Source of the DNA: Brevibacillus ruminantium | Lineage (GTDB): Bacteria; Bacillota; Bacilli; Brevibacillales; Brevibacillaceae | DNA: 64,000 nt | Assembly: GCF_023746555.1 (NCBI RefSeq) | Contig: NZ_CP098755.1 | Coordinates: forward strand, 4,906,001-4,970,000 | Reading direction: 5' to 3' | In this document: positions 1 through 64,000 of the stretch, piece after piece | Position numbering within the stretch: the first letter of the stretch is position 1 | Layout of the letters: every line of letters begins with the position of its first letter | The notes under the pieces: model-generated | What the model was told of the DNA's origin: nothing | Databases searched by the model: none | What the model saw: the letters and a program-made list of their open reading frames with translations, nothing else | Program-made: the position numbers and the translations under genes

Positions 1-322
1 AGGCGTACCAATCGCCATTAGCAGCACGACAAGCTGCAACTGCTTCCGAGGACGTCTCTCCTTCATCCCATCTACCAATTACAATTTTTGAAGGCGTAGG
101 AGTCTGGCTGTAGTAAAGTGTGGCTGCTGCATATTCGGGGTCAGATTCTTTCCAGCCCCCCGCCTTCATGTCGGTGAGACTTGAATAAATTCTTACACGT
201 TCTGAATCCGGGATCACTTTCGATTTCCCAACGATTAGACCAATGTCGAATGTCCCAGCACTTTGTGCCATGGGTGACACTATGACATTAACCTTGACAA
301 TTTCATCAAGAGATTGTGCCAA
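1..322 (-). CDS. Phage tail sheath-like protein (DUF3383 type), N-terminal part, cut by left edge
   Basis: Only the first 107 codons are in the window. The start is TTG at 322, chosen because AGGTG lies 7-8 nt upstream and no better start exists. The N-terminus has the pattern I associate with DUF3383 proteins of contractile-tailed phages: a short strand that begins SLDEIVKVNVIVSP, then a PDSERVRIYSS stretch, then an EYAAATLYYSQTP segment followed by IVIGRW. In that family the protein assembles as the contractile sheath around the tail tube. It follows the neck genes directly, as expected in a head-to-tail gene order. If the assignment is right, the prophage is a myovirus type. The distal part cannot be judged. 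Confidence 0.72.
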   Translation of the reverse strand, partial: MAQSLDEIVKVNVIVSPMAQSAGTFDIGLIVGKSKVIPDSERVRIYSSLTDMKAGGWKESDPEYAAATLYYSQTPTPSKIVIGRWDEGETSSEAVAACRAANGDWYA

Positions 323-340
323 GAAAAACACCTGCCTTTA

Positions 341-877
341 TTATCTATTTGGGATGACCTGTACTTCGGCCGATTCGATGTAGTTGACTTTGGTGGATCG
401 GGTTACTTTCTCATTGAAACGAGCCACCAATGTGCTCCTTTCCCACCATTGCCCCTCGAAAAGCTCCGGTAGCCGGTACGGAGTAGGGGCGTCTGTGACA
501 AGATACATCGGCGCGAATAGCAAAGGATTCAAAAACAATCCCGCCCTCACTTTGTCAGCATCGTCGTAGCTACTGGGGCCATAGAAAGTCCATGAAACTT
601 GAATGAACCGGGTATAGCTGGCTATCCGATCCGCTACCGTTTCGTTGTCCCTGTTGTAGCTGATCTCAACCGGCTGTGCGTATGGGTCGTTTTCAAAGGA
701 GACAAGAATAAACCCGACATTCTCAGTTCGCTTCCAAGCTGGAGCGCCTTCTGCCGGGTATCCGATGCGTATTCGTTTTTGTGTTGCTTTAGCCGCTGGG
801 TCAAGGCCAAGATTCTTTACAGTACATTCCCAAAAAATATCTTCTATCTCAGACATCTGCAGCGCTGAATCTGCCAT
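341..877 (-). CDS. Phage neck terminator-like protein (gp12-like)
   Basis: 178 aa, between the connector genes and the tail sheath. The middle carries a run with VSFENDPYAQPVEISYNRDN and then TRFIQVSWTFYGP, a layout I recognise from the neck/tail terminator proteins that close the tail tube and dock it to the head. No membrane segment or signal is visible. It abuts the next upstream gene (stop of 878-1231 next to this start), so the two are probably translated together. The role is inferred from position plus overall pattern. No catalytic motif is expected. Confidence 0.55.
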   Translation of the reverse strand: MADSALQMSEIEDIFWECTVKNLGLDPAAKATQKRIRIGYPAEGAPAWKRTENVGFILVSFENDPYAQPVEISYNRDNETVADRIASYTRFIQVSWTFYGPSSYDDADKVRAGLFLNPLLFAPMYLVTDAPTPYRLPELFEGQWWERSTLVARFNEKVTRSTKVNYIESAEVQVIPNR

Positions 878-1231
878 CTAATCACCCTCCATCCTCTGGG
901 CAACTGCTTTCCAGTAACCATAGTCACCATACGGAAAGACTTGCTTCACACGGTACCTTTCCCCGCGCCACTCGATTTGATCGGAAGTACCTTCTTCGCG
1001 GGTTTGGAACAATTCCTGAGTGGCATAAAAACACATCAGTCCGGTAACTCGATCCCCTTCAGGTAGTTGCTCCAGCGTTTTGGCATCAGCGACGGTTATG
1101 ACCCCTGTCACTCTGATTTGTTTCTCCGCAGACGCCTCCCAATCTCCCCTCACCCACTCACCAGATTGACGGTAAACCACATATGTCTGGGCAAAATCGG
1201 GATCGGTAATCACTTCGCTAACATCGATCAC
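878..1231 (-). CDS. Phage head-tail joining protein, unnamed family
   Basis: 117 aa, mixed alpha/beta by eye, no cysteines in pairs and no membrane segment. It sits in the position of head-closure or tail-completion proteins, between an HK97 gp10-like gene and the neck terminator gene. The C-terminal half (WRGERYRVKQVFPYGDYGYW) has the short beta-hairpin look of head-closure proteins. I do not recognise a specific family, so the role rests on position in the morphogenesis cluster. Confidence 0.45.
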   Translation of the reverse strand: MIDVSEVITDPDFAQTYVVYRQSGEWVRGDWEASAEKQIRVTGVITVADAKTLEQLPEGDRVTGLMCFYATQELFQTREEGTSDQIEWRGERYRVKQVFPYGDYGYWKAVAQRMEGD

Positions 1232-1244
1232 ATAATCATCCTCC

Positions 1245-1859
1245 CTACTTCACGACATACGTGATAGCTTTGCGGAGTTCGCCAGTATTAATGAGCGGCT
1301 TGTTGCTGCCTTTCCCCTTGATAAACTGGTTCCCATCTTCATCTGGCTTACTTCCATTGATCGTGATGGGAGAGTTAGGGGGCCATCCATTTTCTGGATT
1401 CGTAAACCAGTCACGAGCGAAGTTTTGCCCCATTAATCCTGCTTTGTGCAACTCCGGCTCTGGATCCCCACCATCCAAGGCAACCTCAGATACCTTTCTC
1501 AATTGTTTCGCAAGCGCCTCTTTGTTGTGTTCAAGCGCGGGCTCAATCACCGGTCGGGGTGGAGTATGCCATAGTGGCGATCCGTGCGTTTGAAGCCATA
1601 ACTGATAGGCTTGGCTGTACGTCATTTCGCCACTCTCAACTTTGGGGTTCATCTCTTTTCTCATCGCTGACTTACGAACACCATGTGTTTGGACATACAG
1701 CAACTGAGCATTGTCAATGGGCTGGCCCTTTTCTTCTGGCCGTTCCCCACCTTCGGGGATACCCACATAGACCTGTTTTTTTGCCAATCTGTCGAGAATC
1801 TTTTTGATTTCGTCCGTTTTATCAATGCCTGTTGTAACTTTGGCGATAGCGCTGAACAA
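1245..1859 (-). CDS. HK97 gp10-like tail completion/neck protein
   Basis: 204 aa. The diagnostic part is the C-terminus, PLINTGELRKAITYVVK, which matches the conserved 'L-x-x-TG-x-L-x-x-S/A-I-x-Y-x-V' ending of HK97 gp10-like and Mu-like virion morphogenesis proteins. The N-terminus (KKQVYVGIPEG) is the usual beginning of the same fold. It is translated just downstream of the DUF4054-type connector gene, with a 14-nt gap. In this family the protein helps join completed heads and tails. A middle insertion (residues about 60-130) is rich in charged residues. Confidence 0.6.
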   Translation of the reverse strand: MFSAIAKVTTGIDKTDEIKKILDRLAKKQVYVGIPEGGERPEEKGQPIDNAQLLYVQTHGVRKSAMRKEMNPKVESGEMTYSQAYQLWLQTHGSPLWHTPPRPVIEPALEHNKEALAKQLRKVSEVALDGGDPEPELHKAGLMGQNFARDWFTNPENGWPPNSPITINGSKPDEDGNQFIKGKGSNKPLINTGELRKAITYVVK

Positions 1860-1873
1860 GGGTAGTCACCCCC

Positions 1874-2374
1874 TCAGTAAACATACATGCCGCCTTTTCC
1901 GACCAGCCGGCCAATCGTCGCCAGCTGCTGGCCGTAGATCGTTAGCTTCCAAGCGGCCCATCCGTCCAAGTCCTGCGCAATCAGGGAGTAATCAATGCTT
2001 ACCGATACGTCACCGACTGATTTTGAGGTTGCCAGTCCGCGAGTTTGTCCAGCCTTGAGGACTCCAGCGGCGCCGCTGTTTGGATCGGCAGTGCCTTGGA
2101 GATACAGCGTGCAGAAATGGGCCACGAACCAGCCCATAGCGACTTTCCAGTAGGAATGCCACCGAGCCTGCAAGATGCAGGCATTTGCCAGGTCAATATA
2201 CATTTGCACGATCGGCTGAGCGATTACAGTCTTCCCCGTGTCGTCTGGGCCGAATTGAGGGTATACAGCAATAAAATCCTCAAACGTAAAAGGTGGATTG
2301 CTCCCGGTCCTAATGTTGGAAGCAATCCCGATGATATCCGAAACACTCGTATTTATGTTGTTTGCGATAGACAT
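1874..2374 (-). CDS. Head-tail connector, DUF4054 type
   Basis: 166 aa. The pattern is that of DUF4054 proteins: an early FTFEDFIAVYPQF strand-helix, a central helix containing HSYWKVAMGWFVAHFCTLYL, and a C-terminus with SIDYSLIAQDLDGWAAWKLT followed by TYGQQLATIGRLVGKGGMYV. Proteins of this type sit next to the capsid gene in many Gram-positive phages and are thought to form the ring below the portal. It lies immediately downstream of the capsid group and upstream of the gp10-like gene, consistent with that role. Confidence 0.65.
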   Translation of the reverse strand: MSIANNINTSVSDIIGIASNIRTGSNPPFTFEDFIAVYPQFGPDDTGKTVIAQPIVQMYIDLANACILQARWHSYWKVAMGWFVAHFCTLYLQGTADPNSGAAGVLKAGQTRGLATSKSVGDVSVSIDYSLIAQDLDGWAAWKLTIYGQQLATIGRLVGKGGMYVY

Positions 2375-2389
2375 AGGATCGCCCCAGTC

Positions 2390-2695
2390 CTATTGGATTT
2401 CGCTTTCGGTTTCTGCAGTTTCCTGGGGGCTCTCTTTGACATCGGTCTTGCCACCTTCGTTTTCTTTCTTTTTGCCGCGGCTGCCGCGCCCTTCTGTTGC
2501 TTCTGCCTCAGCAGCTTTTTCATCCTGCTTGGTTTCGAATACCGACACTTCCCCTACGCTGCTTGCAAGTTTGAACATAGCCGATTCAGTAACCCAGTCC
2601 GGCACATCCGCAAAACTATGGGATTTAACAATCACGGCAGGCTCTTGGCCCGCCGGATGATCGAATTTGAACGCTTTTTTGGAAAAGATACGCAT
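2390..2695 (-). CDS. Small acidic phage protein between capsid and connector genes
   Basis: 101 aa. The N-terminal 50 residues look folded (FKFDHPAGQEPAVIV, then DVPDWVTESAMFKLA). The C-terminal half is a low-complexity tail of Glu, Lys and Gly and is probably disordered. Start follows a good ribosome site and the gene is tightly packed between capsid and connector. Short proteins like this are common directly after the major capsid gene, but I cannot name a function. Confidence 0.5.
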   Translation of the reverse strand: MRIFSKKAFKFDHPAGQEPAVIVKSHSFADVPDWVTESAMFKLASSVGEVSVFETKQDEKAAEAEATEGRGSRGKKKENEGGKTDVKESPQETAETESEIQ

Positions 2696-2707
2696 GTCAG
2701 TTCCCCC

Positions 2708-3721
2708 TTAAATTCCATCCATATAGCGGATGCAAGTATCGTACAGCACTTTGACTTGGCCCAATTGAGCAGCATATGCGGTCATATAAGACATTTCAGT
2801 AACTTGTGGCTGAGTCATTACGCGGCTCAGAGGAACTGGCAGATCGAAGTTGATGCGATCTTCTTCGTTCACATAGGCAACCATGCGATCTTTGCCACCG
2901 GTTCCCGCTGCCGTGCACCAGCGAGAAGGAGCAATAACCAGGTCAATGCCTTGGTTGCGAGCGATGTTGTTTTCCTCAAGGTATTTCAAAATAGAAATAT
3001 TTCCGGCGTCACTTACTTTGCGATTAACAAGATAAGTATATTGAACCGGTGGAAGCAGAATATGGTTTGCCATACCTGTTAAGTCGTATTCTGAGGCGGC
3101 CCAAGTTTCAGTAATCAAAGAGTTTACGTCATCTAAGATCTCATCTGGCGTTTTCGATTGCCATGTAGAGGACCCAGAAGCGCCATTTGGTGCCGCCGAT
3201 GTAACGATATCAGGGTTGTTTACAAGGCCATACACATCCATCACTGGGAGTCCGTTATAGACCAAGTTGTCAATTGACTTGTTGTAATTCAAACGAATGC
3301 CTTTATCCAGGATATCATCCAAACTACGCCCGATATTTTGGAGTTTGGCTTGGTCAACGAAAGGCACTTTCAGGATGTTAGACCATGTGAAGACCTTCCA
3401 TACATCCTTGTTCAGATTGGCCTGCATGATTGGAATGTTATTGGTTTCGCCACCAATAATGCCACCTTCATTGCCGCCGGTAGTGGCGTAATCTACAAAG
3501 TAGTTGGACGAATATTCCACCCATCCGCCCCCAGTTTTTGCTACGATATCGCGTGTCCATGTTACGCTTTGCAACGGTTCATGCAAGCGAGGATCACGTT
3601 TTTCCAATTCAGCATTCAAAAATGCCATACCATTACCAATAGCAGAGTCATTCATCATTCTTCCGCTGCCAAGCCCTGGCACTTCAAACACTCGTTGAGA
3701 TTGATTGGCTGCCAAATTCAT
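2708..3721 (-). CDS. Major capsid protein (DUF2184 type)
   Basis: 337 aa, the usual length for an HK97-fold capsid subunit. I recognise the DUF2184 pattern: an N-terminal segment with LNAELEKRDPRLHEPLQSVTW, a DYATTGGNEGGIIGGETNN stretch, and LPPVQYTYLVNRKVSDAGN near the middle, ending in a run of short strands. The gene follows the decoration and scaffold/protease genes, the standard order. There is no N-terminal scaffold fused to it, which fits a separate scaffold encoded upstream. The initiator is ATG with GGGGGAAA upstream. Confidence 0.75.
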   Translation of the reverse strand: MNLAANQSQRVFEVPGLGSGRMMNDSAIGNGMAFLNAELEKRDPRLHEPLQSVTWTRDIVAKTGGGWVEYSSNYFVDYATTGGNEGGIIGGETNNIPIMQANLNKDVWKVFTWSNILKVPFVDQAKLQNIGRSLDDILDKGIRLNYNKSIDNLVYNGLPVMDVYGLVNNPDIVTSAAPNGASGSSTWQSKTPDEILDDVNSLITETWAASEYDLTGMANHILLPPVQYTYLVNRKVSDAGNISILKYLEENNIARNQGIDLVIAPSRWCTAAGTGGKDRMVAYVNEEDRINFDLPVPLSRVMTQPQVTEMSYMTAYAAQLGQVKVLYDTCIRYMDGI

Positions 3722-3739
3722 TTTGTGTTTCCCCCTTTA

Positions 3740-4255
3740 TTACGGATTCACCCGAGTCAGAATAGTGACTTCTGCCACTTTGTTCGCATCCAGTCTTCCG
3801 GTTGTCCATTTCAGATTCGGAATTTCAACTGTGTTTGCACCGTCTGCTGCTGCTTCAAAGCCGCCAATCACGCCGTCAGGGATGCCAGCGTTTGTGGCGA
3901 TACGAACATAAACAGATCCACCGGCCTTTGGAGTACCGACATTGCAGACAACTGTCAAGCTGCCGCGAGTTGCGACGTCACAAGGTTGACCTGGAGCATA
4001 GAAGCCTTGAGCAGAGAAATAGTCCGTCGATTGTTTTACCTCACGAACTGCGATACCTCCGAATGTAGCGGCTGTGCCGTCTGCTCCAAATTTGGAATAG
4101 GTGTTGTCGTCATTGAGAACAACAGGGTCCCCGAACTTGATGTTATCTGTATCCGTAGGCTTTACAACCCGATTGTCGATTATGGCATCAGCACTACGAG
4201 AGATATTCCCGGGATAACCCAGATTCAGAGATTTACCGATTACTTTTCCTGGCAT
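3740..4255 (-). CDS. Capsid decoration/cement protein
   Basis: 171 aa, nearly all beta-strand by pattern, with many Gly and short repeats of the type GGIAVREV and DVATRGSLTVVC. The start MPGKVIGKSLNLGYPGNISR and the phrase FYAPGQPCDVATRG are typical of Gp24-like structural cement proteins, which bind the outside of the capsid and stabilise it. It lies between the scaffold gene and the capsid gene, the usual place for such a protein. The single cysteine pair is not metal-binding in layout. Confidence 0.6.
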   Translation of the reverse strand: MPGKVIGKSLNLGYPGNISRSADAIIDNRVVKPTDTDNIKFGDPVVLNDDNTYSKFGADGTAATFGGIAVREVKQSTDYFSAQGFYAPGQPCDVATRGSLTVVCNVGTPKAGGSVYVRIATNAGIPDGVIGGFEAAADGANTVEIPNLKWTTGRLDANKVAEVTILTRVNP

Positions 4256-4280
4256 GTTTCATCATCCTTTCTGTGCGCAA

Positions 4281-4979
4281 TTAGGCGCGATCTTTGTAGT
4301 GAGGATTGAACTTTTTAGCCCATTCTTTACCAAGTTGGGAAAGGTCTTGTTGTTTGCTATCAGCGGCATTCTTCTTGTCGTTTGCTACCGTGCGTTGGCC
4401 TCGTTGAATGGCAGCATAGGTATTCTTACCCGTTCCTTTTCTAATCGCTGCAATAGCTGCATCCGTCGCCTGCTTTCGTTGTTTCGGATCAGGGATAGCC
4501 GCGATAATCGGCTTGATTTCTTTCAATGCCGCGATTTTGTATGCATTGTCCAAAGCGCTCTGTGGACGCTCTTCAGCAGGGGCAACAGGACCCTCTTCGT
4601 CCATCATGGATTCAACTGGAATTGTGTGAGCTTCTTCCTCTTCATCTTCCGCGATGTCTTTTTTCTCCAGTTCGCTGATCAATTGGTCGATAGCGTCTTC
4701 CGGTTTTTCGTCCTCTTGCTCTTTTTTCGCAAGTTGAGCAAACATTTCTTTAAGCTCTTGTACCTGTGCTGCCAGAGCTTGAATAGCGGGGTTTTCATCC
4801 TTTTGCTCGTGCTTTTCTTCGTCTTCATCTTGTGAAATTTTTTCTTCAGTTAGGGCATCGACTGCATCTTTGATTTCTTCCGGCTCAGCATCCTGAGCAA
4901 ATTGCTTCAGGCCGATTGCGGCCAATAGGTCAGTGACACGAGATTGCGCTTTACGCGGCAATGTAATTTTTTTCTTCAT
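4281..4979 (-). CDS. Nested in-frame scaffold protein (internal start of the protease gene)
   Basis: Codon 185 of the protease-scaffold frame is ATG at 4979, preceded at 8 nt by AAGGAGGA, one of the strongest ribosome sites in the whole cluster. Starting there would give a 232-aa acidic, helix-rich protein without the protease domain. This is the same arrangement as the lambda C/Nu3 pair, where scaffold is made by internal initiation. The site is seen directly; its use is inferred. Confidence 0.5.
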   Translation of the reverse strand: MKKKITLPRKAQSRVTDLLAAIGLKQFAQDAEPEEIKDAVDALTEEKISQDEDEEKHEQKDENPAIQALAAQVQELKEMFAQLAKKEQEDEKPEDAIDQLISELEKKDIAEDEEEEAHTIPVESMMDEEGPVAPAEERPQSALDNAYKIAALKEIKPIIAAIPDPKQRKQATDAAIAAIRKGTGKNTYAAIQRGQRTVANDKKNAADSKQQDLSQLGKEWAKKFNPHYKDRA

Positions 4980-5531
4980 GCTTCTTTCCTCCTTGGAATC
5001 TCTTATTGCAACGCGGTCACCCGCCCTGCCACTTTTCACTACGGCAACGTGATTGCCGCGAATATCCTTTTGTTGATACGTACCGTCATTCATGGGTTCG
5101 TAGGTGCATTCGTATCCGCATGAAACTTCTCGTTTTCCGTCCTGGATCTCATTGATTAACGTCTCGTCATGAACCACCAAGTCGGCCAGCAGCAGGTCAC
5201 TGTTTTCCCCGGACCCCTGCCGAACGTTTTGCACAACCCCTTTGGAGTATCTGGTTGCATTACCGGGCGTAACCGCCTCCACGGGATGTTCGTCGGTCAG
5301 GATCTTCCCCTCAAAGCTGGCAATGGCAGCAGGACTGAACACATCCTCAGGACTGCGATACACTTTTACAATTTTCCCTCGCTGATCATCGGCTCCGATT
5401 TCCTCACCGAGGTACTCATACCAACCGGCGCGAGCGATTGGAACGTTGTGACAGATCAAAAATCCTTCTGGTGTGGCCGTCATATTCTTGCTGAAACGCG
5501 AACCGTAATATGCTCTTCTAATTGTTCTCAC
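4281..5531 (-). CDS. Prohead protease-scaffold polyprotein (DUF2213 type)
   Basis: 416 aa. Residues about 1-180 match the DUF2213 pattern of phage maturation proteases, with TDEHPVEAVTPGNATRYSKG and REVSCGYECTYEP. His in TDEHP and Ser in REVSCGYE are the likely catalytic pair, by analogy with HK97-type proteases (inference). Residues about 185-416 are very acidic and helical (runs of Glu, Lys, Gln), as in scaffold proteins. This protease-scaffold fusion is known in phages. A second strong ribosome site lies inside the gene and may give a separate scaffold (next entry). It lies between the gp7-like/small-gene group and the capsid genes. Confidence 0.7.
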   Translation of the reverse strand: MRTIRRAYYGSRFSKNMTATPEGFLICHNVPIARAGWYEYLGEEIGADDQRGKIVKVYRSPEDVFSPAAIASFEGKILTDEHPVEAVTPGNATRYSKGVVQNVRQGSGENSDLLLADLVVHDETLINEIQDGKREVSCGYECTYEPMNDGTYQQKDIRGNHVAVVKSGRAGDRVAIRDSKEERSMKKKITLPRKAQSRVTDLLAAIGLKQFAQDAEPEEIKDAVDALTEEKISQDEDEEKHEQKDENPAIQALAAQVQELKEMFAQLAKKEQEDEKPEDAIDQLISELEKKDIAEDEEEEAHTIPVESMMDEEGPVAPAEERPQSALDNAYKIAALKEIKPIIAAIPDPKQRKQATDAAIAAIRKGTGKNTYAAIQRGQRTVANDKKNAADSKQQDLSQLGKEWAKKFNPHYKDRA

Positions 5532-5576
5532 CCCCTCTCAGGCAATAAAAAAGAAGCCTTCTCTTGGCTCCTGTGT

Positions 5577-5879
5577 TCACTGTTTGTGTGTTCTGGTTAC
5601 CTGATCGAACAGAACTTTGTCCCGTTTATCCAAAGAGAGATCGACCAAATGGTTTCGTAGAGCTTCCTCAGCACACCGCGCGTTAACTTCTGTCGCCAAT
5701 TCGATGCATCTTTCCGAAACCCAATACTCCTCTCTTTTCAAAGGCACGCAGATAAGGTACCTACGCAATTCTAAAGCGTTTAAATCCACCCTCATTACTA
5801 TCGCGTGATGTTCCAATGGCAACCCTAAATTCAAAGGGTCTTCCACAATTGCTACTTCGTCACCGGGTTTAAATTTCAA
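5577..5879 (-). CDS. Small protein with a C-terminal IDEAL-like motif
   Basis: 100 aa. The N-terminus (MKFKPGDEVAIVEDP) looks like a small beta-barrel. The C-terminus, NHLVDLSLDKRDKVLFDQVT, resembles the IDEAL motif found at the end of several Firmicutes proteins (hydrophobic-x-x-A/S-L-D-x-x-D-K-x-x-F). Its start overlaps the stop of 5876-6073 by 4 nt, so the pair is coupled. It lies between the head morphogenesis gene and the protease gene, and no structural role is evident. Confidence 0.5.
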   Translation of the reverse strand: MKFKPGDEVAIVEDPLNLGLPLEHHAIVMRVDLNALELRRYLICVPLKREEYWVSERCIELATEVNARCAEEALRNHLVDLSLDKRDKVLFDQVTRTHKQ

Positions 5880-6073
5880 TTCGAATTCACCTCACATGAT
5901 TTTTCGAATTGTTTTCTCCTTTTAACCACGACATCAATCTCGTTTATTCCCGCGACGCATGCTCCAATGCATCGTCCAGGATATCCGGGATGCGCATCAT
6001 TCATTGCTCGACACATCGAAAGCAAGGATTTCACTTGTTCTTCGAATTTATCCCATTCTGTCGAATCGCTCAT
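5876..6073 (-). CDS. Small phage protein, unknown
   Basis: 65 aa, with GGAGGTTG upstream of the ATG. It has a short helical N-terminus and three cysteines (CRAMNDAHPGYPGRCIGAC) without a clear metal-binding spacing. It overlaps the next gene by 4 nt (ATGA type). I do not recognise it. Confidence 0.45.
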   Translation of the reverse strand: MSDSTEWDKFEEQVKSLLSMCRAMNDAHPGYPGRCIGACVAGINEIDVVVKRRKQFEKSCEVNSN

Positions 6074-6087
6074 GAGGGTCCAACCTC

Positions 6088-6915
6088 CTACATAATCCTT
6101 TCAAATTGCTTCCTCGTCATACGCTGAATACTTCCGTTGTAGTAAATCTTCGCGGGCCATCTTACCAGGTTCAGATCAATCACAGGCTCGGGATAGCATC
6201 TGCAGTTAAAGATTTCACCTGCGTTGTAGTTGCCGAATGTGCGATTCTGCCCATCAAGTTTTTCAGGAGACGGGGGAGCATTCCATTTCACTAGTACGCC
6301 ATCCATGATCTTGTGCGAGCTACGCACCCTTGAATCCTCGCTTGTGCGCCAGACGTACCAATCAGCCCCAACAAACTCGCTGCGGGCCTGTGTGAGAGCC
6401 GTAGACGTCTTACTCACTTCGGTACGGGCGATCAGGTTCGCCTTCGCTTTTGACGCCTCAGGAAAGTATGCCTTGATTTGTTCGGCAATCTCACTTGACC
6501 TGGTTCCCTTCATGACCTCACGCATAACATGCTTGTTAACCTGCTTTGCCACATCGAGAGGTAGAGATTTGATGACAGCAGCATTACGCTCTACTTGCTG
6601 CCGGACAGACGCGCCAATCGGCCCGCGCATTTCTTTTTGCAAAGCCTGGTAGATGAGTCGCCCCCTGCTGTTATGTTTTGCTGCTTGCCTCCATGTTCTT
6701 CCCGCATCACTAAACAGGTGAGTAACCATTTTCATGGCTTGCGCTTCGGCATATGCCACGAAATCCGAGTTGTAGGCATAATCCCTGATTCGACTAAGAA
6801 TTTCCGAGGCGTCTTCCAAACCGTCCAAGGATTCGCCTAAACTTCTCAAAGCTGTTTGAATCGCTCTGCGGTATGCCTGCTCGATCCGGCGTTTCGGTGC
6901 CCATAAATCCGCCAT
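6088..6915 (-). CDS. Phage head morphogenesis protein (Mu gpF / SPP1 gp7 type)
   Basis: 275 aa. The C-terminal 150 residues carry the family pattern: RTEVSKTSTALTQAR, then WRTSEDSRVRSSHKIMDG, and the closing AGEIFNCRCYPEP, where N-C-R-C is the hallmark. In SPP1, gp7 binds the portal and a few copies enter the head. The start is ATG at 6915 with GGTGGTGA about 8 nt upstream, so the first 40 codons overlap the end of the portal gene out of frame. The N-terminal KRRIEQAYRRAIQ is typical for the family, which supports this start. Confidence 0.75.
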   Translation of the reverse strand: MADLWAPKRRIEQAYRRAIQTALRSLGESLDGLEDASEILSRIRDYAYNSDFVAYAEAQAMKMVTHLFSDAGRTWRQAAKHNSRGRLIYQALQKEMRGPIGASVRQQVERNAAVIKSLPLDVAKQVNKHVMREVMKGTRSSEIAEQIKAYFPEASKAKANLIARTEVSKTSTALTQARSEFVGADWYVWRTSEDSRVRSSHKIMDGVLVKWNAPPSPEKLDGQNRTFGNYNAGEIFNCRCYPEPVIDLNLVRWPAKIYYNGSIQRMTRKQFERIM

Positions 6916-8332
6916 AGTCTAAATCACCACCAAACCCAAGCTCTCCCTGATGGAAAGTATCGTCAGCCTGCTCGATGTCGTTATCTGTGATGTTGCTAAA
7001 CATGCCGACTGTTTCGGACATTTGCTTCAGCTCTTTCATGGCAATCTTTTGGCTGATGAGTCCGGCGTTGTACGTCTCGATGATTGATTTTGTTTTCTTG
7101 TCGGCTAGTTCAGCCACTTCCTTGTCATCTGGCGTCCGGATCGGATTAAAGGCATAATCCAGGTCATCCGGGATTGCTCCAAATTCGCTCATACACATGA
7201 TCGGTAGCAGTTTATCAAGGATTGGTCCAAGGATGGACTCTTGCCCCTGCTGAACGATCTCGTAATAGTTCTGCATGTCATTCTCTCCAGTTGCGTTTAG
7301 ACCGGCTGGAGAGCGTCCAAACAGCTTTGTAACCGGAATCTGGCATGCCCCAGCAATATCGAGCATGAAACTTTCGTAAATATCATTAAGACCGGCGAAT
7401 GAATACTGGTGTGTTGCGAAGTCGTCCTCTTTGTTGAGGATATACATTCCCATGTTAGACATCAGCCAGTTTTGCATTGTTAAAGTGTTGTACAAATCCT
7501 TTTGAGAGCGTTCATCCCCGACAGCTAATAGCTCGCCAAAATCGCTCATTTTGAGAACGCGCAAGTTGGCAAGAAAAATAAGCTGGGCTATATTCCAGCT
7601 CGTATTGTCGCGTTTCTTCAGTTCATCAAAGACCACTTCAACCTCAGACGCGCCCCAATACACCTCTGCAAGCTTCTCCCAATAAGGAAGCTCACGGCCC
7701 ATGAATCGAATAATTCGGCTGTGGTGAACGTTTGCGACCTGCCCATCTTCTAATGTCAGTTGGTACGACTGTGGCAAGCCGAATTCAGGGTCGTCTAGGT
7801 CCTCGACAAGCTCGGGATTGGGATAGATGCCTGACCATCGATCTACGATCATCAAACCCTTCAGAGAACCCGGCATGATTGTGTCGTAGTCTAAAGGCTC
7901 ATGTAGGATGTCTTCGTGCCCTTCGATCATGATAAGACCAGCTGCGCCGCCGTATAACCGGCCCCATTTCAACCCTTGGAGGATCTTTTGTCGAATCCTT
8001 CTGACGCGCCATACCTTGTCCAGCTTTCGGATTTCGTCAGGAGGAAGCTGTGTCGTTATGGTTATCCAGTTGCGGGTCATGTCTTCCGGGATAGTGTCGA
8101 TGATCTTTCTGACGATCCAATGCTCGCGGTACAAGGTATTCATAAGCTGATAGTTTTGCGTCAGCCTGGTCAAATTGTAGTTGGTGCCTTCCATCAGGTT
8201 CGGTGTGCCTGCCCCCAACCTCGCCAGAACGTTTTGAAAAGCGTCTGTGGTCAATCCTTTAGGTGTCTTAGGCACCGGACTCTTAGGAGGCATCCTAGCG
8301 TCTTTTACGGCGTTTCTTTTGCGTCTGCTCAA
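6794..8332 (-). CDS. Portal protein (DUF1073 type)
   Basis: 512 aa, the right size for a portal subunit. The start region is basic and the body shows LMNTLYREHWIVRKIIDTIP followed by EDMTRNWI, the typical beginning of DUF1073 portals. FGRSPAGLNATGEND and YYEIVQQGQE in the C-terminal third are also typical. Twelve copies form the ring through which DNA enters the head. It lies immediately downstream of the large terminase gene, as usual. The last 122 nt overlap the gp7-like gene. Confidence 0.82.
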   Translation of the reverse strand: MSRRKRNAVKDARMPPKSPVPKTPKGLTTDAFQNVLARLGAGTPNLMEGTNYNLTRLTQNYQLMNTLYREHWIVRKIIDTIPEDMTRNWITITTQLPPDEIRKLDKVWRVRRIRQKILQGLKWGRLYGGAAGLIMIEGHEDILHEPLDYDTIMPGSLKGLMIVDRWSGIYPNPELVEDLDDPEFGLPQSYQLTLEDGQVANVHHSRIIRFMGRELPYWEKLAEVYWGASEVEVVFDELKKRDNTSWNIAQLIFLANLRVLKMSDFGELLAVGDERSQKDLYNTLTMQNWLMSNMGMYILNKEDDFATHQYSFAGLNDIYESFMLDIAGACQIPVTKLFGRSPAGLNATGENDMQNYYEIVQQGQESILGPILDKLLPIMCMSEFGAIPDDLDYAFNPIRTPDDKEVAELADKKTKSIIETYNAGLISQKIAMKELKQMSETVGMFSNITDNDIEQADDTFHQGELGFGGDLDYGGFMGTETPDRAGIPQSDSNSFEKFRRILGRFGRRLGNS

Positions 8333-8358
8333 TTGTTTATCCCTCCCTTCAAGGCGTT

Positions 8359-9645
8359 CTAGCTTGCAGAAGCTAATCTCCGTGGAGTAATGACCGTTTT
8401 CACGAAATATCTCGTACCATCCATGCAGTGATCGTTTTGCTTGATTGGTTTTTCGATCCCTTTTCCTGATGCCTTCTCATCCCAAATGTAACTCGCCCTT
8501 TCCTTGAGGAAATTGGGACAATTATGTTTATGAACACGTATTTTCCGTTTCAGGATCATGGTCTGTGTCATGCGAATGCCATCCTCAACATCGTTGTCGG
8601 CATCCTTAATACGGTAACCCCGATTCCGAAGCGCAGCCTTAAAGCTCGCCGCCGATGGGTCGATGATTGTAAAGGCTGGCAAGAATTCTGTACCGACAAA
8701 CTCCTCAAAGTCATCTGCATATTGGGAATCCTCTTTTTGAATGCCTTTGTCACGGCCATCATAATAGTATTCGTTGAGAATCCAACATGTATCGCCATCA
8801 TCCCATATGTCCAGGAATACCATGGCGTTTTGCGTCCCGTAGTCAACGGCAATGTGTCTTCTTGCACGATATTTAAAGCCTTGTGGTAAATCGTCATCAT
8901 CGAAGGTATTTTCGTCATCATCCCACATGTCGTAAATGATGCCTTGTGCAAGCACCCAAAGTCCAAGAATAAAGCGCTTGTAGAAAACCCCCGAGTACAT
9001 CCGTTTATATCGCTCTTTTGTTTTGGGCGAGAGCGAAAGGTTGTCATCCATCGTGAAATGGATATGAACCGCGTTTTTCTCCTCGAGTTTGTCCAACCAT
9101 TCAAGTTTGAACCAGTGGTAAGGGCCTGCCGGATTACAGTTGAACCAGTATTTTGCTCCTTCTACCGAACACCGCGCCGTAGCTTGGTCTACGAAAGACT
9201 TCGGCATCAGTGCCACCTCGTCGAAGAACATGCCGGCCAGCGTTATCCCCTGGATCAGATCCTGCGAGCTTTCATCCTTCCCGCCAAACAGGTAAAAGTA
9301 ATTCGTTTTACCTTTATAGGTGATCGTCAGGTAATTGTCTGCCCTGTGGTCCTTGACCTTGTAACCTCTGCCTTTCAAGATACGCTTTAGAGGTTGCAGG
9401 ACGTTCCTTCGTAACGCGCCGATTGTCTTCCCAGCCATCCCCAAGTTCTCGCCGCTGAATGTGTCCATGGCCCAAGCAACAAATGAGAAAGACATAACAA
9501 TCGTCTTCCCAGCACGAACGGACCCATCACAAATAATGGCGTCCCTATCCTTTACAGGAGAGTCGGGGCGCCACCACGTCAAAACCTTCAGTTGTTTCTT
9601 TGAAAAAGGTCTCCATTTAAATGATTCCTGATTTTTCTTTCTCAT
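8359..9645 (-). CDS. terL: Large terminase subunit (PBSX type)
   Basis: 428 aa motor that cuts and packages phage DNA. Walker A is GSVRAGKT (41-48) and Walker B with the catalytic Glu is MFFDEV (139-144). The nuclease half has the expected acidic residues: D268 in AVDYGT, D329 in IIDPSA, D409 in HCMDG. The order and spacing are those of the PBSX/SPP1-like TerL group. It is followed at 26 nt by the portal gene and preceded by a 236-nt gap and terS. All key residues are present, so it should be functional. Confidence 0.9.
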   Translation of the reverse strand: MRKKNQESFKWRPFSKKQLKVLTWWRPDSPVKDRDAIICDGSVRAGKTIVMSFSFVAWAMDTFSGENLGMAGKTIGALRRNVLQPLKRILKGRGYKVKDHRADNYLTITYKGKTNYFYLFGGKDESSQDLIQGITLAGMFFDEVALMPKSFVDQATARCSVEGAKYWFNCNPAGPYHWFKLEWLDKLEEKNAVHIHFTMDDNLSLSPKTKERYKRMYSGVFYKRFILGLWVLAQGIIYDMWDDDENTFDDDDLPQGFKYRARRHIAVDYGTQNAMVFLDIWDDGDTCWILNEYYYDGRDKGIQKEDSQYADDFEEFVGTEFLPAFTIIDPSAASFKAALRNRGYRIKDADNDVEDGIRMTQTMILKRKIRVHKHNCPNFLKERASYIWDEKASGKGIEKPIKQNDHCMDGTRYFVKTVITPRRLASAS

Positions 9646-9881
9646 CTACCTCATCACCCTTTGACCCCCTTCACTTGTGTATACGATATACATTTTCAGG
9701 TTACATAATGTGTATTATCGGGACTCAACATATCTCATAAAACGTTGATTTGATAACGTTTATCTGAAATGTGGATAACCTACCTTTATGCAACATTTAT
9801 ACAAATCGCTTTATATCGCGATTTTCAGCACTCACAGCAAAATATTTCCCAAGCCGGAAATGCATAAAGGATGCATAAACT
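9646..9881. other. Terminase intergenic region, candidate packaging or regulatory site
   Basis: There is no reading frame of note here. It holds an inverted repeat TGTATA-CGA-TATACA (9678-9692), two AACGTT palindromes 14 nt apart (starting about 9739 and 9753), and a direct repeat ATGCATAAA at 9860-9868 and 9871-9879 next to the terS stop. Phage cos or pac sites often lie in or beside terS, so the cluster could be a TerS binding or cutting site. The repeats are seen; the role is inference. Confidence 0.3.
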
Positions 9882-10775
9882 TCACTCATCTTCGTCGTCC
9901 CAAATCTCTTCTGTTTTACCATCAAGAGCTTCCAGGAAACCGTCGTCCTCCTGTTCACCCTCATCGCCTCGTAGATGTGCAACTTCAAGTCTGGCCTTCT
10001 CAAGCTTCAGGCGCTGTTCTTCAGTCATGAAGTCAACGTACTTTTCCAGTTTTTCCAGCGCCTTCATTTTGTCGTGGAGCTTGATCGACACGCCATCTTT
10101 ACCTTGCCTGACTTCTCCTACAACCGTTCCGTCAATCTCATCGCTGTTCTTGAACGAAACGTAGTTACGTTTGTATGTCATTGGCTCGCCAGTTGTAGGA
10201 TCGATGGCTGGATTGCCTTCGTTGTCATACAATGGCTCGTCCTTTTGACCAAACTCAAGAAGGTCTGTGATATCCGCGAAAGCTATCTTCATGTATTCCG
10301 CAATGACTCGCTGCACATCTAGCCCCAACTCTTTAGTACGCTGTTCCTTATGGCGCTGGATTTCAGCTTGAACTTTAGGATTCCTCAGGGTTTCCCACCC
10401 AACAACATGAGCGGTCTTCTTGCTATACCCTGCAGCCATTGCTGCCCGTGTAATGTTGAAGTCTCGTAAATACTCAATCACAAAAATCCGCTGTTTATCA
10501 GTCAGGTCGTCTGCTTCGACTTCCACGGCTGGAGGAGGCTTCTTTCGTTCTGTTGCTCTATTGGAGCGCTCCGTTCCTTTTTTCGTTCCGTTCCGTTCCT
10601 TTGATTGGAACGTTCCGTTCAATTGCTCGTCCCACTTGTCTTTGTTCTTCCATCCCCGGACAGTGCCTTCAGATATGCCGAGCTGATCGGCTATATCCTT
10701 TAGCTTTATCTCTCCATTGGACTGTTTCCATATCTCGAATGCTTTGTCTCGGTTCGGATCCCTTGCTCTTGCCAT
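9882..10775 (-). CDS. terS: Small terminase subunit (PBSX/YqaS type)
   Basis: 297 aa DNA-recognition subunit of terminase. Residues about 3-45 form the N-terminal helix-turn-helix of PBSX-type small subunits (IKLKDIADQLGISEGTVRGW), with KNKDKW following. After a charged linker, LTDKQRIFVIEYLRDFN and ITRAAMAAGYSKKTAHVVG mark the second, Terminase_2-like DNA-binding domain. The C-terminus is a coiled coil with a very acidic tail (EEIWDDEDE), as expected for contact with TerL. It precedes terL in the same direction. Confidence 0.85.
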   Translation of the reverse strand: MARARDPNRDKAFEIWKQSNGEIKLKDIADQLGISEGTVRGWKNKDKWDEQLNGTFQSKERNGTKKGTERSNRATERKKPPPAVEVEADDLTDKQRIFVIEYLRDFNITRAAMAAGYSKKTAHVVGWETLRNPKVQAEIQRHKEQRTKELGLDVQRVIAEYMKIAFADITDLLEFGQKDEPLYDNEGNPAIDPTTGEPMTYKRNYVSFKNSDEIDGTVVGEVRQGKDGVSIKLHDKMKALEKLEKYVDFMTEEQRLKLEKARLEVAHLRGDEGEQEDDGFLEALDGKTEEIWDDEDE

Positions 10776-10815
10776 TACATATTCACCACCACCGTTTGGT
10801 TAATTGATTCAAACG

Positions 10816-10896
10816 TTAACCCATCCACCACTTTCTGAAACGAGGGCAAAACATGATTAATGTGACACCTATCATCACGCCTATAATGTAGCCCAT
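10816..10896 (-). CDS. 26-residue membrane peptide
   Basis: Read directly: ATG at 10896 preceded by GGAGGTG at 6 nt. The product is one hydrophobic helix (GYIIGVMIGVTLIMF) followed by a basic end (PRFRKWW). The ribosome site is strong enough to make translation likely. It follows two other small genes in the same direction ahead of terS. It might be a small lysis or membrane accessory peptide, but nothing in the sequence shows this. Confidence 0.5.
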   Translation of the reverse strand: MGYIIGVMIGVTLIMFCPRFRKWWMG

Positions 10897-10924
10897 ATCA
10901 GGCACCTCCGTAATGCCGCCATTT

Positions 10925-11098
10925 TTATGTATTTCTGTTTATACGATCAAGCAACTCCTTGCGCTCTTCGTACCATTCTCTACGTTCTTCTTCGTGTCTC
11001 CTCATCAACTTTTTACAAGATTCTTCCCAGAGTAAATTTAGTTTTCTGATCGCCAAAGTACTAAGCACTCCTACTACCATCAAAGCCGCAAGTAACAA
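10925..11098 (-). CDS. Small single-pass membrane protein with charged coiled-coil tail
   Basis: 57 aa if started at TTG 11098: hydrophobic helix LLLAALMVVGVLSTLAI, then a strongly charged helix rich in Glu and Arg ending RINRNT. The topology is that of small phage membrane proteins, some of which accompany holins. The start is uncertain: AGAGGTGA lies 15 nt before the TTG but ideally spaced (7 nt) before an ATC codon at 11107, and a TGA closes the frame just above. Either the TTG is used weakly or the rare ATC is the start. Confidence 0.45.
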   Translation of the reverse strand: MLLAALMVVGVLSTLAIRKLNLLWEESCKKLMRRHEEERREWYEERKELLDRINRNT

Positions 11099-11140
11099 TT
11101 GTTCGATTAGAACTCACCTCTCCGCTGTTGTGTCTTTCGT

Positions 11141-11266
11141 TCAGCTCTCCACATCGGCTTTCTTCCCCCATCTAATCTTCTCTTTCTCCCGATATGCAAT
11201 CACGCAATCTTCCCATTCGACGAGTTTTCCGTCTTTGGTTGGCATTGTGATTTTAACGATGGTCAT
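11141..11266 (-). CDS. Small phage protein, 41 aa
   Basis: ATG at 11266 with GGAGGAG 8 nt upstream. The product begins MTIVKITMPTKDGKLVEW, a short beta-hairpin pattern, followed by a charged helix. It lies 2 nt after the stop of the tiny frame 11269-11334, so the two may be coupled. I do not recognise a family. Confidence 0.5.
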   Translation of the reverse strand: MTIVKITMPTKDGKLVEWEDCVIAYREKEKIRWGKKADVES

Positions 11267-11268
11267 GC

Positions 11269-11334
11269 TTATTCTCCTCCATACTGCCGCAAAAATTTCA
11301 ACGTATCATTGTGACATTGCCATTTCTCCAGCAA
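11269..11334 (-). CDS. Tiny reading frame upstream of the 41-aa gene
   Basis: 21 codons starting at TTG 11334, with GGAGG at 8 nt. It ends with the GGAGGAG that serves the next gene, so it may act as a leader that couples translation. No similarity is recognised. It is listed because the ribosome site is good; it could equally be a by-product of the terminator region just upstream. Confidence 0.25.
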   Translation of the reverse strand: MLEKWQCHNDTLKFLRQYGGE

Positions 11335-11355
11335 TATGGATTCCTCCCTCAACAA

Positions 11356-11388
11356 GAAAAGCCACCCGGGTATGTTCCGAATGGCTTT
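11356..11388 (-). terminator. Rho-independent terminator after the tRNA-like element
   Basis: On the minus strand AAAGCCA (11388-11382) pairs with TGGCTTT (11365-11359), and the hairpin is followed by TTTTCTT. It lies 12 nt after the 3' end of the tRNA-like fold, so the structured RNA would form a discrete transcript ending here. Confidence 0.65.
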
Positions 11389-11400
11389 CCGCTTTGTTAT

Positions 11401-11520
11401 GATGCAGGCAAGGATTTGCACCTTGCATGAATGCAATTCCGGCAAGCGCCCTCTATTCAAGCGAATTCGGCAACTATGCACTCTTATGGTATAAGCGTCT
11501 ACCTATTCCGCCACTGCATC
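11401..11520 (-). tRNA. tRNA-Leu-like element, unusual or degenerate (120 nt)
   Basis: On the minus strand a perfect 7-bp acceptor stem (GATGCAG / CTGCATC) encloses a typical tRNA-Leu D-arm (TGGCGGAATAGGTAGACGC) and a T-arm GCAAGG-TGCAAAT-CCTTGC. Oddities: the T-stem has 6 bp instead of 5, no CCA is encoded, the anticodon arm is poorly paired (candidate anticodons TAA or AAG, both Leu), and the variable region is far too long. It contains an imperfect repeat starting TTGCCG-AATT about 29 nt apart. It may be a tRNA-Leu with an internal duplication, a decayed gene, or the 3' module of a larger phage RNA. Confidence 0.45.
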
Positions 11521-11745
11521 TTTTTATAAGCACGGCGGGTAATCTGATACCCAGGCCCGTCATGCGTTTTGATTGTGCGCGGTTTTGCGATTAACCACAC
11601 ATCGCCAAGGTAACAACAGCGATTCTCGGCTCGCGACACCTACTTCAACCGCGCGAAAGCTCCGAAAGCGAAAGGCCCGCGAATGCGCAGTCCCTTCACC
11701 CGACCGGGATACCCCGATCCCTTGTGTTCACTGGCAATTGGTACG
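11521..11745 (-). ncRNA. Candidate structured phage RNA upstream of the tRNA-like element
   Basis: No convincing gene explains this block, but the minus-strand RNA can pair extensively: GGGAT/ATCCC (11706-11721), a long-range 8-bp helix GCGCGGTT/AACCGCGC (11647-11654 with 11577-11584) that encloses an ATCGC/GCGAT hairpin (11601-11623), and a two-part hairpin ACGG...CCGT with GGGTA/TACCC (11532-11560). An extended -10 (TGG-TATAAA, 11773-11781) lies just upstream and a terminator downstream. In one frame it can also be read as a 39-codon and a 46-codon segment separated by TAG (11640-11642), so a decayed small gene is the alternative. Confidence 0.4.
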
Positions 11746-11768
11746 ATAACCTTTTTGCCTCACTATAT

Positions 11769-12251
11769 CTAGTTTATACCACGAATATCTTTTTGTCGGT
11801 GGCATTTGGGTGGCATCTTTCGTATCCTGCTCGAAATTCGTTTGATATGGTCGTAACTGTAACCCAATTTATCGGCAATCTCCTGAAGACGCATATGAAG
11901 CTTGTCCCGCATGAAAGCTACCTTGTACTCCAGATCATCCATTTGAGCAAGTATCCGATCCAACCTATCCATCGTTTCTTGCTTTGCCTTTAGCTGATCT
12001 CGTAGTTGTCCCAATGTTTCGTCAATCTTGTTCATTCGCTCTATAATCCGATCCAGAGCAAACGGGACAAAGTTGGATTGCACCCTATCTTTGGAGTAAT
12101 CGACCGCCCCGGGTAACTTTGGTGCATTGGCATGCATGTTGGCAACTAGAAACCTTCGCTCCTTTTCCAAATCCGTAATTCGTGTCTCTAGGATGTCTAT
12201 TTCCATGATCAACTCGTTATAGGTGGATTGGAACTCCGCCAATGCGCTCAT
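11769..12251 (-). CDS. Phage late-gene regulator with sigma-4-like helix-turn-helix
   Basis: 160 aa. The N-terminal two thirds are coiled coil (long heptad helices with Glu/Lys/Arg). The C-terminus has a helix-turn-helix, LQEIADKLGYSYDHIKRISS, like sigma region 4, as in the DUF1492/ArpU/RinA group of phage regulators that switch on packaging and structural genes. The position, right before the non-coding block and the terminase genes, fits such a role. The ending MPPKCHR is a phrase I associate with these regulators. DNA target and mechanism are inferred. Confidence 0.6.
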   Translation of the reverse strand: MSALAEFQSTYNELIMEIDILETRITDLEKERRFLVANMHANAPKLPGAVDYSKDRVQSNFVPFALDRIIERMNKIDETLGQLRDQLKAKQETMDRLDRILAQMDDLEYKVAFMRDKLHMRLQEIADKLGYSYDHIKRISSRIRKMPPKCHRQKDIRGIN

Positions 12252-12262
12252 CTACATTCCCC

Positions 12263-12676
12263 CTATTGTGCAACCTGTTTTTGCTTGGCTCGGTCAAAGG
12301 CATCCTGCATATCCGTTCTTGCACGGGCAGTGTACATCCGGCTCGCTTGACTCGATTTGATCTTCTCTATCTGAGCTTGTGCTTTTCGTAGGTCTTGGAA
12401 GTAGCTTTGGTGTCTGGTCATCACATCAAAAAGCGGCTGTAGCTGTGCTACTTGGTCTTTTGCTTTCCGACGATTGACCCTATTCTCCTTTTGCTGGACT
12501 GCCAGCTGATACCCTTCGGCCGCATTGAATTTTGTTAGCTCCAGCGCATGGGTCAGGTCGTTGTATTCATGCTCGTAGTAAATAATGTCTGATTCGTTCT
12601 GTTGTACTGCCGATCGTACTGCTTGGAATGCCGTAATGAACTGAGAAGTTAGTCGCAAAGCATCGATTTCGTTCAC
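12263..12676 (-). CDS. Coiled-coil phage protein, unknown
   Basis: 137 aa from GTG at 12676, chosen because GAGAGGTGA lies upstream just after the preceding stop; longer starts would run into that gene. The protein is helical and charged throughout, with many Gln and Arg and no cysteine or membrane segment. It lies just ahead of the late regulator and overlaps nothing. No family recognised. Confidence 0.5.
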   Translation of the reverse strand: MNEIDALRLTSQFITAFQAVRSAVQQNESDIIYYEHEYNDLTHALELTKFNAAEGYQLAVQQKENRVNRRKAKDQVAQLQPLFDVMTRHQSYFQDLRKAQAQIEKIKSSQASRMYTARARTDMQDAFDRAKQKQVAQ

Positions 12677-12698
12677 TTTGGTCACCTCTCCCGAATTG

Positions 12699-13031
12699 TT
12701 ATTCCATCCCCATATCTTTGAGTGCCTTTTGTGCAATCAACGCCTCTTCCCCTTCACATTTGGCAATTGCTCTTAACGCCAATGTTGCAACATCCCACTT
12801 CCTCATGACACTAGCTGCCTCATTGACCAATGAACGAACCTGTCTTTTTCCGTGTTCAATGTATACTAAAGCGTCCGTTAGTTCTTCTGCCAGATATTCC
12901 AGACTTTCACTGACTGTTTTTAGATGACCCGACTTGTCGATCGTACCACCATACTTCCTGATCCCTTTTTCTGTCTGGCGGTCTAGCCTGTCTATAATAA
13001 TTGGTCGGTATTGTAAGTCTTTTGCGTTCAT
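12699..13031 (-). CDS. MazG-like nucleotide pyrophosphohydrolase-type protein
   Basis: 110 aa. The core IDRLDRQTEKGIRKYGG and then SLEYLAEELTDALVYIEH has the all-alpha NTP pyrophosphohydrolase layout, in which E-x-x-E and a downstream E-x-x-D bind magnesium (here SLEYLAEELTDA). In phages such proteins are thought to shift nucleotide pools or degrade alarmone-type nucleotides. Only one metal-binding helix pair is obvious, so catalysis is not certain. ATG has GGAGGTAAT upstream. Confidence 0.5.
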   Translation of the reverse strand: MNAKDLQYRPIIIDRLDRQTEKGIRKYGGTIDKSGHLKTVSESLEYLAEELTDALVYIEHGKRQVRSLVNEAASVMRKWDVATLALRAIAKCEGEEALIAQKALKDMGME

Positions 13032-13045
13032 GGATTACCTCCCTT

Positions 13046-13195
13046 TCACTCACCATAACCAGCATGTCCTAAATACCACCTGCAGCAGTGAAAACACATT
13101 CCGTATTGTTCCAGGTCGTACTTATGATCGCTGTAGAAATAATCGTTCGGCCCATAAGTTTCCGAGCATTTTGGGCATTTCAAGGGCTGATCCAT
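13046..13195 (-). CDS. Small zinc-ribbon protein, 49 aa
   Basis: ATG at 13195 with CAGGAGTG upstream. Two Cys pairs, CPKC near the N-terminus and CFHCC near the C-terminus, are spaced for one zinc site, with an aromatic stretch (YGPNDYFYSDHKYD) between. One of several tiny Cys-pair proteins in this early region. Function unknown; DNA, RNA or protein contacts are all possible. Confidence 0.55.
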   Translation of the reverse strand: MDQPLKCPKCSETYGPNDYFYSDHKYDLEQYGMCFHCCRWYLGHAGYGE

Positions 13196-13220
13196 TCTGT
13201 TTCACTCCTGAAATATTTTG

Positions 13221-13475
13221 TTAAATGCGTTCCAGCAACAAGTAAGTAGCCATATACTCCTTGTTGTTATCGATCGCATCCTGGAAGTCTTCCAAGGTTT
13301 CGATTCGTTTGTGATATTGCAAGAATTTCGAAGGCGGTTGAGGGTGTTCGTGGACTGGGTAAACCATGATGTGATGAGACCCTTTCCATGCAATTAGTTC
13401 CACTGATTGTCCATTCTTTACATCTATCCCGCCGTACCAAAACGCTGATATCTTGTCGCTCCACTCAGCTACCAC
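13221..13475 (-). CDS. Small phage protein, unknown (84 aa)
   Basis: Starts at GTG 13475 behind GAGGAGGAG. The sequence is a mix of short strands and one C-terminal helix (TLEDFQDAIDNNKEYMATYL). Other frames over the same DNA are shadows. No motif recognised. Confidence 0.5.
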   Translation of the reverse strand: MVAEWSDKISAFWYGGIDVKNGQSVELIAWKGSHHIMVYPVHEHPQPPSKFLQYHKRIETLEDFQDAIDNNKEYMATYLLLERI

Positions 13476-13500
13476 GGTTTCTCCTCCTCATCACATTTTT

Positions 13501-13596
13501 TTACTGAACATGTCCACACTTCACACAAAACAGCCTCTCGTCTCCGTCGATCCACCACATATGCCGGCATATGAACCACCATTTGGCCCTTCTCAT
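13501..13596 (-). CDS. Tiny Cys/His protein, 31 aa
   Basis: ATG at 13596 overlaps the stop of the previous gene by 4 nt (ATGA) and has GAGGAA about 9 nt upstream. The product shows C-x-H-x-W near the N-terminus and FCVKCGHVQ at the end, a compact zinc-knuckle layout seen in many phage micro-proteins. Function unknown. Confidence 0.5.
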   Translation of the reverse strand: MRRAKWWFICRHMWWIDGDERLFCVKCGHVQ

Positions 13597-13772
13597 TGCC
13601 TGTATTCCTCTGCTGTCAGCGTTCTTACGTGGATTGCACCGACCTGAATTGCCATAATCCTGAAATAAAGACTCTTATCTGGAAATGGAATGCGGAATTT
13701 TGCCCCAGGCTCAAAGTTGTGATGTTCCATCTCGCCGATTTCCTGGCGCGTGTCATAATCGATGATTTTCAT
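13593..13772 (-). CDS. Small phage protein, 59 aa
   Basis: ATG at 13772 behind GATGAGGTGAAGC. Mostly short beta-strands (KFRIPFPDKSLYFRIMAI). Translationally coupled to the 31-aa gene. No family recognised. Confidence 0.5.
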   Translation of the reverse strand: MKIIDYDTRQEIGEMEHHNFEPGAKFRIPFPDKSLYFRIMAIQVGAIHVRTLTAEEYRQ

Positions 13773-13800
13773 GCTTCACCTCATCACAATTTCTCTTTTG

Positions 13801-14187
13801 TTAAACTGCTGCAACAGCTTTTGCCTTAAGGAGGCCAATGCACACGCCATACGGAGCATCTGAGATTACCAAATTATCTGCCCACCGTTTACCCCAAACG
13901 ATGTGATAACCGTTTGCCCGTGGCAAAATGTCGATATAGATCCCCTGCTTCCTTGCCTCCTCAACCAGAACGCCCATGCCTTCCCAAGTGGTAGAAAAGT
14001 CTGGTAATCGCCGGACGATAATTTGTCCTGTAACCGACTTCAATCCCTCTGGGCATTCTGCTGGAGCATCGTCTATGACATAATCAACTTCAATGTCATT
14101 TTCCGGGTTGAATTTAGCCGCAGTCGGTGTAATGTCCCACCCCAACGCTTCCGCAACTTTCGCATCCAACTCACGTCCTGCCTCCAT
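13801..14187 (-). CDS. Phage ABA-sandwich domain protein
   Basis: 128 aa. The start ELDAKVAEALGW followed later by VRRLPDFSTTWEGMGVLVEEAR is the pattern of the phage ABA-sandwich domain, a small fold common in phage early regions with no known activity. Its stop-start junction overlaps the YopX gene by one base. Its first codons (M-E-A-G-R-E) closely match those of YopX next door; see findings. Confidence 0.6.
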   Translation of the reverse strand: MEAGRELDAKVAEALGWDITPTAAKFNPENDIEVDYVIDDAPAECPEGLKSVTGQIIVRRLPDFSTTWEGMGVLVEEARKQGIYIDILPRANGYHIVWGKRWADNLVISDAPYGVCIGLLKAKAVAAV

Positions 14188-14558
14188 TACTTGCCCACCT
14201 CCAGCAGATCGGGATTTTCGTAGATGTTTCCGATTACCTCTACACCCAGTTTGAAAGTCTCCTCGTCCAGAGCCCAGTAACTGTCTATTTTGGTTCTTGC
14301 AACATAGGAAGCTGACTTTGAGTCATACTCAATTACGCACCTGTCACCATAGATGAGGGCAATGTCCCCCTCATAAATCTCCTTGCCGTTCTTATCGCGG
14401 AGGCCGGTGAATTGCCGCTTGATAAACTGATCCTGTTGCAGGAACTCCAGTAGCGTGATGAACATTGCTGACTCAGCTTCAATGATGTCTTCCCACGTCC
14501 ACATCTTCCTGGTATCCTGGTCCCAGACTTGAAACTTGATCTCACGTCCTGCTTGCAT
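14187..14558 (-). CDS. YopX family protein
   Basis: 123 aa. All YopX hallmarks are present: REIKFQVWD at the start, FTGLRDKNGKEIYEGDIA in the middle, and EVIGNIYENPDLL near the end. YopX proteins are frequent in phages and plasmids of Firmicutes; the fold is known, the function is not. It is coupled to its neighbours on both sides by 1-nt overlaps. Confidence 0.85.
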   Translation of the reverse strand: MQAGREIKFQVWDQDTRKMWTWEDIIEAESAMFITLLEFLQQDQFIKRQFTGLRDKNGKEIYEGDIALIYGDRCVIEYDSKSASYVARTKIDSYWALDEETFKLGVEVIGNIYENPDLLEVGK

Positions 14559-14929
14559 TATCTCTCCTCCTCATACTCAGGTAATGTATTTTTCAACACC
14601 TCAGCGATATATGGCAATGGGTAGCGTGTTCCGCGGATATAAGTGTCGATCTCACGTAACGCCTCGACCAGCTTATCTCGTTCTTCTGTTTCTTCTTCTC
14701 TTCGTCTACATTCGAACTGGTACAGTTCTACCGTTCTTTGCAGTTGCTCTCGTAGCTTCCGTTTCTCTTCGTCATAGCGTTTCATCAAAAATCGCAAATC
14801 TGCGATATGAGTCGGGTAACTCGTATTGCCATCAATCCGTTTGCGAATAGATAACAAGTGGCAGTCGTCGCATACATAGTCACTATGCTCGCTTTCAAAC
14901 TCTTGTTTGCAACGTATACATATGCTCAT
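14558..14929 (-). CDS. Cys-pair and coiled-coil protein
   Basis: 123 aa. The N-terminus has two Cys pairs (CIRC and CDDC) for one zinc, then a long charged coiled coil rich in Glu/Arg, and an aromatic C-terminus. The ATG follows GGAGGAATT. The arrangement suggests an adaptor or DNA-contacting protein, but no family is recognised. Confidence 0.5.
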   Translation of the reverse strand: MSICIRCKQEFESEHSDYVCDDCHLLSIRKRIDGNTSYPTHIADLRFLMKRYDEEKRKLREQLQRTVELYQFECRRREEETEERDKLVEALREIDTYIRGTRYPLPYIAEVLKNTLPEYEEER

Positions 14930-14955
14930 GTTAATTCCTCCAATCTTTCAACGTA

Positions 14956-14994
14956 TCACCAGCCCCGAAACTTAATCTCACCTCTTGCTTGCAT
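14956..14994 (-). pseudogene. YopX-like N-terminal stub, 12 codons
   Basis: The frame ATG(14994)...TGA encodes M-Q-A-R-G-E-I-K-F-R-G-W. This matches the first codons of the intact YopX gene 400 nt away (M-Q-A-G-R-E-I-K-F-Q-V-W) and the common YopX beginning REIKFRGW. It stops at once, and it overlaps the end of the gp37/gp68-like gene. It is most simply the remnant of a second yopX, or a shared junction sequence. Confidence 0.5.
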
Positions 14995-16093
14995 CCCGTT
15001 CCCCTCCCGGAAATTCGTTCCACTCTTCTCCATCTAACAAGCGCCCAGCTTTATTTTTTCCAATGCAATGTGTCGGATAAAGACCATACACCCCATCAAA
15101 CACATAGGTTTTTGGTCCATCTGTGTAAGCTGCATTATCATCTGGCAGTATCAGGTCCGGGTTGTATTCCCATTGATCTCGCGGAAACCATTCTCCCCAT
15201 TGTTTGAAGAAAAATGCTACACCATATTCCTGGCACTGATCCCTCAAGTCTCGCGCCCAGTCCGGGTGTATTGGTCGGGCGTTTGTTCCCGACTCACCGC
15301 CTACGATCACCCAATCAATACCCTTTATCGCCGCTACCCCGTACCCTTCGTTGTCCTCATGCTCAAATTGTGCGATGAATTCAAGATCAACCGGCCCAAG
15401 CAACGGCTCACAGCTCAGGAACCGGACGGCTGCCGGGACCTGCAAGAGTAACGGGATTCTTTCGTCTGCTGCCTTTTGGTTCTCAACGCTTGTCCCAAGC
15501 CAGACATTCGGTAATGGCCACAGTCCTTTTAAATAGCCCCAAGGCATATATTCGCTTGCGTTACTATTCCTTCCGTCCTTGTCCCAATCGTGACAAGTAA
15601 GTCCCTCAATGTATTCGGAAAAGTAGACATCCGGATCATTCATGGTTATCCAACCGTCTCCGGCTTTCGACCATGCCTTAATCAATTCGAAAGGTTCCCT
15701 GTCAGTGAAATATTTGAGCATTCTCTCTGGGCGTTTTGTAAGAATCTGAAATGTGTGCTCGGGATTCCCAATAGTGGCGCATGCCAGTATGACTGCAAAA
15801 ACTTGATCCAAATACTCATCTGGCACTTGATCGTGAAAAAGATCACTCATGCTATTGACGAATATTCGCCGCGACTTCCTCCACCTCAACGGTTGATCCA
15901 GTCGCTCTGGGAAAAGCTGAATCTCGCTGAAAGGCTTTGCGTACTGCTGCGGCAGCTTCTTTCCTTCCAGGAACGACTTGTGCCGCATGTCATGGAGTGC
16001 AAAAGCATAGCAATTGCGGCAACCCTCTGACACTTTGCTGCAGCCTGTGACTGGGTTCCAAACCGTGTCCGTCCACTCAATCGCTGTTCCCAT
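14978..16093 (-). CDS. Phage Gp37/Gp68 family protein (DUF5131)
   Basis: 371 aa from ATG 16093, which has GGAG 8 nt upstream. The beginning IEWTDTVWNPVTGCSKVSEG followed by CRNCYA gives the three-cysteine C-x7-C-x2-C signature of the DUF5131/gp37-gp68 group, which looks like an iron-sulfur or radical-SAM-type site. FQILTKRPERM and DWVIVGGESG are also typical. These phage proteins are widespread; their substrate is unknown. It overlaps the YopX stub at its end. Confidence 0.75.
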   Translation of the reverse strand: MGTAIEWTDTVWNPVTGCSKVSEGCRNCYAFALHDMRHKSFLEGKKLPQQYAKPFSEIQLFPERLDQPLRWRKSRRIFVNSMSDLFHDQVPDEYLDQVFAVILACATIGNPEHTFQILTKRPERMLKYFTDREPFELIKAWSKAGDGWITMNDPDVYFSEYIEGLTCHDWDKDGRNSNASEYMPWGYLKGLWPLPNVWLGTSVENQKAADERIPLLLQVPAAVRFLSCEPLLGPVDLEFIAQFEHEDNEGYGVAAIKGIDWVIVGGESGTNARPIHPDWARDLRDQCQEYGVAFFFKQWGEWFPRDQWEYNPDLILPDDNAAYTDGPKTYVFDGVYGLYPTHCIGKNKAGRLLDGEEWNEFPGGERDASKR

Positions 16094-16130
16094 TCCGTTC
16101 ACTCCTTTTCAAAAGTAATGGTTTGTTGAA

Positions 16131-16394
16131 TCAATCAACAGGCTCATACGTCTCCTCAAAGATGTCTGGTTTACAAGGGTAAAACTCCCCTTTTACTCCG
16201 CGGATAATAATGTCCCCCGCACTTGCACGTACCGTACCTTCCAGTGTCTCAATGACGAGAATTCGTTCAGAAGGCGGAAAACTCGAATACTCCATCGCCA
16301 ATGGCTTTTCTACGAAATCACACACTTCGTGATAGTTACTGCCATCCCATCTTATAGCGTCAACTACAACTGGCTTTTTGCGGTATTTGCCCAT
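16131..16394 (-). CDS. Conserved phage protein, PGDYIIKGVKGE type
   Basis: 87 aa from ATG 16394 behind AGGTGGGAAG; the longer frame above lacks a ribosome site. The beginning KYRKKPVVVDAIRWDG and the end SAGDIIIRGVKGEFYPCKPD are hallmarks of a small protein found in very many phages of Gram-positive hosts. It is all-beta by pattern, function unknown. Confidence 0.65.
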   Translation of the reverse strand: MGKYRKKPVVVDAIRWDGSNYHEVCDFVEKPLAMEYSSFPPSERILVIETLEGTVRASAGDIIIRGVKGEFYPCKPDIFEETYEPVD

Positions 16395-16428
16395 TTGACT
16401 TCCCACCTTTACAAATCGATTGTTTTGT

Positions 16429-16569
16429 TTAAGACCCTTGGTAATCGTCCTTAATCCTTTCAATCCGTTCAGCCCGGTCGATATCCTCAATCTTTTGGGC
16501 CAGGGATTTTTTCTTTTGACTCACCCAAACCATCGCCCTCCAAACCAGTCGATGGAGTCTGTCCAACAT
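16429..16569 (-). CDS. Small basic protein, 46 aa
   Basis: ATG at 16569 behind GGGGTGAGAGAG. The N-terminal half is amphipathic (RLHRLVWRAMVWV) and the C-terminal half is a charged helix. It starts 18 nt after the previous stop. Not recognised. Confidence 0.45.
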   Translation of the reverse strand: MLDRLHRLVWRAMVWVSQKKKSLAQKIEDIDRAERIERIKDDYQGS

Positions 16570-16586
16570 CTCTCTCACCCCATTTA

Positions 16587-16748
16587 TCACATCGTGTGTT
16601 TTGTTGACCCCTCATACCTCTGGCAGTACTGGAGAACATATCTCCATTCGGCAACAGACGGCTTTACGTTACAATCACCGGACTTTTTACATGTGGCGCA
16701 AAGATGTTGTTCGTTGGCGTTTTGCCTTTGCTTGCTACTCTGAAACAT
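16587..16748 (-). CDS. Small Cys-rich protein, 53 aa
   Basis: ATG at 16748 behind GGGAGGG. Cysteines as C-x2-C-x5-C in the middle and one more near the end (YCQRYE) look like a zinc site. It resembles other small Cys-pair proteins of this region. Function unknown. Confidence 0.5.
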   Translation of the reverse strand: MFQSSKQRQNANEQHLCATCKKSGDCNVKPSVAEWRYVLQYCQRYEGSTKHTM

Positions 16749-16772
16749 TTCCGTCCCTCCCTATATCCAGAA

Positions 16773-17600
16773 TTACCGTTGTGTATCAAGGAGCATGGTT
16801 GGCTGCTCCTGATTTGCGCTTACTTTCGCGAGTTTCTGTATCTCATCGGCCTCTCTTTTGATTCGCTCGACCGCGTGCAATATGTCCGGGTGGATGCTGT
16901 TCTCTAACATCTTCACCACTTCGTTTGTCCACCAGCGATACCGGACATTAATGCCTGCCTTCTCGGCAGCATCCTTAATCATGGCCAGTTGTTCTTCCTT
17001 GTTGCCGCCGTATCTCAGCTCATCTTCCAGCTCCTTAACCTTTTTCCTCAGCCCGCTGATTTCATCGAATAATCGTCCTTTAAATTCCTGGCCGATACGC
17101 AAACGCGCTTCTTTATTCGAAAGGTATGATTCAATCATCTCCCGTCGATCGCTGAAAAATGGATGGCGGTCTGATTCTATCCTGGAAAGCAGGATGTAAT
17201 ATAGCAGGTCAGCAGGCACTTCTATTAACCGATATTTGGCCGGTCTCTTCGTTACCAACGCGCCGGAGTCAGGGTAATACCAAATCAACCCGACTTCATC
17301 GGTCAACTCTTCCGGCTGGATTAACCCCTTCGGGCAAACAAAACTGAAGCAATGACAATGTGGCAAATACCCCGGCCACTTCTGATCGTTAAGGAAATCG
17401 GCGCGGCTGACTTTGACCTCATATCCGGTAAAGCGTGGTTTCGCCCAACTCCTCTTGATCGCAAACGCATCAAACTTTAGCAACTCCTTGTTTCCCCATG
17501 TCTGCCCGGTCTTTACCTCGGTGAGGAAAAGATCGTCGGTATGGCGTTTTGCCAGCGCTCGTTTGATTTCGTCCGCTCGAATATTTGTTTTACTCGCCAT
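16773..17600 (-). CDS. MmcB-like DNA repair/nuclease-fold protein
   Basis: 275 aa from ATG 17600, chosen over a longer frame because AGGGAGGAAAGGC precedes it. The N-terminal half has LLKFDAFAIKRSW and GYEVKVSRADFLNDQKWPGY, with D and E-x-K placed as in PD-(D/E)XK nucleases; this is the pattern of MmcB-family proteins. The C-terminal third is coiled coil. The protein probably acts on DNA in phage replication or repair; activity is inferred from the motif. It ends in T-Q-R, a shared junction sequence noted in the findings. Confidence 0.6.
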   Translation of the reverse strand: MASKTNIRADEIKRALAKRHTDDLFLTEVKTGQTWGNKELLKFDAFAIKRSWAKPRFTGYEVKVSRADFLNDQKWPGYLPHCHCFSFVCPKGLIQPEELTDEVGLIWYYPDSGALVTKRPAKYRLIEVPADLLYYILLSRIESDRHPFFSDRREMIESYLSNKEARLRIGQEFKGRLFDEISGLRKKVKELEDELRYGGNKEEQLAMIKDAAEKAGINVRYRWWTNEVVKMLENSIHPDILHAVERIKREADEIQKLAKVSANQEQPTMLLDTQR

Positions 17601-17622
17601 GCCTTTCCTCCCTACCGGTGTG

Positions 17623-17967
17623 TTAAGCGAATAACTCAGGTTCCAATTCTCGCAACAATCGTTCAGCGTCCGCTGGCGTGCCTTCACCGTTCACAACCCT
17701 TGTGCGCAACTCATCATCAATTGGCCCCCACAGCACCAGTTTTCCGTCCCTCCATTCGTCTGCGTATCCTTCGTTGTAAGCCAACGCCAAGATGCAAAAT
17801 GTTTCATCGTCGCCATAGCTGTAAATTACCTCATCCGTAATTCCTACAGCATTAAGTTTCTTTCGGTTCTCCACGCTGTTCTCGACAAGGATGTATGGGC
17901 TATCGCCCCCGTTTATTTCGATCACTTCCAGACTGTTCAGTACATCAAGAACCGCTTGTTTATTCAT
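17623..17967 (-). CDS. Phage protein of unknown function, 114 aa
   Basis: A compact acidic protein with EINGGDSPYILVENSVENRK near the start, which I have seen in other Bacillales prophages but cannot name. No cysteine pair, no membrane segment. Its start overlaps the end of the zinc-ribbon gene 17960-18112 by 8 nt. Confidence 0.5.
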   Translation of the reverse strand: MNKQAVLDVLNSLEVIEINGGDSPYILVENSVENRKKLNAVGITDEVIYSYGDDETFCILALAYNEGYADEWRDGKLVLWGPIDDELRTRVVNGEGTPADAERLLRELEPELFA

Positions 17968-18112
17968 CGTTTTTTCCTCCCCAGATTTCTTGGTAACATT
18001 CCCGGCAGCATTTCAATGTGTTGCCGTTTAGCTTATTCCGCATCTGTACGGCAGCGCTGTTTTTGCCGCACAGATCGCACAGTACCCTGCCGCATTTGCA
18101 CGTTTTGGACAT
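17960..18112 (-). CDS. Small zinc-ribbon protein, 50 aa
   Basis: ATG at 18112 behind GGGAGGG. Four Cys near the N-terminus (CKC, CDLC) and CCREC near the C-terminus form one or two zinc sites. The last codons overlap the next gene. Typical of tiny phage zinc proteins; function unknown. Confidence 0.55.
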   Translation of the reverse strand: MSKTCKCGRVLCDLCGKNSAAVQMRNKLNGNTLKCCRECYQEIWGGKNDE

Positions 18113-18124
18113 GTCTTCCCTCCC

Positions 18125-18751
18125 TTACCGTTGTGTTAATACCTCAAGTTCAGCTTCCAGATGCTTCACACAATCTTTCATCGAATGACTGATATAGCTT
18201 CCGTTTTTGTAGTATTTCAGATAGTTATCAACTACCTGATCGACTGTGTAAGTGTATTCTCGCTCAGCAACAAAACTCGCTACGTTTTGCCGAGCCTGTT
18301 CTTGCTCCATCCGAACCTTATCAACTTTTTGCTCCCTATAATCCTTTATCACGTTGCCTGCTTCATCAAAGTACCGCGTTTCCCACCAAGGATGGCAGTT
18401 CTCTGCATACCATCTGCCATCGAATACAACGTCCAGGTTGCAACTTCTGTTGCTTCCTACGATTGTTCCCATCTTCCCGGCTACTTCTATCCGCATCCCT
18501 TGATATGCGAATGGTATGTTTCGATACTCGCAATTCCGTTCAAATTGTTCCTTGTTACCAAAGAAGCTCTTTGCTGATGCAGGACCGACCTTGTGGCAGC
18601 TAACATGCTTCAAAAAATCCCGAAACTCAATATCCCAGAACTCACTCATGTACCGGAAATGCTCGTACTTTGCTTTGCCAGCTGTCTCAGCTACAACCGT
18701 CCGGCGTCCCCAGGTATCTTCCCCCTTGATTGCCAATTGCCACTCAAACAT
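18125..18751 (-). CDS. Phage protein of unknown function, 208 aa
   Basis: The N-terminal 60 residues begin MFEWQLAIKGEDTWGRRTVV and look like a small beta-rich module. The centre has a GTIVGSNRSCNLDVVFDGRW strand segment like a KOW/SH3-type barrel. The C-terminus is helical. No catalytic motif. It ends in T-Q-R with the codon string ACACAACGGTAA shared with 16773-17600. Confidence 0.45.
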   Translation of the reverse strand: MFEWQLAIKGEDTWGRRTVVAETAGKAKYEHFRYMSEFWDIEFRDFLKHVSCHKVGPASAKSFFGNKEQFERNCEYRNIPFAYQGMRIEVAGKMGTIVGSNRSCNLDVVFDGRWYAENCHPWWETRYFDEAGNVIKDYREQKVDKVRMEQEQARQNVASFVAEREYTYTVDQVVDNYLKYYKNGSYISHSMKDCVKHLEAELEVLTQR

Positions 18752-18788
18752 AGTCGCTGCTCCTTTCTTCCCTAACTATTTAGTAAAA

Positions 18789-19364
18789 TCACGGGCTTGC
18801 TATCGCTGTTAGAACAACGCTGCTGCCATTGCAGGTTGGGCATAACCAGGATGCAATTCCTCTTTCGAGCTTGTAGCTATCTCCTTTGCAATCTGGGCAT
18901 GTTTCCCGAATCGCAACCTTAAATTCATGCTTTCTTCCCTTGCGATCTCTAAAGAAAAGCTTCTTGCCCTTCAGAGCGTCCCTGATTCTTTCCTCTGTCA
19001 CATGCATGTAGCCGAGTGGATTATCCCGTTCCCACAAATCAGTTCGCCCCTCGATATACCTGAACGCTTCGCACGTTCCTAAAGAGCAACCATTTACCTT
19101 GTCGTATTTCAAATCGTGGTCCTCTGATCGGCCGCATATGGAGTCGCAAAGTTCAGCCATAACCTCCCAGCCGCGCCCGCCAGTAAGCTTTTCCCTATCC
19201 ACTTTAAAAACCCCACGGCATGATTTCGGCACTGTTTTGAAGGGGAACGCTTTTAAATTCCCCATGTTCGGTTTTGCAGTACATTCATACCATGTACCGT
19301 AACAAGTTCCATAGTCACCATACTCTGATTCTTCATGATAGTTTGCGCAGTTGGTGCATCCCAT
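18789..19364 (-). CDS. Cysteine-rich phage protein, 191 aa
   Basis: At least thirteen cysteines. The last 50 residues have CPDCKG and CPTCNG, a DnaJ-type or rubredoxin-like zinc ribbon. The N-terminal half has CTNCANYHEESEYGDYGTC, another likely metal site. The start is ATG at 19364 behind AAAGGAGTTG. Two separate zinc modules seem likely. Function unknown. Confidence 0.5.
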   Translation of the reverse strand: MGCTNCANYHEESEYGDYGTCYGTWYECTAKPNMGNLKAFPFKTVPKSCRGVFKVDREKLTGGRGWEVMAELCDSICGRSEDHDLKYDKVNGCSLGTCEAFRYIEGRTDLWERDNPLGYMHVTEERIRDALKGKKLFFRDRKGRKHEFKVAIRETCPDCKGDSYKLERGIASWLCPTCNGSSVVLTAIASP

Positions 19365-19406
19365 GTTTTCAACTCCTTTCTTCCCTACACATTGTGGTAA
19401 GTGCTC

Positions 19407-19604
19407 TTATTTCTTCGGAATGAAGTGCGCATCCATGACTACACGCACCTTCAGCTCGTCGCCCACTTTTTCCATGGAGATAATGTACCCCGTCTCCTCG
19501 TCGTAAGCACCCACCTCGTACCCGTCTTTTATCGCCTCGTGTATTTCAGGGCATTCAGATGTAAGGCGCTGCCAGTTTGTCATTAGAGTCTTGATTTCAT
19601 CCAT
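19407..19604 (-). CDS. Small phage protein, 65 aa
   Basis: ATG at 19604 behind GAGGAGGAACGAGC. The second half (GYEVGAYDEETGYIISMEKV) forms short strands; the first half is helical. Not recognised. Confidence 0.45.
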   Translation of the reverse strand: MDEIKTLMTNWQRLTSECPEIHEAIKDGYEVGAYDEETGYIISMEKVGDELKVRVVMDAHFIPKK

Positions 19605-19640
19605 GCTCGTTCCTCCTCGTTTATCAAATTGAGCAGAGTG

Positions 19641-20774
19641 TTAAATTGCTTCATGCACCTGCTTGATTGCCGCCAAGATCGGATACACTTGCGCCGGTAC
19701 AACCGCATTCCCCAGGGCCTTCAATCTCGCCACCCGATCCTTCACGCCCGTTGCCACTCGTGGCGGCTCCCATTCGTGTTGTTCCTGTCCAATCCCGGCA
19801 GGCCAGCGCGGGGTGTCAATCCAGCTTTCGTCCAGCTCGTCACAATCCAAGTCGGTCCAGCCGATCGGGAATCCCATAAGGCACTCCACCCAGGCCGGGT
19901 TGAGTTGGCCACCGACGTTGTGCGGTTCCGTATCCCCTACTGCCCCGACCAGCATCGTTCCGTGCGTCCCATTCGCTTCGGATGGAGCAAGCGGACGAAT
20001 CGGTTTCCAGTCTTGGCTTGCCGTTGGCGTTGGCCATAGTTTCATCTCCCGCATCACCGCACCCGGCACCGTATCGCGATCAATCTGAGACGGTGGGAGC
20101 GTTGCATTCTTTGCATCCTGCGCCGCTGGTGTCGGCCAGAGTTTAACGGCAGCTGGTAACCCATTCCTTGGATCATCCGCATTTATGTCTCCACGTTTCT
20201 CTGCATCATTTGCCCGTGGTGTTGGCCAAAGCTTTACTGCATCGTTCAGATTGGGACTCCATCCCTGCTCTGCTTTACGGGCAACCCGGGGCGAATCTTG
20301 ATTATCTGCGCTCCGATAGTCCCGCGCCTGGGGAGTCGGCCATAATTTCATTATCCGTTCATCAACCTGTTCTCGAAGGTTCGCTGACTTTGTTCTACCT
20401 TTTCTTGTTGTTGTAGCTTGCCGAATCAATGCCTCATCCGATCTTTGCGGCAAGCTGTCCATGGTATTTGGTGTTGCCCACAATGAAAACTCTATCTCGT
20501 CGGTGTGGGGCACCGACGGATGCAGCCGGAAGTAGGAACGCCCTTGCGGTGTAGCCCGCACTGTCCAGGTCAGCAAGTACGCTGTCGAGGCCCAACGTGA
20601 CGTGTCCAGCAACATTTTCTCCAAGGAACCAAGAGGGCCTGAGCTCGCACACAAGTCTAAACACTTCCGGCCAGAGGTGGCGGTCATCTTCCTCGCCAAG
20701 TCTCTTCCCGGCGTGGGAGAAAGGCTGGCAAGGGTATCCGGCGCAAATAATGTCAATTGATCTGCTTCCATCAC
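19641..20774 (-). CDS. Target-recognition half of a split C5 DNA methyltransferase (WPTP-repeat protein)
   Basis: 377 aa. Five copies of [LM/SL]W-P/A-TP-x-A/N-x-x-D (LWPTPQARD, LWPTPRAND, LWPTPAAQD and relatives) lie about 25-45 residues apart. The C-terminus has NPAWVECLMGFPIGWTDL and KALGNAVVPAQVYPI, motifs IX/X of C5 methyltransferases. It lacks motifs I-VIII, which are in the overlapping gene 20434-20973. Its first 113 codons are read in the +1 frame over that gene, and that N-terminus (TLFAPDTLASLSPTPG, MTATSGRKC) recurs in many phage proteins labelled DNA methylase. No good ribosome site precedes 20774, so frameshifting is possible. Confidence 0.65.
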   Translation of the reverse strand: MMEADQLTLFAPDTLASLSPTPGRDLARKMTATSGRKCLDLCASSGPLGSLEKMLLDTSRWASTAYLLTWTVRATPQGRSYFRLHPSVPHTDEIEFSLWATPNTMDSLPQRSDEALIRQATTTRKGRTKSANLREQVDERIMKLWPTPQARDYRSADNQDSPRVARKAEQGWSPNLNDAVKLWPTPRANDAEKRGDINADDPRNGLPAAVKLWPTPAAQDAKNATLPPSQIDRDTVPGAVMREMKLWPTPTASQDWKPIRPLAPSEANGTHGTMLVGAVGDTEPHNVGGQLNPAWVECLMGFPIGWTDLDCDELDESWIDTPRWPAGIGQEQHEWEPPRVATGVKDRVARLKALGNAVVPAQVYPILAAIKQVHEAI

Positions 20775-20973
20775 TCGTTATCACCCCTGCATCTATAAGC
20801 ATTTGTTTGTTTAATTTCCGAAGGTCATCGAAGACCGGTATCCCTGGGAATCGTTTGTTCAGGACCTTCACTGGATAAGGCTCGATCTCGCAAAAAGCTA
20901 CCGTCTCTATCCCTGCCCATTTGGCTGCCAAACCGATTCCGTCTATTCCTGAGCAGAGCGACAGCATTCGCAT
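20434..20973 (-). CDS. Catalytic half of a split C5 cytosine DNA methyltransferase
   Basis: 179 aa from ATG 20973, behind AGGGGGGGAG. Motif I SLCSGIDGIGLA, motif IV GYPCQPFS with the catalytic Cys, motif VI (GENV) and motif VIII APHRRDRVFIV are all there. The protein then stops; target recognition, IX and X are in the overlapping gene. Two-subunit C5 enzymes such as M.AquI are divided at about the same place. It would protect phage DNA from host restriction, or methylate it for other ends. Complementation of the two halves is inferred. Confidence 0.75.
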   Translation of the reverse strand: MRMLSLCSGIDGIGLAAKWAGIETVAFCEIEPYPVKVLNKRFPGIPVFDDLRKLNKQMLIDAGVITSDGSRSIDIICAGYPCQPFSHAGKRLGEEDDRHLWPEVFRLVCELRPSWFLGENVAGHVTLGLDSVLADLDSAGYTARAFLLPAASVGAPHRRDRVFIVGNTKYHGQLAAKIG

Positions 20974-20990
20974 GCGTTCTCCCCCCCTGC

Positions 20991-21230
20991 TTAACATAAT
21001 TGAGATTGTGTATCCTGCTCTGAAATCCCCATCATCCGATACACTCGCGCAAATATCCGTGCATCACAATCGTATATGTCATCTTCCTGGATGCGTTTGA
21101 CTCGGACCCATCCATTCTTTGGGGTATCAGTTTGTAAAACCATTCTCGCAAGGACCTGTCCGTTTCTGTTTCTAATCCAGTAAGTCTCCCCCGCGGTGAT
21201 ATCTTCTGGGTTAAAATCGCTGATTGACAT
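20991..21230 (-). CDS. Small phage protein, 79 aa
   Basis: Start ATG 21230 behind AAGGAG at 8 nt; the longer frame lacks a site. A beta-rich core (GETYWIRNRNGQVLARMVL, then WVRVKRI) suggests a small barrel. It ends 17 nt before the methyltransferase start. Not recognised. Confidence 0.45.
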   Translation of the reverse strand: MSISDFNPEDITAGETYWIRNRNGQVLARMVLQTDTPKNGWVRVKRIQEDDIYDCDARIFARVYRMMGISEQDTQSQLC

Positions 21231-21322
21231 CTCCTCATCTCCTTCAACAGATTCACACACGACTCACATCGGCATACTTGGTTATTTGGTTGTTACCATG
21301 CGCCTTCCGATCTGCCATCGCT

Positions 21323-21517
21323 TTATTCGGCTCTTTTTATTGTGTGTCTGTTCATTTTCCGATGCAGCGGCCTATGGATTGGGCCGTACTTTTCGATCAG
21401 CTTTAGGCGTTCTGCCTCCGGCAACATGTAGGTGATTACCTCTCCTGGAGGACTATTCCTAAGCATGCTCCGATTCAAAATACCTTCGTAGCCTATAACG
21501 AGGTCGTGCCCTTTCAT
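21323..21517 (-). CDS. Small phage protein, 64 aa
   Basis: Start ATG 21517 behind GGGAGGAG at 7 nt. A basic C-terminus (PLHRKMNRHTIKR) and a short strand pattern at the front. Its beginning overlaps the end of 21459-21743 by 59 nt out of frame. Not recognised. Confidence 0.4.
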   Translation of the reverse strand: MKGHDLVIGYEGILNRSMLRNSPPGEVITYMLPEAERLKLIEKYGPIHRPLHRKMNRHTIKRAE

Positions 21518-21743
21518 CTGATCTCCTCCCTTTCTTCCAATCCCGTCCAAAGATCGCGCCATATCTTGTTTTGATGTATCCCCGGTCTGCCTGATCTACC
21601 GCGAGGATTAGTACCTCATTTCGATGACGTTTAAGTTCCTTGGCAATATCAAGTAGATGTAGACCGTCTCGCCATAATTGCCTGAACCTTTGTAACTCTT
21701 CGTCCGTCCAGATAAAGTCGAAGTATTCACAAGCAATGTACAT
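21459..21743 (-). CDS. Small helix-turn-helix-like phage protein, 94 aa
   Basis: Start ATG 21743 behind GGAGGAGACAG. WTDEELQRFRQLWRDGLHLL followed by DIAKELKRHRNEVLILAVDQ resembles the SANT/GcrA-like DNA-binding helices found in many phage proteins. It overlaps RusA by 17 nt and the next gene by 59 nt. It is probably a small DNA-binding protein; no target known. Confidence 0.5.
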   Translation of the reverse strand: MYIACEYFDFIWTDEELQRFRQLWRDGLHLLDIAKELKRHRNEVLILAVDQADRGYIKTRYGAIFGRDWKKGRRSDERARPRYRLRRYFESEHA

Positions 21744-22122
21744 CTGCTGTCTCCTCCAAACGGTAAAACTTAATCTCCACCCTTGGATTATGCTTGTCCA
21801 CTGAGAAATCCATATACCTTGGGAGCAACCACCTGTCGTTTTCGTACACAATCCCTTCCAATGCATCCCACAGGAGTTTTCCGACGTTCTCAACGTCTCG
21901 CTTGCGTCTGGTAGGCCAATAGATCATCACCTCGCCCACCAGCTTCTCTTCTGAGCTCATTTTCCAACCCTGGGTGGCAATTGCCCTAGACGCTATCGCC
22001 TGAACGTTCTGACGCCATTTCTGACCGTCTGCCGTGGTGATTCTTCGGTTAATGGCTACGTTTCGGTATACATGGTTGACGGTCGGCGGATTTCCCGGGA
22101 TAACGATTCGCAATTCGTTCAT
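21727..22122 (-). CDS. rusA: RusA-type Holliday junction resolvase
   Basis: 131 aa, family length. The start RIVIPGNPPTVNHVYRN and the active-site segment KRDVENVGKLLWDALEG with D in VYENDRW are as in RusA, in which three aspartates bind magnesium. It resolves branched DNA formed in recombination and replication, and fits beside Erf, SSB and Gam. It overlaps the DUF6906-type gene upstream by 4 nt. Confidence 0.85.
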   Translation of the reverse strand: MNELRIVIPGNPPTVNHVYRNVAINRRITTADGQKWRQNVQAIASRAIATQGWKMSSEEKLVGEVMIYWPTRRKRDVENVGKLLWDALEGIVYENDRWLLPRYMDFSVDKHNPRVEIKFYRLEETADVHCL

Positions 22123-22280
22123 GCTATCGACCTTCCAAATCGCTTTGTTGTCCCTGTGTACCGATGGACCACTACAAACTCATCCGGTGTATCCCTTTCT
22201 ACGAGCCAGTTTTGGGGCGTAAGGCCTCGAAACACAATCTCTTCCTTCTGACGGCGGGTTGGCTTCTTTGGCCGTTTCAT
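22119..22280 (-). CDS. DUF6906-type small phage protein, 53 aa
   Basis: ATG at 22280 overlaps the previous stop (ATGA), and the end overlaps rusA in the same way. MKRPKKPTRRQKEEI-FRGL-PQNWLVERD is the pattern of this widespread tiny phage family: a basic start, then N-W and a short strand. Function unknown. Confidence 0.6.
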   Translation of the reverse strand: MKRPKKPTRRQKEEIVFRGLTPQNWLVERDTPDEFVVVHRYTGTTKRFGRSIA

Positions 22281-22528
22281 TCATCCATCACCCCTGCGTT
22301 TTCTGACAGTTCGTCCAACCCGTTTGGCCATCCGATCTTTACACCTTTCTTTCCCAAGAATGCCTCAATCTCTATGAGATTCCCGTTTGCATCCGCCTCA
22401 ACAGAAACGATTTTTTCTGCCAAACGTTCAATCTTCTGTATATGCGGTCCATAAGAGCTGAAGGCGAACCAGCGGCCCTCCGACCTGTCATAGCGCAATA
22501 TAGTTTCCTGATCTTCGCGATAGCTCAT
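22277..22528 (-). CDS. Small phage protein, 83 aa
   Basis: Start ATG 22528 behind GGGAGAGGG; the longer frame crosses the preceding gene. Beta-rich (RYDRSEGRWFAFSSYGPHI), then a helix (IERLAEKIVSVEAD). Coupled to the DUF6906-type gene. Not recognised. Confidence 0.45.
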   Translation of the reverse strand: MSYREDQETILRYDRSEGRWFAFSSYGPHIQKIERLAEKIVSVEADANGNLIEIEAFLGKKGVKIGWPNGLDELSENAGVMDE

Positions 22529-22553
22529 TTTTCCCTCTCCCTTTCTTCGCTTT

Positions 22554-22868
22554 TTAATCAACCAAATCACTGATTCCGCATCCATAAGCTGCCGCCAGAC
22601 GTCCAGCTGTTTTCGGTGTGAAGGGGTGCGCCCCTCTTTCCAGCCCCCGCAGATAACTCGCGTTGTATCCTGACGCATTAGCCGCCTCATGCACTGTTTC
22701 AAATCCTGCCTTTAACCTAGCGGCAATGAGCTTTTGCCTTTCTTTGTTCTCAACGTAGTCAATGGTCATTTGCTCCAGCTCGTATTCGCATTCATCGCAA
22801 ATATAGATATTTCCGCGTCTTCTTCTCATCTCATGAGTGCAAACTGGACATATGAGCATTACACTCAC
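22554..22868 (-). CDS. Zinc-ribbon plus Xre-type helix-turn-helix regulator
   Basis: 104 aa. CPVC and CDEC at the start make a zinc ribbon. Residues about 45-104 are a Xre-like domain: LIAARLKAGFETVHEAANAS, YNASYLRGLERGAHPFTP, and an alpha-helical end. It may be a middle-phase regulator. It overlaps the next gene by 4 nt. Confidence 0.6.
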   Translation of the reverse strand: MSVMLICPVCTHEMRRRRGNIYICDECEYELEQMTIDYVENKERQKLIAARLKAGFETVHEAANASGYNASYLRGLERGAHPFTPKTAGRLAAAYGCGISDLVD

Positions 22869-23062
22869 CTCCCGATTGCGCCATTCACTTGCTTATCGGT
22901 ATTGTCATCATTCCATCTCAATCCACTCAAATCATGAGTTGGAGCAACGAGGTATTCGCCATGACCCTGCAGCAATATAAACTCTTCTGGCAATACCGTG
23001 CTTTTGGCTATACCGACTGCTGTATATTGTTTGCCGAGATAATCAACCTGCAAATTAATCAC
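22865..23062 (-). CDS. Small beta-rich phage protein, 65 aa
   Basis: Short strands throughout (INLQVDYLGKQYTAVGIAKS, then EFILLQGHGEYLVAP). It overlaps dnaC by 8 nt and the zinc/HTH gene by 4 nt, so it belongs to the replication operon. Not recognised. Confidence 0.5.
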   Translation of the reverse strand: MINLQVDYLGKQYTAVGIAKSTVLPEEFILLQGHGEYLVAPTHDLSGLRWNDDNTDKQVNGAIGR

Positions 23063-23915
23063 CTTCCACCAACCGATAGTTCAGTTCAAATGGATCACCC
23101 TGAACTTCGATCGTGTAATCTTTGCACATCTGATATAGTCGTGAACCGATTCCCTCGTCGATCTTGAGCATGTCAGCAAATGAGCGTTCCGACGACAACA
23201 TGATTGGTTTCTTCTCCATGTAGCGGTAATTCACGATGGCAAATAGCTGTTCCAGTTGGAAAGGGGTGGGTGCCTGCCTCCCTTTGAATAGATCATCGAT
23301 GAACAGTAATTCGCTTTCTTTCAGCAGGTTTACACGTTGATTGAGTAGGTCAAAATCATCTTTAATTTCGTTCCACGTTTCCACCCACGGGAAGTATGTG
23401 ACCGGAACGCCCTTTGCCATGAGATTGTTGCATGCTGCCATGAGGAGATGTGTTTTACCGACTCCTGGATTGCCAAGCAACGCAATCGAGTTTCTTCGCT
23501 GTTTCCGAATGCCCTCAAATGATCTGACATACTGCTTGGCCTTTTCGAACATTTCTCTTACGATGAGCGGTCGACCGTCTACGGAAAAGTTCTTGAACCC
23601 CTTTTCCTTGAAGTCGTCAGTAATCCGGCTTGCTGTCAGTACGCGCTTTTGGTAGTAGCATTCGCACCATGTCCACGATTCACATTTGACCTGGCGCTTT
23701 TCTTTTACCGGCTCACCGTCTACCAATTTTGTGAACTCGCGCTCTTCATACCAGATGTTCAGCGTCCCTTCCTTGCCGCCACACTTAGAGCAGGTCGTCG
23801 ATGGTTCCTTGACTTGTGTATTCGGCTGGCTTGCTCGTTGCTTTGAAGCCATCAAACGGGCTTGTTGTTCCGCCCTTGCTTTGATGTCCTCCAGCATTTT
23901 GTCTAGCCCCTGCAA
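23055..23915 (-). CDS. dnaC: DnaC/DnaI-like helicase loader ATPase
   Basis: 286 aa from TTG 23915, chosen because GGGAGGG lies 7 nt upstream. Walker A is GNPGVGKT and Walker B LLFIDD, with sensor motif LSSER, as in AAA+ loaders of DnaB helicase. A four-Cys zinc site (CSKCGGKEG... CECYY) lies in the N-terminal part. It loads the replicative helicase at the origin, together with the initiator directly upstream, whose end it overlaps by 131 nt out of frame. Confidence 0.85.
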   Translation of the reverse strand: MQGLDKMLEDIKARAEQQARLMASKQRASQPNTQVKEPSTTCSKCGGKEGTLNIWYEEREFTKLVDGEPVKEKRQVKCESWTWCECYYQKRVLTASRITDDFKEKGFKNFSVDGRPLIVREMFEKAKQYVRSFEGIRKQRRNSIALLGNPGVGKTHLLMAACNNLMAKGVPVTYFPWVETWNEIKDDFDLLNQRVNLLKESELLFIDDLFKGRQAPTPFQLEQLFAIVNYRYMEKKPIMLSSERSFADMLKIDEGIGSRLYQMCKDYTIEVQGDPFELNYRLVEGD

Positions 23916-24600
23916 ATGGTTTCCCTCCCTTTGCAGCTTTTTGAAGGTCCTCAAGGTATCGTTTGGCTACCCATCGATTGATAGCTTGGTAATCTGAATC
24001 GTACTTCTTCCCTGTCCTGGTCTTATAATCATTCAGTAGCCAAACAATTCGTTCGTATCCTTCTTGACCATATTTTTTGATCAACGTATCGATTTGCTTT
24101 TGCGTTAGCAAAACCGAATCGAACAACCTAATCTTTTCTTCTTTATCCTTAATAACATTCATATCCTTATTTACATTCTTATTATTGTTTCGTCGCTGTT
24201 TCGTCGCTGTTTCGTCACTGTTTCGTTGTTGTTTCGGTATAACAGATTCGTAACGCTCAAAACCTTGATATACCGCGTAATTCACGACCGTAAATAGTGT
24301 TCCAAGTTCGACTGTTTCAATTTTTATTCGATTCTGTTTTACTAAGCTGTCGATTGCTCTTTTTATCGTTGCCGTTGAGTAGGATTTGACGGCTCGGTTC
24401 TCCATATACTCAAGGTCTTTTTGAAGATTTCGAATCGACCGTAACCACTGCCCGCGCTGTAAGAGGATGTCCCCTACTCTCACCCCTTCCTCGGAAAATA
24501 CGGCATTACCGTAGATGAGGAAGAATAGGCGGAACTCAACGACGTTGGTCCAAATCGGGTTTGAGAATATCTCCCTACTGGTTAAAAAAGCTCCTCCCAT
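23785..24600 (-). CDS. Phage replication initiator with N-terminal winged helix
   Basis: 271 aa. The N-terminal 110 residues begin FLTSREIFSNPIWTNVVEFR and carry the winged-helix of phage replication initiators. Then comes a Gln/Arg/Asn-rich linker encoded by tandem 11-bp iterons, then a DnaD-like segment around LTQKQIDTLIKKYG and YERIVWLLNDYK. It would open the origin and recruit DnaC and DnaB. The combination of iterons in the gene and upstream of it supports an origin here, as in lambda O. Confidence 0.7.
   Translation of the reverse strand: MGGAFLTSREIFSNPIWTNVVEFRLFFLIYGNAVFSEEGVRVGDILLQRGQWLRSIRNLQKDLEYMENRAVKSYSTATIKRAIDSLVKQNRIKIETVELGTLFTVVNYAVYQGFERYESVIPKQQRNSDETATKQRRNNNKNVNKDMNVIKDKEEKIRLFDSVLLTQKQIDTLIKKYGQEGYERIVWLLNDYKTRTGKKYDSDYQAINRWVAKRYLEDLQKAAKGGKPFAGARQNAGGHQSKGGTTSPFDGFKATSKPAEYTSQGTIDDLL
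24187..24237. repeat. Tandem 11-bp iterons inside the initiator gene
   Basis: Head-to-tail copies of GTTTCGTCGCT at 24187, 24198, 24209 (GTTTCGTCACT) and 24220 (GTTTCGTTGTT), then GTTTCGG at 24231. The period of 11 is not a multiple of 3, so this is not a protein repeat. It is the usual form of initiator binding sites in a phage origin. Confidence 0.65.
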
Positions 24601-24625
24601 TACCCCACTTCCTACCTGAATTGCT

Positions 24626-24714
24626 GTTTCGTTGCTGTTTCAAGTTAGCGATTAGGTGGTGACATGAACGTTGATGCATCAACGCTTCAAGGTGTTTCGT
24701 TGCTGTTTCAAGTT
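24626..24714. repeat. Origin-like repeats and palindrome upstream of the initiator gene
   Basis: A 21-nt sequence beginning GTTTCGTTGCTG and ending TTTCAAGTT occurs exactly at 24626-24646 and 24694-24714. Between the copies is the perfect 16-bp palindrome CGTTGATGCATCAACG (24669-24684). The repeats share the GTTTCGTTGCT core with the iterons inside the gene. Together they look like a replication origin or an autoregulatory operator of the initiator. Confidence 0.55.
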
Positions 24715-25040
24715 CACACATCACTTTGTACTTTCAGAATGCTTTGCAGTCCGCTCATTTCCGCCTGCAGTGCCTTTGAAGACTCTACAGAAGATCGGTA
24801 TAGTCCTTCTGCTAGATCACGTCTGTATTTCAACTCAGCCACATTCCCGCGTGCCACATCGCTGATTAACGTCGCTTGTAAGCCTCCTGCTCGTAGCCTG
24901 GTGATCTCTTTTGCAAGTTCCATCCGGTAGGCCCTCTCTGCTTCAGCGAATGTTTTTGCATTATCAAAGATTGCTTGAGGCACTTTATCCAATCGACTTG
25001 AGACGCGAAGGATTTCCTTCGCAATTTCTACGCTTTCCAT
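24714..25040 (-). CDS. Coiled-coil phage protein of the replication cluster, 108 aa
   Basis: Start ATG 25040 behind GGGAGGA. Almost entirely helical with alternating charge (KTFAEAERAYRMELAKEITR), ending near ALQAEMSGLQSILK. It lies between HNH and the initiator gene in the same direction. It may be a replication or recombination accessory protein; nothing in it proves that. Confidence 0.5.
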   Translation of the reverse strand: MESVEIAKEILRVSSRLDKVPQAIFDNAKTFAEAERAYRMELAKEITRLRAGGLQATLISDVARGNVAELKYRRDLAEGLYRSSVESSKALQAEMSGLQSILKVQSDV

Positions 25041-25363
25041 GGGTCCTCCCATTTGTCGGGATAAAGTCGTTTCATGTATTCTTCCAGTTGCTTACGAATC
25101 TCTCTGTTGGCGTGGGCTGCCATATGGTCCTTTTTGCAGAGGAGGACGAGGTTGTGTTCCTCCCCTGTCCCGCCTCTACTACGGTAGATAACGTGATGCA
25201 TCTCCAGACCGTCTGTACGCCCGCATAAGACGCATTTTCCTCCATCCCGGTCAAATACCGCCCGATACGTTTGGGGCTTAATACGGCCCTTTTCCTTGCG
25301 TTTGGGAGTGCGCCGTTTGTGTCTCACTTGTTCTGATTTGGGATATGGATGAAACGGCATCAT
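25028..25363 (-). CDS. HNH endonuclease
   Basis: 111 aa. The HNH motif is complete: CVLCGRTDGLEMHHVIYRS, then EEHNLVLLCKKDHMAAH, with zinc-binding CxxC and catalytic histidines. The N-terminal 30 residues are basic. Here, between SSB and the initiator, it may act in recombination, packaging or as a homing-type nuclease. It overlaps the coiled-coil gene by 13 nt. Confidence 0.8.
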   Translation of the reverse strand: MMPFHPYPKSEQVRHKRRTPKRKEKGRIKPQTYRAVFDRDGGKCVLCGRTDGLEMHHVIYRSRGGTGEEHNLVLLCKKDHMAAHANREIRKQLEEYMKRLYPDKWEDPWKA

Positions 25364-25374
25364 ATTTCCACCAC

Positions 25375-25785
25375 CTAGAACGGTAAGACATCATCCGAAA
25401 TATTAATCGGTGTACCAGAATTCACGAACGGATCACCAAACGAATCAGTGCCTTTATTTGACGGCCCTTCATCGCCTGTTCTGCCACCAATAAACTGAAC
25501 ATTTTCGGCAACTACCTCAGTGACGTATACTTTTTTGCCCTCTTTGTTGTCGTATGACCGCGTTTGGATTCGCCCCTCTATGGCTGCTTGTCTGCCTTTA
25601 CGGAGATAGGTAGCACATAGATCAGCTGTCTTTTGCCATGCCACGATGCCGATAAAGTCAGCTTGATTCTCCCCATTCACGCGCCGGTTCACGGCTATGG
25701 TGAAGGTGCAGACAGCGACTCCATTGGGTGTGTATCGTAACTCCGGATCTTTGGTCAGGTTGCCAATGAGGATCACTTTATTCAT
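25375..25785 (-). CDS. ssb: Single-stranded DNA-binding protein
   Basis: 136 aa. An OB-fold SSB starting [20 protein letters not shown], with SSB's [22 protein letters not shown] loop and the acidic partner-binding tail SDDVLPF. It coats single-stranded DNA in phage replication and recombination. Stop and start of ssb and erf are contiguous. Confidence 0.93.
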
Positions 25786-26421
25786 CTAAGCCACTCCCGT
25801 TTCCTTGAGCCTCTTTGTGAGGATTGCGTCTATCTGTTCATCCGAAAAACCTGCTGCTTTTTGCTGGTTGTACCAATCGTCAAAGCCATCCAACGATCCT
25901 TTGCCCATTTGGTATTTCGCTTTGAGCGTTGCCTCTTTTGGAGCCGAAACATTAGGTGCTGGTTTTTGGCCGGATCGCTGCTCGTTATTACGCTGGTCAA
26001 CACCCTCGTCTGCTTCTGGATCGTCCCCGGTTGGAATCATGAAAGCCTTCATAAGGGCATACTTTTGTGCGCCTGTAATTGCTTTGTATGGCCCCTTATC
26101 TCCGGGGTCCTGGCCTTCCCCAATCATGGTAAAGGTGATTTCCTCTCCCGAATCTCCGTCGATGAATTTGAACTCCATGACGACCGTCGTAATATACTCG
26201 CGATTACCTTTTGCTGTGGTATGTTCACGGATTGAATGAGAGGTCATGTTCGGTATCATGACAACGTTTTGTTCAGCGAGAGATTCACGTATTTTCTCTG
26301 CTACATCCGATTCCGTGGCGTATCTGTACTGATGAAACTTGTTAAACCCGCGCTTTTGGATATACTTGACTTCTTGCATGACTTTAGCCAACTTTTTGAC
26401 TAAGGTTCGCTGTTCGCTCAT
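25786..26421 (-). CDS. erf: ERF-family single-strand annealing recombinase
   Basis: 211 aa. The N-terminal 140 residues have the ERF pattern (KRGFNKFHQYRYATESDVAE, then GDPGDKGPYKAITGAQKYAL and KAFMIPTGDDPEAD). The C-terminus has a linker and a helical end. It anneals complementary strands in phage recombination. It overlaps gam by 4 nt and is next to ssb, the usual operon. Confidence 0.9.
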   Translation of the reverse strand: MSEQRTLVKKLAKVMQEVKYIQKRGFNKFHQYRYATESDVAEKIRESLAEQNVVMIPNMTSHSIREHTTAKGNREYITTVVMEFKFIDGDSGEEITFTMIGEGQDPGDKGPYKAITGAQKYALMKAFMIPTGDDPEADEGVDQRNNEQRSGQKPAPNVSAPKEATLKAKYQMGKGSLDGFDDWYNQQKAAGFSDEQIDAILTKRLKETGVA

Positions 26422-26984
26422 TCCACAACCTCCACTTTCAACGCTTCTGGCTGCTCCGCGACTGATACGCCTTCAATAAAAACGCCCGTCTCCGTATCAA
26501 TCACACGACCATCTTCCAGCACCTTCGCAGACGCCTTGAGAGCCACCTTATCAAGCTCTTTTTTTACGCGGATAAACTTATCTAGCCCTGTCGATTCGAC
26601 CGATTCTAAGGCCTTCTGTTCGTCGTACATCCATTTTGGCTGCTGCTTTCGAAAGCCAACTTTCCCGTAAGGTGTGGATGCCTTCCATTTCGGATCAGCT
26701 GCTCGTTGCGATCGTGCGTATTCTTCAATCAGCGAGGTAAAGAATTGCTTATGCTCTTCGATGCCCTTTGTCATCTTCTCCTCCCACGCCTTAATCCGTT
26801 CATACTCCTTTTTGGCTAAGGCTTCATTCTCTTTGCGTTTGGCTTCTAGCGCGGCAAGCTTGCGCAACGCCCAATTAAGGGAGTCAAAGCTATCTATACG
26901 AAAGCGTTGCTTTACTTCAGCTTCAGACAGCTGAAAAACAAGCTCCTGCAATTCATCAAGTTCCATTTGCTCCAGTGCGTTCAT
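26418..26984 (-). CDS. Gam-like host nuclease inhibitor
   Basis: 188 aa from ATG 26984 behind GGAGGA at 6 nt. Mostly helical with a central coiled coil, then a KWKASTPYGKVGFRKQQPKW strand typical for Gam-like proteins, which bind DNA ends and block RecBCD/AddAB-type nucleases. It stands first in the recombination trio gam-erf-ssb. Confidence 0.75.
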   Translation of the reverse strand: MNALEQMELDELQELVFQLSEAEVKQRFRIDSFDSLNWALRKLAALEAKRKENEALAKKEYERIKAWEEKMTKGIEEHKQFFTSLIEEYARSQRAADPKWKASTPYGKVGFRKQQPKWMYDEQKALESVESTGLDKFIRVKKELDKVALKASAKVLEDGRVIDTETGVFIEGVSVAEQPEALKVEVVE

Positions 26985-26995
26985 AATCATTCCTC

Positions 26996-27169
26996 CTATA
27001 ACGCGAATATGTTCTCTGCTTCTTCTTGCAAGCAGTCGAAGCATATGAAATTGTCAGTTGGTTCGAACGCTGGACGAGTATATCTCTTCCCCTCAAACAC
27101 AATCGTCACAGGCAAAGTAATCAACTGTTTGTATATGTCTTCTTCTTCGCAGCAGCAGCAAACTCTCAT
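26996..27169 (-). CDS. Small Cys-rich protein, 57 aa
   Basis: ATG at 27169; its start overlaps the previous stop by 4 nt. It begins with four consecutive Cys and an acidic stretch, and ends with FICFDCLQEE, so one zinc site is likely. Function unknown. Confidence 0.45.
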   Translation of the reverse strand: MRVCCCCEEEDIYKQLITLPVTIVFEGKRYTRPAFEPTDNFICFDCLQEEAENIFAL

Positions 27170-27384
27170 TTACAAGCCCCCTCCAATTCAGCGATTTCCG
27201 TCAATCGGTATTCAATTTCATTTATCAGATTGAGCATCCTCGTTTCAGCTGCAACGGATTTATTGCGGTAATATATCGACTCATCTGCATAGCGAAGCCA
27301 TTCAGACTTTGCTTCTTCACGAAGGGCCGTTAAATTGGCGACCTCTTTTTTCAAGTCATCTATTCGTGCGCTTATCGGTTTCAA
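27166..27384 (-). CDS. Small coiled-coil protein, 72 aa
   Basis: Helical and highly charged (DDLKKEVANLTALREEAK). Coupled by 4-nt overlaps to both neighbours. Not recognised. Confidence 0.45.
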   Translation of the reverse strand: MKPISARIDDLKKEVANLTALREEAKSEWLRYADESIYYRNKSVAAETRMLNLINEIEYRLTEIAELEGACK

Positions 27385-28007
27385 GAGTTATCACCATCCG
27401 CCGTTACCTTTACATCACGGAAACGAAGACGAATGTATTCAACCAAGATCAGATATTCTTCTGCATACTTGCTATCGCTATGTCTCGTCTTTACTTTCTG
27501 TTCGAATTCATCAATAGTTCCGAAGCAGCAACCCCGCGTCACTTCAATTTCTCCAGTCTTAGAAGTGAAAGCAGTTAATGTCCCGTTTTCTGACCCAACG
27601 TTACTAAACCATACGATGTGCCGACTTGATTCCACCCGAGCATCGCCGTACACCCGAGCATCGCCGTACACCCAAGCATCGCCGGACACCCGAGCATCGC
27701 CGTACACCCAAGCATCGCCGTACACCCGAGCATCGCCGTACACCCGAGCATCGCCGGACACCCAAGCATTGCCGTACACCCGAGCATCGCCGGACACCCA
27801 AGCATCGCCGGACACCCAAGCATTGCCGTACACCCGAGCATCGCCGGACACCCAAGCATTGCCGGACTGATCAAGGTTTTCCTCCTTTGCGATCCAGCCG
27901 CCAAGTTCTCCTTCCCCGACGTCACCAAACGAACGAACAGCTTTTATTTGGTAAAGCGTGATACCGAAAAACTCGATTGTATTTTCAGTCAGGACATATT
28001 TTTTCAT
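27381..28007 (-). CDS. Phage protein with six-residue beta-helix repeats
   Basis: 208 aa. Residues about 50-125 are a run of 6-residue units A-W/R-V-S/Y-G-D/N, coded by an 18-bp DNA repeat. This hexapeptide pattern should form a left-handed or triangular beta-helix. The N-terminus (YVLTENTIEFFGITLYQIKA) and C-terminus are non-repetitive and match each other in other phage proteins of this kind. Function is unknown; such proteins may be structural or bind partners. The number of repeats is likely variable. Confidence 0.6.
   Translation of the reverse strand: MKKYVLTENTIEFFGITLYQIKAVRSFGDVGEGELGGWIAKEENLDQSGNAWVSGDARVYGNAWVSGDAWVSGDARVYGNAWVSGDARVYGDARVYGDAWVYGDARVSGDAWVYGDARVYGDARVESSRHIVWFSNVGSENGTLTAFTSKTGEIEVTRGCCFGTIDEFEQKVKTRHSDSKYAEEYLILVEYIRLRFRDVKVTADGDNS
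27634..27870. repeat. 18-bp tandem repeats within the beta-helix gene
   Basis: About thirteen adjacent 18-bp units with the core AGCATCGCCGTACACCC or close variants (plus strand). Units alternate at one or two positions in a way that changes Trp/Arg and Tyr/Ser. There are no unique spacers, so this is a coding repeat and not CRISPR. Confidence 0.8.
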
Positions 28008-28062
28008 GGGTTGACCTCTTCTTTCCGTTCCGTTAAAATGGAACCAGGTTTTTAGGGTTTTT

Positions 28063-28088
28063 GCGTCTGTGTCAGCAGACGCTTTTTT
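28063..28088 (+). terminator. Plus-strand hairpin with T-run inside the leftward operon
   Basis: GCGTCTG (28063-28069) pairs with CAGACGC (28076-28082), followed by six T on the plus strand. It would stop rightward transcripts, but the genes around it run leftward; the hairpin overlaps the end of 28072-28227. See findings. Confidence 0.6.
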
Positions 28089-28227
28089 CTTTTTTATGGA
28101 TGGTTTCGGATAGCTCCCTAGTCGTTTGTCGATAAATGTCGTATGCTTTCAAGTCGCCTGATGTTCTGGCCTCGACCATCCTCTGCTGGTAAAACCGTAG
28201 CAGCTTACGGAGTAGATGAGTTTCCAT
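28072..28227 (-). CDS. Small helical protein, 51 aa
   Basis: ATG at 28227 behind AGGGAGGGTAACGC. Amphipathic helix at the start (HLLRKLLRFYQQRMVEAR) and a basic end. Its last codons form the plus-strand terminator hairpin. Not recognised. Confidence 0.5.
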   Translation of the reverse strand: METHLLRKLLRFYQQRMVEARTSGDLKAYDIYRQTTRELSETIHKKEKSVC

Positions 28228-28261
28228 GCGTTACCCTCCCTTCTGGAGATAATTGGTCGAA

Positions 28262-28645
28262 TTAATCCATTTCCATCGCTGCTTTACGCCATTTCAAGCC
28301 TAGAGGTTCGTTATTGATCATCTTGCGGGCGGCATCACTGATAGCTTCTGGTAAAGTTGTGCCTTCACCTAGGAAGTTTCCTTCAATTTGAAGGTGACCA
28401 GCAAATCTGAAATATTCTCTCCCAAAGCGGTCGTTGAAGGATTCATAAAGCCATCCGTCCGCCTTCAACTTTTTTACAATTCTCCAAGCATCGTCTATGT
28501 TGTGAAGCGGATTCCAATGAGATGTGAAGAAGTAAGGCGAATCTTGCTTCCACCCCCACAACTGCATGCCTTCATGAAAGAACCTTTCCCACCCCATAAC
28601 CTTCGTTGCCAAGGTCGCAATGATTTGTTGATCTTGTTCGGCCAT
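28262..28645 (-). CDS. ABA-sandwich/BC1872-type phage protein
   Basis: 127 aa from ATG 28645, spaced correctly from GGAGGT (the alternative ATG at 28651 is too close). The phrase SHWNPLHNIDDAWRIVKKL and the final TTLPEAISDAARKM follow the pattern of the BC1872 family of small phage proteins. A widespread group without known activity. Confidence 0.6.
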   Translation of the reverse strand: MAEQDQQIIATLATKVMGWERFFHEGMQLWGWKQDSPYFFTSHWNPLHNIDDAWRIVKKLKADGWLYESFNDRFGREYFRFAGHLQIEGNFLGEGTTLPEAISDAARKMINNEPLGLKWRKAAMEMD

Positions 28646-28647
28646 GC

Positions 28648-28857
28648 TCATACCTCCTGCTTTAAGAGACTCGCAAGCGTTACTGCTTTACCCAACGGAC
28701 GATCTGCGATGTATTTAACGGGCTGGGGTAAGATGTTCATCAGAAAATAGAATGTTTCTTTTTGTTCCTTGGTCAAAGCTACTGGATAGATCGTGCCATC
28801 TTTGACGTAAATCAAAAACAATCCACTCTCAACGACTTGCTGCTTGGTCATCGTCAT
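28648..28857 (-). CDS. Small phage protein, 69 aa
   Basis: Start ATG 28857 behind GAGGTGG. Short strands in the middle (GLFLIYVKDGTIYPVALT), helical C-terminus. Not recognised. Confidence 0.45.
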   Translation of the reverse strand: MTMTKQQVVESGLFLIYVKDGTIYPVALTKEQKETFYFLMNILPQPVKYIADRPLGKAVTLASLLKQEV

Positions 28858-28877
28858 TTTCGCCACCTCAAGTTTCG

Positions 28878-29093
28878 TTAAATTACCCGCCCATACTGGT
28901 CAAGATTGGTTATTTCGTAATACTTTAAGCACACTGCACAGAACGCCTTGTCATCAGGATGACCCCACATTGCGTTGATTTGTTGCGACCAACTGTATGT
29001 TCCATTGCAGCCCGGGCATGACCATAGGTATATCCTCGGTGTTGGTCCGCTTGTTAAATGAACTTTCTCGTTAGACTTGCTCATTTTCATCAT
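28878..29093 (-). CDS. Small zinc-ribbon protein, about 71 aa
   Basis: Two Cys pairs, CPGC and CAVC, about 30 residues apart. The start could be any of three nearby ATGs; the one at 29084 has the best distance to a GGGGGG site. The gene starts within the last codons of the previous one. Function unknown. Confidence 0.5.
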   Translation of the reverse strand: MMKMSKSNEKVHLTSGPTPRIYLWSCPGCNGTYSWSQQINAMWGHPDDKAFCAVCLKYYEITNLDQYGRVI

Positions 29094-29301
29094 CCCCCCC
29101 GATTACTGTTGGGCAGCTTGCTCGCCGACTCCTCAAAAAATTGAAGATTTCAACATCTTGCTCAAGCACAGTTCGCATAAGTTTCTCTGCCTGTGGTGCC
29201 AATTCTGGTGCCGTCATCTTCACTTCATGTACGTATGTCACCAACGCCCCTTTTAATTCGTCAGCTGCGCTTACGTACCGTGGGTAACGGTTAATGCTCA
29301 T
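29071..29301 (-). CDS. Small helical phage protein, 76 aa
   Basis: ATG at 29301 behind AAAGGAGGCG. Helical (SAADELKGALVTYVHEVKMT), no cysteine pair. First gene of this leftward operon segment behind the shared regulatory element. Not recognised. Confidence 0.45.
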   Translation of the reverse strand: MSINRYPRYVSAADELKGALVTYVHEVKMTAPELAPQAEKLMRTVLEQDVEIFNFLRSRRASCPTVIGGDDENEQV

Positions 29302-29321
29302 GATTTCGCCTCCTTTCAAAA

Positions 29322-29372
29322 TTTGTAGGATTTTCCATCACTCTGTCGAATTGGTTCGTTGTCCAGACTTAC
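29322..29372. promoter_or_regulatory. Shared divergent regulatory element, copy A
   Basis: TTTGTAGGA (29322-29330), 13 nt, then TGTCGAA (29344-29350), then TTGG and GTTGTCCAGACTT. TGTCGAA equals the Spo0A box consensus. A near-identical element with the same 13-nt spacing is at 30504. Both lie between a leftward gene and a rightward gene. A minus-strand -10-like sequence overlaps the TGTCGAA. Binding by Spo0A or a phage factor is inferred. Confidence 0.5.
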
Positions 29373-29401
29373 CAAAACGTTACAGGAAGGTGAGATTACC
29401 G

Positions 29402-29596
29402 TTGCAATCTTTACGGATTCAAGTTAAGCGAAAATCAGAAGAGAAAGACCTTGAGTATGTTCAAAAGCATGTCGATCTTGGATGGAGAATACTGAGTAAA
29501 TTTGACTTGGGTAGTGAGGTCTATTTCGTCAATTTAGTGTGGGAATCTGATACAGAACCTAAGTATCCGCCAGAATCCCAACTGCATAAATCTTAG
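29402..29596 (+). CDS. Small plus-strand phage gene, 64 aa
   Basis: Start TTG 29402, with AAGGTGAG about 8 nt upstream. A compact protein with a GWRILSKFDLGSEVYFVNLV core and an acidic-Pro end. It runs against all neighbours, so it is expressed from its own promoter, perhaps in the lysogen. Its last 38 nt overlap 29559-29753 antisense. Not recognised. Confidence 0.45.
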   Translation: MQSLRIQVKRKSEEKDLEYVQKHVDLGWRILSKFDLGSEVYFVNLVWESDTEPKYPPESQLHKS

Positions 29597-29753
29597 CCGT
29601 TTCCCCTAGTTCAACATCACCGATTACTTTTGGCTCAAACAATACACCGATATTGTCTTGAGCCTTCATTTTTTCGTAATAGTCCGCGTCGTTGGTAACG
29701 ACCAGGCTCTTTAGATTTACTGCGCCATAATCAATTACGAAGCGGTTTCTCAT
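29559..29753 (-). CDS. Small phage protein, 64 aa
   Basis: ATG at 29753 behind GAAAGGGG. Beta-strand pattern (NRFVIDYGAVNLKSLVV, then VLFEPKVIGDVELG). It follows the ORF6N gene at 17 nt, in the same direction. Not recognised. Confidence 0.5.
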   Translation of the reverse strand: MRNRFVIDYGAVNLKSLVVTNDADYYEKMKAQDNIGVLFEPKVIGDVELGETAKIYAVGILADT

Positions 29754-29769
29754 TTTTAGGCTTCCCCTT

Positions 29770-30489
29770 TCAACTAACAAATGTAAGCTGCTGATTCGCT
29801 TCCTCAACCTCACGCAGAAGCTTTCCTTGTGGGGACCACTTCTTGAGGTATTCCTTTGCCTTTTCGCAATCTTTGACCGGAGTGTCTTTGTATGATCCAA
29901 CATTGAAGTAATCCTTATAGTCACTCCAGATGGAGCTAAACAGCTTGTCCCGCAATGGTTTGTTTTGATAGGCTGGCGATTCTTTGCCGCCAACAAGTTC
30001 AAGGATTTGCGCCTTGGCTGTTCGCTGGAGTGCCAGCTGCTGGCCGTAGTCGATCGTCATGTTGGTTTCGAGTTTTTCTACCCGGGTTTCGATTTCTTGT
30101 GTTTTCCTATCCAGGAAAAAGATCGCCTGCACTTCAGGACTGAGTTTCAATTGCTCCTCCTTCACCCTGTAGTAATCATCAACAAGAGTTTCATAAGCCT
30201 CCCAGGCTTTGTCTGTATTAAGTGACTTCGCATGCATCCAAGCGCCTTTTTCGGTCCAGAGGTAGATCACTGGCGCGAATTTAAGGTTTTCGTCAATTTG
30301 ACGACTAGCTTTGAAAGCCCTCAGTTCATCACCATCTAACCGGAAAAAGTGCTTACCCTCCCGATACCGCTCCTTGTTACGCTCAAAGTTTTTGCTGATC
30401 GTTTTTACATCAGCCCCATATGCTTCTGCTAATTGCGCTGTTGTTAATACTCGTTGTTGGTTGTGCTGGATGACCTGTAACTGACTCAT
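29770..30489 (-). CDS. ORF6N/ORF6C-domain antirepressor-like protein
   Basis: 239 aa from ATG 30489 behind AAAAGGAGATG. The N-terminal ORF6N pattern (VLTTAQLAEAYGADVKTISK, NFERNKERYREGKHFFRL) is followed by a coiled coil and a C-terminal ORF6C-like domain (RDKLFSSIWSDYKDYFNV). Such proteins work as antirepressors or DNA-binding switches in phage development. Divergent from the 30583 gene across shared element B. Confidence 0.75.
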   Translation of the reverse strand: MSQLQVIQHNQQRVLTTAQLAEAYGADVKTISKNFERNKERYREGKHFFRLDGDELRAFKASRQIDENLKFAPVIYLWTEKGAWMHAKSLNTDKAWEAYETLVDDYYRVKEEQLKLSPEVQAIFFLDRKTQEIETRVEKLETNMTIDYGQQLALQRTAKAQILELVGGKESPAYQNKPLRDKLFSSIWSDYKDYFNVGSYKDTPVKDCEKAKEYLKKWSPQGKLLREVEEANQQLTFVS

Positions 30490-30503
30490 TCTTTCATCTC
30501 CTT

Positions 30504-30560
30504 TTTGTAGGACTTTATCCCTCTCTGTCGAATATTGGAAGTTGTCTAGACTTTCAAAAT
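30504..30560. promoter_or_regulatory. Shared divergent regulatory element, copy B
   Basis: TTTGTAGGA (30504-30512), 13 nt, TGTCGAA (30526-30532), then TTGG and GTTGTCTAGACTT. It parallels copy A at 29322, base for base over most of 60 bp. On the minus strand TTGAAA-N17-TATTCG could be a promoter whose -10 overlaps the Spo0A-box-like site. Confidence 0.5.
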
Positions 30561-30582
30561 CAACCTGGAGGGAGGTGGAACA

Positions 30583-31143
30583 ATGTTTAGCTCCGCTCAA
30601 GAGTTTGAAGATGCCATGAAAATGGCGCTTCGCAATATAGAAAACGGAAAACTAAAGCAATTTTACGAAACCAATAGTGAGCAGGATAACATCGATGTCT
30701 TGCAAAAATTATTGGATTTAGGCTATGCAACCGGATATTCTTTGAGTGGGTCCCTCGGTGGATACATGTTATCTCTGAATAACCCTAGGATAACCATAGA
30801 GGGGTTAAGATTCCTTGAAGGAAAACACCAAGAGCCTCTGATTCAACCTATCCAAAACTTTCACATCAACCAGGCTTCCAACTCCATGTTCGGCATTCAG
30901 AATCAGTCGACGATAAATGTCACTTATTCCGACGAACAAATCAGGGATTTAATTGATTCCCAATGCGACAATGAAGAGGACCGAAAAGAACTGCACGCTC
31001 TGCTTGAAACATTGAATGCAGTTATTCAAAATAACATTCCCGTTCAAAAAGGAACTTTTGCCCGATTTAGCGATCTGATCTCAAAATATTCGTGGATTAC
31101 CTCGCCGATCGTCGGGAGGTTGCTTGAGCATTTCACGAAATAA
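30583..31143 (+). CDS. Plus-strand accessory gene, candidate lysogen-expressed (moron) protein
   Basis: 186 aa, ATG behind GGAGGGAGGTGG. The N-terminal half (FEDAMKMALRNIENGKLKQF, VLQKLLDLGYATGYSL) looks like a winged-helix module of YjcQ type. A short stretch NFHINQASNSMFGIQNQSTI resembles the Asn/Gly bridge seen in several uncharacterised defence-like proteins, followed by a helical end. It stands alone on the plus strand between antirepressor genes, the typical place for immunity or exclusion genes. Function is a guess. Confidence 0.5.
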   Translation: MFSSAQEFEDAMKMALRNIENGKLKQFYETNSEQDNIDVLQKLLDLGYATGYSLSGSLGGYMLSLNNPRITIEGLRFLEGKHQEPLIQPIQNFHINQASNSMFGIQNQSTINVTYSDEQIRDLIDSQCDNEEDRKELHALLETLNAVIQNNIPVQKGTFARFSDLISKYSWITSPIVGRLLEHFTK

Positions 31144-31166
31144 TTGTTCCAGAGGGATTTCCTTCT

Positions 31167-31415
31167 TTACTCGCTAGGGAATCCCCGAAATTCCTCTTTA
31201 CTGAGAGTTTGAACACTTGCATTTCTGAATAAATGCAGTGAATGTTTGCCATCGCTTGATTTATCTGCAATTACCTCGACATCCAATCTTCGTTTGATCG
31301 CTACTTCTTGGTCGTAGGCGACCCTGCCATTAATTAAAACTTGGACCCGAACTGGTTCCACCGATACTTCTTCAGTCCCGACAATCACAATTTCTGTGGT
31401 AGTCTGCTTTTCCAT
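31167..31415 (-). CDS. Small phage protein, 82 aa
   Basis: ATG at 31415, GGAG about 9 nt upstream (an ATG at 31424 is too close to its site). Beta-rich (TEIVIVGTEEVSVEPVRVQV) with a basic C-terminal half. It converges with 30583-31143. Upstream are two GCTTGTCCACC direct repeats (about 31435 and 31458). Not recognised. Confidence 0.45.
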   Translation of the reverse strand: MEKQTTTEIVIVGTEEVSVEPVRVQVLINGRVAYDQEVAIKRRLDVEVIADKSSDGKHSLHLFRNASVQTLSKEEFRGFPSE

Positions 31416-31468
31416 TGTTTTCATCTCCTCCTTGGCTTGTCCACCAGAGCGACTTCTAGCTTGTCCAC

Positions 31469-32122
31469 CTACGCAATACGCTTTAGTTTCATCTGCTCGT
31501 AATATTGCATAAGTGTCCGCTTACGTTGCTCATAATCAGTGATCGCTACGATCAGGCCGATGTCCACGCGTTGGAGCGTTTCTATTGCCTTGATTTGCTC
31601 TAGACTCAGGTAAGGTTTAATGACTTCGCCTTTTGGGATTCCACATTGCTCACGGTACTTCTTTGCATCCACACCGAGCACAATACGATAAATCATGTTA
31701 ATTTCATTGGAAAAGTGATAGTGCTTTGGCTCTTCGTGAGCTGCCATAATCGCATCCGTAAATGCCGGAAACTCAATCTTGGTTGCCTGCAAAGACTGGA
31801 TAAAGCGCTCCATTTCATTGAACCGACGGATGTATGCTTCTTTAAAGACCGCTGCCTTCTTACCTCGATATCCCATTACCAAGAAAGTGAAACCGTCTTT
31901 GGTCATAAGGATTTCTGGCATCTTCTTGTTCTGTTCACTTCGGTAAGAGGAGACCTCAAAATTGAGGGCTCTAAATTCCTCGCTGCAATCTAGGTTTTCG
32001 ATGTCTCGAAGTACGTTGTAGTGCTCTTTCTCGAACTCTACGGCAACTTGACGACTACTGCAAAACGCTTGACCGTTGCGTTCATATAGGCCGTATTCGG
32101 GATTGAGAATGAGTTTGCTCAT
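31469..32122 (-). CDS. Rha-family antirepressor
   Basis: 217 aa from ATG 32122 behind GAAAGGAGGTAC. The Rha domain is clear: FCSSRQVAVEFEKEHYNVLR, DIENLDCSEEFRALNFEVSS, and PEILMTKDGFTFLVMGYRGK. The C-terminal part is helical. Rha proteins interfere with repressor or host regulation. It lies first among the leftward early genes after the Cro region. Confidence 0.85.
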   Translation of the reverse strand: MSKLILNPEYGLYERNGQAFCSSRQVAVEFEKEHYNVLRDIENLDCSEEFRALNFEVSSYRSEQNKKMPEILMTKDGFTFLVMGYRGKKAAVFKEAYIRRFNEMERFIQSLQATKIEFPAFTDAIMAAHEEPKHYHFSNEINMIYRIVLGVDAKKYREQCGIPKGEVIKPYLSLEQIKAIETLQRVDIGLIVAITDYEQRKRTLMQYYEQMKLKRIA

Positions 32123-32150
32123 GGTGTACCTCCTTTCACGCTGTACTTTG

Positions 32151-32294
32151 TTACATTGATGTTGGTTTGCTTTTTGCAATCAAGTCTTTGACTATCATTT
32201 TCGCGATCAAGTCATACGCCTCATCTGGTCTGGGATGTGGAACGGTTTTTACAGTGATTCCTAGCTTTGCCGCGGGCTCCCTAACGACTCCCAA
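32151..32294 (-). CDS. Small phage protein, 47 aa (TTG start)
   Basis: TTG at 32294, AGGAGG 7 nt upstream. The sequence (VVREPAAKLGITVKTVPHPR, then DEAYDLIAKMI) reads as a well-formed small protein. An ATG in another frame gives only 12 codons. Not named. Confidence 0.5.
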   Translation of the reverse strand: MGVVREPAAKLGITVKTVPHPRPDEAYDLIAKMIVKDLIAKSKPTSM

Positions 32295-32327
32295 GCCATT
32301 TCCTCCTTTCGTGCTGTTTGATCGTAG

Positions 32328-32564
32328 TCAGGCAGTTGTTTTACCTACTTCAACTTCATGTTTCATGAAGTTTGTGGGTAAAAAAATTTCATCTATTTTT
32401 CTACCCAATCTTTCGGCTATCGCGAACATCTCATTGGCCTTAAACTGAGATATGCCAGTTTCCTTGTTGATGTAGGTACGCACGTCAACACCAATCAGCT
32501 TCGCCATGTCCTGTTGCGTTAACCCATGATACTTCCGCCAAGCGATCAGTTTTTCTTGCTGCAT
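32328..32564 (-). CDS. Cro-like Xre-family regulator
   Basis: 78 aa from ATG 32564 behind CGGAGGTG. Helix-turn-helix LTQQDMAKLIGVDVRTYINK, then KANEMFAIAERLGRKIDEIF. Divergent from the CI-like gene, with an operator over its own promoter and a second perfect operator in its own 3' end. It should oppose the repressor after induction. Confidence 0.8.
   Translation of the reverse strand: MQQEKLIAWRKYHGLTQQDMAKLIGVDVRTYINKETGISQFKANEMFAIAERLGRKIDEIFLPTNFMKHEVEVGKTTA
32353..32371. promoter_or_regulatory. Repressor operator inside the cro-like gene
   Basis: ACTTCATG-TTT-CATGAAGT, a perfect 8+3+8 inverted repeat. Identical arms to the intergenic operator at 32581. It lies in the last codons of the Cro-like gene, so it could block elongation or serve looping. 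Confidence 0.7.
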
Positions 32565-32684
32565 ATCATCACCTCCGATGACTTCATGATACATGAAGTA
32601 AAAAAGGAAGTCAACAAATATTTTCACAAAATATGAAATTAAATGTTTACGGTTTCATGAAGTTTGGTATAATATAATTGAAAG
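32565..32684. promoter_or_regulatory. Divergent lysogeny switch: promoters and operators
   Basis: ACTTCATG-ATA-CATGAAGT (32581-32599) is a perfect operator. On the minus strand TTGACT (32614-32609), 17 nt, TATCAT (32591-32586) is the Cro-side promoter; its -10 is inside the operator. On the plus strand a TATAAT (32668-32673) with a TTTACG-like -35 drives the repressor, with a half operator TTTCATGAAGT (32653-32663) between. The arrangement implies repression of the early promoter and feedback on the repressor. Confidence 0.75.
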
Positions 32685-32699
32685 GTGGTTGGAAATTTC

Positions 32700-33332
32700 A
32701 TGAAGGACGTTTCAAGGTATGTAGGTATGCAAATAAGGAAGTACCGCAAAATGCGGAACATGACACAAAAAGAGCTGGGCCTGAAGATCGGTGTGAAGCA
32801 TAATACCATATCTTCATATGAGGCTGGGACGAATGAACCTGAACAAAATACGCTTTTCGCTATCGCCGACGCTCTCGGAGTTAGCATTAACGATTTGTTC
32901 CCAAAAATTAATGAGGAAATCAGTAACCTTATTCCTCTTCCCCGGGAAGTTAGGCCGATCCCGATTATCGGCGTTATTGCTTGCGGCGATCCGATTTTTG
33001 CGGAACAGAATGTTGAAGACTACCGGTATGAGGTTGTCGAAAACTTACCGTCCGGAAAGCTGTATTATCTATACGCAAAAGGTGACTCTATGAGCCCGAC
33101 CATTCCTAGCAACTCCCTCGTCTTGATCCGTGAGCAACCGACTGTTGAGTCTGGACAAATCGCAGCAGTGCTACTTAACGGCGATACTGAAGCAACATTG
33201 AAGAGGATAAAGTGGCAAGGGGACATCATGATTTTAATGCCGGACAACCCTGCGTATGAGCCGATAGTGGCGACAAACGAGAACCAGGTACGCATAATTG
33301 GACGGGCTATCAAATATTCTGTTGACCTTTAA
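32700..33332 (+). CDS. CI/LexA-like phage repressor (Xre + S24 peptidase)
   Basis: 210 aa from ATG 32700. N-terminal helix-turn-helix MTQKELGLKIGVKHNTISSY. The C-terminal part is an S24 self-cleavage domain: cleavage site IACGDP (C95-G96), Ser130 in GDSMSP, Lys168 in EATLKR. Like P22 C2, it has Cys-Gly rather than Ala-Gly at the cut. It would be cleaved on SOS induction, linking prophage release to DNA damage. The ribosome site AAGGTGG is 11 nt from the ATG, so a GTG at 32685 is possible. Confidence 0.85.
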   Translation: MKDVSRYVGMQIRKYRKMRNMTQKELGLKIGVKHNTISSYEAGTNEPEQNTLFAIADALGVSINDLFPKINEEISNLIPLPREVRPIPIIGVIACGDPIFAEQNVEDYRYEVVENLPSGKLYYLYAKGDSMSPTIPSNSLVLIREQPTVESGQIAAVLLNGDTEATLKRIKWQGDIMILMPDNPAYEPIVATNENQVRIIGRAIKYSVDL

Positions 33333-33368
33333 ATATAATGAAATACTAGTGATAAGGTGAGATCAGAT

Positions 33369-34949
33369 ATGTCTTTACGCGCCGTTGCTTACCTACGTTA
33401 CAGTTCAGACAATCAACGGGCTGAATCAATAGACGCACAGTTAAAAGCAATTAAGGAGTATTGCAAGCGAAAAGGGTATATCCTTGTCGGCACATACACA
33501 GACGAAGCTAAAACCGCTACGACTGACCGCCGTCCAGATTTTCAGCGTATGATGGCTGATAGTTCTATGGGCATTTTTGACGTAGTTGTGGTACACAAGC
33601 GTGATCGGTTTGCGCGTGATCGTTATGACAGTGCCTTTTACAAACGCTTGCTAAAAAAGAATAATGTCTTACTTGAAAGCGTCCTGGAACAGTTCGACAA
33701 TTCTCCAGAATCAATTATTTTAGAGTCTGTTCTTGACGGTATGGCAGAATATTACAGTGCCAATCTAGCCCGTGAAGCTCGAAAAGGTATGGCCGAAAAT
33801 GCTGAAAAAGGGTTGCACGCTGGCGGCCGTCCTCCATACGGATATAAGGTAAACCCCGAAACGCTGAAATATGAGATTGACGAAAAAACGTACAGGGCTG
33901 TACAGATTTACTTCGAAGGGATCGCTAGCGGTCTATCCGTACCTCAGATTGTAGAGTTACTGAATGAACAAGGATTCCGTACAAGAACAGGAAGGAAATT
34001 TACAAAGAACAGCTTTGACGGCTGGGCATCGAATCAGAAATACAAAGGCGTATATACTTGGGATGTAGCCAGCGCCAAAAATGAGGATGGCAAGCGAAAT
34101 ACCCATAAGAAAAAACCAGTCGAACAGCAAGTAATTATACCGGGGGCTATTCCAGCGATTGTATCCAAAGAATTATGGGAAAAGGTGAACGCCATTATGG
34201 CCGACAGAAAAAAGAAACCTGGGGCTTTCAAGTCGAAAATATTGTATCTCCTTACTGGAAAGGTTCGCTGCGGAAAATGCGGAGCAAACTACGCGGGTAA
34301 TTCTTACGTTAATCACAAAGGCGGCAACCATTTAAGATACTACCGTTGCGCTGCCAAGTGCGGTAATACAGGCGTGAGGAAAGAAGACTTGGAACATATC
34401 GTTATCGAACAGCTTGTAGAAAACTGCTTTACCGATGCGGCCATGATAGAAGTTGCACGCAAAGTACAGGACCTTTATCGGGAACAAAAGGCCAGCAGTC
34501 AGCAAGATATACAGCCGATCAAACGCGAAATTGCAGAAACTGAAAAGAAGCTGAATAACTGGATTGAAGCGATCGGCGAAGGGCTGCTTGATAAAAATGT
34601 ATTGGCTGAAAAGATCAAAGAAGCAAACCAGCGGAAAGTTATTCTTGAATCCGAATTACACCATATCGAAGTAATGAACAGTATCAATGACATTGACGAA
34701 AAACTGATTATCGACTTACTGGAACAGAAAAAGCACTCGCTTTTCTCCGACAGCGACGAAGAAAAAAAGCAAGTGCTCCAGGAATTCGTTCAGGAAGTAA
34801 TTATACTGCCATCCAGGGATATTAACAACTTTTATGTAGAATTAACATGCAGGGTTTTTAATGGTGGAGGCGGGGGGATTCGAACCCCCGTCCGAAAACA
34901 GCGATACATAAGCATCTCCGAGCGCAGTCACTCATTTAGATTTCGGTGA
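33369..34949 (+). CDS. int: Large serine integrase, reading into ssrA
   Basis: 526 aa from ATG 33369, with AGGTGA 8 nt upstream. Resolvase domain with AYLRYSSDNQRAESIDAQ (catalytic Ser in YSS) and DVVVVHKRDRFARDRYD; a recombinase domain with KGLHAGGRPPYGYKV; a zinc ribbon with CGKCGANY and CAAKCG; a long coiled coil. All parts for integration are present. The last 28 residues, starting at GGGGGIRTPV, are encoded by the antisense of the tmRNA 3' end. In the free phage the C-terminus will differ, since it depends on the attachment junction. Confidence 0.9.
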   Translation: MSLRAVAYLRYSSDNQRAESIDAQLKAIKEYCKRKGYILVGTYTDEAKTATTDRRPDFQRMMADSSMGIFDVVVVHKRDRFARDRYDSAFYKRLLKKNNVLLESVLEQFDNSPESIILESVLDGMAEYYSANLAREARKGMAENAEKGLHAGGRPPYGYKVNPETLKYEIDEKTYRAVQIYFEGIASGLSVPQIVELLNEQGFRTRTGRKFTKNSFDGWASNQKYKGVYTWDVASAKNEDGKRNTHKKKPVEQQVIIPGAIPAIVSKELWEKVNAIMADRKKKPGAFKSKILYLLTGKVRCGKCGANYAGNSYVNHKGGNHLRYYRCAAKCGNTGVRKEDLEHIVIEQLVENCFTDAAMIEVARKVQDLYREQKASSQQDIQPIKREIAETEKKLNNWIEAIGEGLLDKNVLAEKIKEANQRKVILESELHHIEVMNSINDIDEKLIIDLLEQKKHSLFSDSDEEKKQVLQEFVQEVIILPSRDINNFYVELTCRVFNGGGGGIRTPVRKQRYISISERSHSFRFR

Positions 34950-35216
34950 TGGATTCGCGGAGTGACGCGCTGACCCAGCACCTAGCCTGATTGATCTTCT
35001 TCCTTTGGCCCCAGGCGGAGACCTCCGGCGTATCCCACTAAAGTTGAGCGCTAGTCATGCCACATGGGCGATGGAATGGTAGCGCCTCACTGGTTATTAA
35101 GCAGCGAGAGAAAGTTGTTTGTTGCCAGTTAATGGCGTTTGCGTTGATGACGAGGTCCGCAACCCCCCGGCTCGCTTCTTATGCTCTACCATCCCCGTCG
35201 AATCCAGAACGCCCCC
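34862..35216 (-). ncRNA. ssrA: tmRNA (ssrA), integration site of the prophage
   Basis: 355 nt. The 5' end GGGGGCG pairs with 3' CGCCTCC (one G-U pair), followed by A and encoded CCA at 34862. The T-arm sequence GGTTCGAATCC-type is at the 3' side. The tag frame at 35126-35097 reads G-N-K-Q-L-S-L-A-A then TAA TAA. It rescues stalled ribosomes with SmpB, encoded next door. The prophage lies against its 3' end and must restore that end on integration, so tmRNA should still work. Confidence 0.9.
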
Positions 35217-35398
35217 AGGATGGGAAAGATCGTGTCACCGATTAGGTAGACAACGATGTTGTCAAAAAGATTGAATGAGGTCTCATGCGAATGTGTCTGA
35301 ATCTGAGGCTATATCAGATGAGACAAAAAAAGCCCAGGCGAAATCGATAATCGGTTCCACACCCAGACGTTTTGGTTCACATCACTCATTGCTTCTTT

Positions 35399-35428
35399 AC
35401 TATAGCATATGAATCATGCAATTCTCAA
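35399..35428 (-). promoter_or_regulatory. Likely ssrA promoter
   Basis: On the minus strand TTGAGA (35428-35423), 18 nt, TATAGT (35404-35399). It is about 180 nt before the mature 5' end, so a precursor would be trimmed. The region 35217-35559 has no other gene; it also holds a GCCTGGGC-T7 stretch (around 35325) that is terminator-like but poorly paired. Confidence 0.5.
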
Positions 35429-35559
35429 CGTATGTTAGTGGTAACCCTGCCAGTGTGCGCCAAAGTCCGTGAATTTCGCGAGAGACAGTACATGCATACC
35501 GCCTATTCACTCGCTCCATATTTTTCTTCAACAGCAAGACGTCCATGGCATTCCTATAC

Positions 35560-36033
35560 TTACACCTTCTGCCGCTCCCGCAGCGCACGCTCCACTTCAC
35601 GCGCAGCGTCCTTCTTCTTCAAGTCCTCGCGCTTGTCGTAGTTCTTCTTCCCTTTGACCAGCGCCAGCTCTACCTTGGCCCAGCCGCCTTTTAAGTAAAT
35701 GCTGAGCGGAACCAGCGAGTAGCCGCGTTCCCGGGTGAGGCTGTTCAGTTTGAGGATTTCCAAACGACTCAACAGCAGCTTGCGCGTCCGCTCCGGCTCA
35801 TGGTTGAAGCGGTTGCCTTGATCGTACGGGCTGATGTGCACATTGTACAGAAGCATCTCACCGTTTTGAATCCGGGCAAAGCTGTCCTTGAGCTGTACGC
35901 GACCGGCCCTCACCGATTTGATCTCCGTCCCCGTCAGGGCAATGCCTGCTTCGTAGACTTCCTCGATATGATAATCGTGGCGGGCTTTCCGGTTTTGCGC
36001 CAGCGTTTTGACACCTGTTTTCGGTTTTGACAT
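35560..36033 (-). CDS. smpB: SmpB, tmRNA-binding protein
   Basis: 157 aa from ATG 36033 behind GAGGTGATC. Typical Smp[41 protein letters not shown], and the basic C-terminal tail ([17 protein letters not shown]), which enters the mRNA path. It is required for trans-translation and lies directly upstream of ssrA, as in many Bacillales. Confidence 0.97.
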
Positions 36034-36140
36034 GGAGATCACCTCGCTTTTGGTACCGGTTCAAATAAAGAAAATATGGTAACAGTTAGTCTAGCAAAAA
36101 ATAGGTTCGGTGGCAAGAATTTTTATCTCGAATCGATCTG

Positions 36141-36177
36141 TAAAGCAAAGGGACGGCGGTGCACTACCGCCGTTCCC
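36141..36177 (-). terminator. Terminator after rnr
   Basis: On the minus strand GGGAACGGCGGT (36177-36166) pairs with ACCGCCGTCCC (36160-36150), one base bulged, then TTTGCTTTA. It lies between the end of rnr and smpB. Confidence 0.6.
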
Positions 36178-36230
36178 GTGATTGATCGTCATTCTTACTC
36201 CAGACTGCTGCGGGTATCGTCACTATGTCA

Positions 36231-36282
36231 GCTGGCAGTTGCTTGTCTTTGTCAATATGTCTGCTGGCAGTTGCTTGTCTTT
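36231..36282. repeat. 20-nt direct repeat between rnr and smpB
   Basis: GCTGGCAGTTGCTTGTCTTT occurs at 36231-36250 and 36263-36282, 32 bp apart. The gap 36178-36402 holds no gene. It may be a local duplication; no function is evident. Confidence 0.5.
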
Positions 36283-36402
36283 CAAACAAAAGCGGCTGCT
36301 CTGCTACAAACTCCACTGTCGTCCAGTGTACCACTTTTAGACACCGCCAAATCCAGCCAACGAAGGCAACAGCCTATCCATTTACAGATCGGTCCGTCTT
36401 AC

Positions 36403-38877
36403 CTACCGCCGCTTCCGCTTCGCCTGACCCGCTACATTCTTCCGCTTCTTTTTCTTGGAACGAACCAGGTCCTCCCAGAAAGCCTTCTCGCGTGGAGCCG
36501 CCTGCTCTGTATCCCCTAACCGGATGACATCTTCTCCGCCGGCTTTTGCACCGGTCGCTTCCGGATTTTGGTTCACTTTGTACGTCTTCGCTCCGCTCTC
36601 CTTGCGCTTCTTGCGGAAGGCTGCTGGGTGCAGCTCTCGTCTCTGCGGCTGATCCTTTTTGGCGGAGCGCTCCTGCTTGGTCCGTCTGTCCTGACGCTCT
36701 TTCCCGCGCCCTTCGATGACCTTGGGACCGCGCTCGCGGCCGCGGAAACCGCCTGACTTTTTCATCCCGACGACTTCAAAGTCGATGGCGCGCTCGTCGA
36801 CGTTTACGTTGGAGACGCGCACCTGGACGACGTCACCGATGCGGAACTGCTTGCCTGTCCGCTCGCCGATCAGGGCGTATGCTTTTTCGTGGTAGTGGTA
36901 ATAGTCGTCGGTCAAAAAGCTGACGTGCACCAGGCCCTCAATCGTGTTGGGCAGCTCGACGAACATCCCAAACGAGGTGACGCCGGAGATCACGCCCTCA
37001 AACTCCTCGCCGATCCGCTCCAGCATGAATTCCGCCTTTTTCAGGTCGTCTGTCTCGCGCTCTGCATCTACGGCCAGGCGCTCGCGCTGGGAAGAATGAT
37101 CCGCGATGAGCGGCATTTGCTCCTGCCAATGGGCCAACCGTTTTTCCGACAACTCTCCCTCCAGCGATTCGCGGATGCGGCGATGCACGATGAGATCGGG
37201 GTAGCGCCGGATCGGGGATGTAAAATGTGTGTAGAAATCGGTCGCCAGCCCGTAGTGCCCCAGACTTTCCGCGTCATATCGCGCTTGCTTCATCGAGCGC
37301 AAGAGCACGGTGCTGATGATGATTTCTTCCGGTGTTCCTTTTACTTCCTCCAAAAGCTGCTGCAGAGCGCGGGGATGCACAGTGTTTCCCTTGCCGCGCA
37401 CGCTGTAGCCAAAATTGGTGATGAACTCCATAAAAGCCAGCAGCTTTTCCTCTTTGGGATCTTCGTGAACCCGGTAAATAAAAGGCTGTTTCATCCAATG
37501 GAAATGCTCGGCCACCGTTTCGTTGGCAGCCAGCATGAATTCTTCGATAATGCTTTCCGCGATGGAGCGGTCACGGAATCCGATGTCCGTAGGTGTGCCC
37601 TCTTCGTTGACGTAAATTTTCGCTTCGCGGAAATCGAAATCGATGGCGCCCCGTTGCATCCGTTTGGCCCGACGCTTGCGAGCAAGCTTTTCCATTTGGC
37701 GGAACATCGGGACGAGCGCTTCGTATTTGGCGATCAGCTCTTCGTCGTTATCCTCCAGGATTTTGCGGATATCGGAGTAGGTCATCCGTTCATTGGTGCG
37801 GATGACGCTCAGGAAGATGTCGTAGCCGACCACATTGGCCTCTGCGTCCATTTCCATATCGCAGGAGATCGTCAGGCGGTCTACCTTGGGATTCAGGCTG
37901 CAAATCCCGTTGGACAGGCGATGCGGCAGCATCGGAATGACACGGTCGACGAGGTAGACGCTCGTCCCGCGTCGATACGCTTCCTGATCCAGCGGAGAAT
38001 TTTCCCGGACGTAGTAGCTGACGTCTGCAATATGGACACCCAGTCGGTAATTTCCGTTGGGCAACACTTCGACCGAAACGGCATCATCCAGGTCCTTGGC
38101 ATCTGCTCCGTCGATCGTGACCATCACGCGATCGCGCAGATCGCGTCTGCCCTTGATTTCTTCTTCGGAAATCTCATCAGGAGCTGCCTCTGCTTCTGCC
38201 AGCACATCGGCTGGGAAGGCCTCCGGCAAACCAAATTTGCGGATGATCGAGAGAATATCTACACCGGGATCATTTTTGTGGCCCAGGATCTCGGTTACTT
38301 CGCCCTCGGGATTGACGCGCCCCTCCGGATAGCGGACGATCTTGGCCACGACCTTATGACCGTCTACCGCTCCGTTGTACGCTTCTTTCGGGATAAAGAT
38401 ATCCTTGCCGATTCGTTTTTCATCGGGAATGACAAAGGCGTAATGCGTCTCGTCTTTAAAGGTACCGACGACCTCGGTAATTCCCCGCTCCACGACGCGA
38501 ATAATTCTGCCCTCAGAGCGGTTCCCACCGCTGATTTTCTCCAGCCTCACCAGAACGGTATCGCCGTGCAAGGCGCCATTCATATCATTGGCGTGCACGT
38601 AGATGTCATCCTGTTCAGGGGCCTCCGCGATCACAAAACCAAACCCTTTGGGGTGATTTTGCAGTCTTCCGCGGATCAGGTTCATTTTTTCCGGTACGCC
38701 GTAGCGATTCGTTCTCGTCCGCACGACTTCTCCGCTATCCTCCAACTGGTTCAGCGTTTTGACCAGTTCTTTAAAAGCATCCGCATCCTCGATTCCAAAT
38801 GCAGCTTCCAACTCTGCCACCGTCATGGGGTGATATGCCTGTTCCCTCATGAACGCGAGTATTTCATGTTCTTTCAT
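36403..38877 (-). CDS. rnr: Ribonuclease R
   Basis: 824 aa from ATG 38877 behind AGAGGAGGC; the longer frame lacks a site. N-terminal helix-turn-helix-like and two cold-shock domains, the RNB catalytic domain with [16 protein letters not shown] and its Asp cluster, then an S1 domain ([20 protein letters not shown]). A long basic Lys/Arg tail follows. It degrades structured RNA 3'-5' and acts with tmRNA and SmpB in clearing stalled messages. Follows secG after a terminator. Confidence 0.95.
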
Positions 38878-38960
38878 ACTAAGCCTCCTCTGCCGCGAAT
38901 ACATGTCTCGCCAGCTTCTCTTACTATGTAGTATTCGCCGCTCGCGCTCACGGCAAACCA

Positions 38961-38995
38961 AATAGAGAAAAAGACAGCAAGGTTACCTTGCTGTC
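38961..38995 (-). terminator. Terminator after secG
   Basis: On the minus strand GACAGCAAGG-TAA-CCTTGCTGTC, followed by TTTTTCTC. Perfect 10-bp stem (38973-38995). It separates secG from rnr. Confidence 0.8.
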
Positions 38996-39011
38996 TTACG
39001 CTAATCGAACA

Positions 39012-39254
39012 TTACGCTCCGCTTTTTAAGAAATATCCCAACAAGATCGCAAACACCATAAACAATACGGCAAATATAACCGTCAGCCTGCCAAGCAGCG
39101 CATCAATTCCGCGGGCTTTCTGTTTCCCCATCAGTTGTTCAGCGCCGCCGCCAATTGCTCCGGAAAGACCGGCACTTTTACCAGATTGGAGCAAAACGAC
39201 AATAATTAATCCGATACTCGCGATTATCAGCAAAATTTTCGCAGCCAATGCCAT
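39012..39254 (-). CDS. secG: SecG translocase subunit
   Basis: 80 aa, two membrane helices ([20 protein letters not shown] and [20 protein letters not shown]) with the Gly-rich loop between. A small partner of SecYE that assists protein export. Start ATG behind GAGGTGAAT. Its usual neighbour rnr is downstream. Confidence 0.93.
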
Positions 39255-39652
39255 GTTTATTCACCTCAAGACGTATTTCCAAGGCGTAAGAAACCCATTT
39301 CATGAACACTCTATAAGATGAGTGTTTCCATGCCTCTTCTCGTTTTCCAAAAAATCATATCCCGTTTGCCGCCATCCTATGCACGAACCGAGCATAAAAA
39401 GCTACAAACCAGCATTACTACTTTACCACAATTGGACGTGATCATCAACAACCTTTCTTGTAACACACGCACAGCCTGCTCCATCCCGCTTTTCTTCTAT
39501 TTAAATAGCGAGCTGACTGGGCACGTTATAAAAATGGAAAAATGTAAATGTGTACTTTCTTTGTCTGTTTTGCTGTTTCCTTGCAACTGTCCCGCTTTTA
39601 CCGTAAAATTGCATGTATATTGCTATACTCGCCCTAGGGAGGTCTTTGTCAG
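39255..39652. other. Divergent intergenic region secG / cytochrome c
   Basis: 398 nt with no credible gene. Near the cytochrome gene an extended -10 TG-C-TATACT (about 39620-39629) is placed 20 nt before AGGGAGG of the cytochrome start. I see no operator repeat. A faint secG promoter must be at the left end. Confidence 0.4.
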
Positions 39653-40048
39653 ATGGCTGGTTCTAACAAAAAGAACATGAATCAAAACGACGTAATTGAT
39701 TCCGCGAAGGCCTTTTTTGCTTCGTTTGGTATCTTGTTTCTTGTTTTCCTCATCGCACTTGTAGGTTCTGCTTTCTTCCCACCGCAGCATGGAGGCCAGG
39801 CTTCTGAAGGCGGCGGACCAACCGCCAACATCGATCCTGCCAACGTGTTTGCACAAAACTGCTCTAGCTGCCACGGACAAAACCTGGAAGGGATTTCCGC
39901 ACCGGCATTGGCTCAAGTTGGTAATCATCTGTCCGCTGATGAGATTGCGAAAATCATCAAAGAAGGACGCGGCGGCATGCCTCCAGGCCTCTTGAAAAAG
40001 CAGCCTGAGATTCAAGCAGTTGCACAGTGGCTGTCCGAGCATAAGTAA
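39653..40048 (+). CDS. Membrane-anchored cytochrome c (c550/c551 type)
   Basis: 131 aa. A membrane anchor at residues 21-42 (FFASFGILFLVFLIALVGSA), then a linker, and one haem site CSSCH (70-74). M109 in GGMPPG is the likely second ligand. It carries electrons outside the membrane, as CccA-type proteins do. ATG behind AGGGAGGTC. Its own promoter and terminator make it a single-gene unit. Confidence 0.88.
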   Translation: MAGSNKKNMNQNDVIDSAKAFFASFGILFLVFLIALVGSAFFPPQHGGQASEGGGPTANIDPANVFAQNCSSCHGQNLEGISAPALAQVGNHLSADEIAKIIKEGRGGMPPGLLKKQPEIQAVAQWLSEHK

Positions 40049-40070
40049 GTACATAGTCATCGTGCACAAA

Positions 40071-40104
40071 AACACCGAAGCAAGCAGCCTTCGGTGTTTT
40101 TTCA
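40071..40104 (+). terminator. Terminator after cytochrome c
   Basis: AACACCGAAG (40071-40080) pairs with CTTCGGTGTT (40089-40098), followed by TTTTT. Confidence 0.8.
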
Positions 40105-40129
40105 TTCTCCAAACGGGAGGGACGATTTT

Positions 40130-40891
40130 GTGAGCAGCAGCATTCTCACCCTGGAACAACTGGGTAAGCAGTTTCCCTCACAGCCAGATACATGGCTGTT
40201 TTCCGGCATATCAGCCGAAATTCTTTCTCCGGAGATTACGCTGATCATGGGCAAATCCGGTCAGGGAAAAAGCACTCTCCTGCGCCTGCTCGGCTTCCTG
40301 GATACCCCTGATCACGGGACCATCCGGCATCTGGGAAAAACACCGGCGGAGTGGAGTGCAGAGAAATGGAGAATGTCGGTTAGTTATGTCGCGCAGCACC
40401 CGGTGATGCTGCCAGGTACGGTGGAAGAGAACCTCCAGACGGTGAGCCGTTTGCACAAACGTCCATTTGAATCGGATACGGCCCACCAATGGATGGAGGC
40501 TGTCGGGCTTGGCGATCTGGATTGGAGCAAACCGGCGGCGCAGCTCTCCGGCGGTGAAAAGCAAAGGGTGGCACTGGTGCGCACGCTGCTGCTTCGTCCA
40601 TCCGTGCTGCTGCTGGATGAGGTAACCGCTTCGCTGGACGCGATCAGCAAGCGGGCCACGGAGGAGTTGTTGCTGGATCTGCATCGCCGCTTCGGCACAA
40701 CTCTTCTCTGGATAACACATGACTGGGAGCAAGCCCGTTCGGTCGGCCAGCGCGTCTGGTTTTTGGCGGGAGGACGGCTCTTGGAGGATTCACCGGCCGC
40801 TCTCTTTTTCCATGCCCCCCAGACCCCTGAGGCCAGGGAATTCCTCATCCTTCATCGCGATCAAAAGGAGGACGCTCCATGTCATCCATGA
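40130..40891 (+). CDS. fetA: FetA-type ABC exporter ATPase
   Basis: 253 aa from GTG 40130 behind GGGAGG. Walker A GKSGQGKST (41-49), signature LSGGEKQR, Walker B LLLLDEV with the following H-loop LLWITHDW. Partner of the UPF0014 permease downstream, overlapping by 13 nt. The FetAB pair exports iron or other metals under oxidative stress; the exact substrate here is not shown. Confidence 0.78.
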   Translation: MSSSILTLEQLGKQFPSQPDTWLFSGISAEILSPEITLIMGKSGQGKSTLLRLLGFLDTPDHGTIRHLGKTPAEWSAEKWRMSVSYVAQHPVMLPGTVEENLQTVSRLHKRPFESDTAHQWMEAVGLGDLDWSKPAAQLSGGEKQRVALVRTLLLRPSVLLLDEVTASLDAISKRATEELLLDLHRRFGTTLLWITHDWEQARSVGQRVWFLAGGRLLEDSPAALFFHAPQTPEAREFLILHRDQKEDAPCHP

Positions 40892-41625
40892 GTTTGTGGC
40901 TTTCCTTTACATTTGTCGTCATTGCACTCTTTCTGTCCATGTGGCAAAAGCTTGGCCTGGAAAAGGAGATCGCCATCGGGACGGTGCGCTCGGCCGTTCA
41001 GCTTTTGGCGATTGGTTATGTGCTCCAATTCGTTTTTCATACGGACCATCCGGTTTACCATGCCCTGGTGCTTGCTATGATGATCGCCGTTGCTTCCTGG
41101 AACGCTTCCCGGCGCGGAGAGGGCTTGCCCGGAATCTGGTGGCGCGTAGCCGCCTCCCTGACCGTCACGGCTGCCCTGACGATGTCGTTGCTTGTGTTGC
41201 TTCGCTTGATCCAGCCGACGCCGCAGTACCTGATTCCCATCAGCGGGATGATTATCGGCAATGCGATGATTGTCGCCGGTCTGTTTCTCAGTCACATGAA
41301 CCGGGAAGCCCAGACGGCGCGGGGGGAAATCGAAGTGTTGCTCTGCCTCGGTGCAAACAAGCGTCAAGCAATTCACGACGTTTTGAAACGTGCCGTCAAA
41401 GCGAGCATGATTCCTACGTTTGATACGATGAAAACGATTGGACTGGTCCAGCTTCCCGGAACGATGACGGGAATGATTATCGCCGGAGCAAGTCCGCTTG
41501 AGGCTGTGCGGTACCAAATCCTGATCATGTTTGCCTTTTCCTCCTCGGCAGCCATCTCTGCCGTCCTGATCAGCATACTTGCCTACTCGTCCTGGTTTAC
41601 TCGCGAGTCCACTCTGCGCCCCTGA
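40879..41625 (+). CDS. fetB: FetB-type UPF0014 membrane permease
   Basis: 248 aa, about six or seven membrane helices. The family marks EIAIGTVRSAVQLLAIGYVL, IPISGMIIGNAMIV and QLPGTMTGMIIAGASPLEAV are all present. It forms the channel half of the exporter with FetA. ATG behind AAAGGAGGAC. Confidence 0.85.
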   Translation: MSSMSLWLSFTFVVIALFLSMWQKLGLEKEIAIGTVRSAVQLLAIGYVLQFVFHTDHPVYHALVLAMMIAVASWNASRRGEGLPGIWWRVAASLTVTAALTMSLLVLLRLIQPTPQYLIPISGMIIGNAMIVAGLFLSHMNREAQTARGEIEVLLCLGANKRQAIHDVLKRAVKASMIPTFDTMKTIGLVQLPGTMTGMIIAGASPLEAVRYQILIMFAFSSSAAISAVLISILAYSSWFTRESTLRP

Positions 41626-41894
41626 GACTCGGATTTCGACTCCCCCGTCGATTCCAGGTCTCTTCCTCGCCTGTTCCTTACTGTGCTTTCCGGCCCTACC
41701 CGGCCTGCCCCTGCTTGGCGCAGCTTTCCTCTGTGCCTACCTTTTCCCATTCATTTTCCAAACGCTTTCCCGGCCATTTCCTCACAAAAAATTTCCCCTT
41801 CCATCACTTGGCAGCTCTTTTTTGAGGAAAACTGTAAGAATAAAAGAGTTCGACCGTCCAATTACATAGAAGAAACCGTAAAGGTGGGGAACGC
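41626..41894. promoter_or_regulatory. Intergenic region with ECF-type promoter
   Basis: GGAAAAC (41826-41832), 18 nt, CGAC (41851-41854), about 40 nt before the ECF sigma start. This is like a -35 AAC-motif and a -10 of ECF sigma factors, suggesting autoregulation. The remainder (41626-41820) has no gene and a pyrimidine-rich bias. Confidence 0.4.
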
Positions 41895-42428
41895 GTGAAC
41901 AAGAATGAGCTGATTGAGCAATGGTTCCTGCGTTACGGTGACGAGATCTATAAATTCCTCGTGTATTACATGGGTACTGCTGATGTGGAGGATCTGCTGC
42001 AGGATGTTTTCATCAAGGCCTTGCAGGCACTCGACCACTTCGAAGGAAGATCGCTGCCCAAAACCTGGCTTTTGTCGATTGCCCGCAACTCCGCGGTCGA
42101 TTATCAACGAAAACAACGCCTTCGCAAATGGCTGCCGGACAGTTTTTTAAGCGACGTCCGCGATCACCGGCGAACCCCCGAGGAATGGCTGAATCTCCAC
42201 GAAGAGAAGCGCGAGCTGTATCAGACCCTGCAACATCTGAAGCCGGCTCATCGGGAGGTACTGATCCTGCGCGGAATCAAAGAGCTCTCCCCTAAGGAGA
42301 CAGCCGAGATTTTGCAATGGAGTGAAAACAAAGTCCACGTCACCTACCATCGGGCGATCAAAGCGCTGAAGGATCGCTGGGGACAGCAGGGACAGGAGGG
42401 GATTGGCGATGCCGTCAAACTACGATAA
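41895..42428 (+). CDS. ECF-family sigma factor
   Basis: 177 aa, starting at GTG behind AAAGGTGGGG. Region 2 (YKFLVYYMGTADVEDLLQDV, TWLLSIARNSAVDYQRKQ) and region 4 (LKPAHREVLILRGIKELSPK, WSENKVHVTYHRAIKALK) are both normal. It resembles SigX/SigV-type sigma factors. It overlaps the anti-sigma gene by 20 nt, the usual coupling. Confidence 0.85.
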   Translation: MNKNELIEQWFLRYGDEIYKFLVYYMGTADVEDLLQDVFIKALQALDHFEGRSLPKTWLLSIARNSAVDYQRKQRLRKWLPDSFLSDVRDHRRTPEEWLNLHEEKRELYQTLQHLKPAHREVLILRGIKELSPKETAEILQWSENKVHVTYHRAIKALKDRWGQQGQEGIGDAVKLR

Positions 42429-43731
42429 AAAGCTGTTGGAAGAACTGCGCAATCTGCCGGATATCAAGCTGCAACCAAAGCAAAAGGAGAAGATCATCAT
42501 GACCATTCGCAACACACATACAGGAGCAGGAACCCGAACTTTTGACCATCGACGCAAGAAGGCTCATCGGCTGGCTCCCATTGCAAGAACGGCTGCGGCC
42601 TGCACGCTGCTTGTGGCGACTGTCTGGCTGGGCAGCCAATTGATCAACTGGAATCAGTCTGCAGGGCCCGCCCCCACTACTCCGGCAACGGATCAACAGC
42701 CGCCGGGCAGCACGGGCCCAGAAGGGTCGCCCCAAGGATCGGGGATTGGTACAGGTACAGGTGGTGCAGGTACAGGTGGTGCAGGTGTAGGCGTTGGCGC
42801 GGGTGCGGGAGCTGTTTCCGACAACAAAGAAGAAACCCTGATCCGTACGATCAAGGAAAAAGCGATGCAGGGCCAAGTTTTCAATCAAAATATTTCGCTG
42901 GAGACGTCCATGTTTGACGAGCTCGAGCAAGCCTGGGGCAAACCAGACCGGACGGATAGTGCAAACGGGATAATGTATGCCACCTACGGGAAAAAAGGAG
43001 TGGTTCTCGGCTACAACAAAGGTATGCAAATCGTCGATATTCGAACCAATGACCCACAGCTGCACAGCTTGTCTCTGGAACAGGTCAAAAGGATTCTCGG
43101 CGAACCGGCTCGTGTCAACTCTTTTGCCGGGCAGACCATTCATATTTACAACATCACGGATAAGTATCAATTGAAGATCGTCTACCAGGGAATCGAAGAT
43201 GGCAAAAGCGAGCTTCGCGCTGTTCGCACATATGTCTTCTATCCGCGCGGAACAGTCAATCTCATGCTTTACGGAAATGCCACGGAAATGCTGACAGCCG
43301 TTCGTGATATGGCCAAGGAAGGGAAATTGCTCGGGGTGGAGTATCCGGTGGAGAATAGCGTTTTTGATACTGTAGAAAAAGAATGGGGGAAACCAGACCG
43401 GCTGAACATGGTAAACGGAATCAGCTACGCCAGCTACCGAATCCCGGGAATTGTGTTCGCGTTTAACAAAGGAATGCAAATCGTAGACATCCGCAGCTAT
43501 GACACGCGCCTGCAAGCACTGACACCAGCCGATGTAAAAACGGCACTGGGCAAGCCGACTGCGATCGCCAACGTAGCCGGGGAAACCATCTACACCTACA
43601 ACGTAACCGATGAATATGAGCTGAAATTTGTCTTTTCCGGCATTGTCACGCCCCAAAACGAGAAAACTTTGCTGGTGGATCACGTCAATCTTCAATTTCC
43701 AAGAGGAATGAAAAACCTGATGGCCCAATGA
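42409..43731 (+). CDS. Membrane anti-sigma-like protein with two DUF4309 domains
   Basis: 440 aa from ATG 42409 behind GGAGGGGA. The N-terminal 50 residues are cytoplasmic, then one membrane helix (ARTAAACTLLVATVWLGSQL). Outside are a Pro/Gly-rich linker, with 15-bp DNA repeats coding T-G-G-A-G, and two copies of the DUF4309/YjgB domain (each with W-G-K-P-D-R and KGMQIVDIR). It probably holds the ECF sigma inactive and senses an envelope signal. The two DUF4309 copies are clearly duplicates. Confidence 0.65.
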   Translation: MPSNYDKKLLEELRNLPDIKLQPKQKEKIIMTIRNTHTGAGTRTFDHRRKKAHRLAPIARTAAACTLLVATVWLGSQLINWNQSAGPAPTTPATDQQPPGSTGPEGSPQGSGIGTGTGGAGTGGAGVGVGAGAGAVSDNKEETLIRTIKEKAMQGQVFNQNISLETSMFDELEQAWGKPDRTDSANGIMYATYGKKGVVLGYNKGMQIVDIRTNDPQLHSLSLEQVKRILGEPARVNSFAGQTIHIYNITDKYQLKIVYQGIEDGKSELRAVRTYVFYPRGTVNLMLYGNATEMLTAVRDMAKEGKLLGVEYPVENSVFDTVEKEWGKPDRLNMVNGISYASYRIPGIVFAFNKGMQIVDIRSYDTRLQALTPADVKTALGKPTAIANVAGETIYTYNVTDEYELKFVFSGIVTPQNEKTLLVDHVNLQFPRGMKNLMAQ

Positions 43732-43798
43732 TTACTCCCGCCTCTTACGGTGAAATTGGATAGACAGCCGCCCTGACAGTGTATTGAAAACGAAAAGA

Positions 43799-43833
43799 GC
43801 CGCCCCCTGCTATTCACCGGGAGGCGGTTTTTT
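43799..43833 (+). terminator. Terminator after the ECF operon
   Basis: CCGCCCCC (43800-43807) pairs with GGGAGGCGG (43819-43827), then six T. It overlaps the end of the convergent gene. Confidence 0.7.
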
Positions 43834-44073
43834 CTCATTCCTTTGCTTGACGTAACCGTGAATCCCCAATACGAGAAAGCAGATGGCACTGAGCATTTGC
43901 AAAGAAAACTGAAACCATATCTTTTTATAGTTGGGACCATTCCCGATCGGTCCCACATGCGGCCAATAAGCATCCAACAACCCGAACAACGAAAATAAGA
44001 TCATCATGCAAGCGATGCTAATGATAAACAGGGAGTGCGAACGCGACAGCTTCCATCCCCCTCCTTTACACAT
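43810..44073 (-). CDS. Small two-helix membrane protein
   Basis: About 87 aa. Two hydrophobic helices (LFIISIACMMILFSLFGLLD and QFSLQMLSAICFLVLGIHGY) and a Lys/Pro tail. Start uncertain: ATG at 44073 has no site, while GGAGGGGG lies well placed for a CTG at about 44049. Convergent with the ECF operon. Not recognised. Confidence 0.5.
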   Translation of the reverse strand: MCKGGGWKLSRSHSLFIISIACMMILFSLFGLLDAYWPHVGPIGNGPNYKKIWFQFSLQMLSAICFLVLGIHGYVKQRNEKKPPPGE

Positions 44074-44133
44074 CTCTGCGAAACAGCTTTCTTTTTATCA
44101 TACCATAACCTTCATTTGGGACGATCCTCACAG

Positions 44134-44169
44134 AAAAAAGCTGTCAGGATTCTCACCCCAACAGCTTTT
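44134..44169 (-). terminator. Terminator after the siderophore-binding protein gene
   Basis: AAAAGCTGT / ACAGCTTTT around a 16-nt loop; on the minus strand followed by TTTTTT-CTG. Confidence 0.7.
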
Positions 44170-44188
44170 CACCATCCATCAAGCCAGC

Positions 44189-45184
44189 TTACTGCCCAAT
44201 AATGTACTTCTCCAGCTCATCCAGCACCATATTGGCACAAATCACGCCACCGGAGGTATTCCACACTACGTCGTCAACCTTGAATGCCTTGTTGTTCTTC
44301 ACGACGTTCAGGTTTTTCCACAGTGAATCATTCGTCCATTCTTCCTCCAGCTTGCTGGCCTCGCCATTTCCTGTCTCATAGGAGAAGTAGAACATGATGT
44401 CGCCGTCCATTTCCGGAATCCGCTCTTTGGTTACTTCATCTGCGAATTCCTCTTTATCCTGCGCGGCCGGACGGGCTACGCCCAGATCTTTTAAAATCGT
44501 GCCCAGGAAGGTGTCTTTATAGTAGATACGTACGCGACCCGGCATGAAGCGCACGATCGATACTTCTGTTTTCAGCTTGTCGCCAGCTTTTTCTTTAAAT
44601 TCTGCCACGCGTTTGTCCCAATCGGCAATGACCTGCTCGCCCTCTGCCTTTTTGTTCAGCGCTTCCGCGTACAGCATAAAGTTTGCTTTCCAGTCGCCGC
44701 GAGGCTCTTCCACGAATACGGTAGGAGCAATCGCCTTCAGCTGCTCATAGATTTTCTCATGGCGAAACTTCATCCCCAGGATCAGGTCAGGCTTCAGCGC
44801 CATAATCGCTTCCAGGTTTGGCTGAGATTCCGAGCCGACCAGCTTGGTGCCTTCCAGATAGGGTTTAACCGGCTCATAGAATTGGGTTGGGTCAGTAAAG
44901 GAGCCGACTGCCCCAACTGGTTTCACGCCCAGCTTGACCAGTGTCTCCACACCTTGCGCGGTCAGCATCACGACGCGTTGCGGGGTACCCGTGATCGTCG
45001 TCTCCCCCATCGCGTGTTTAACCACATAGCTTTCAGCGCTGCCTTCGCTGGCATTGCCTACTGGCTGTCCGGCCGGTTGCTGTTCTGCTTGCTTCCCTCC
45101 GCAACCTGTCACGATCAGCATGAGGGCCATCATAACGGAAAAGAACATCTTTCCGCGAGTATGCTTGTATGTAGGTTGAAACAT
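44189..45184 (-). CDS. Iron-siderophore ABC transporter binding lipoprotein
   Basis: 331 aa from ATG 45184 behind AAGGGAG. Lipoprotein signal with lipobox IVTGC and GG after it. The mature part is the FepB/FhuD-type fold: RVVMLTAQGVETLVKLGVKP, LEAIMALKPDLILGMKFRHE, and a long central helix. It binds an iron-loaded siderophore outside the cell. Divergent from the FecCD-type permeases, with a Fur box between. Confidence 0.85.
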   Translation of the reverse strand: MFQPTYKHTRGKMFFSVMMALMLIVTGCGGKQAEQQPAGQPVGNASEGSAESYVVKHAMGETTITGTPQRVVMLTAQGVETLVKLGVKPVGAVGSFTDPTQFYEPVKPYLEGTKLVGSESQPNLEAIMALKPDLILGMKFRHEKIYEQLKAIAPTVFVEEPRGDWKANFMLYAEALNKKAEGEQVIADWDKRVAEFKEKAGDKLKTEVSIVRFMPGRVRIYYKDTFLGTILKDLGVARPAAQDKEEFADEVTKERIPEMDGDIMFYFSYETGNGEASKLEEEWTNDSLWKNLNVVKNNKAFKVDDVVWNTSGGVICANMVLDELEKYIIGQ

Positions 45185-45380
45185 GAAGATGACTCCCTTC
45201 AAATCACAATTGAGAATGTGTATCACTTTCATTGATTATCCTACATCCTGTGCCATGAACAAGTCAACAGGAAAATGATAATGAATATCAAGATCATTGA
45301 CAAGGAAAATGACTGCCCCTACACTTAGTAATGAATAGACATCATTTCTCTATTACCCATTCTAAGGATGAATCCCCGCT
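45185..45380. promoter_or_regulatory. Fur-controlled divergent promoter region
   Basis: GAAAATGATAATGAATATC (45271-45289) matches the 19-bp Fur box at 16 positions; TGATAAT-G-AATATCA is a 7-1-7 site with one mismatch. A second weaker site may overlap TGTGTATCACTTTCATTG (about 45217). Iron should repress both the binding protein and the permease operon. Confidence 0.7.
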
Positions 45381-46391
45381 ATGAGAGCTTTGCTATCCAA
45401 TACGTATCTGAAAATCATGGGAGTCGGCCTTTTTCTTTTACTGCTGGCCTATCTCAGCTATGCCAGTCTCGTCTTCGGCATTGTGGAAACAAGCTGGCAT
45501 ACGGCGATAGATGCCTTCACCCAGTTTGACGGCTCCAATGAACATATTGTCATCAAAGAAGTGCGGGTCCCCCGCGTGTTGAACGCGCTGTCCGTCGGCA
45601 TCTGTCTGGGCATTGCCGGAACGCTGCTGCAAGCCTTGACGCGCAACCCGATTGCCGATGTGGAGCTGTTTGGACTCAATGCGGGCGCCGCCCTTTTCGT
45701 CGTCGTCGCTATCACCTTTTTTGGCATCAGCTCTTTGACCCAGTTTACCTGGATCGCCTTTCTCGGAGCTGCTGTGAGCGGTGTGATCGTCTACCTGCTG
45801 GGTTCTCTTGGCAGAGACGGAATGACACCGGTCAAGCTGACTTTGGCAGGCGCTGCGATCACGGCATTAGCCGCTTCTGCCCGTCACGGCATGATGGTCT
45901 TGAACGAAAAATCGGTCGACGAGGTTCTATTTTGGCTTTCCGGGTCAGTTGGCGGACGAAAGTTGGAATTTTTAGAATCAGTGTTTCCTTATATGCTCAG
46001 TGCCTGGGTGCTCGCCTTTTTGCTGGCACGCCCGATCCAAACCTTGCTCATGGGTGATGACGTAGCCAAAGGATTGGGGCAGCGCACGCTTCTGGTAAAA
46101 CTGGCTGCGGGTGCAGCGATCGTCCTGCTGTCCGGCAGCTCTGTGGCAGTTGCCGGACCGATCGGCTTTGTTGGACTGGTCACGCCTCATCTCGCCCGTT
46201 TTCTCGTCGGGATCGAGACGCGCTGGGTAATGCTTTACAGTGGCCTTCTGGGAGCCGTACTCTTGCTGGCAGCGGACATCGCCGCCCGCTTTGTTGCCAA
46301 GCCCGCCGAAGTACCCATCGGCGTCATGACAGCCCTGATCGGTATTCCCTTCTTTATCTACGTCGCACGAAAGGGGCTGGACAAAGGATGA
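45381..46391 (+). CDS. FecCD-type siderophore permease, first subunit
   Basis: 336 aa, about nine or ten membrane helices. The FecCD marks are present: VPRVLNALSVGICLGIAGTL, NPIADVELFGLNAGAALFVV, VAGPIGFVGLVTPHLARFLV. It overlaps the second permease by 4 nt. Confidence 0.9.
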   Translation: MRALLSNTYLKIMGVGLFLLLLAYLSYASLVFGIVETSWHTAIDAFTQFDGSNEHIVIKEVRVPRVLNALSVGICLGIAGTLLQALTRNPIADVELFGLNAGAALFVVVAITFFGISSLTQFTWIAFLGAAVSGVIVYLLGSLGRDGMTPVKLTLAGAAITALAASARHGMMVLNEKSVDEVLFWLSGSVGGRKLEFLESVFPYMLSAWVLAFLLARPIQTLLMGDDVAKGLGQRTLLVKLAAGAAIVLLSGSSVAVAGPIGFVGLVTPHLARFLVGIETRWVMLYSGLLGAVLLLAADIAARFVAKPAEVPIGVMTALIGIPFFIYVARKGLDKG

Positions 46392-47425
46392 AAGGCTACT
46401 TGACTCTGCGCCCCGGCAAGGGGCTATCGTCTTTTCATTTGCACAAAAAAACTCTTCTGGTTACGGCTGTCGCCGCCCTGTTGACCTTTGTCATGGCTGT
46501 CATCAGTCTTGGCATGGGAGAGATCAAGCTTTCCCCGCTCGATGTTCTTCGGGTACTGATCGGCATGGGCGACGAGCAGCAAAATTTGCTTGTCCAGCAG
46601 TTTCGCATGCCGCGCATCGTCGTCGGTATCCTGGTCGGCGCTTCCCTGGCCGCTGCCGGGGCGATCATGCAAGGTGTTGTGCGAAATCCGCTGGCTTCTC
46701 CCGATATCCTTGGCGTTTCTGGCGGTGCGTCTGTGGCTGCCGTCACATTTCTGCTCTTTTTTGAAACGGTGAGTATCAAATGGCTGCCGCCTGTCGCTTT
46801 TCTCGGCGCTACGCTGATCATGTTTTTATTGTATGGTCTTGCCTGGAAAAAGGGCGTGACACCGCTTCGGCTCGTGCTGATCGGCGTTGGGATCAAAATT
46901 GCCGCCGGTGCTGTCGTCACCATGCTGATCACCTTTAGTCCGTTTTTGTTGCAAAACAAGGCCATTCTCTGGCTGACCGGGAGTATATACGGTGTCTCGT
47001 GTGCAGATGCGAGAATGATCCTGCCCTGGACAGTCGGACTGATCCTGCTGGGAGCATTGATGGCCAGACGCGTCAACATCCAACAACTGGGCGATGACAT
47101 TTCCATGAGCTTGGGCAGTGCCGTCCAGCGTGACCGTTTCTTTCTGCTCCTGATCTGTGCTGCATTGACCGGAACAGCCGTCTCAGTCGGCGGGGAGATC
47201 AGCTTCGTCGCACTCCTGGCTCCGCACATTGCCAAACAGTTGGTCGGACCGTCATTCGGTAATGCCCTGCCCTTGTCAGCTTTGATCGGGGCCTTGATTG
47301 TGCTGATCGCCGATTTGATCGCCCGCGTGGCGTTTTCACCGATTGACATACCTGTTGGTGTCTTTACCTCAGCTGTCGGTGCGCCGTTTTTCATTTTCCT
47401 TCTGTACCGGAACCGAAATCGATAA
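46388..47425 (+). CDS. FecCD-type siderophore permease, second subunit
   Basis: 345 aa with [40 protein letters not shown], and [20 protein letters not shown]. It forms the channel with the first subunit. Followed at 12-14 nt by the ATPase gene. Confidence 0.9.
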
Positions 47426-47439
47426 AAGAAAGGCTTGTG

Positions 47440-48288
47440 ATGATTGTGCATGCTCTGGAGACTCGTCAGCTAACCCTGTCCTACGGAGAGCGAAATATTA
47501 TCGAGTCATTGGACCTGGCCATCCCGCACGGCAAGATTACCGTCTTTATCGGTAGCAATGGCTGCGGAAAGTCGACACTGCTTCGCTCCCTCGCTCGGCT
47601 GCTAAAGCCAAAAGGAGGGGCCATTCTTCTCGACGGTGAAGCGATCGCCAAGCGTCCTACCAAGGAAGTGGCGAAGCGTCTGGCGATTCTCCCCCAAGGC
47701 CCGGTCGCTCCGGAAGGACTGACAGTGCTTCAGCTTGTCAAACAGGGCCGTTACCCTCATCAAAGCTGGCTGCAGCAATGGTCGGAGGAGGATGAAAGGA
47801 TGGTCGCCAAAGCGCTGGAAGCTACCCAGCTCTCTTCACTGGCGGACCGGGAAGTGGATTCTCTCTCGGGTGGACAGCGGCAGCGCGCCTGGATTGCCAT
47901 GACACTGGCGCAAGGGACGGATACGATCCTGCTGGACGAACCGACGACCTATCTGGACATGTCGCATCAGATCGAGATTCTCGACCTGCTCTACGACCTG
48001 AACCAGACAGAGCAACGGACGATTGTCATGGTGCTCCATGATCTGAACCTGGCCTGCCGATATGCCGACCACATCGTAGCTGTCCACGACCAGAGCGTTT
48101 TTGCCGAGGGGGAGCCGGAAGCGGTCATGACCGAGGAACTGGTCCGTCACGTCTTTCAGATGGAGTGCCGGATTACCCGCGACCCGATTTACGGCACGCC
48201 GATGTGCATTCCTTTCAGCAAAAGCCGGCTGGTGACCAAGCACCGAAACGAATCCGCGGAAGCGCAGAAAACAGCCGCTTTGGTATAG
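47440..48288 (+). CDS. Siderophore ABC transporter ATPase (FecE/FhuC type)
   Basis: 282 aa (ATG 47440; a GTG one codon earlier is possible). Walker [10 protein letters not shown], signature [13 protein letters not shown], Walker [12 protein letters not shown], and [15 protein letters not shown]. Powers the two permeases. No separate ferri-siderophore reductase is seen in the operon. Confidence 0.92.
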
Positions 48289-48375
48289 GGGAAAAGATCA
48301 AAATCGTTTTTATCAAAGGAATTTCTTAATAAATGGAGAAGACTTCTTTATTAGTCGTGAAAGGAGCTGCTCTAC

Positions 48376-48567
48376 ATGTCCGGTATTGGAGTCCCCGGCC
48401 TCATTCTGCTGGTGGTCGTTGCACTGATTATTCTCTTTGTCGTGTCCTTTGTCTACTTTATCCGTTCCTTGCTGCGCAACTCCCGCGAGCGGCGTGACGG
48501 ACTGAAGCAAATCGAGGAAAAGCTGGATCGGCTGATCGAACAGCAGGAACATAAAAACACAAAATGA
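48376..48567 (+). CDS. Small membrane protein, DUF4083-like
   Basis: 63 aa: one hydrophobic helix (GLILLVVVALIILFVVSFVY) followed by a charged coiled coil. ATG behind AAAGGAGC. The pattern fits small DUF4083-type proteins. Function unknown. Confidence 0.55.
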   Translation: MSGIGVPGLILLVVVALIILFVVSFVYFIRSLLRNSRERRDGLKQIEEKLDRLIEQQEHKNTK

Positions 48568-48584
48568 AACGAAAAAAGAAAAAA

Positions 48585-48614
48585 GGTGCATGTCCCTTGA
48601 GGAAGGGCTGCACC
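48585..48614 (-). terminator. Hairpin followed by T-runs on the minus strand
   Basis: GGTGCA with TCCCTT pairs AAGGG and TGCACC; on the minus strand TTTTTTCTTTTTT follows. It would stop leftward read-through from eno. Confidence 0.55.
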
Positions 48615-48638
48615 TTCTGCTGTTCTGACACGAGAAAA

Positions 48639-48661
48639 CTTGGCTTCGCGCCAAGCTTTTT
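48639..48661 (+). terminator. Plus-strand terminator
   Basis: CTTGGC-TTCGC-GCCAAG (48639-48655), followed by C and TTTTT. It serves the 48376 gene or the uptake operon. Confidence 0.65.
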
Positions 48662-48731
48662 GGCGAGGCCTTAGTTGCACTTAACCTTTCGACTACTATC
48701 GCGTTAGCGAAATTACACTATCTGAATGTAT

Positions 48732-48775
48732 AAAAAAAGCCCGCTCCCGTTGCTTCACACAAAAGGACGCGGACT
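48732..48775 (-). terminator. Terminator of eno
   Basis: On the minus strand AGTCCGC (48775-48769) pairs with GCGGGCT (48744-48738), then seven T. Confidence 0.75.
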
Positions 48776-48809
48776 TTTCCGAAGAGATGACTTCTGAGAG
48801 CCACACTTA

Positions 48810-50111
<1,302 letters not shown>

Positions 50112-50204
50112 TTATGTTCGTTCTTCTGTATGACGAATCAGCGTACACATTCATTCATACCTATAATCTCGCCATAGTCAAGCTATTGTTTTGGTACATA
50201 TCTC

Positions 50205-51752
50205 TTATGAGGATGCTTTGACGAGCGACTCTCCTGTCATCTCCGCCGGCTGTTCGACTCCCAGCAATTGCAGCAGTGTTGGCGACAAGTCAGCCAGTAC
50301 GCCATCCTCACGCAGTTGAAGACCTTCCCGGGTGATGATGACGGGCACCGGATACGTGCTGTGGGAGGTAATCGGACGTCCCGCCTCATCCAGCATCAGA
50401 TCGGCGTTTCCATGGTCGGCTGTAATGATTGCTACTCCGCCCTTGGCTGTGATCGCGTCCACTACTTTGCCCAGGCAGGCATCGACGGTCTCCACCGCCT
50501 GGATTGTCGGCGCCATTTTCCCGGAGTGACCCACCATGTCGCAGTTGGCAAAGTTGAGGATGATCGCTTCGAAGTTTTCTGCTTCTACCTCTCTGACCAC
50601 GGCCTCGGCCACCTCAGGAGCGCTCATCTCCGGCTTGAGGTCGTAGGTAGCTACCTTCGGCGACGGGATCAGGATGCGCGTCTCTCCGGGAAACTCTTGC
50701 TCCCGGCCGCCGCTGAAAAAGAACGTGACATGCGGATATTTCTCCGTCTCGGCGATTCGCAGCTGCCTCAGCCCCTTCTGGGAAAGCACCTCGCCCAGCG
50801 TGTTGTCCAGATTGGTCGGCTTGTAGGCCACATAGCCCTTTACGGTTTCGGAAAAGTGAGTCAGGCAGACAAAGTGCAGATCGCGGGGATAATCCTCGCC
50901 CCGGTCAAAGCCGCGAAAATCCTCGTTGGTAAAGGCCTGGGAGATTTGAATCGCCCGATCCGGCCGGAAATTCAGGAAGATGACCGAATCCCCGCTCTGG
51001 ATCGTCGACACCGGTTTTCCTTGCTCGTCAACGATGACCGTCGGCATCACGAATTCGTCCATGATGGATTTTTCATAGGATTCCTTCACAGCCTGCAGGG
51101 GGTCCGTATAGGCAGGGCCATCCGCGTACACCATGACCCGGTAGGCCTTCTCGATCCGCTCCCAACGCTTGTCCCGATCCATGGCATAATAGCGGCCCTG
51201 TACGGTGGCAATCCGTCCTACGCCGATTTCCTCCAGCTTGGCCTGCAGCTCCTCGATGTAGCCGACCGCACTGTCCGGAGCGACGTCACGCCCGTCCAGA
51301 AAGCCGTGAATAAAGACACGGCTGACTCCCTGCCTCTTGGCCATTTCGAGAATCGCGTACAAATGCTGGATGTGGCTGTGCACCCCGCCATCGGATAAAA
51401 GTCCGAACAGATGCACCTGCTTGTCGTTCTGTTTGGCGTGCTGAAAAGCCCCGACCAGGGTTTCGTTCTCGAAGAAATCGCCTTCCCGGATCGATTTGGT
51501 GATGCGGGTCAGGTCCTGATAAACCACGCGCCCTGCCCCGATGTTCAAATGGCCCACCTCGGAGTTGCCCATCTGCCCCTCTGGCAGTCCGACAGCCAGT
51601 CCGCTCGCCTGCAGCGTCGCGTGCGGATACTGATTCCAATAGCGGTCAAAATTCGGCTTGTTTGCCTGTGCGACAGCATTTCCGTAATGCTCACTGCGCA
51701 GGGCGAAGCCGTCCAGAATGATCAGCGCAACCGGTTTTGGACGTTGTGTCAT
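50205..51752 (-). CDS. gpmI: 2,3-bisphosphoglycerate-independent phosphoglycerate mutase
   Basis: 515 aa. Metal and catalytic motifs [37 protein letters not shown] (Ser in GNSEVG), [13 protein letters not shown], and DHGNADLML. Interconverts 3- and 2-phosphoglycerate; manganese-dependent in this class. Part of the glycolytic operon. Confidence 0.97.
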
Positions 51753-51764
51753 GGTGATTCCTCC

Positions 51765-53716
<1,952 letters not shown>

Positions 53717-53830
53717 GAACGATCCTCCCCACTTGAATGGCTTGTATTCCCTTTTCCGGACTTTTTCACGTCCTCCTATGGGAAAAGGGAGAGGCTTCTC
53801 TCCCTTTTCACGACAATTCTATTTTACGTG

Positions 53831-56217
<2,387 letters not shown>

Positions 56218-56236
56218 GTAAGCGTACTTCCTTCCG

Positions 56237-57268
56237 TTACAGTCGATTGGAGGAAAGAATCGCGCGTGCGGCTCCTTCATCCGTGATAAGTACATTCTGG
56301 CACGACTGTTTGGCAAAGGAAAGAATCGCTTTTGCCTTGCTTTCTCCTCCCGCGATGGAGAGGACCGTTTCTGCCTGCTTCACATCCTCCAGCTGCAGCC
56401 CGATGGTCGGCATCCGGTGGACGGTCTCACCGGCGGCATTGAAGTAGTAGCCGAAGGCCTCGGATACGGCCCCGGCTGCCTTTAGCTCTGCCAGCTCCGC
56501 CTCCGTGTAGTTGCGCCGCTTCGCCATCGCCAGCGCATCCCCGATCCCGTGGATAACCAGGCGCGTATGCTGCAGCAGTGCGAGGACATCCTGCACCTGC
56601 GGCTCATCCATCAGCGTCTGCAGCGCATCCGGGCGCAAGCGGTCAGGGACGTGGAGCAGGCGGTAGGAGCTGCCGGTCTTTGCGGCCATGGCAGAGGCCA
56701 GCGTGTTGGCTTGCAGCTCTACCCGCTCGCCCAGACCGCCCCGAGCCGGAACGAACTGTACGCCCCGAAAGGACGGTGCCGGAGTCAGATGATGAGCCAC
56801 GCTGGCAACCGAGGTGCCGCCGGTCACGGCCACGATGTCATCCTCGTGAATGTACTGCTTCAGCAGCCGCGCGCCGACTCTACCCAGCTCTTCCTTCACC
56901 CAGGCCGAGTGATCCGCGTCTCCCTGCACCACAACGACCTGCGAGATGCCAAGCAATCGCTGAAGCTGCTCTGCCAGCTCAGTCAATCCGAACAGATCTG
57001 CCGTCAGCGGCTCCATCTCTTCCAATACCCGGTGTCCCTCTTCGGTGAGCGTCATGCCTGCCGCCGTCACATGGATCAGCCCGGTATCCTTCAGCAGCTC
57101 CACCTCGGCGCGGAGAATCCGTTCCGTGGTTTGCATCGCCTGGGCCAACGCCCGTCTTCCGATCGGCTGCAGATGTGAGATCGAGCGCAGCAGCATGTAG
57201 CGCTCCCGCATAACGGCAATCAGGTCAGGCAGCAGTTTTTGTTGCATCTCAATAAAACGCTGCATCAT
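56237..57268 (-). CDS. cggR: CggR, central glycolytic genes regulator
   Basis: 343 aa from ATG 57268, about the B. subtilis length (340). The longer frame runs through the operator, which argues against it. N-terminal helix-turn-helix (IGRRALAQAMQTTERILRAE) and SorC-type sugar-phosphate domain (AVTGGTSVASVAHHL, ARGGLGERVELQANTLASAM). It represses the operon unless fructose-1,6-bisphosphate is high. Confidence 0.92.
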   Translation of the reverse strand: MMQRFIEMQQKLLPDLIAVMRERYMLLRSISHLQPIGRRALAQAMQTTERILRAEVELLKDTGLIHVTAAGMTLTEEGHRVLEEMEPLTADLFGLTELAEQLQRLLGISQVVVVQGDADHSAWVKEELGRVGARLLKQYIHEDDIVAVTGGTSVASVAHHLTPAPSFRGVQFVPARGGLGERVELQANTLASAMAAKTGSSYRLLHVPDRLRPDALQTLMDEPQVQDVLALLQHTRLVIHGIGDALAMAKRRNYTEAELAELKAAGAVSEAFGYYFNAAGETVHRMPTIGLQLEDVKQAETVLSIAGGESKAKAILSFAKQSCQNVLITDEGAARAILSSNRL

Positions 57269-57314
57269 CAGTACGTCCTCTTCAACTAAAATGTACTCGC
57301 ATTGGTTTGATCGG

Positions 57315-57351
57315 GACATTTTTTGTCCATATACATACATTTTACGTCCCG
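57315..57351 (-). promoter_or_regulatory. CggR operator
   Basis: On the minus strand CGGGAC-N6-TGTA followed by ATGGAC-N6-TGTC, two direct repeats of about 21 bp. This is the known layout of CggR operators (CGGGAC-N6-TGTC twice). It lies 47 nt upstream of the cggR start; a TTGACA is at about 57402-57397. Confidence 0.75.
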
Positions 57352-57411
57352 CTTCAACCAAAAAAATAAACGTGATTCACACTTAGAATGTAGCATAGTT
57401 GTCAAAAACAT

Positions 57412-57454
57412 GCAAGATCCCTTCACCTATTAACCGATCTGGCAAAGGGATCTT
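57412..57454. terminator. Inverted repeat between cggR and the glutaredoxin gene
   Basis: AGATCCCTT and AAGGGATCT flank a 20-nt loop. On the plus strand TTCTTTCTTTT follows, on the minus strand TTGCATGTTTTTG. It may be a weak terminator of the rpoN unit or attenuate the cggR promoter. Confidence 0.4.
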
Positions 57455-57461
57455 CTTTCTT

Positions 57462-57734
57462 TTATCCTTGCCGGGAGCGTCTGTCCAGCTCATTCCACAG
57501 CTCTTCCATGGTCACCACATGCGTCACGGACGGAAAGACCTCCTCCCCGTCAATCTCCACGACCGGGATGACAAACAGATAGCGCTCATGCAGCGCGGGG
57601 TCCTGCTCAATGTTGACCAGCCTCAGCTCCAGCGGAAATTCCTCTCCCAGTACCTGCAGCACTGCCTCCACCTGATCGCAGAGATGGCAGCCCGGGCGGC
57701 CGTACAGAACGATGTGAAATGGTTTCCTGTTCAT
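57462..57734 (-). CDS. Glutaredoxin-like thioredoxin-fold protein
   Basis: 90 aa. Begins HIVLYGRPGCHLCDQVEAVL with the active-site CHLC, then a cis-Pro strand VIPVVEIDG. The DUF836/glutaredoxin-like group. Possibly a redox helper; position after rpoN has no clear reason. Overlap-free, same direction as rpoN. Confidence 0.75.
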   Translation of the reverse strand: MNRKPFHIVLYGRPGCHLCDQVEAVLQVLGEEFPLELRLVNIEQDPALHERYLFVIPVVEIDGEEVFPSVTHVVTMEELWNELDRRSRQG

Positions 57735-57741
57735 GCTTTGC

Positions 57742-59118
57742 TCAGTACCTCTTTCGTTTGGCTGACGAGGGAATCATCATCTCTTCCCGGTATTTTGCCA
57801 CCGTGCGCCGGGAGATTTCGATTCCTTCCTGCATCAGCATTTCTGCCAGCTTCTGATCGGAGAGCGGCTGTTTGCGGTCCTCCTGCTCGATCAGCGCCTT
57901 GATCCGGCGTTTGACGCTTTCCGAGGAGGTGACTTCTCCGCCTGCGGTAGACAGCGCCGAGGTAAAGAAGTACTTCAGCTCAAAAATCCCGCGCGGTGTC
58001 TGGACGTATTTGTTGCTGGTCGCGCGGCTGATCGTCGACTCGTGCAAGCCGACCCTCTCCGCGATCTCTTTCTGCGTCATCGGCTTTAAGTAATGGACGC
58101 CGTGATCAAAAAACTCCCGCTGCATCTCGACGATCGCTTGCGTCACCCGCATCAGCGTAAGGCGGCGCTGCTCCAGACTTTTCGCCAGCCACATCGCGGC
58201 ATTCAGCTTTTCGTGAATAAACTGCTTTGCCTCATCCTGGCTCTTTGGCTGGTTCAGCATTTTTTCATAAAAACTGTTGATCTTCAACCGCGGTGTCGTG
58301 ATATCGTTGACCAGTACCAGGTACTCATCGCCCACTTTTTCCACGGAGACATCCGGGATGACATAGCGCGTTTCCACTTTGGAAAAAGCAGCACCCGGCC
58401 TGGGATTGAGAGTCCGCAGGAGGTCAGCCATTCCCTGAACCTCCTGCACCGTACAGCCTACCTTATCCGCGATGCGCTGAAAGCGGCAATCGGCCACATC
58501 CTGCAGATGCTCGCTGACCACGAGCACGATCTGCTCGTCGTCCAAAGCAAGGTGGCGAAGCTGAAGCAAGAGGCATTCCTCCAGATTGCGTGCGGCCACA
58601 CCCACCGGATCAAAATGCTGGATGACGGCCAGAACATCCTCCACCTCGTCCAGGCCTGCACCCAGCCCCTCTGCAGCTTCCTCCAACGTGATCTCCAGAT
58701 ACCCTTTTTCGTCCAGATTGCCGATCAAAAACAGCGCCATCCTTCGCTGGGACGGGGTAAAGCTCTTGATAAAGCCAAGCTGGCGCTCCAAATGCTCATA
58801 CAAGGTAACCGTTCCTTGATGGACGAAATCCAGTGGATTGTAAGTGCTTTCATTTTTGTTTGTAGCATAATCTCCTGTGGCCCGGTTCCCTACGATTTCC
58901 TTCCAATCTATTTCCGGCTGTTGTTTCTCCATTTTTGCCGGTGCCAACGGAGCCGCAGCTTCCTGCAAATCGAACACCGGATTTTCATTAGCCTGCTCCT
59001 GTAAGTAAGAAACAAGGTCGACAGCCGAATATTGCAGAATCGTGATAGCCTGTCTCAGCTCCGGTGTCATTACAAGCTTCAAGGTTTGTTCCTGATAAAG
59101 TCCAAGACCCATGTTCAC
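57742..59118 (-). CDS. rpoN: RNA polymerase sigma-54 factor
   Basis: 458 aa. Gln/Leu-rich start LGLYQEQTLKLVMTPELRQA, core-binding and helix-turn-helix parts, and the RpoN box SRRTVAKYREEM near the C-terminus. Start either GTG 59118 (GGGGGC upstream) or ATG 59112. Directs enhancer-dependent genes; position upstream of cggR is known in relatives. Confidence 0.93.
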   Translation of the reverse strand: MNMGLGLYQEQTLKLVMTPELRQAITILQYSAVDLVSYLQEQANENPVFDLQEAAAPLAPAKMEKQQPEIDWKEIVGNRATGDYATNKNESTYNPLDFVHQGTVTLYEHLERQLGFIKSFTPSQRRMALFLIGNLDEKGYLEITLEEAAEGLGAGLDEVEDVLAVIQHFDPVGVAARNLEECLLLQLRHLALDDEQIVLVVSEHLQDVADCRFQRIADKVGCTVQEVQGMADLLRTLNPRPGAAFSKVETRYVIPDVSVEKVGDEYLVLVNDITTPRLKINSFYEKMLNQPKSQDEAKQFIHEKLNAAMWLAKSLEQRRLTLMRVTQAIVEMQREFFDHGVHYLKPMTQKEIAERVGLHESTISRATSNKYVQTPRGIFELKYFFTSALSTAGGEVTSSESVKRRIKALIEQEDRKQPLSDQKLAEMLMQEGIEISRRTVAKYREEMMIPSSAKRKRY

Positions 59119-59471
59119 CTGCGTTCGCCCCCTCTCATGCAGTCAATTGCCCGCGGCATTCTCACTTTTACTTATTTTCATTATATTCTCCTTCTCTTGC
59201 AATTTTCCTGCCAATATCTGAATGCTTGCGGATTAGAAAAAGCGTGGAAACTGTTCCGTTTCCAATGGCTCTTTGTCAGAAATAACGTACATATTGACCA
59301 GCGCCATTCGCCACTTGGCCACCCGTCTTCTCCAGTTGCTAAGGCCAATGCTGTTGCATTGCACTCACGTCCCCCTTCAAAATTCAAACAGGTAATTCCA
59401 ATTCCCGGCCTGGTTGATTTTACGTTTGCAACTCATGTTCATTTCTCTTATAATTGAATTTGTCACATCTT
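59119..59471. promoter_or_regulatory. rpoN / tRNA-Arg intergenic region with tRNA promoter
   Basis: TTGCAA (59426-59431), 17 nt, TATAAT (59449-59454), 18 nt before the tRNA: a strong tRNA promoter. A minus-strand TATAAT at about 59186 may belong to rpoN. Otherwise nothing recognisable in 353 nt. Confidence 0.7.
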
Positions 59472-59546
59472 GCGCCCGTAGCTCAGTGGATAGAGCAGCG
59501 GTCTCCGGAACCGCGTGCGGAGGTTCGACTCCTCTCGGGCGTACCA
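59472..59546 (+). tRNA. tRNA-Arg (CCG)
   Basis: 75 nt with encoded CCA. Acceptor GCGCCCG / CGGGCGT (first pair G-U), D-arm with AGCTCAGTGGATAGAGC, anticodon loop CTCCGGA (anticodon CCG), T-arm GGAGG-TTCGACT-CCTCT type. The 3' end is repeated twice downstream in the tandem units. Confidence 0.9.
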
Positions 59547-60018
59547 TATCATGACGAAACGATCGGTTAACACCGATTGTTTTTTTATGCTCAAAAGCTA
59601 CTGGAGTCGAACTTTTCCCGAAGGGAAAACCTGTTCGACGGCCGGTCCATGCGCAGCAGGGAGCGGCCTGTCCCGGCCCTTAGCTCGCCTTCCTGCTTCC
59701 CGTGTTTTCCTACTTTTAGGCGAGCTTGGGGCCGGGGCTCCTCTCGGGCGTACCATATCATGCGAAACGATCGGTTAACACCGGTCGTTTTTTTATGCTC
59801 AAAAGCCACATGGAGTCGAACTTTTCCCGAAGGGAAAACCTGTTCGACGGCTGTTCCATGCGCAGCAGGGAGCGGCCTGTCCCGGCCCTTAGCTCGCCTT
59901 CCTGCTTCCCGTTTTCTTCCCGCTTTTAGGCGAGCTTGGGGCCGGGACTCCTCTCGGGCGTACCATATCATGACGAAACGATCGGTTAAAACCGGTTGTT
60001 TTTTTATGCGCAAGAGCC
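59529..60018 (+). repeat. Tandem ~210-bp units, each with a tRNA-Arg 3' end and strong hairpins
   Basis: CTCCTCTCGGGCGTACCA (tRNA 3' end) occurs at 59529, 59738 and 59948, i.e. periods of 209 and 210 bp. After each copy follow ATATCATG, then an ATCGGT-taac-ACCGAT type terminator with seven T. Units 1 and 2 continue with a double hairpin (GTCGAAC...GTTCGAC around TTTTCCC-GAA-GGGAAAA) and a long hairpin (GCTCGCC/GGCGAGC plus CCCGGCCC/GGGCCGGG). Unit 3 stops after its terminator. Several ORFs here are by-products. Confidence 0.8.
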
Positions 60019-60023
60019 ACGAA

Positions 60024-60057
60024 AACCTCCGTTCATCTGCAACGGAGGTTTGTTTTT
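60024..60057 (+). terminator. Strong terminator after the repeat block
   Basis: AACCTCCGTT (60024-60033) pairs with AACGGAGGTT (60041-60050), then TTGTTTTT. Confidence 0.8.
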
Positions 60058-60125
60058 ACCCTTATGGAATTTCCGTAAATCGGCCATAGTAAAAAAGCGT
60101 GATGCCAATACTGGGAGGTGCCGCT

Positions 60126-60263
60126 ATGGATATGACCAAGATGAGCACAAAAGAGTTCGTCGAAAAAGTTCACGAAGCTCAGGCCCATGCTCGGGAGAAC
60201 AAGGAGCACAGCGGATACGGCCATCCGGAAAAACGTCTCCCCAGCAAGCAGGGCATCCGCTAA
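60126..60263 (+). CDS. DUF4023-like small protein, 45 aa
   Basis: ATG behind GGGAGGTG. Charged, Lys/His/Glu-rich: STKEFVEKVHEAQAHARENK and a GYGHPEKRLPSKQG end, the style of tiny DUF4023 proteins in spore-formers. Function unknown; possibly sporulation-linked by analogy only. Confidence 0.5.
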   Translation: MDMTKMSTKEFVEKVHEAQAHARENKEHSGYGHPEKRLPSKQGIR

Positions 60264-60264
60264 A

Positions 60265-60299
60265 AAACGCCCTGGAGATTGCTCCTCTCCAGGGCGTTT
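60265..60299. terminator. Bidirectional terminator
   Basis: AACGCCCTGGAG and CTCCAGGGCGTT form a 12-bp stem; six A before and TTTCC after on the plus strand, TTTTTT on the minus strand. Serves livK on the minus side best. Confidence 0.8.
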
Positions 60300-60314
60300 C
60301 CTGATACGTTTTCG

Positions 60315-61547
60315 TTACTTCGCTTCGCCTACATATACTTTTTCACCATTTTCATACTTGTACACATAGACAGACGCGAATTCATTGTCGCCTTTTTCGT
60401 TAAAGGTTACTTTTACGAATTGGCCTTGGAAGTCCTTGACTTGGTGAACAGCATCCAGCACTTGTTCACGGGACGGCTTTTTGCCGCCATTGGCCTTGAT
60501 TGCTTCTTCCAGACCATGCAGCAGTACGTTCATGGAATCATAACCGAAGGAAGTAAAGATCCCTACTTTGTTGCCAGTAGCAGATTCAAAATCGGAAATC
60601 CACTTCTTGCCTTCCTCAGTTGCAGTCAGATCGCCTACCGTAGACGTAAAGATCACGTTGTTTGCGTTGTCAGCACCGGCGATTTTCACCAGGTCTGAAG
60701 AGTCGTAGCCGTCTCCACCCATGAATACGCCTTTGTAGCCTTTATCACGCGCTTGCTTGATCAGGATACCGGCATCGGAGTAGTATCCGCCAAAGTAGAT
60801 CATGTCCGGATTGGCCGCGACGATTTGGTTGATTACAGCGCTGTAATCCTTCTCACCAGCCGTGATGCCCTCATAGCCCGCGATGGTTACGCCGTCTTTT
60901 TCAAATTGCTTTTTCACTTCGTCAGCCAGACCTTGGCCATACGCCTGCTTGTCGTGAACGATGTAGGCATTTTTTACGTTCAGCTGGTTCTTGGCAAAAA
61001 TGGCTGCCTTGGAGCCTTGTTGGTCGTCACGCGCACAGATGCGGTGCACAACCTTTTTGCCTTCGTCTGTCAGGTTGGAGCCCGTGGAAGACGGAGATAC
61101 CATGACCAGTTTGTCTTGCTCGTATTGGGCAGATGCAGTGATCGATGCACCGGTGGTTACGTGACCGACAACCCCGAGAACGTCTGCATTGGAAATCAAC
61201 ATTTGGGCAACCGCCACACCTTGCTTCGGATCGGCCTGGTCGTCCTGTGTCAGCATTTGGATATCAAAGCCCAGTGCTTTGAATTTCTCCTGGTTTTGTT
61301 TCAGGGCGTATTCTGCACCTGCTTTTGCCGTGCTGCCGTAGTCGGAGTACTGACCGGACATTGGACCTACAGTCGCAATGACGATTTTTTCTGTAGCGCC
61401 ACCGCCGCCTCCATTAGAACCGCCCGAATCACCGCTTGGCTGCGTAGCCTGCCCGCCGCCCGTGTTGCCACCGCCGCCGCAGCCCGCCAGCGCTGTGCTT
61501 AAAGCAAATACTGTTGTAAGAAGAGCAATACTTTTCTGTTTTTTCAT
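60315..61547 (-). CDS. LivK-type amino-acid ABC transporter binding lipoprotein
   Basis: 410 aa. Lipoprotein signal with lipobox ALAGC. Body: VIATVGPMSGQYSDYGSTAK, VLGVVGHVTTGASITASAQY, IYFGGYYSDAGILIKQARDK, of the periplasmic-binding type 1 fold for branched-chain amino acids. No permease or ATPase genes are adjacent, so partners lie elsewhere. Gly/Gln-rich linker after the signal. Confidence 0.88.
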   Translation of the reverse strand: MKKQKSIALLTTVFALSTALAGCGGGGNTGGGQATQPSGDSGGSNGGGGGATEKIVIATVGPMSGQYSDYGSTAKAGAEYALKQNQEKFKALGFDIQMLTQDDQADPKQGVAVAQMLISNADVLGVVGHVTTGASITASAQYEQDKLVMVSPSSTGSNLTDEGKKVVHRICARDDQQGSKAAIFAKNQLNVKNAYIVHDKQAYGQGLADEVKKQFEKDGVTIAGYEGITAGEKDYSAVINQIVAANPDMIYFGGYYSDAGILIKQARDKGYKGVFMGGDGYDSSDLVKIAGADNANNVIFTSTVGDLTATEEGKKWISDFESATGNKVGIFTSFGYDSMNVLLHGLEEAIKANGGKKPSREQVLDAVHQVKDFQGQFVKVTFNEKGDNEFASVYVYKYENGEKVYVGEAK

Positions 61548-61711
61548 CCCGAAAATCCCCCTTTTACTTTACGGACAAACAATGAGTCACCTTCTCTCAT
61601 TGTAAAATAAATATGAAAATTTGCAACATATAAATTCGGTTCATATATTAAAGATTAGGAAAATTGTCATACTTTGATAAATAAGTCACACTAAAAAAGT
61701 TAACTTCAATT

Positions 61712-61742
61712 AAAAAAAGACCGCTCTCCTGTTAGAGAACGG
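61712..61742 (-). terminator. Terminator after the 36-aa membrane peptide
   Basis: On the minus strand CCGTTCTC (61742-61735) pairs with GAGAGCGG (61728-61721), then T7. Confidence 0.65.
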
Positions 61743-61762
61743 CCATTTCGTGCTGCTTTCTA

Positions 61763-61873
61763 TTAATCATTATTATAATACTTGCGAGAATATGCTTTTT
61801 TCGTGACAAAAAGCGTCAGACTGACAAAAAAGATAAACATGATGACACTGATCACGATCACGGCCGTTTCCAT
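61763..61873 (-). CDS. 36-aa membrane peptide
   Basis: ATG at 61873 behind GAGAGGGG. One hydrophobic helix (AVIVISVIMFIFFVSLTLFV) followed by KKAYSRKYY. Own terminator downstream. Unknown; strong ribosome site and terminator make it credible. Confidence 0.55.
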   Translation of the reverse strand: METAVIVISVIMFIFFVSLTLFVTKKAYSRKYYNND

Positions 61874-62188
61874 CGGACAATCCCCTCTCCCTCTTCTTAA
61901 AAACTATTATAAGGGATGAAAGAATCTCCTTACAACGGAGGAATCATCCAGCCAGCCTTATTTCTGGATCTCAATCTTCAGGTTACACCATTCACCCTTT
62001 TCTTCCTTTTTCATCCCATAACTTTCCTATGCTAAGATTTAGGGAAACATGCAAAAACTAGCCAGTGAAGAATCGTACGAACCAATCAACATTCGCGGTT
62101 CACATTCATCCTTTATTCCGCGAACAAACGTTTTTGTGCACAACCTGTTGATAACTCTGTGGATAACTCTAGTGAGGAGGAGCGATTT
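61874..62188. other. Intergenic region with DnaA-box-like cluster
   Basis: 315 nt. TTGTGCACAA (62134-62143), TGTTGATAA (62146-62154) and TGTGGATAA (62158-62166) are equally spaced by 12 nt. TGTGGATAA is the exact inverse of the DnaA box TTATCCACA; the others differ by one or two bases. They lie 22 nt before the start of 62189. The rest has no visible feature. Confidence 0.5.
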
Positions 62189-62440
62189 GTGCCATCCGAC
62201 CGTTTTTACCTGATCTATCAGGAGGCCAGTGACGAGGAGTGCCTGCTCACGATTCAGCCCTACGATGAACCGAACGCACTGGCGGAAGCGATCAACCGCC
62301 TTCAATCCCTGCAAGTGGATGAATACACTATCATTAAAGGAATAAAAATGAAAGCTACTCTGCGTCTGGCGGTAGAACTGCACGAAGACGAAGAAAAAGA
62401 GGACTCTTCCCCACAACTTAAAGAGGAGAAAAACGTCTAA
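62189..62440 (+). CDS. Small protein of unknown function, 83 aa
   Basis: GTG at 62189 behind GGAGGAG. Acidic; RFYLIYQEASDEECLLTIQP, then a helix and strand. It precedes the ECF operon by 72 nt. Not recognised. Confidence 0.5.
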   Translation: MPSDRFYLIYQEASDEECLLTIQPYDEPNALAEAINRLQSLQVDEYTIIKGIKMKATLRLAVELHEDEEKEDSSPQLKEEKNV

Positions 62441-62512
62441 AGAACCAGATTGCGGCAGTGAAATTTTTCCTGCCGGTTTTTCGTATTCAAATGCGGAGGA
62501 GGGGATGCGACA

Positions 62513-63118
62513 ATGGATCAAGAATTACTACGGGCAAATCGAGAAGCTGCCCGGTTGGTGCAACAATTTCTCAAAGGCCAGTCCCGGGCGTTTCCGGCGC
62601 TCGTTCAGTTGTTTACTCCCCGGGTGATGAGCATTATCAGGAGATTGGTCTCCAGCTACCATGACGGCGAGGACCTTCACAATGAAATTTGGCTGAAAGT
62701 TGCCCAACATTTGCACAAATACGATACAACCCTTCCTTTTCACTCCTGGCTTTACCGCATCGCCTCCAATGCTTGTATTGATTTTTTGCGAAAAAAACGG
62801 GAAATTGTTTTGGAGGATGAACAGCTTCATCAGCAAGTCCACAAGCAGCCCACGGATCGAGTAAAAAGCCCTGAGCTGTTCCTGCTGGAAAAAGAAAGCT
62901 ATTCAGAATTAACCTCCTTGCTCGACTCTTTGAATGATACAGATCGATTGATCCTGACCCTCCGGTTTGTTCAGGAACTGAGTTACGAAGAGATTGGAAG
63001 CATGGTTGGCATGAGTAAAAATACAATCGGAACAAGGCTGTTCCGCGCGCGAAAACATCTAAAAGAGCTGCTTGACCGACAAAGAGAGGAAAGGAGACGC
63101 TCCGATGCCGCATATTGA
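62513..63118 (+). CDS. ECF-family sigma factor, second copy
   Basis: 201 aa. Regions 2 (EDLHNEIWLKVAQHLHKYDT, PFHSWLYRIASNACIDFLRK) and 4 (LNDTDRLILTLRFVQELSYE, MSKNTIGTRLFRARKHLKEL) are normal. The start follows GGAGGGG. It overlaps the zinc anti-sigma gene by 14 nt. Confidence 0.88.
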   Translation: MDQELLRANREAARLVQQFLKGQSRAFPALVQLFTPRVMSIIRRLVSSYHDGEDLHNEIWLKVAQHLHKYDTTLPFHSWLYRIASNACIDFLRKKREIVLEDEQLHQQVHKQPTDRVKSPELFLLEKESYSELTSLLDSLNDTDRLILTLRFVQELSYEEIGSMVGMSKNTIGTRLFRARKHLKELLDRQREERRRSDAAY

Positions 63119-63665
63119 TGAATTTACCTTGATGATGTATTGTGACGGGGAATTATCTGAGACAGAAGCATATACCGTGCAAGAGCATGTCAGCACCTGT
63201 TGCCTTTGCCGAAAAGCCATGGAGCAGCAGATGGCAGAAGGCAGTTTGGTCGCAGAACATTTTTTTGCCGGCGACCTCCCTCCCCTCTCGTTTGAGCTTC
63301 ATCCACTGACCAAGGCTCAGATTAAGGGAATCGCGAGGCTGCACAAACAGAAGCACCGGCGATTTACCTGGCGCATCATTTTGTTTGCAGGGAGCATCAT
63401 CGCTCTGGTAACCGGCTACCTCCTTTTTTGGCAGCGCATCTGGGTGGAGTGGGCACTGCCAGCCTTGACCACCTGGAGAACACAGCTCTTCTGGAGCTCG
63501 GCGCTGTGGATCAATGACAATGCACGCGATCTATTGAACGCCCCCGGTGCTTATCTCATCGCGCTCCCGCTGCCGTTCCTGGTTTTGATCGGCTTGCTGC
63601 TCGTCCTGAATATCCGCTTTTCGCCTCTCTCTCACACGAGCATCACCAAGCGGGAGGTTGATTAA
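63105..63665 (+). CDS. Zinc-binding membrane anti-sigma factor
   Basis: 186 aa from ATG 63105 behind AAAGGAGAC. The H-x3-C-x2-C site of ZAS anti-sigma factors is HVSTCCLC, following LMMYCDGELSETE. Two membrane helices (about 95-120 and 150-175). It should hold the ECF sigma at the membrane. Followed 2 nt later by the secreted gene. Confidence 0.8.
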   Translation: MPHIDEFTLMMYCDGELSETEAYTVQEHVSTCCLCRKAMEQQMAEGSLVAEHFFAGDLPPLSFELHPLTKAQIKGIARLHKQKHRRFTWRIILFAGSIIALVTGYLLFWQRIWVEWALPALTTWRTQLFWSSALWINDNARDLLNAPGAYLIALPLPFLVLIGLLLVLNIRFSPLSHTSITKREVD

Positions 63666-63666
63666 A

Positions 63667-64000
63667 TTGAAACGCCTGTGCAGTCTGCTTCTGCTGGTCA
63701 CTCTCTTGTTCATGGGCACCGCTGCTTTTGCTTTTACCGGGATTTCCGAAGAGCGTTTTCATCTGGCTGCTGACGTGGTACATCGGGGAGATCTGGCCGT
63801 ATATTCTACGAATACCGTCATTGAAGGCGTGGTCGACGGAGATTTGTACGTCTTTAGTCAAAATGTGCAAATAAAAGGACACGTCACAGGAGATTTATTA
63901 AGCTTCGCTGCCGCCACGATTGTCTCCGGTCAGATCGATGGAAATATTCGCTCTCTGGCAGATACGCTTTTCGTCACCGGGAAAGTGGCGGGAAGTGTTA
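63667..64000 (+). CDS. Secreted bactofilin-like (polymer-forming) protein, cut by right edge
   Basis: TTG at 63667, with GGGAGG 9 nt upstream. Signal peptide (LLLLVTLLFMGTAAFAFTG), then short repeats of V-x-G-x-V-x-G-D-L pattern, as in bactofilin-like beta-helix proteins. First 111 codons only. Third gene of the ECF operon, so possibly an envelope target of the sigma factor. Confidence 0.65.
   Translation, partial: MKRLCSLLLLVTLLFMGTAAFAFTGISEERFHLAADVVHRGDLAVYSTNTVIEGVVDGDLYVFSQNVQIKGHVTGDLLSFAAATIVSGQIDGNIRSLADTLFVTGKVAGSV

What the first reader, a model, noticed from the sequence alone, without database searches (positions are those of the whole stretch)
11356..11760. Possible undescribed phage RNA with a tRNA-Leu-like 3' module
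A block between early and late genes has an extended -10 upstream, a terminator downstream, several helices in between (including an 8-bp long-range stem), and ends in a fold with a tRNA-Leu D-arm, perfect acceptor stem and T-arm, but 120 nt long and with a 6-bp T-stem. Large ornate RNAs of phages (GOLLD, ROOL) also sit beside tRNAs, though they are longer and I cannot match this one to them.
Basis: partly seen in the sequence, partly recalled or inferred. Interest (0 to 1): 0.7.

Follow-up and report, generated by a model that had tools for sequence, protein, structure and literature searches.

The report
Phage RNA built on tRNA-Leu scaffold
A prophage carries, just before its DNA-packaging genes, a small RNA shaped like a leucine transfer RNA whose decoding arm has been replaced by other folds; hundreds of different phages carry relatives, no RNA catalogue searched here lists them, and their job is unknown.

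Summary
On the minus strand, 11520-11400 folds as a 121-nt tRNA-Leu-like element: 7-bp acceptor stem, leucine-type D-arm, U48, 6-bp T-stem. The anticodon arm is replaced by a 68-nt insert. It is the 3' module of a ~400-nt structured block (z -3.4) between a late-regulator-like gene and terminase. ARAGORN and Rfam do not see it. Over 200 non-redundant elements from Listeria, Bacillus, Geobacillus, Paenibacillus, Enterococcus, Leuconostoc, Lactobacillus and metagenomic phages keep acceptor and T-stem through wholesale compensatory change. Inserts differ in sequence, but about half carry a helix ending 2 nt before the T-stem, pseudoknotted with compensatory changes in one tested subgroup. A covariance model trained without the window finds the element at E=1.7e-13, well above the host's tRNA-Leu genes. 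Best reading: a phage tRNA-scaffold RNA, probably matured by host tRNA enzymes, carrying a variable effector domain. RNA fold and family: near certain. Trans action: likely. Target: unknown. Not tRNA, tmRNA, ROOL or GOLLD by test. Expression and function need experiments.

The parts
11356..11757 (-). proposed RNA: 5' structured domain, tRNA-Leu-like module, terminator-like hairpin
   Evidence: z -3.43 for 11356-11760; homologous block in a genome of another genus of the same family, G031:C18:33691-34378; ends inferred, no transcript data
11400..11520 (-). tRNA-Leu-like structure (TLS), the core finding
   Evidence: covariance model R1 trained on 39 other phage elements: 61.1 bits, E=1.7e-13; next match in the window E=0.55
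11514..11520 (-). acceptor stem 5' strand GATGCAG (T8 at 11513)
   Evidence: pairs 7/7 with 11401-11407; acceptor covaries across the family
11495..11512 (-). leucine-type D-arm GGCGGAATAGGTAGACGC
   Evidence: 89 of 162 elements found by T-arm sequence alone have exactly this D-arm and most others differ by one or two bases; D-stem compensations present
11427..11494 (-). 68-nt insert replacing the anticodon arm (last base = U48)
   Evidence: 23-151 nt across the family; U48 in 210/210 non-redundant elements
11483..11495 (-). short 5' hairpin of the insert, CTTA..TAAG type
   Evidence: TTA-N3-9-TAAG at the insert start in 20/210 elements, 0.05 expected from shuffles
11477..11483 (-). helix S2 5' strand GAGTGCA
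   Evidence: pairs 7/7 with TGCATTC 11435-11429, ending 2 nt before the T-stem; family-wide peak of this helix at offset 2
11429..11435 (-). helix S2 3' strand TGCATTC
   Evidence: as above
11408..11426 (-). T-arm: 6-bp stem GCAAGG/CCTTGC, loop TGCAAAT (G55 instead of U55)
   Evidence: 6-bp stem in 233/233 elements with this loop; stem covaries
11400..11407 (-). acceptor stem 3' strand CTGCATC and discriminator A73 (no CCA encoded)
   Evidence: sequence
11525..11705 (-). 5' structured domain
   Evidence: 83-86% identical over about 100-115 nt with G031; absent from viral contigs by exact 25-base pattern
11530..11565 (-). hairpin just 5' of the TLS (GCATGACGGGCCTGGGTATCAGATTACCCGCCGTGC)
   Evidence: inner stem GGGT/ACCC here, GGTGA/TCACC in G031, same outer stem
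11577..11654 (-). long-range 8-bp stem GCGCGGTT (11654-11647) / AACCGCGC (11584-11577)
   Evidence: sequence; 6 of 8 pairs kept in G031, no covariation
11356..11389 (-). 14-bp hairpin with U-rich 3' arm, possible terminator
   Evidence: fold; not flagged by the consensus scan
11773..11781 (-). possible extended -10 (TGGTATAAA)
   Evidence: by eye only; scan finds no sigma-70 promoter
11769..12251 (-). upstream gene: late transcription regulator-like protein
   Evidence: PHROG 36 transcriptional regulator 5.8e-11, sigma-factor PHROG 1740 4.8e-6; best hit an unnamed family
9882..10775 (-). downstream: terminase small subunit, then TerL 8359-9645 and portal 6794-8332
   Evidence: PHROG 2606 1.9e-92, PHROG 2 3.8e-52, PHROG 146 3.2e-128

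Best explanation
The block encodes a phage non-coding RNA whose 3' module is a natural tRNA scaffold. Shown by comparison: the module keeps the acceptor stem, the leucine-type D-arm, U48 and the T-arm, so it should form an acceptor/T-arm helix and a D-loop/T-loop elbow. The anticodon arm is swapped for a variable, usually structured and sometimes pseudoknotted insert, so it cannot decode. Inferred mechanism: it is transcribed around the switch to late expression, next to the late regulator gene. Host tRNA-maturation enzymes (RNase P at the 5' end; RNase Z-type 3' processing, since CCA is not encoded) trim it through the elbow and acceptor stem. The closed tRNA-like core makes it stable. The insert is the phage-specific effector, acting in trans on a host or phage factor. 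The 13-bp acceptor/T helix and the G55 T-loop argue that clade-A elements are kept out of ordinary elongation and are not primarily leucine carriers.
For: Independent model hit E=1.7e-13 in the window; the next-best matches in the host genome, tRNA-Leu-sized (84 nt), reach only 36 bits against 61. Acceptor pairs 2-6 are 99-100% paired against 40-57% after shuffling. On 39 sequences, 12 of 16 pairs change on both sides, 152 cells against 39 shuffled, and sliding controls collapse. D-stem compensations appear in elements found by T-arm alone. Helix S2: 52% of 206 inserts have 6 bp or more at offset 2, against 15% shuffled and about 10% at offsets 6-12. A pseudoknot with compensatory change in both helices in L002/L198/L217/L243. 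Position: upstream neighbours with a known function are mostly regulators (PHROG 36: 19, PHROG 248 activator: 17, Alt-like 5, sigma 7 of 100 proteins; memberships overlap), downstream terminase and HNH genes. Trans rather than only cis: elements also sit in tRNA clusters of Enterococcus Schiekvirus and Lactobacillus Satyr and in several copies per contig; 59 of 209 have a tRNA within 2.5 kb. Insert sequence diverges while the scaffold stays.
Against: No transcript, processing site, binding partner or phenotype is known. In siphophages the recurrent place between late regulator and terminase also fits a cis role. The D-arm and T-loop were part of most search patterns, so their apparent invariance is partly selection; the T-arm-only scan removes this only for the D-arm. 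Acceptor pair 1-72 shows no G-C preference and the discriminator is A in only 125 of 210, unusual for something handled as a tRNA.
Confidence: 0.6

Rival explanations
1. Cis-acting element of the late operon leader: the fold is a processing punctuation mark (RNase P/Z cuts within the late transcript) or a conditional terminator/antiterminator signal read by the late regulator, comparable in logic to the lambda 6S leader or the HK022 put sites.
For: Position directly after late regulators and before terminase in many phages; terminator-like hairpin just downstream in the window.
Against: Herelleviridae, Satyr and many metagenomic phages carry it inside tRNA clusters with no terminase next door, sometimes several copies per contig. 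A pure processing mark would not need a variable pseudoknotted insert.
Confidence: 0.22
2. Leucyl-tRNA synthetase decoy or substrate: the RNA is leucylated, or occupies LeuRS, through the hinge region, altering charging or amino-acid signalling during lysis.
For: LeuRS does not need the anticodon. E. coli tRNA-Leu variants lacking anticodon and variable arms are still charged, and A73, A15-U48, G18G19 and A20a matter (PMC9976931). The TLS keeps A14, A15, G18G19, A20a and U48 (210/210), and the window has A73.
Against: The same source lists G18:U55 as important and C73 as inactivating. Clade-A elements have G55, and 40% lack A73. The T-stem is 6 bp.
Confidence: 0.12
3. Decayed or pseudogene tRNA-Leu with an expanded variable arm or intron, without function.
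For: D-arm clearly of tRNA-Leu origin; some copies lie in tRNA arrays.
Against: Acceptor and T-stem are kept by compensatory change over more than 200 divergent inserts. All with the TGCAAAT loop share the derived 6-bp T-stem, and the insert has its own conserved helix placement. Decay would erode these.
Confidence: 0.02

Closest known systems
tRNA-Leu (class II tRNA, RF00005)
   Same: acceptor stem, U8, leucine-type D-arm with A14/A15/G18G19/A20a, U48, T-arm, mostly A73
   Different: no anticodon arm; insert 23-151 nt; T-stem 6 bp and G55 in clade A; acceptor sequence almost free; missed by ARAGORN and Rfam
tmRNA (SsrA, RF00023)
   Same: tRNA-like acceptor/T-arm closed around a long insert that replaces the anticodon arm and can hold a pseudoknot
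   Different: full 3-bp D-stem and Leu D-loop, no tag reading frame, about 95-220 nt instead of about 350, no tmRNA hit on the element; the host's true tmRNA is elsewhere in the window
ROOL (RF03087) and GOLLD
   Same: phage/prophage RNAs of unknown function, often near tRNA islands (PMC12286853); a ROOL lies about 3.3 kb from a TLS in L139
   Different: large RNAs of hundreds of nt with other folds; no Rfam match here
tRNA-like structures of plant RNA viruses (from general knowledge)
   Same: viral RNA folding like a tRNA, with pseudoknots in some
   Different: those are 3' ends of RNA genomes and some build the acceptor arm with a pseudoknot; here a DNA phage gene keeps a true acceptor stem and puts the pseudoknot in the insert
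phi29 pRNA (from general knowledge)
   Same: about 120-nt phage RNA connected with packaging; TLS often lies next to terminase
   Different: no tRNA elbow in pRNA; TLS also occurs far from packaging genes

Membership tests
tRNA | acceptor stem plus D-arm plus T-arm with elbow bases | tested here: met
tRNA | 5-bp anticodon stem with 7-nt loop and a readable anticodon | tested here: not met
   68-nt insert with CTTA..TAAG mini-hairpin and a separate 7-bp helix; no tRNA call by ARAGORN or RF00005
tRNA | 5-bp T-stem | tested here: not met
   6 bp in the window and in 233/233 TGCAAAT elements
tmRNA | match to the tmRNA model, tag reading frame | tested here: not met
   ARAGORN and Rfam find only the host tmRNA at 34862-35216
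ROOL / GOLLD | match to the Rfam family | tested here: not met
   no gathering-level hit on the window block, none up to E=10 in 10800-12300
tRNA-Leu with group I intron | group I intron core inside the anticodon loop | tested here: not met
   no Rfam intron match in any locus scanned; inserts 23-151 nt
phage TLS family described here | TLS scaffold found by a model not trained on the window | tested here: met
   61.1 bits, E=1.7e-13
phage TLS family described here | insert helix ending 2 nt before the T-stem | tested here: met
   GAGTGCA/TGCATTC, 7 bp
phage TLS family described here | pseudoknot in the insert | tested here: inconclusive
   supported by compensatory change in the Pd_22F subgroup; family-wide excess over shuffles is modest; no convincing S1 partner in the window's own insert
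LeuRS substrate | leucylation | not testable with these tools
   identity bases only partly kept

The most novel reading that the evidence does not exclude
Phages of many kinds use tRNA genes as a natural scaffold for small structured RNAs: a superfamily of anticodon-less tRNA mimics with exchangeable inserts, sometimes several per genome within tRNA arrays, sometimes with a second insert in the D-loop, that enter host tRNA processing and act on host or rival factors during lysis.
Probability: 0.4. Interest if true: 0.92.

Novelty: categorically new. Interest (0 to 1): 0.82.

Why it matters
It would be a widespread RNA class of double-stranded DNA phages that current annotation misses: tRNA finders mostly skip it, Rfam lacks it, and phage records leave the spot blank or place small ORFs there. 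It offers a natural counterpart of the laboratory tRNA scaffold, tests which tRNA features viruses need when decoding is removed, and gives a concrete handle on the old question of why phages keep tRNA islands. Because relatives exist in laboratory phages of Bacillus subtilis (SPbeta group), function can be tested directly.

Tried and rejected
Rfam at permissive E-value: only chance hits. Coding in the block: all three minus-strand frames contain stops; no selection analysis was run. Degenerate tRNA-Leu: rejected by covariation. Group I intron, tmRNA, ROOL, GOLLD: no hits. 5' domain as part of the general family: its conserved core is not in viral contigs and is seen only in G031, so the general finding is the 3' module. 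Exact pattern in 398 genomes of the phylum: none; with 14 hits in 84,980 species it is rare in chromosomes. Using the covariance model on family genomes to count relatives: not informative, because it also picks up ordinary tRNA-Leu-like genes in every genome. ROOL co-occurrence: one of 32 loci scanned, too few to interpret. Family-wide pseudoknot test: modest excess only. Literature: full-text searches found no description, but most subscription journals, the 2017 paper on 224 candidate RNAs and bioRxiv are not held.

Full report
What was checked. The finding lies on the minus strand of a prophage in a Gram-positive genome; the order-level and family-level sets contain the same 39 genomes, which together with the gene content suggests Brevibacillaceae (my inference). 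The 405-nt block folds with z = -3.43 and no shuffle reaches it. ARAGORN and Rfam 15 find nothing in it; the only tRNA-like genes they report in the window are a tmRNA at 34862-35216 and a tRNA-Arg at 59472.

The 3' module. Positions 11520-11400 form GATGCAG / T8 / GGCGGAATAGGTAGACGC / 68-nt insert ending in U48 / GCAAGG-TGCAAAT-CCTTGC / CTGCATC / A73. That is a tRNA-Leu without its anticodon arm: A15-U48, G18G19 and A20a are elements that the review of tRNA identity lists for leucine in E. coli, together with A73 and the G18:U55, G19-C56 and U54:A58 contacts (PMC9976931). Two derived features stand out: a 6-bp T-stem, giving 13 bp of stacked acceptor/T helix, and G55 in place of U55.

A family. 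BLASTN of the element against 50,697 phage records hits Listeria, Brochothrix, Enterococcus, Leuconostoc, Lactobacillus, Bacillus, Geobacillus and Paenibacillus phages in the D-arm and the T-arm, with the middle mostly unaligned. Of 366 distinct matches to a combined pattern, 347 have an acceptor stem with at least 6 of 7 pairs and a T-stem, although neither was in the pattern. The 210 non-redundant elements behind the statistics include a few with other T-loops.

Covariation. In those 210 elements, acceptor pairs 2 to 6 are 99-100% paired against 40-57% after shuffling and use all four Watson-Crick types; the outer four T-stem pairs vary likewise, less strongly. The inner two T-stem pairs and the D-loop were fixed by the patterns. 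On a 39-sequence alignment 98.7% of cells pair, 152 cells are changed on both sides (shuffled 38.9), and all slid controls collapse. A scan with the T-arm alone returned 162 distinct places; most have the Leu D-arm, with D-stem compensations such as TGGTGG...GACAC, TGACGG...GACGT and TGGAGG...GACTC. U48 was free in the scans and is T in 210 of 210.

The insert. Inserts share little sequence between groups, but 52% of 206 have a helix of at least 6 bp whose 3' strand ends exactly 2 nt before the T-stem; shuffles give 15% and more distant offsets about 10%. The window has it (GAGTGCA/TGCATTC). A subgroup that includes the window and Geobacillus phages starts the insert with a CTTA..TAAG mini-hairpin (20 of 210; 0.05 expected). 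In the Paenibacillus Pd_22F subgroup the helix is pseudoknotted with an upstream one; both helices and an inner hairpin show changes on both sides (11 pairs in the whole structure, 0 of 500 shuffles, only four sequences). SPbeta-group elements (L133, L135) show a similar pattern by eye. Over the whole family the pseudoknot excess is modest, so it is supported only for subgroups.

Independent test. Model R1, trained on the 39 elements without the window, finds 11520-11400 at 61.1 bits (E = 1.7e-13); the next window match has E = 0.55. In the same genome the next-best matches are 84-nt, tRNA-Leu-sized places at 36 bits. The TLS is thus related to tRNA-Leu but clearly separate.

The 5' part. A genome of another genus in the family (G031) has the same block: 83-86% identity in the 5' domain, a compensated hairpin just before the TLS, a TLS with a longer insert and T-loop TACAAAT, and a hairpin followed by U downstream. 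The 25-base core of the 5' domain is absent from viral contigs. So the ~400-nt RNA is probably real but lineage-specific; the TLS is the general part.

Context. The immediate upstream gene, in a sample of 100 loci, is often a transcription regulator: PHROG 36 (19), PHROG 248 activator (17), Alt-like (5), sigma factors (7), with overlapping membership. Downstream genes hit terminase and HNH families. The window matches this: regulator-like protein, then TLS, then TerS, TerL, portal. Its TerL is 62% identical to that of phage D6E, which also has a TLS. But Enterococcus Schiekvirus and Lactobacillus Satyr have the element inside tRNA clusters, and some contigs carry several. 59 of 209 loci have a tRNA within 2.5 kb, 20 have three or more.

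A second clade. Elements with T-loop TTCGAAT or TTCAAAT, mostly 5-bp T-stems and often the acceptor AGTCAGG occur in metagenomic phages. These were selected only by pattern and distance, may include misread places, and I did not test them as strictly.

Mechanism. Shown: conserved tRNA-like fold, replaced anticodon arm, structured insert, position. Inferred: transcription around the late switch, trimming by RNase P and RNase Z-type enzymes (CCA is encoded in only 2 of 233), stability, and trans action through the insert. Leucylation is possible for elements with A73 but is disfavoured by G55 and by the 40% without A73. A cis role in the late leader is the main rival; occurrence in tRNA arrays and in several copies argues against it as the general explanation.

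Novelty and limits. No Rfam family, no annotation seen and no paper found in the searchable library describes it (and paper searches), but closed literature, the 2017 list of 224 candidate RNAs and bioRxiv could not be read. Counts from viral contigs are capped. There is no expression evidence. I call it categorically new as an RNA class, although its ancestry from tRNA-Leu is plain and its architecture recalls tmRNA.

Noticed in passing
L377 6253-8320; L308 7183-12207; L381 5777-7678 and others: Metagenomic phages with several tRNA-like elements per contig, often among tRNA genes; in L377 most share the acceptor AGTCAGG and the same T-arm but carry unrelated inserts, and some have non-leucine D-arms.
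   Followed up: partly
L392 and L465: TLS copies with an additional insert of tens of nucleotides inside the D-loop, between AATAG and GTAGACGC.
   Followed up: no
L057 5449-5553, L057 4972-5063, L077 4557-4668, L130 410-505: Over-long tRNA-like matches with other D-arms next to leucine-type TLS: the scaffold idea may extend to other tRNA species.
   Followed up: no
L139 (Erysipelotrichaceae MAG): ROOL RNA, a leucine-type TLS and a skipping-rope RNA on the same strand within about 5 kb.
   Followed up: no
L130 2645-2995 (Enterococcus phage vB_Edu_21C1): A phage-encoded tmRNA (tag AKNEELLAVA) ends directly before the TLS in a tRNA cluster.
   Followed up: no
window 11269-11335, minus strand: Tiny ORF after the block resembles the start of a small zinc-ribbon-like protein in G031 (LEKWQCH..C..C) but is cut short here.
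   Followed up: no
L135 vs L133 (SPbeta-group phages): L135 has a divergent D-arm (GGCGAAAAAAGTAACCGC) while the insert helices appear to be kept by compensatory changes (by eye).
   Followed up: partly
window 34862-35216, minus strand: Host tmRNA with tag GNKQLSLAA lies in the same window; it could be an integration site of the prophage.
   Followed up: no

Follow-up and report, generated by a model that had tools for sequence, protein, structure and literature searches.

A tandem array of structured repeats behind tRNA-Arg(CCG) of Brevibacillus ruminantium, with related units behind other tRNA genes of the family

The array at the tRNA-Arg(CCG) locus

Near one end of the window, i.e., the whole stretch of 64,000 nucleotides of the Brevibacillus ruminantium genome analysed here, lies a gene for tRNA-Arg(CCG) that is identified by ARAGORN and by Rfam (RF00005, 63.7 bits) and has its CCA encoded. 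Its neighbourhood consists of rpoN and of genes for a glutaredoxin-like protein, a small DUF4023 protein, and a periplasmic binding protein, and no integrase-type gene is recognised among these neighbours. The small DUF4023 gene (60127-60264) follows right after the array described below and is syntenic in the relative G011. At a separate place in the window (27633-27864), Tandem Repeats Finder reports an 18-bp tandem repeat, CACCCGAGCATCGCCGTA, in 12.9 copies.

Directly behind the tRNA, Tandem Repeats Finder detects one array (59527-60020; period 209, 2.4 copies, 93% matches, score 881). Its units of 209 and 210 bp are 94% identical, are arranged head to tail, and differ from each other by 1-nt indels. 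As originally predicted, the 18-mer CTCCTCTCGGGCGTACCA, which forms the 3' end of the native tRNA-Arg at 59529-59546, recurs without any change at 59738-59755 and 59948-59965, and 18 exact bases found twice more within 450 bp exclude chance as the origin of these tail copies. Within each unit, terminator T1 is followed by hairpins A, M, and B and then by a tRNA 3' end, and the array closes with a tRNA end and T1, followed by a terminator T2 that is not repeated. The features are as follows, all on the + strand.

59426..59454, +, predicted sigma-70-type promoter of the tRNA gene, TTGCAA-17-TATAAT (consensus match only, 10/12)
59472..59546, +, tRNA-Arg(CCG), adjoining rpoN (sigma-54; Pfam); ARAGORN, Rfam
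59529..59546, +, native tRNA 3' end CTCCTCTCGGGCGTACCA: T-loop end, T-stem 3' strand, acceptor 3' strand, and CCA
59556..59583, +, predicted terminator T1a, directly 3' of the tRNA (-18.0 kcal/mol)
59606..59639, +, unit 1 hairpin A, GTCGAAC..GTTCGAC with inner TTTTCCC-GAA-GGGAAAA; outer stem invariant in the array-bearing relative G037
59640..59668, +, unit 1 hairpin M (from the fold)
59670..59738, +, unit 1 hairpin B, 21-bp stem with one U.U mismatch (arms 59670-59690 / 59718-59738)
59738..59755, +, copy 1 of the tRNA 3' end, 18/18 identical
59764..59791, +, predicted terminator T1b
59815..59848, +, unit 2 hairpin A (from the fold)
59849..59877, +, unit 2 hairpin M (from the fold)
59879..59948, +, unit 2 hairpin B (arms 59879-59899 / 59928-59948)
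59948..59965, +, copy 2 of the tRNA 3' end, 18/18 identical
59975..60002, +, predicted terminator T1c, end of the array (homology to ~60020)
60023..60051, +, predicted terminator T2, outside the repeat; a T2-like terminator stands behind the same tRNA in the array-free G011

The promoter search of the region yielded 3 promoter-like sites, compared to 0.5 expected. In agreement with the original prediction, the units are noncoding, since 1-nt indels separate them and the period is 209/210; the frame-shifting indels rule out a coding sequence as a reading of the repeat.

When folded, units 1 and 2 are far more stable than shuffled sequences (z of -7.3 and -7.9, with 0/200 shuffles as good). In the window units, a GGA preceding hairpin A pairs with the TCC of the copied T-stem strand and thereby closes the three hairpins, and GGAGTCGAAC on the 5' side of unit 1 hairpin A is the reverse complement of the tRNA T-arm. 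It had been noted earlier that the terminator stems change between units yet remain paired. The pairing is indeed complete, as CGATCGGT forms 8/8 pairs with each of ACCGATTG, ACCGGTCG, and ACCGGTTG, but the left arm is constant, and the stems differ only by one-sided changes that create or remove a G.U pair. Such changes indicate compatibility with the stem and not covariation, and the window alone carries no covariation. The two further long stems claimed for each unit correspond to hairpins A and B, from which hairpin M now has to be separated as a third stem; the two units hardly differ in the arms of A and B, and a comparison within the window therefore gives no test of these stems. Among non-Watson-Crick pairs in the Arg-type helices, read on the tRNA-sense strand, there are 10 G.U (about 7 of them independent, as several are shared by descent) and 0 A.C, which points to RNA of the tRNA-sense strand rather than to folded DNA. 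An Rfam search of the array matched no family besides tRNA, and a search with RtT (RF00391) gave no match even at E<=5. The motif GGA is not enriched in the Arg units (11 occurrences vs 10.9 in shuffled sequence).

Occurrence of Arg-type units and conservation of their fold

In its own genome the Arg unit was found at one locus only, with no dispersed copies, and none was found in 25 other genomes of the genus. The syntenic site of G011 is free of an array and consists of the tRNA, a T2-like terminator, and the DUF4023 gene. A search of the wider family (39 genomes) revealed one further carrier, G037, which belongs to a different genus and harbours its array at the orthologous rpoN-linked tRNA-Arg. 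This array comprises at least two full units plus a last tRNA end and T1 and contains a sequencing gap. Tail copies downstream of tRNA-Arg(CCG) are thus present at 2/39 loci of the family, those of the window genome and of G037. The copies in G037 reproduce the tRNA end of that genome, and this end and the tail in the window differ at two positions. Beyond the family, no Arg-type unit was detected by DNA similarity in 399 Bacilli genomes, in a search of low sensitivity, as the G037 query missed even the diverged units of the window. An origin from a plasmid, a phage, or a viral contig was considered and found no match, as the phage and plasmid collections contain no similar DNA and one 27-mer had no exact match in viral contigs.

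Comparison of the window with G037 shows no change in the outer stem of hairpin A, while T1 and hairpin M have been rebuilt. In hairpin B the arms are identical at only 9/20 positions; nevertheless, in this comparison of just two lineages, 10/20 pairs are double-compensated, 2 are changed on one side, and 7 are unchanged. The U.U mismatch occupies the identical position in both; 9 pairs, the mismatch, and a lower stem are kept across genera, and 0/20000 shuffled right arms pair equally well. The compensatory changes in hairpin B argue for selection on the fold. The proposal of a structured RNA linked to the tRNA is therefore borne out, and the homologue at an orthologous locus, together with compensatory change between genera, is the opposite of the lack of homologues and covariation that the original prediction had named as speaking against it.

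Units of the same layout behind tRNA-Asp, -Gly, and -Val

A search behind other tRNA genes had been suggested at the outset, and it turned up units of like kind within the family. The genome has 107 tRNA genes, and a scan of them revealed more tails at two loci of tRNA-Asp(GTC), at +149, and at one of tRNA-Gly(GCC), at +146, and a search of the family with the Asp unit extended these to 15 genomes from 5 genera. There are 29 distinct units behind tRNA-Asp, -Gly, or -Val, measuring 135-159 nt from the CCA of the tRNA to the CCA of the copy. The body is common to them, and the tail is always that of the host tRNA: compared with the last 20 nt of the host tRNA, 573/580 positions are identical and 23/29 tails are without mismatch. 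Both the Arg type and the Asp/Gly/Val type can be written as one common formula, tRNA - P - [B - tRNA 3' end - P]n, with P standing for the post-tRNA sequence and B for the structured body (in the window, terminator T1 and hairpins A, M, and B, respectively). In 6/29 units the repeat extends 6-30 nt past the CCA into post-tRNA sequence, as compared to 0.9% of control pairings, a run of at least 6 nt being scored as recognisable. The duplication thus once took in post-tRNA DNA, and this DNA, unlike the tail, has decayed in the meantime; exact tails amid decayed surroundings indicate that the copy of the tRNA end is maintained.

Operons next to the loci with Asp/Gly/Val units hold remnants and empty spacers. 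Five spacers behind tRNA-Asp, -Gly, and -Val (L062, L066, L070, L076, and L102) contain only the first part of the unit, the post-tRNA hairpin, and are decayed or partly deleted units. At L088 (G035:C1:568135-568328) a second, partial unit lies directly after the tRNA-Asp tail copy, a remnant of an Asp-type tandem. For tRNA-Gly, genes with a CCCTTC tail (L086, L091, L093, L095, L104, and L105) carry a unit in 0/6 cases and genes with a CCCGTC tail in 10/17, a comparison uncontrolled for relatedness.

A covariance model was built for the 3' part of the sister units (module 2). It includes a stem that shows compensatory changes, and a search of 399 Bacilli genomes with the model yielded members in this family only. 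Column covariation in the Asp/Gly/Val units is dominated by the split between isotypes, and only stem c is clear. The Val units carry a segment able to pair with the tail. When whole units were swapped to test each body against the tRNA ends, its own end ranked ~5th of 16 on average, with no clear co-adaptation; restricted to module 2, the test gave p=0.07. Permutation of the antisense segment in module 1 favoured the own isotype, though sequences of the same isotype share ancestry and the Gly mean is distorted by one deleted segment. Taken together, the evidence for co-adaptation between the Asp/Gly/Val bodies and the tRNA tails they carry is weak. These units show no enrichment of GGA (72 vs 76.1 shuffled).

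The module-2 core also occurs apart from tRNA genes, in repeats of 66-70 bp that are single or tandem (up to 7) and have the core GATCTGGC..TTCGACGCAG..GCGCCAGTAGGAAG. Arrays of this core stand directly upstream of the Shine-Dalgarno sequence or start of secA, whiA, DUF444, ribonucleotide reductase, and GntR genes, at loci that include the following.

G000:C1:3412582-3412847, REP-like core repeat (L140)
G000:C1:4384336-4384461, REP-like core repeat (L141)
G000:C1:5054753-5054812, REP-like core repeat (L139)
Further loci with REP-like core repeats: L142, L144, L145, L146, L147, L148, L151

Their stem has three double-compensated pairs, and GGA is enriched in the arrays (32 vs 20.1, sd 3.3), with TCC occurring 1 time. 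Many dispersed copies thus exist of the Asp/Gly/Val core but not of the Arg unit, which is confined to one locus. The location of the core arrays upstream of protein genes indicates that the Asp/Gly/Val body was recruited from a REP-like repeat or was the source of it.

Interpretation and relation to known tRNA-linked repeats

The array is real, structured, and tRNA-linked, and it represents a variant of a known but unexplained kind of element in a Gram-positive family. It has one layout with its sister units behind other tRNAs, exact tails, a fold conserved across genera, and patchy occupancy. We consider it probable, if far from assured, that it is an array of tRNA-linked repeats (TLRs) in which read-through of T1 from the tRNA promoter gives rise to structured RNAs, with the tRNA-like 3' end being retained because it allows 3' processing of the tRNA type. 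RNA polymerase would start at the predicted tRNA promoter and sometimes read through T1, yielding one or two further structured RNAs. As each of these would end in the 3' strands of T-stem and acceptor plus CCA, its 3' end might be trimmed or protected like that of a tRNA. Copy number presumably shifts by recombination between the direct repeats, and selection for processing, gene conversion, or both may keep the copied end identical to the tRNA. Since predicted T1a resembles a strong terminator, read-through may be infrequent. Further points against this reading are the patchy occupancy (2/39 tRNA-Arg(CCG) loci), the weak co-adaptation of the Asp/Gly/Val bodies with their tails, and the count of Arg-type compensations, which comes from two lineages only. 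Because the bodies were not seen to be tuned to their own tails in the swap test, a tRNA-like minihelix is not claimed as established.

It is unlikely, though still to be reckoned with, that the units are a non-autonomous mobile cassette, i.e., a circle of ~210 bp (B - tRNA end - P) that would integrate site-specifically at the tRNA 3' end, restore the tRNA, and leave a copy behind, with repeated integration producing the array. The layout is as from Campbell-type integration, the copies start in the T-loop, which is a usual attachment zone in tRNA genes, occupancy is patchy between paralogous operons as well as between genomes, and G011 offers an array-free syntenic site. However, such a cassette leaves one without an integrase-type gene beside the array or similar DNA in phage and plasmid collections (and without an exact match of the 27-mer in viral contigs), and the genome carries the Arg unit at this locus alone. 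Moreover, the strong compensatory change and the excess of G.U over A.C point to selection on RNA, and the copies stay identical to the tRNA although the displaced end of an attachment site is free to decay.

Plain tandem duplication with no function, in which slippage or unequal crossing-over would act on a tRNA spacer rich in hairpins, would account for changes and losses in copy number and fits units that are 94% identical, head to tail, and offset by 1-nt indels. It is nonetheless quite improbable, already weakened by compensatory changes between genera that it does not explain, and it explains neither the exact tRNA ends beside decayed flanks in Asp/Gly/Val units nor the recurrence of one layout behind tRNAs for Arg, Asp, Gly, and Val and behind tRNA-Tyr of E. 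coli. It is very improbable that a palindromic, REP-like element transposed beside the tRNAs, leaving the tRNA end as target duplication, since target duplications of at least 20 nt are unusual and the Arg body has neither dispersed copies nor a linked transposase, even though the module-2 core forms 66-70-bp tandem arrays upstream of secA, whiA, and other protein genes, and E. coli rtT resembles BIMEs.

The preferred reading, that of a TLR array, places the locus beside known elements, and the original statement that no named repeat family explains it does not hold: the anatomy is that of the E. coli TLRs (PMC8144298), as checked on the K-12 tyrT/tyrV locus, where we find a 19-nt tRNA-Tyr tail, a spacing of 178 bp, and four RtT matches of >130 bits. 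TLRs were first described in 1978 and have no established function, a role in the stringent response having been withdrawn; E. coli has 22 units at ten loci, and each unit repeats exactly, over 18-19 bp at its own 3' end, the end of the tRNA or rRNA gene that precedes it (PMC8144298). According to the definition given there, the array in the window starts inside the tRNA-Arg gene, its tails are identical at 18/18 positions twice (with 20-nt copies in 29 sister units), and its 2.4 units fall within one to five per locus; for transcription and processing, which the definition also names, the window offers a predicted promoter and predicted terminators. Like the E. coli TLRs, it lies head to tail behind a tRNA in 1-5 copies, with tRNA-tail ends, a structured body, and repetition of the post-tRNA sequence, and both, including E. 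coli rtT itself, carry a segment able to pair with the copied end. In contrast, the body is unrelated in sequence to RtT (RF00391), none of the Brevibacillaceae loci scores above gathering for RtT, the hosts are Firmicutes and not Enterobacteria, the tRNAs are Arg, Asp, Gly, and Val and not Tyr, and the Arg units hold a terminator inside each unit.

Other systems share some of these traits. Junctions of the attL/attR type, which had been suggested for the array, also place a copy of a tRNA 3' end downstream of an intact tRNA, but here the body measures only ~190 bp, no integrase is recognised, the copies are exact, and an RNA fold is conserved. REP/BIME repeats, to which rtT-like elements of E. 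coli have been linked (PMC2965389), resemble the dispersed 66-70-bp tandem arrays of the Asp/Gly/Val core, whereas the Arg units are locus-specific and much longer. The E. coli RNAs rrA, rrB, and rrF lie behind 5S rRNA between dual terminators T1 and T2, are processed products of T1 read-through, bind Hfq and CsrA, and carry GGA motifs (PMC8144298). The window array likewise lies between T1 and T2 and carries a copy of the 3' end of the upstream RNA, but the Brevibacillaceae TLR units are without GGA enrichment, though the genome has csrA. A CsrA sponge, as for rrA/rrB/rrF, is accordingly unsupported.

In the open-access literature searched, TLRs are placed in Enterobacteria, with RtT-type sRNAs reported from Pasteurellaceae too (PMC4986893), and no report of tRNA-linked repeats in Gram-positives was found there. 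The TLR layout in Brevibacillaceae, with unrelated bodies and behind tRNAs for Arg, Asp, Gly, and Val, provides the comparison that has so far been missing. Tentatively, and with more doubt than for the array itself, TLRs might be a means to produce small RNAs with a tRNA end, evolved separately in Gram-positives and Gram-negatives, in which unrelated bodies, one of them derived from a REP-like repeat, gain a host tail from T-loop to CCA that is kept identical as a tag for processing or stability. The copied end was proposed as a processing signal by the authors of the TLR study (PMC8144298), and exact tails beside decayed flanks make this idea directly testable. What is common to the elements of both groups is an exact tRNA tail on a structured RNA, and this is likely what matters.
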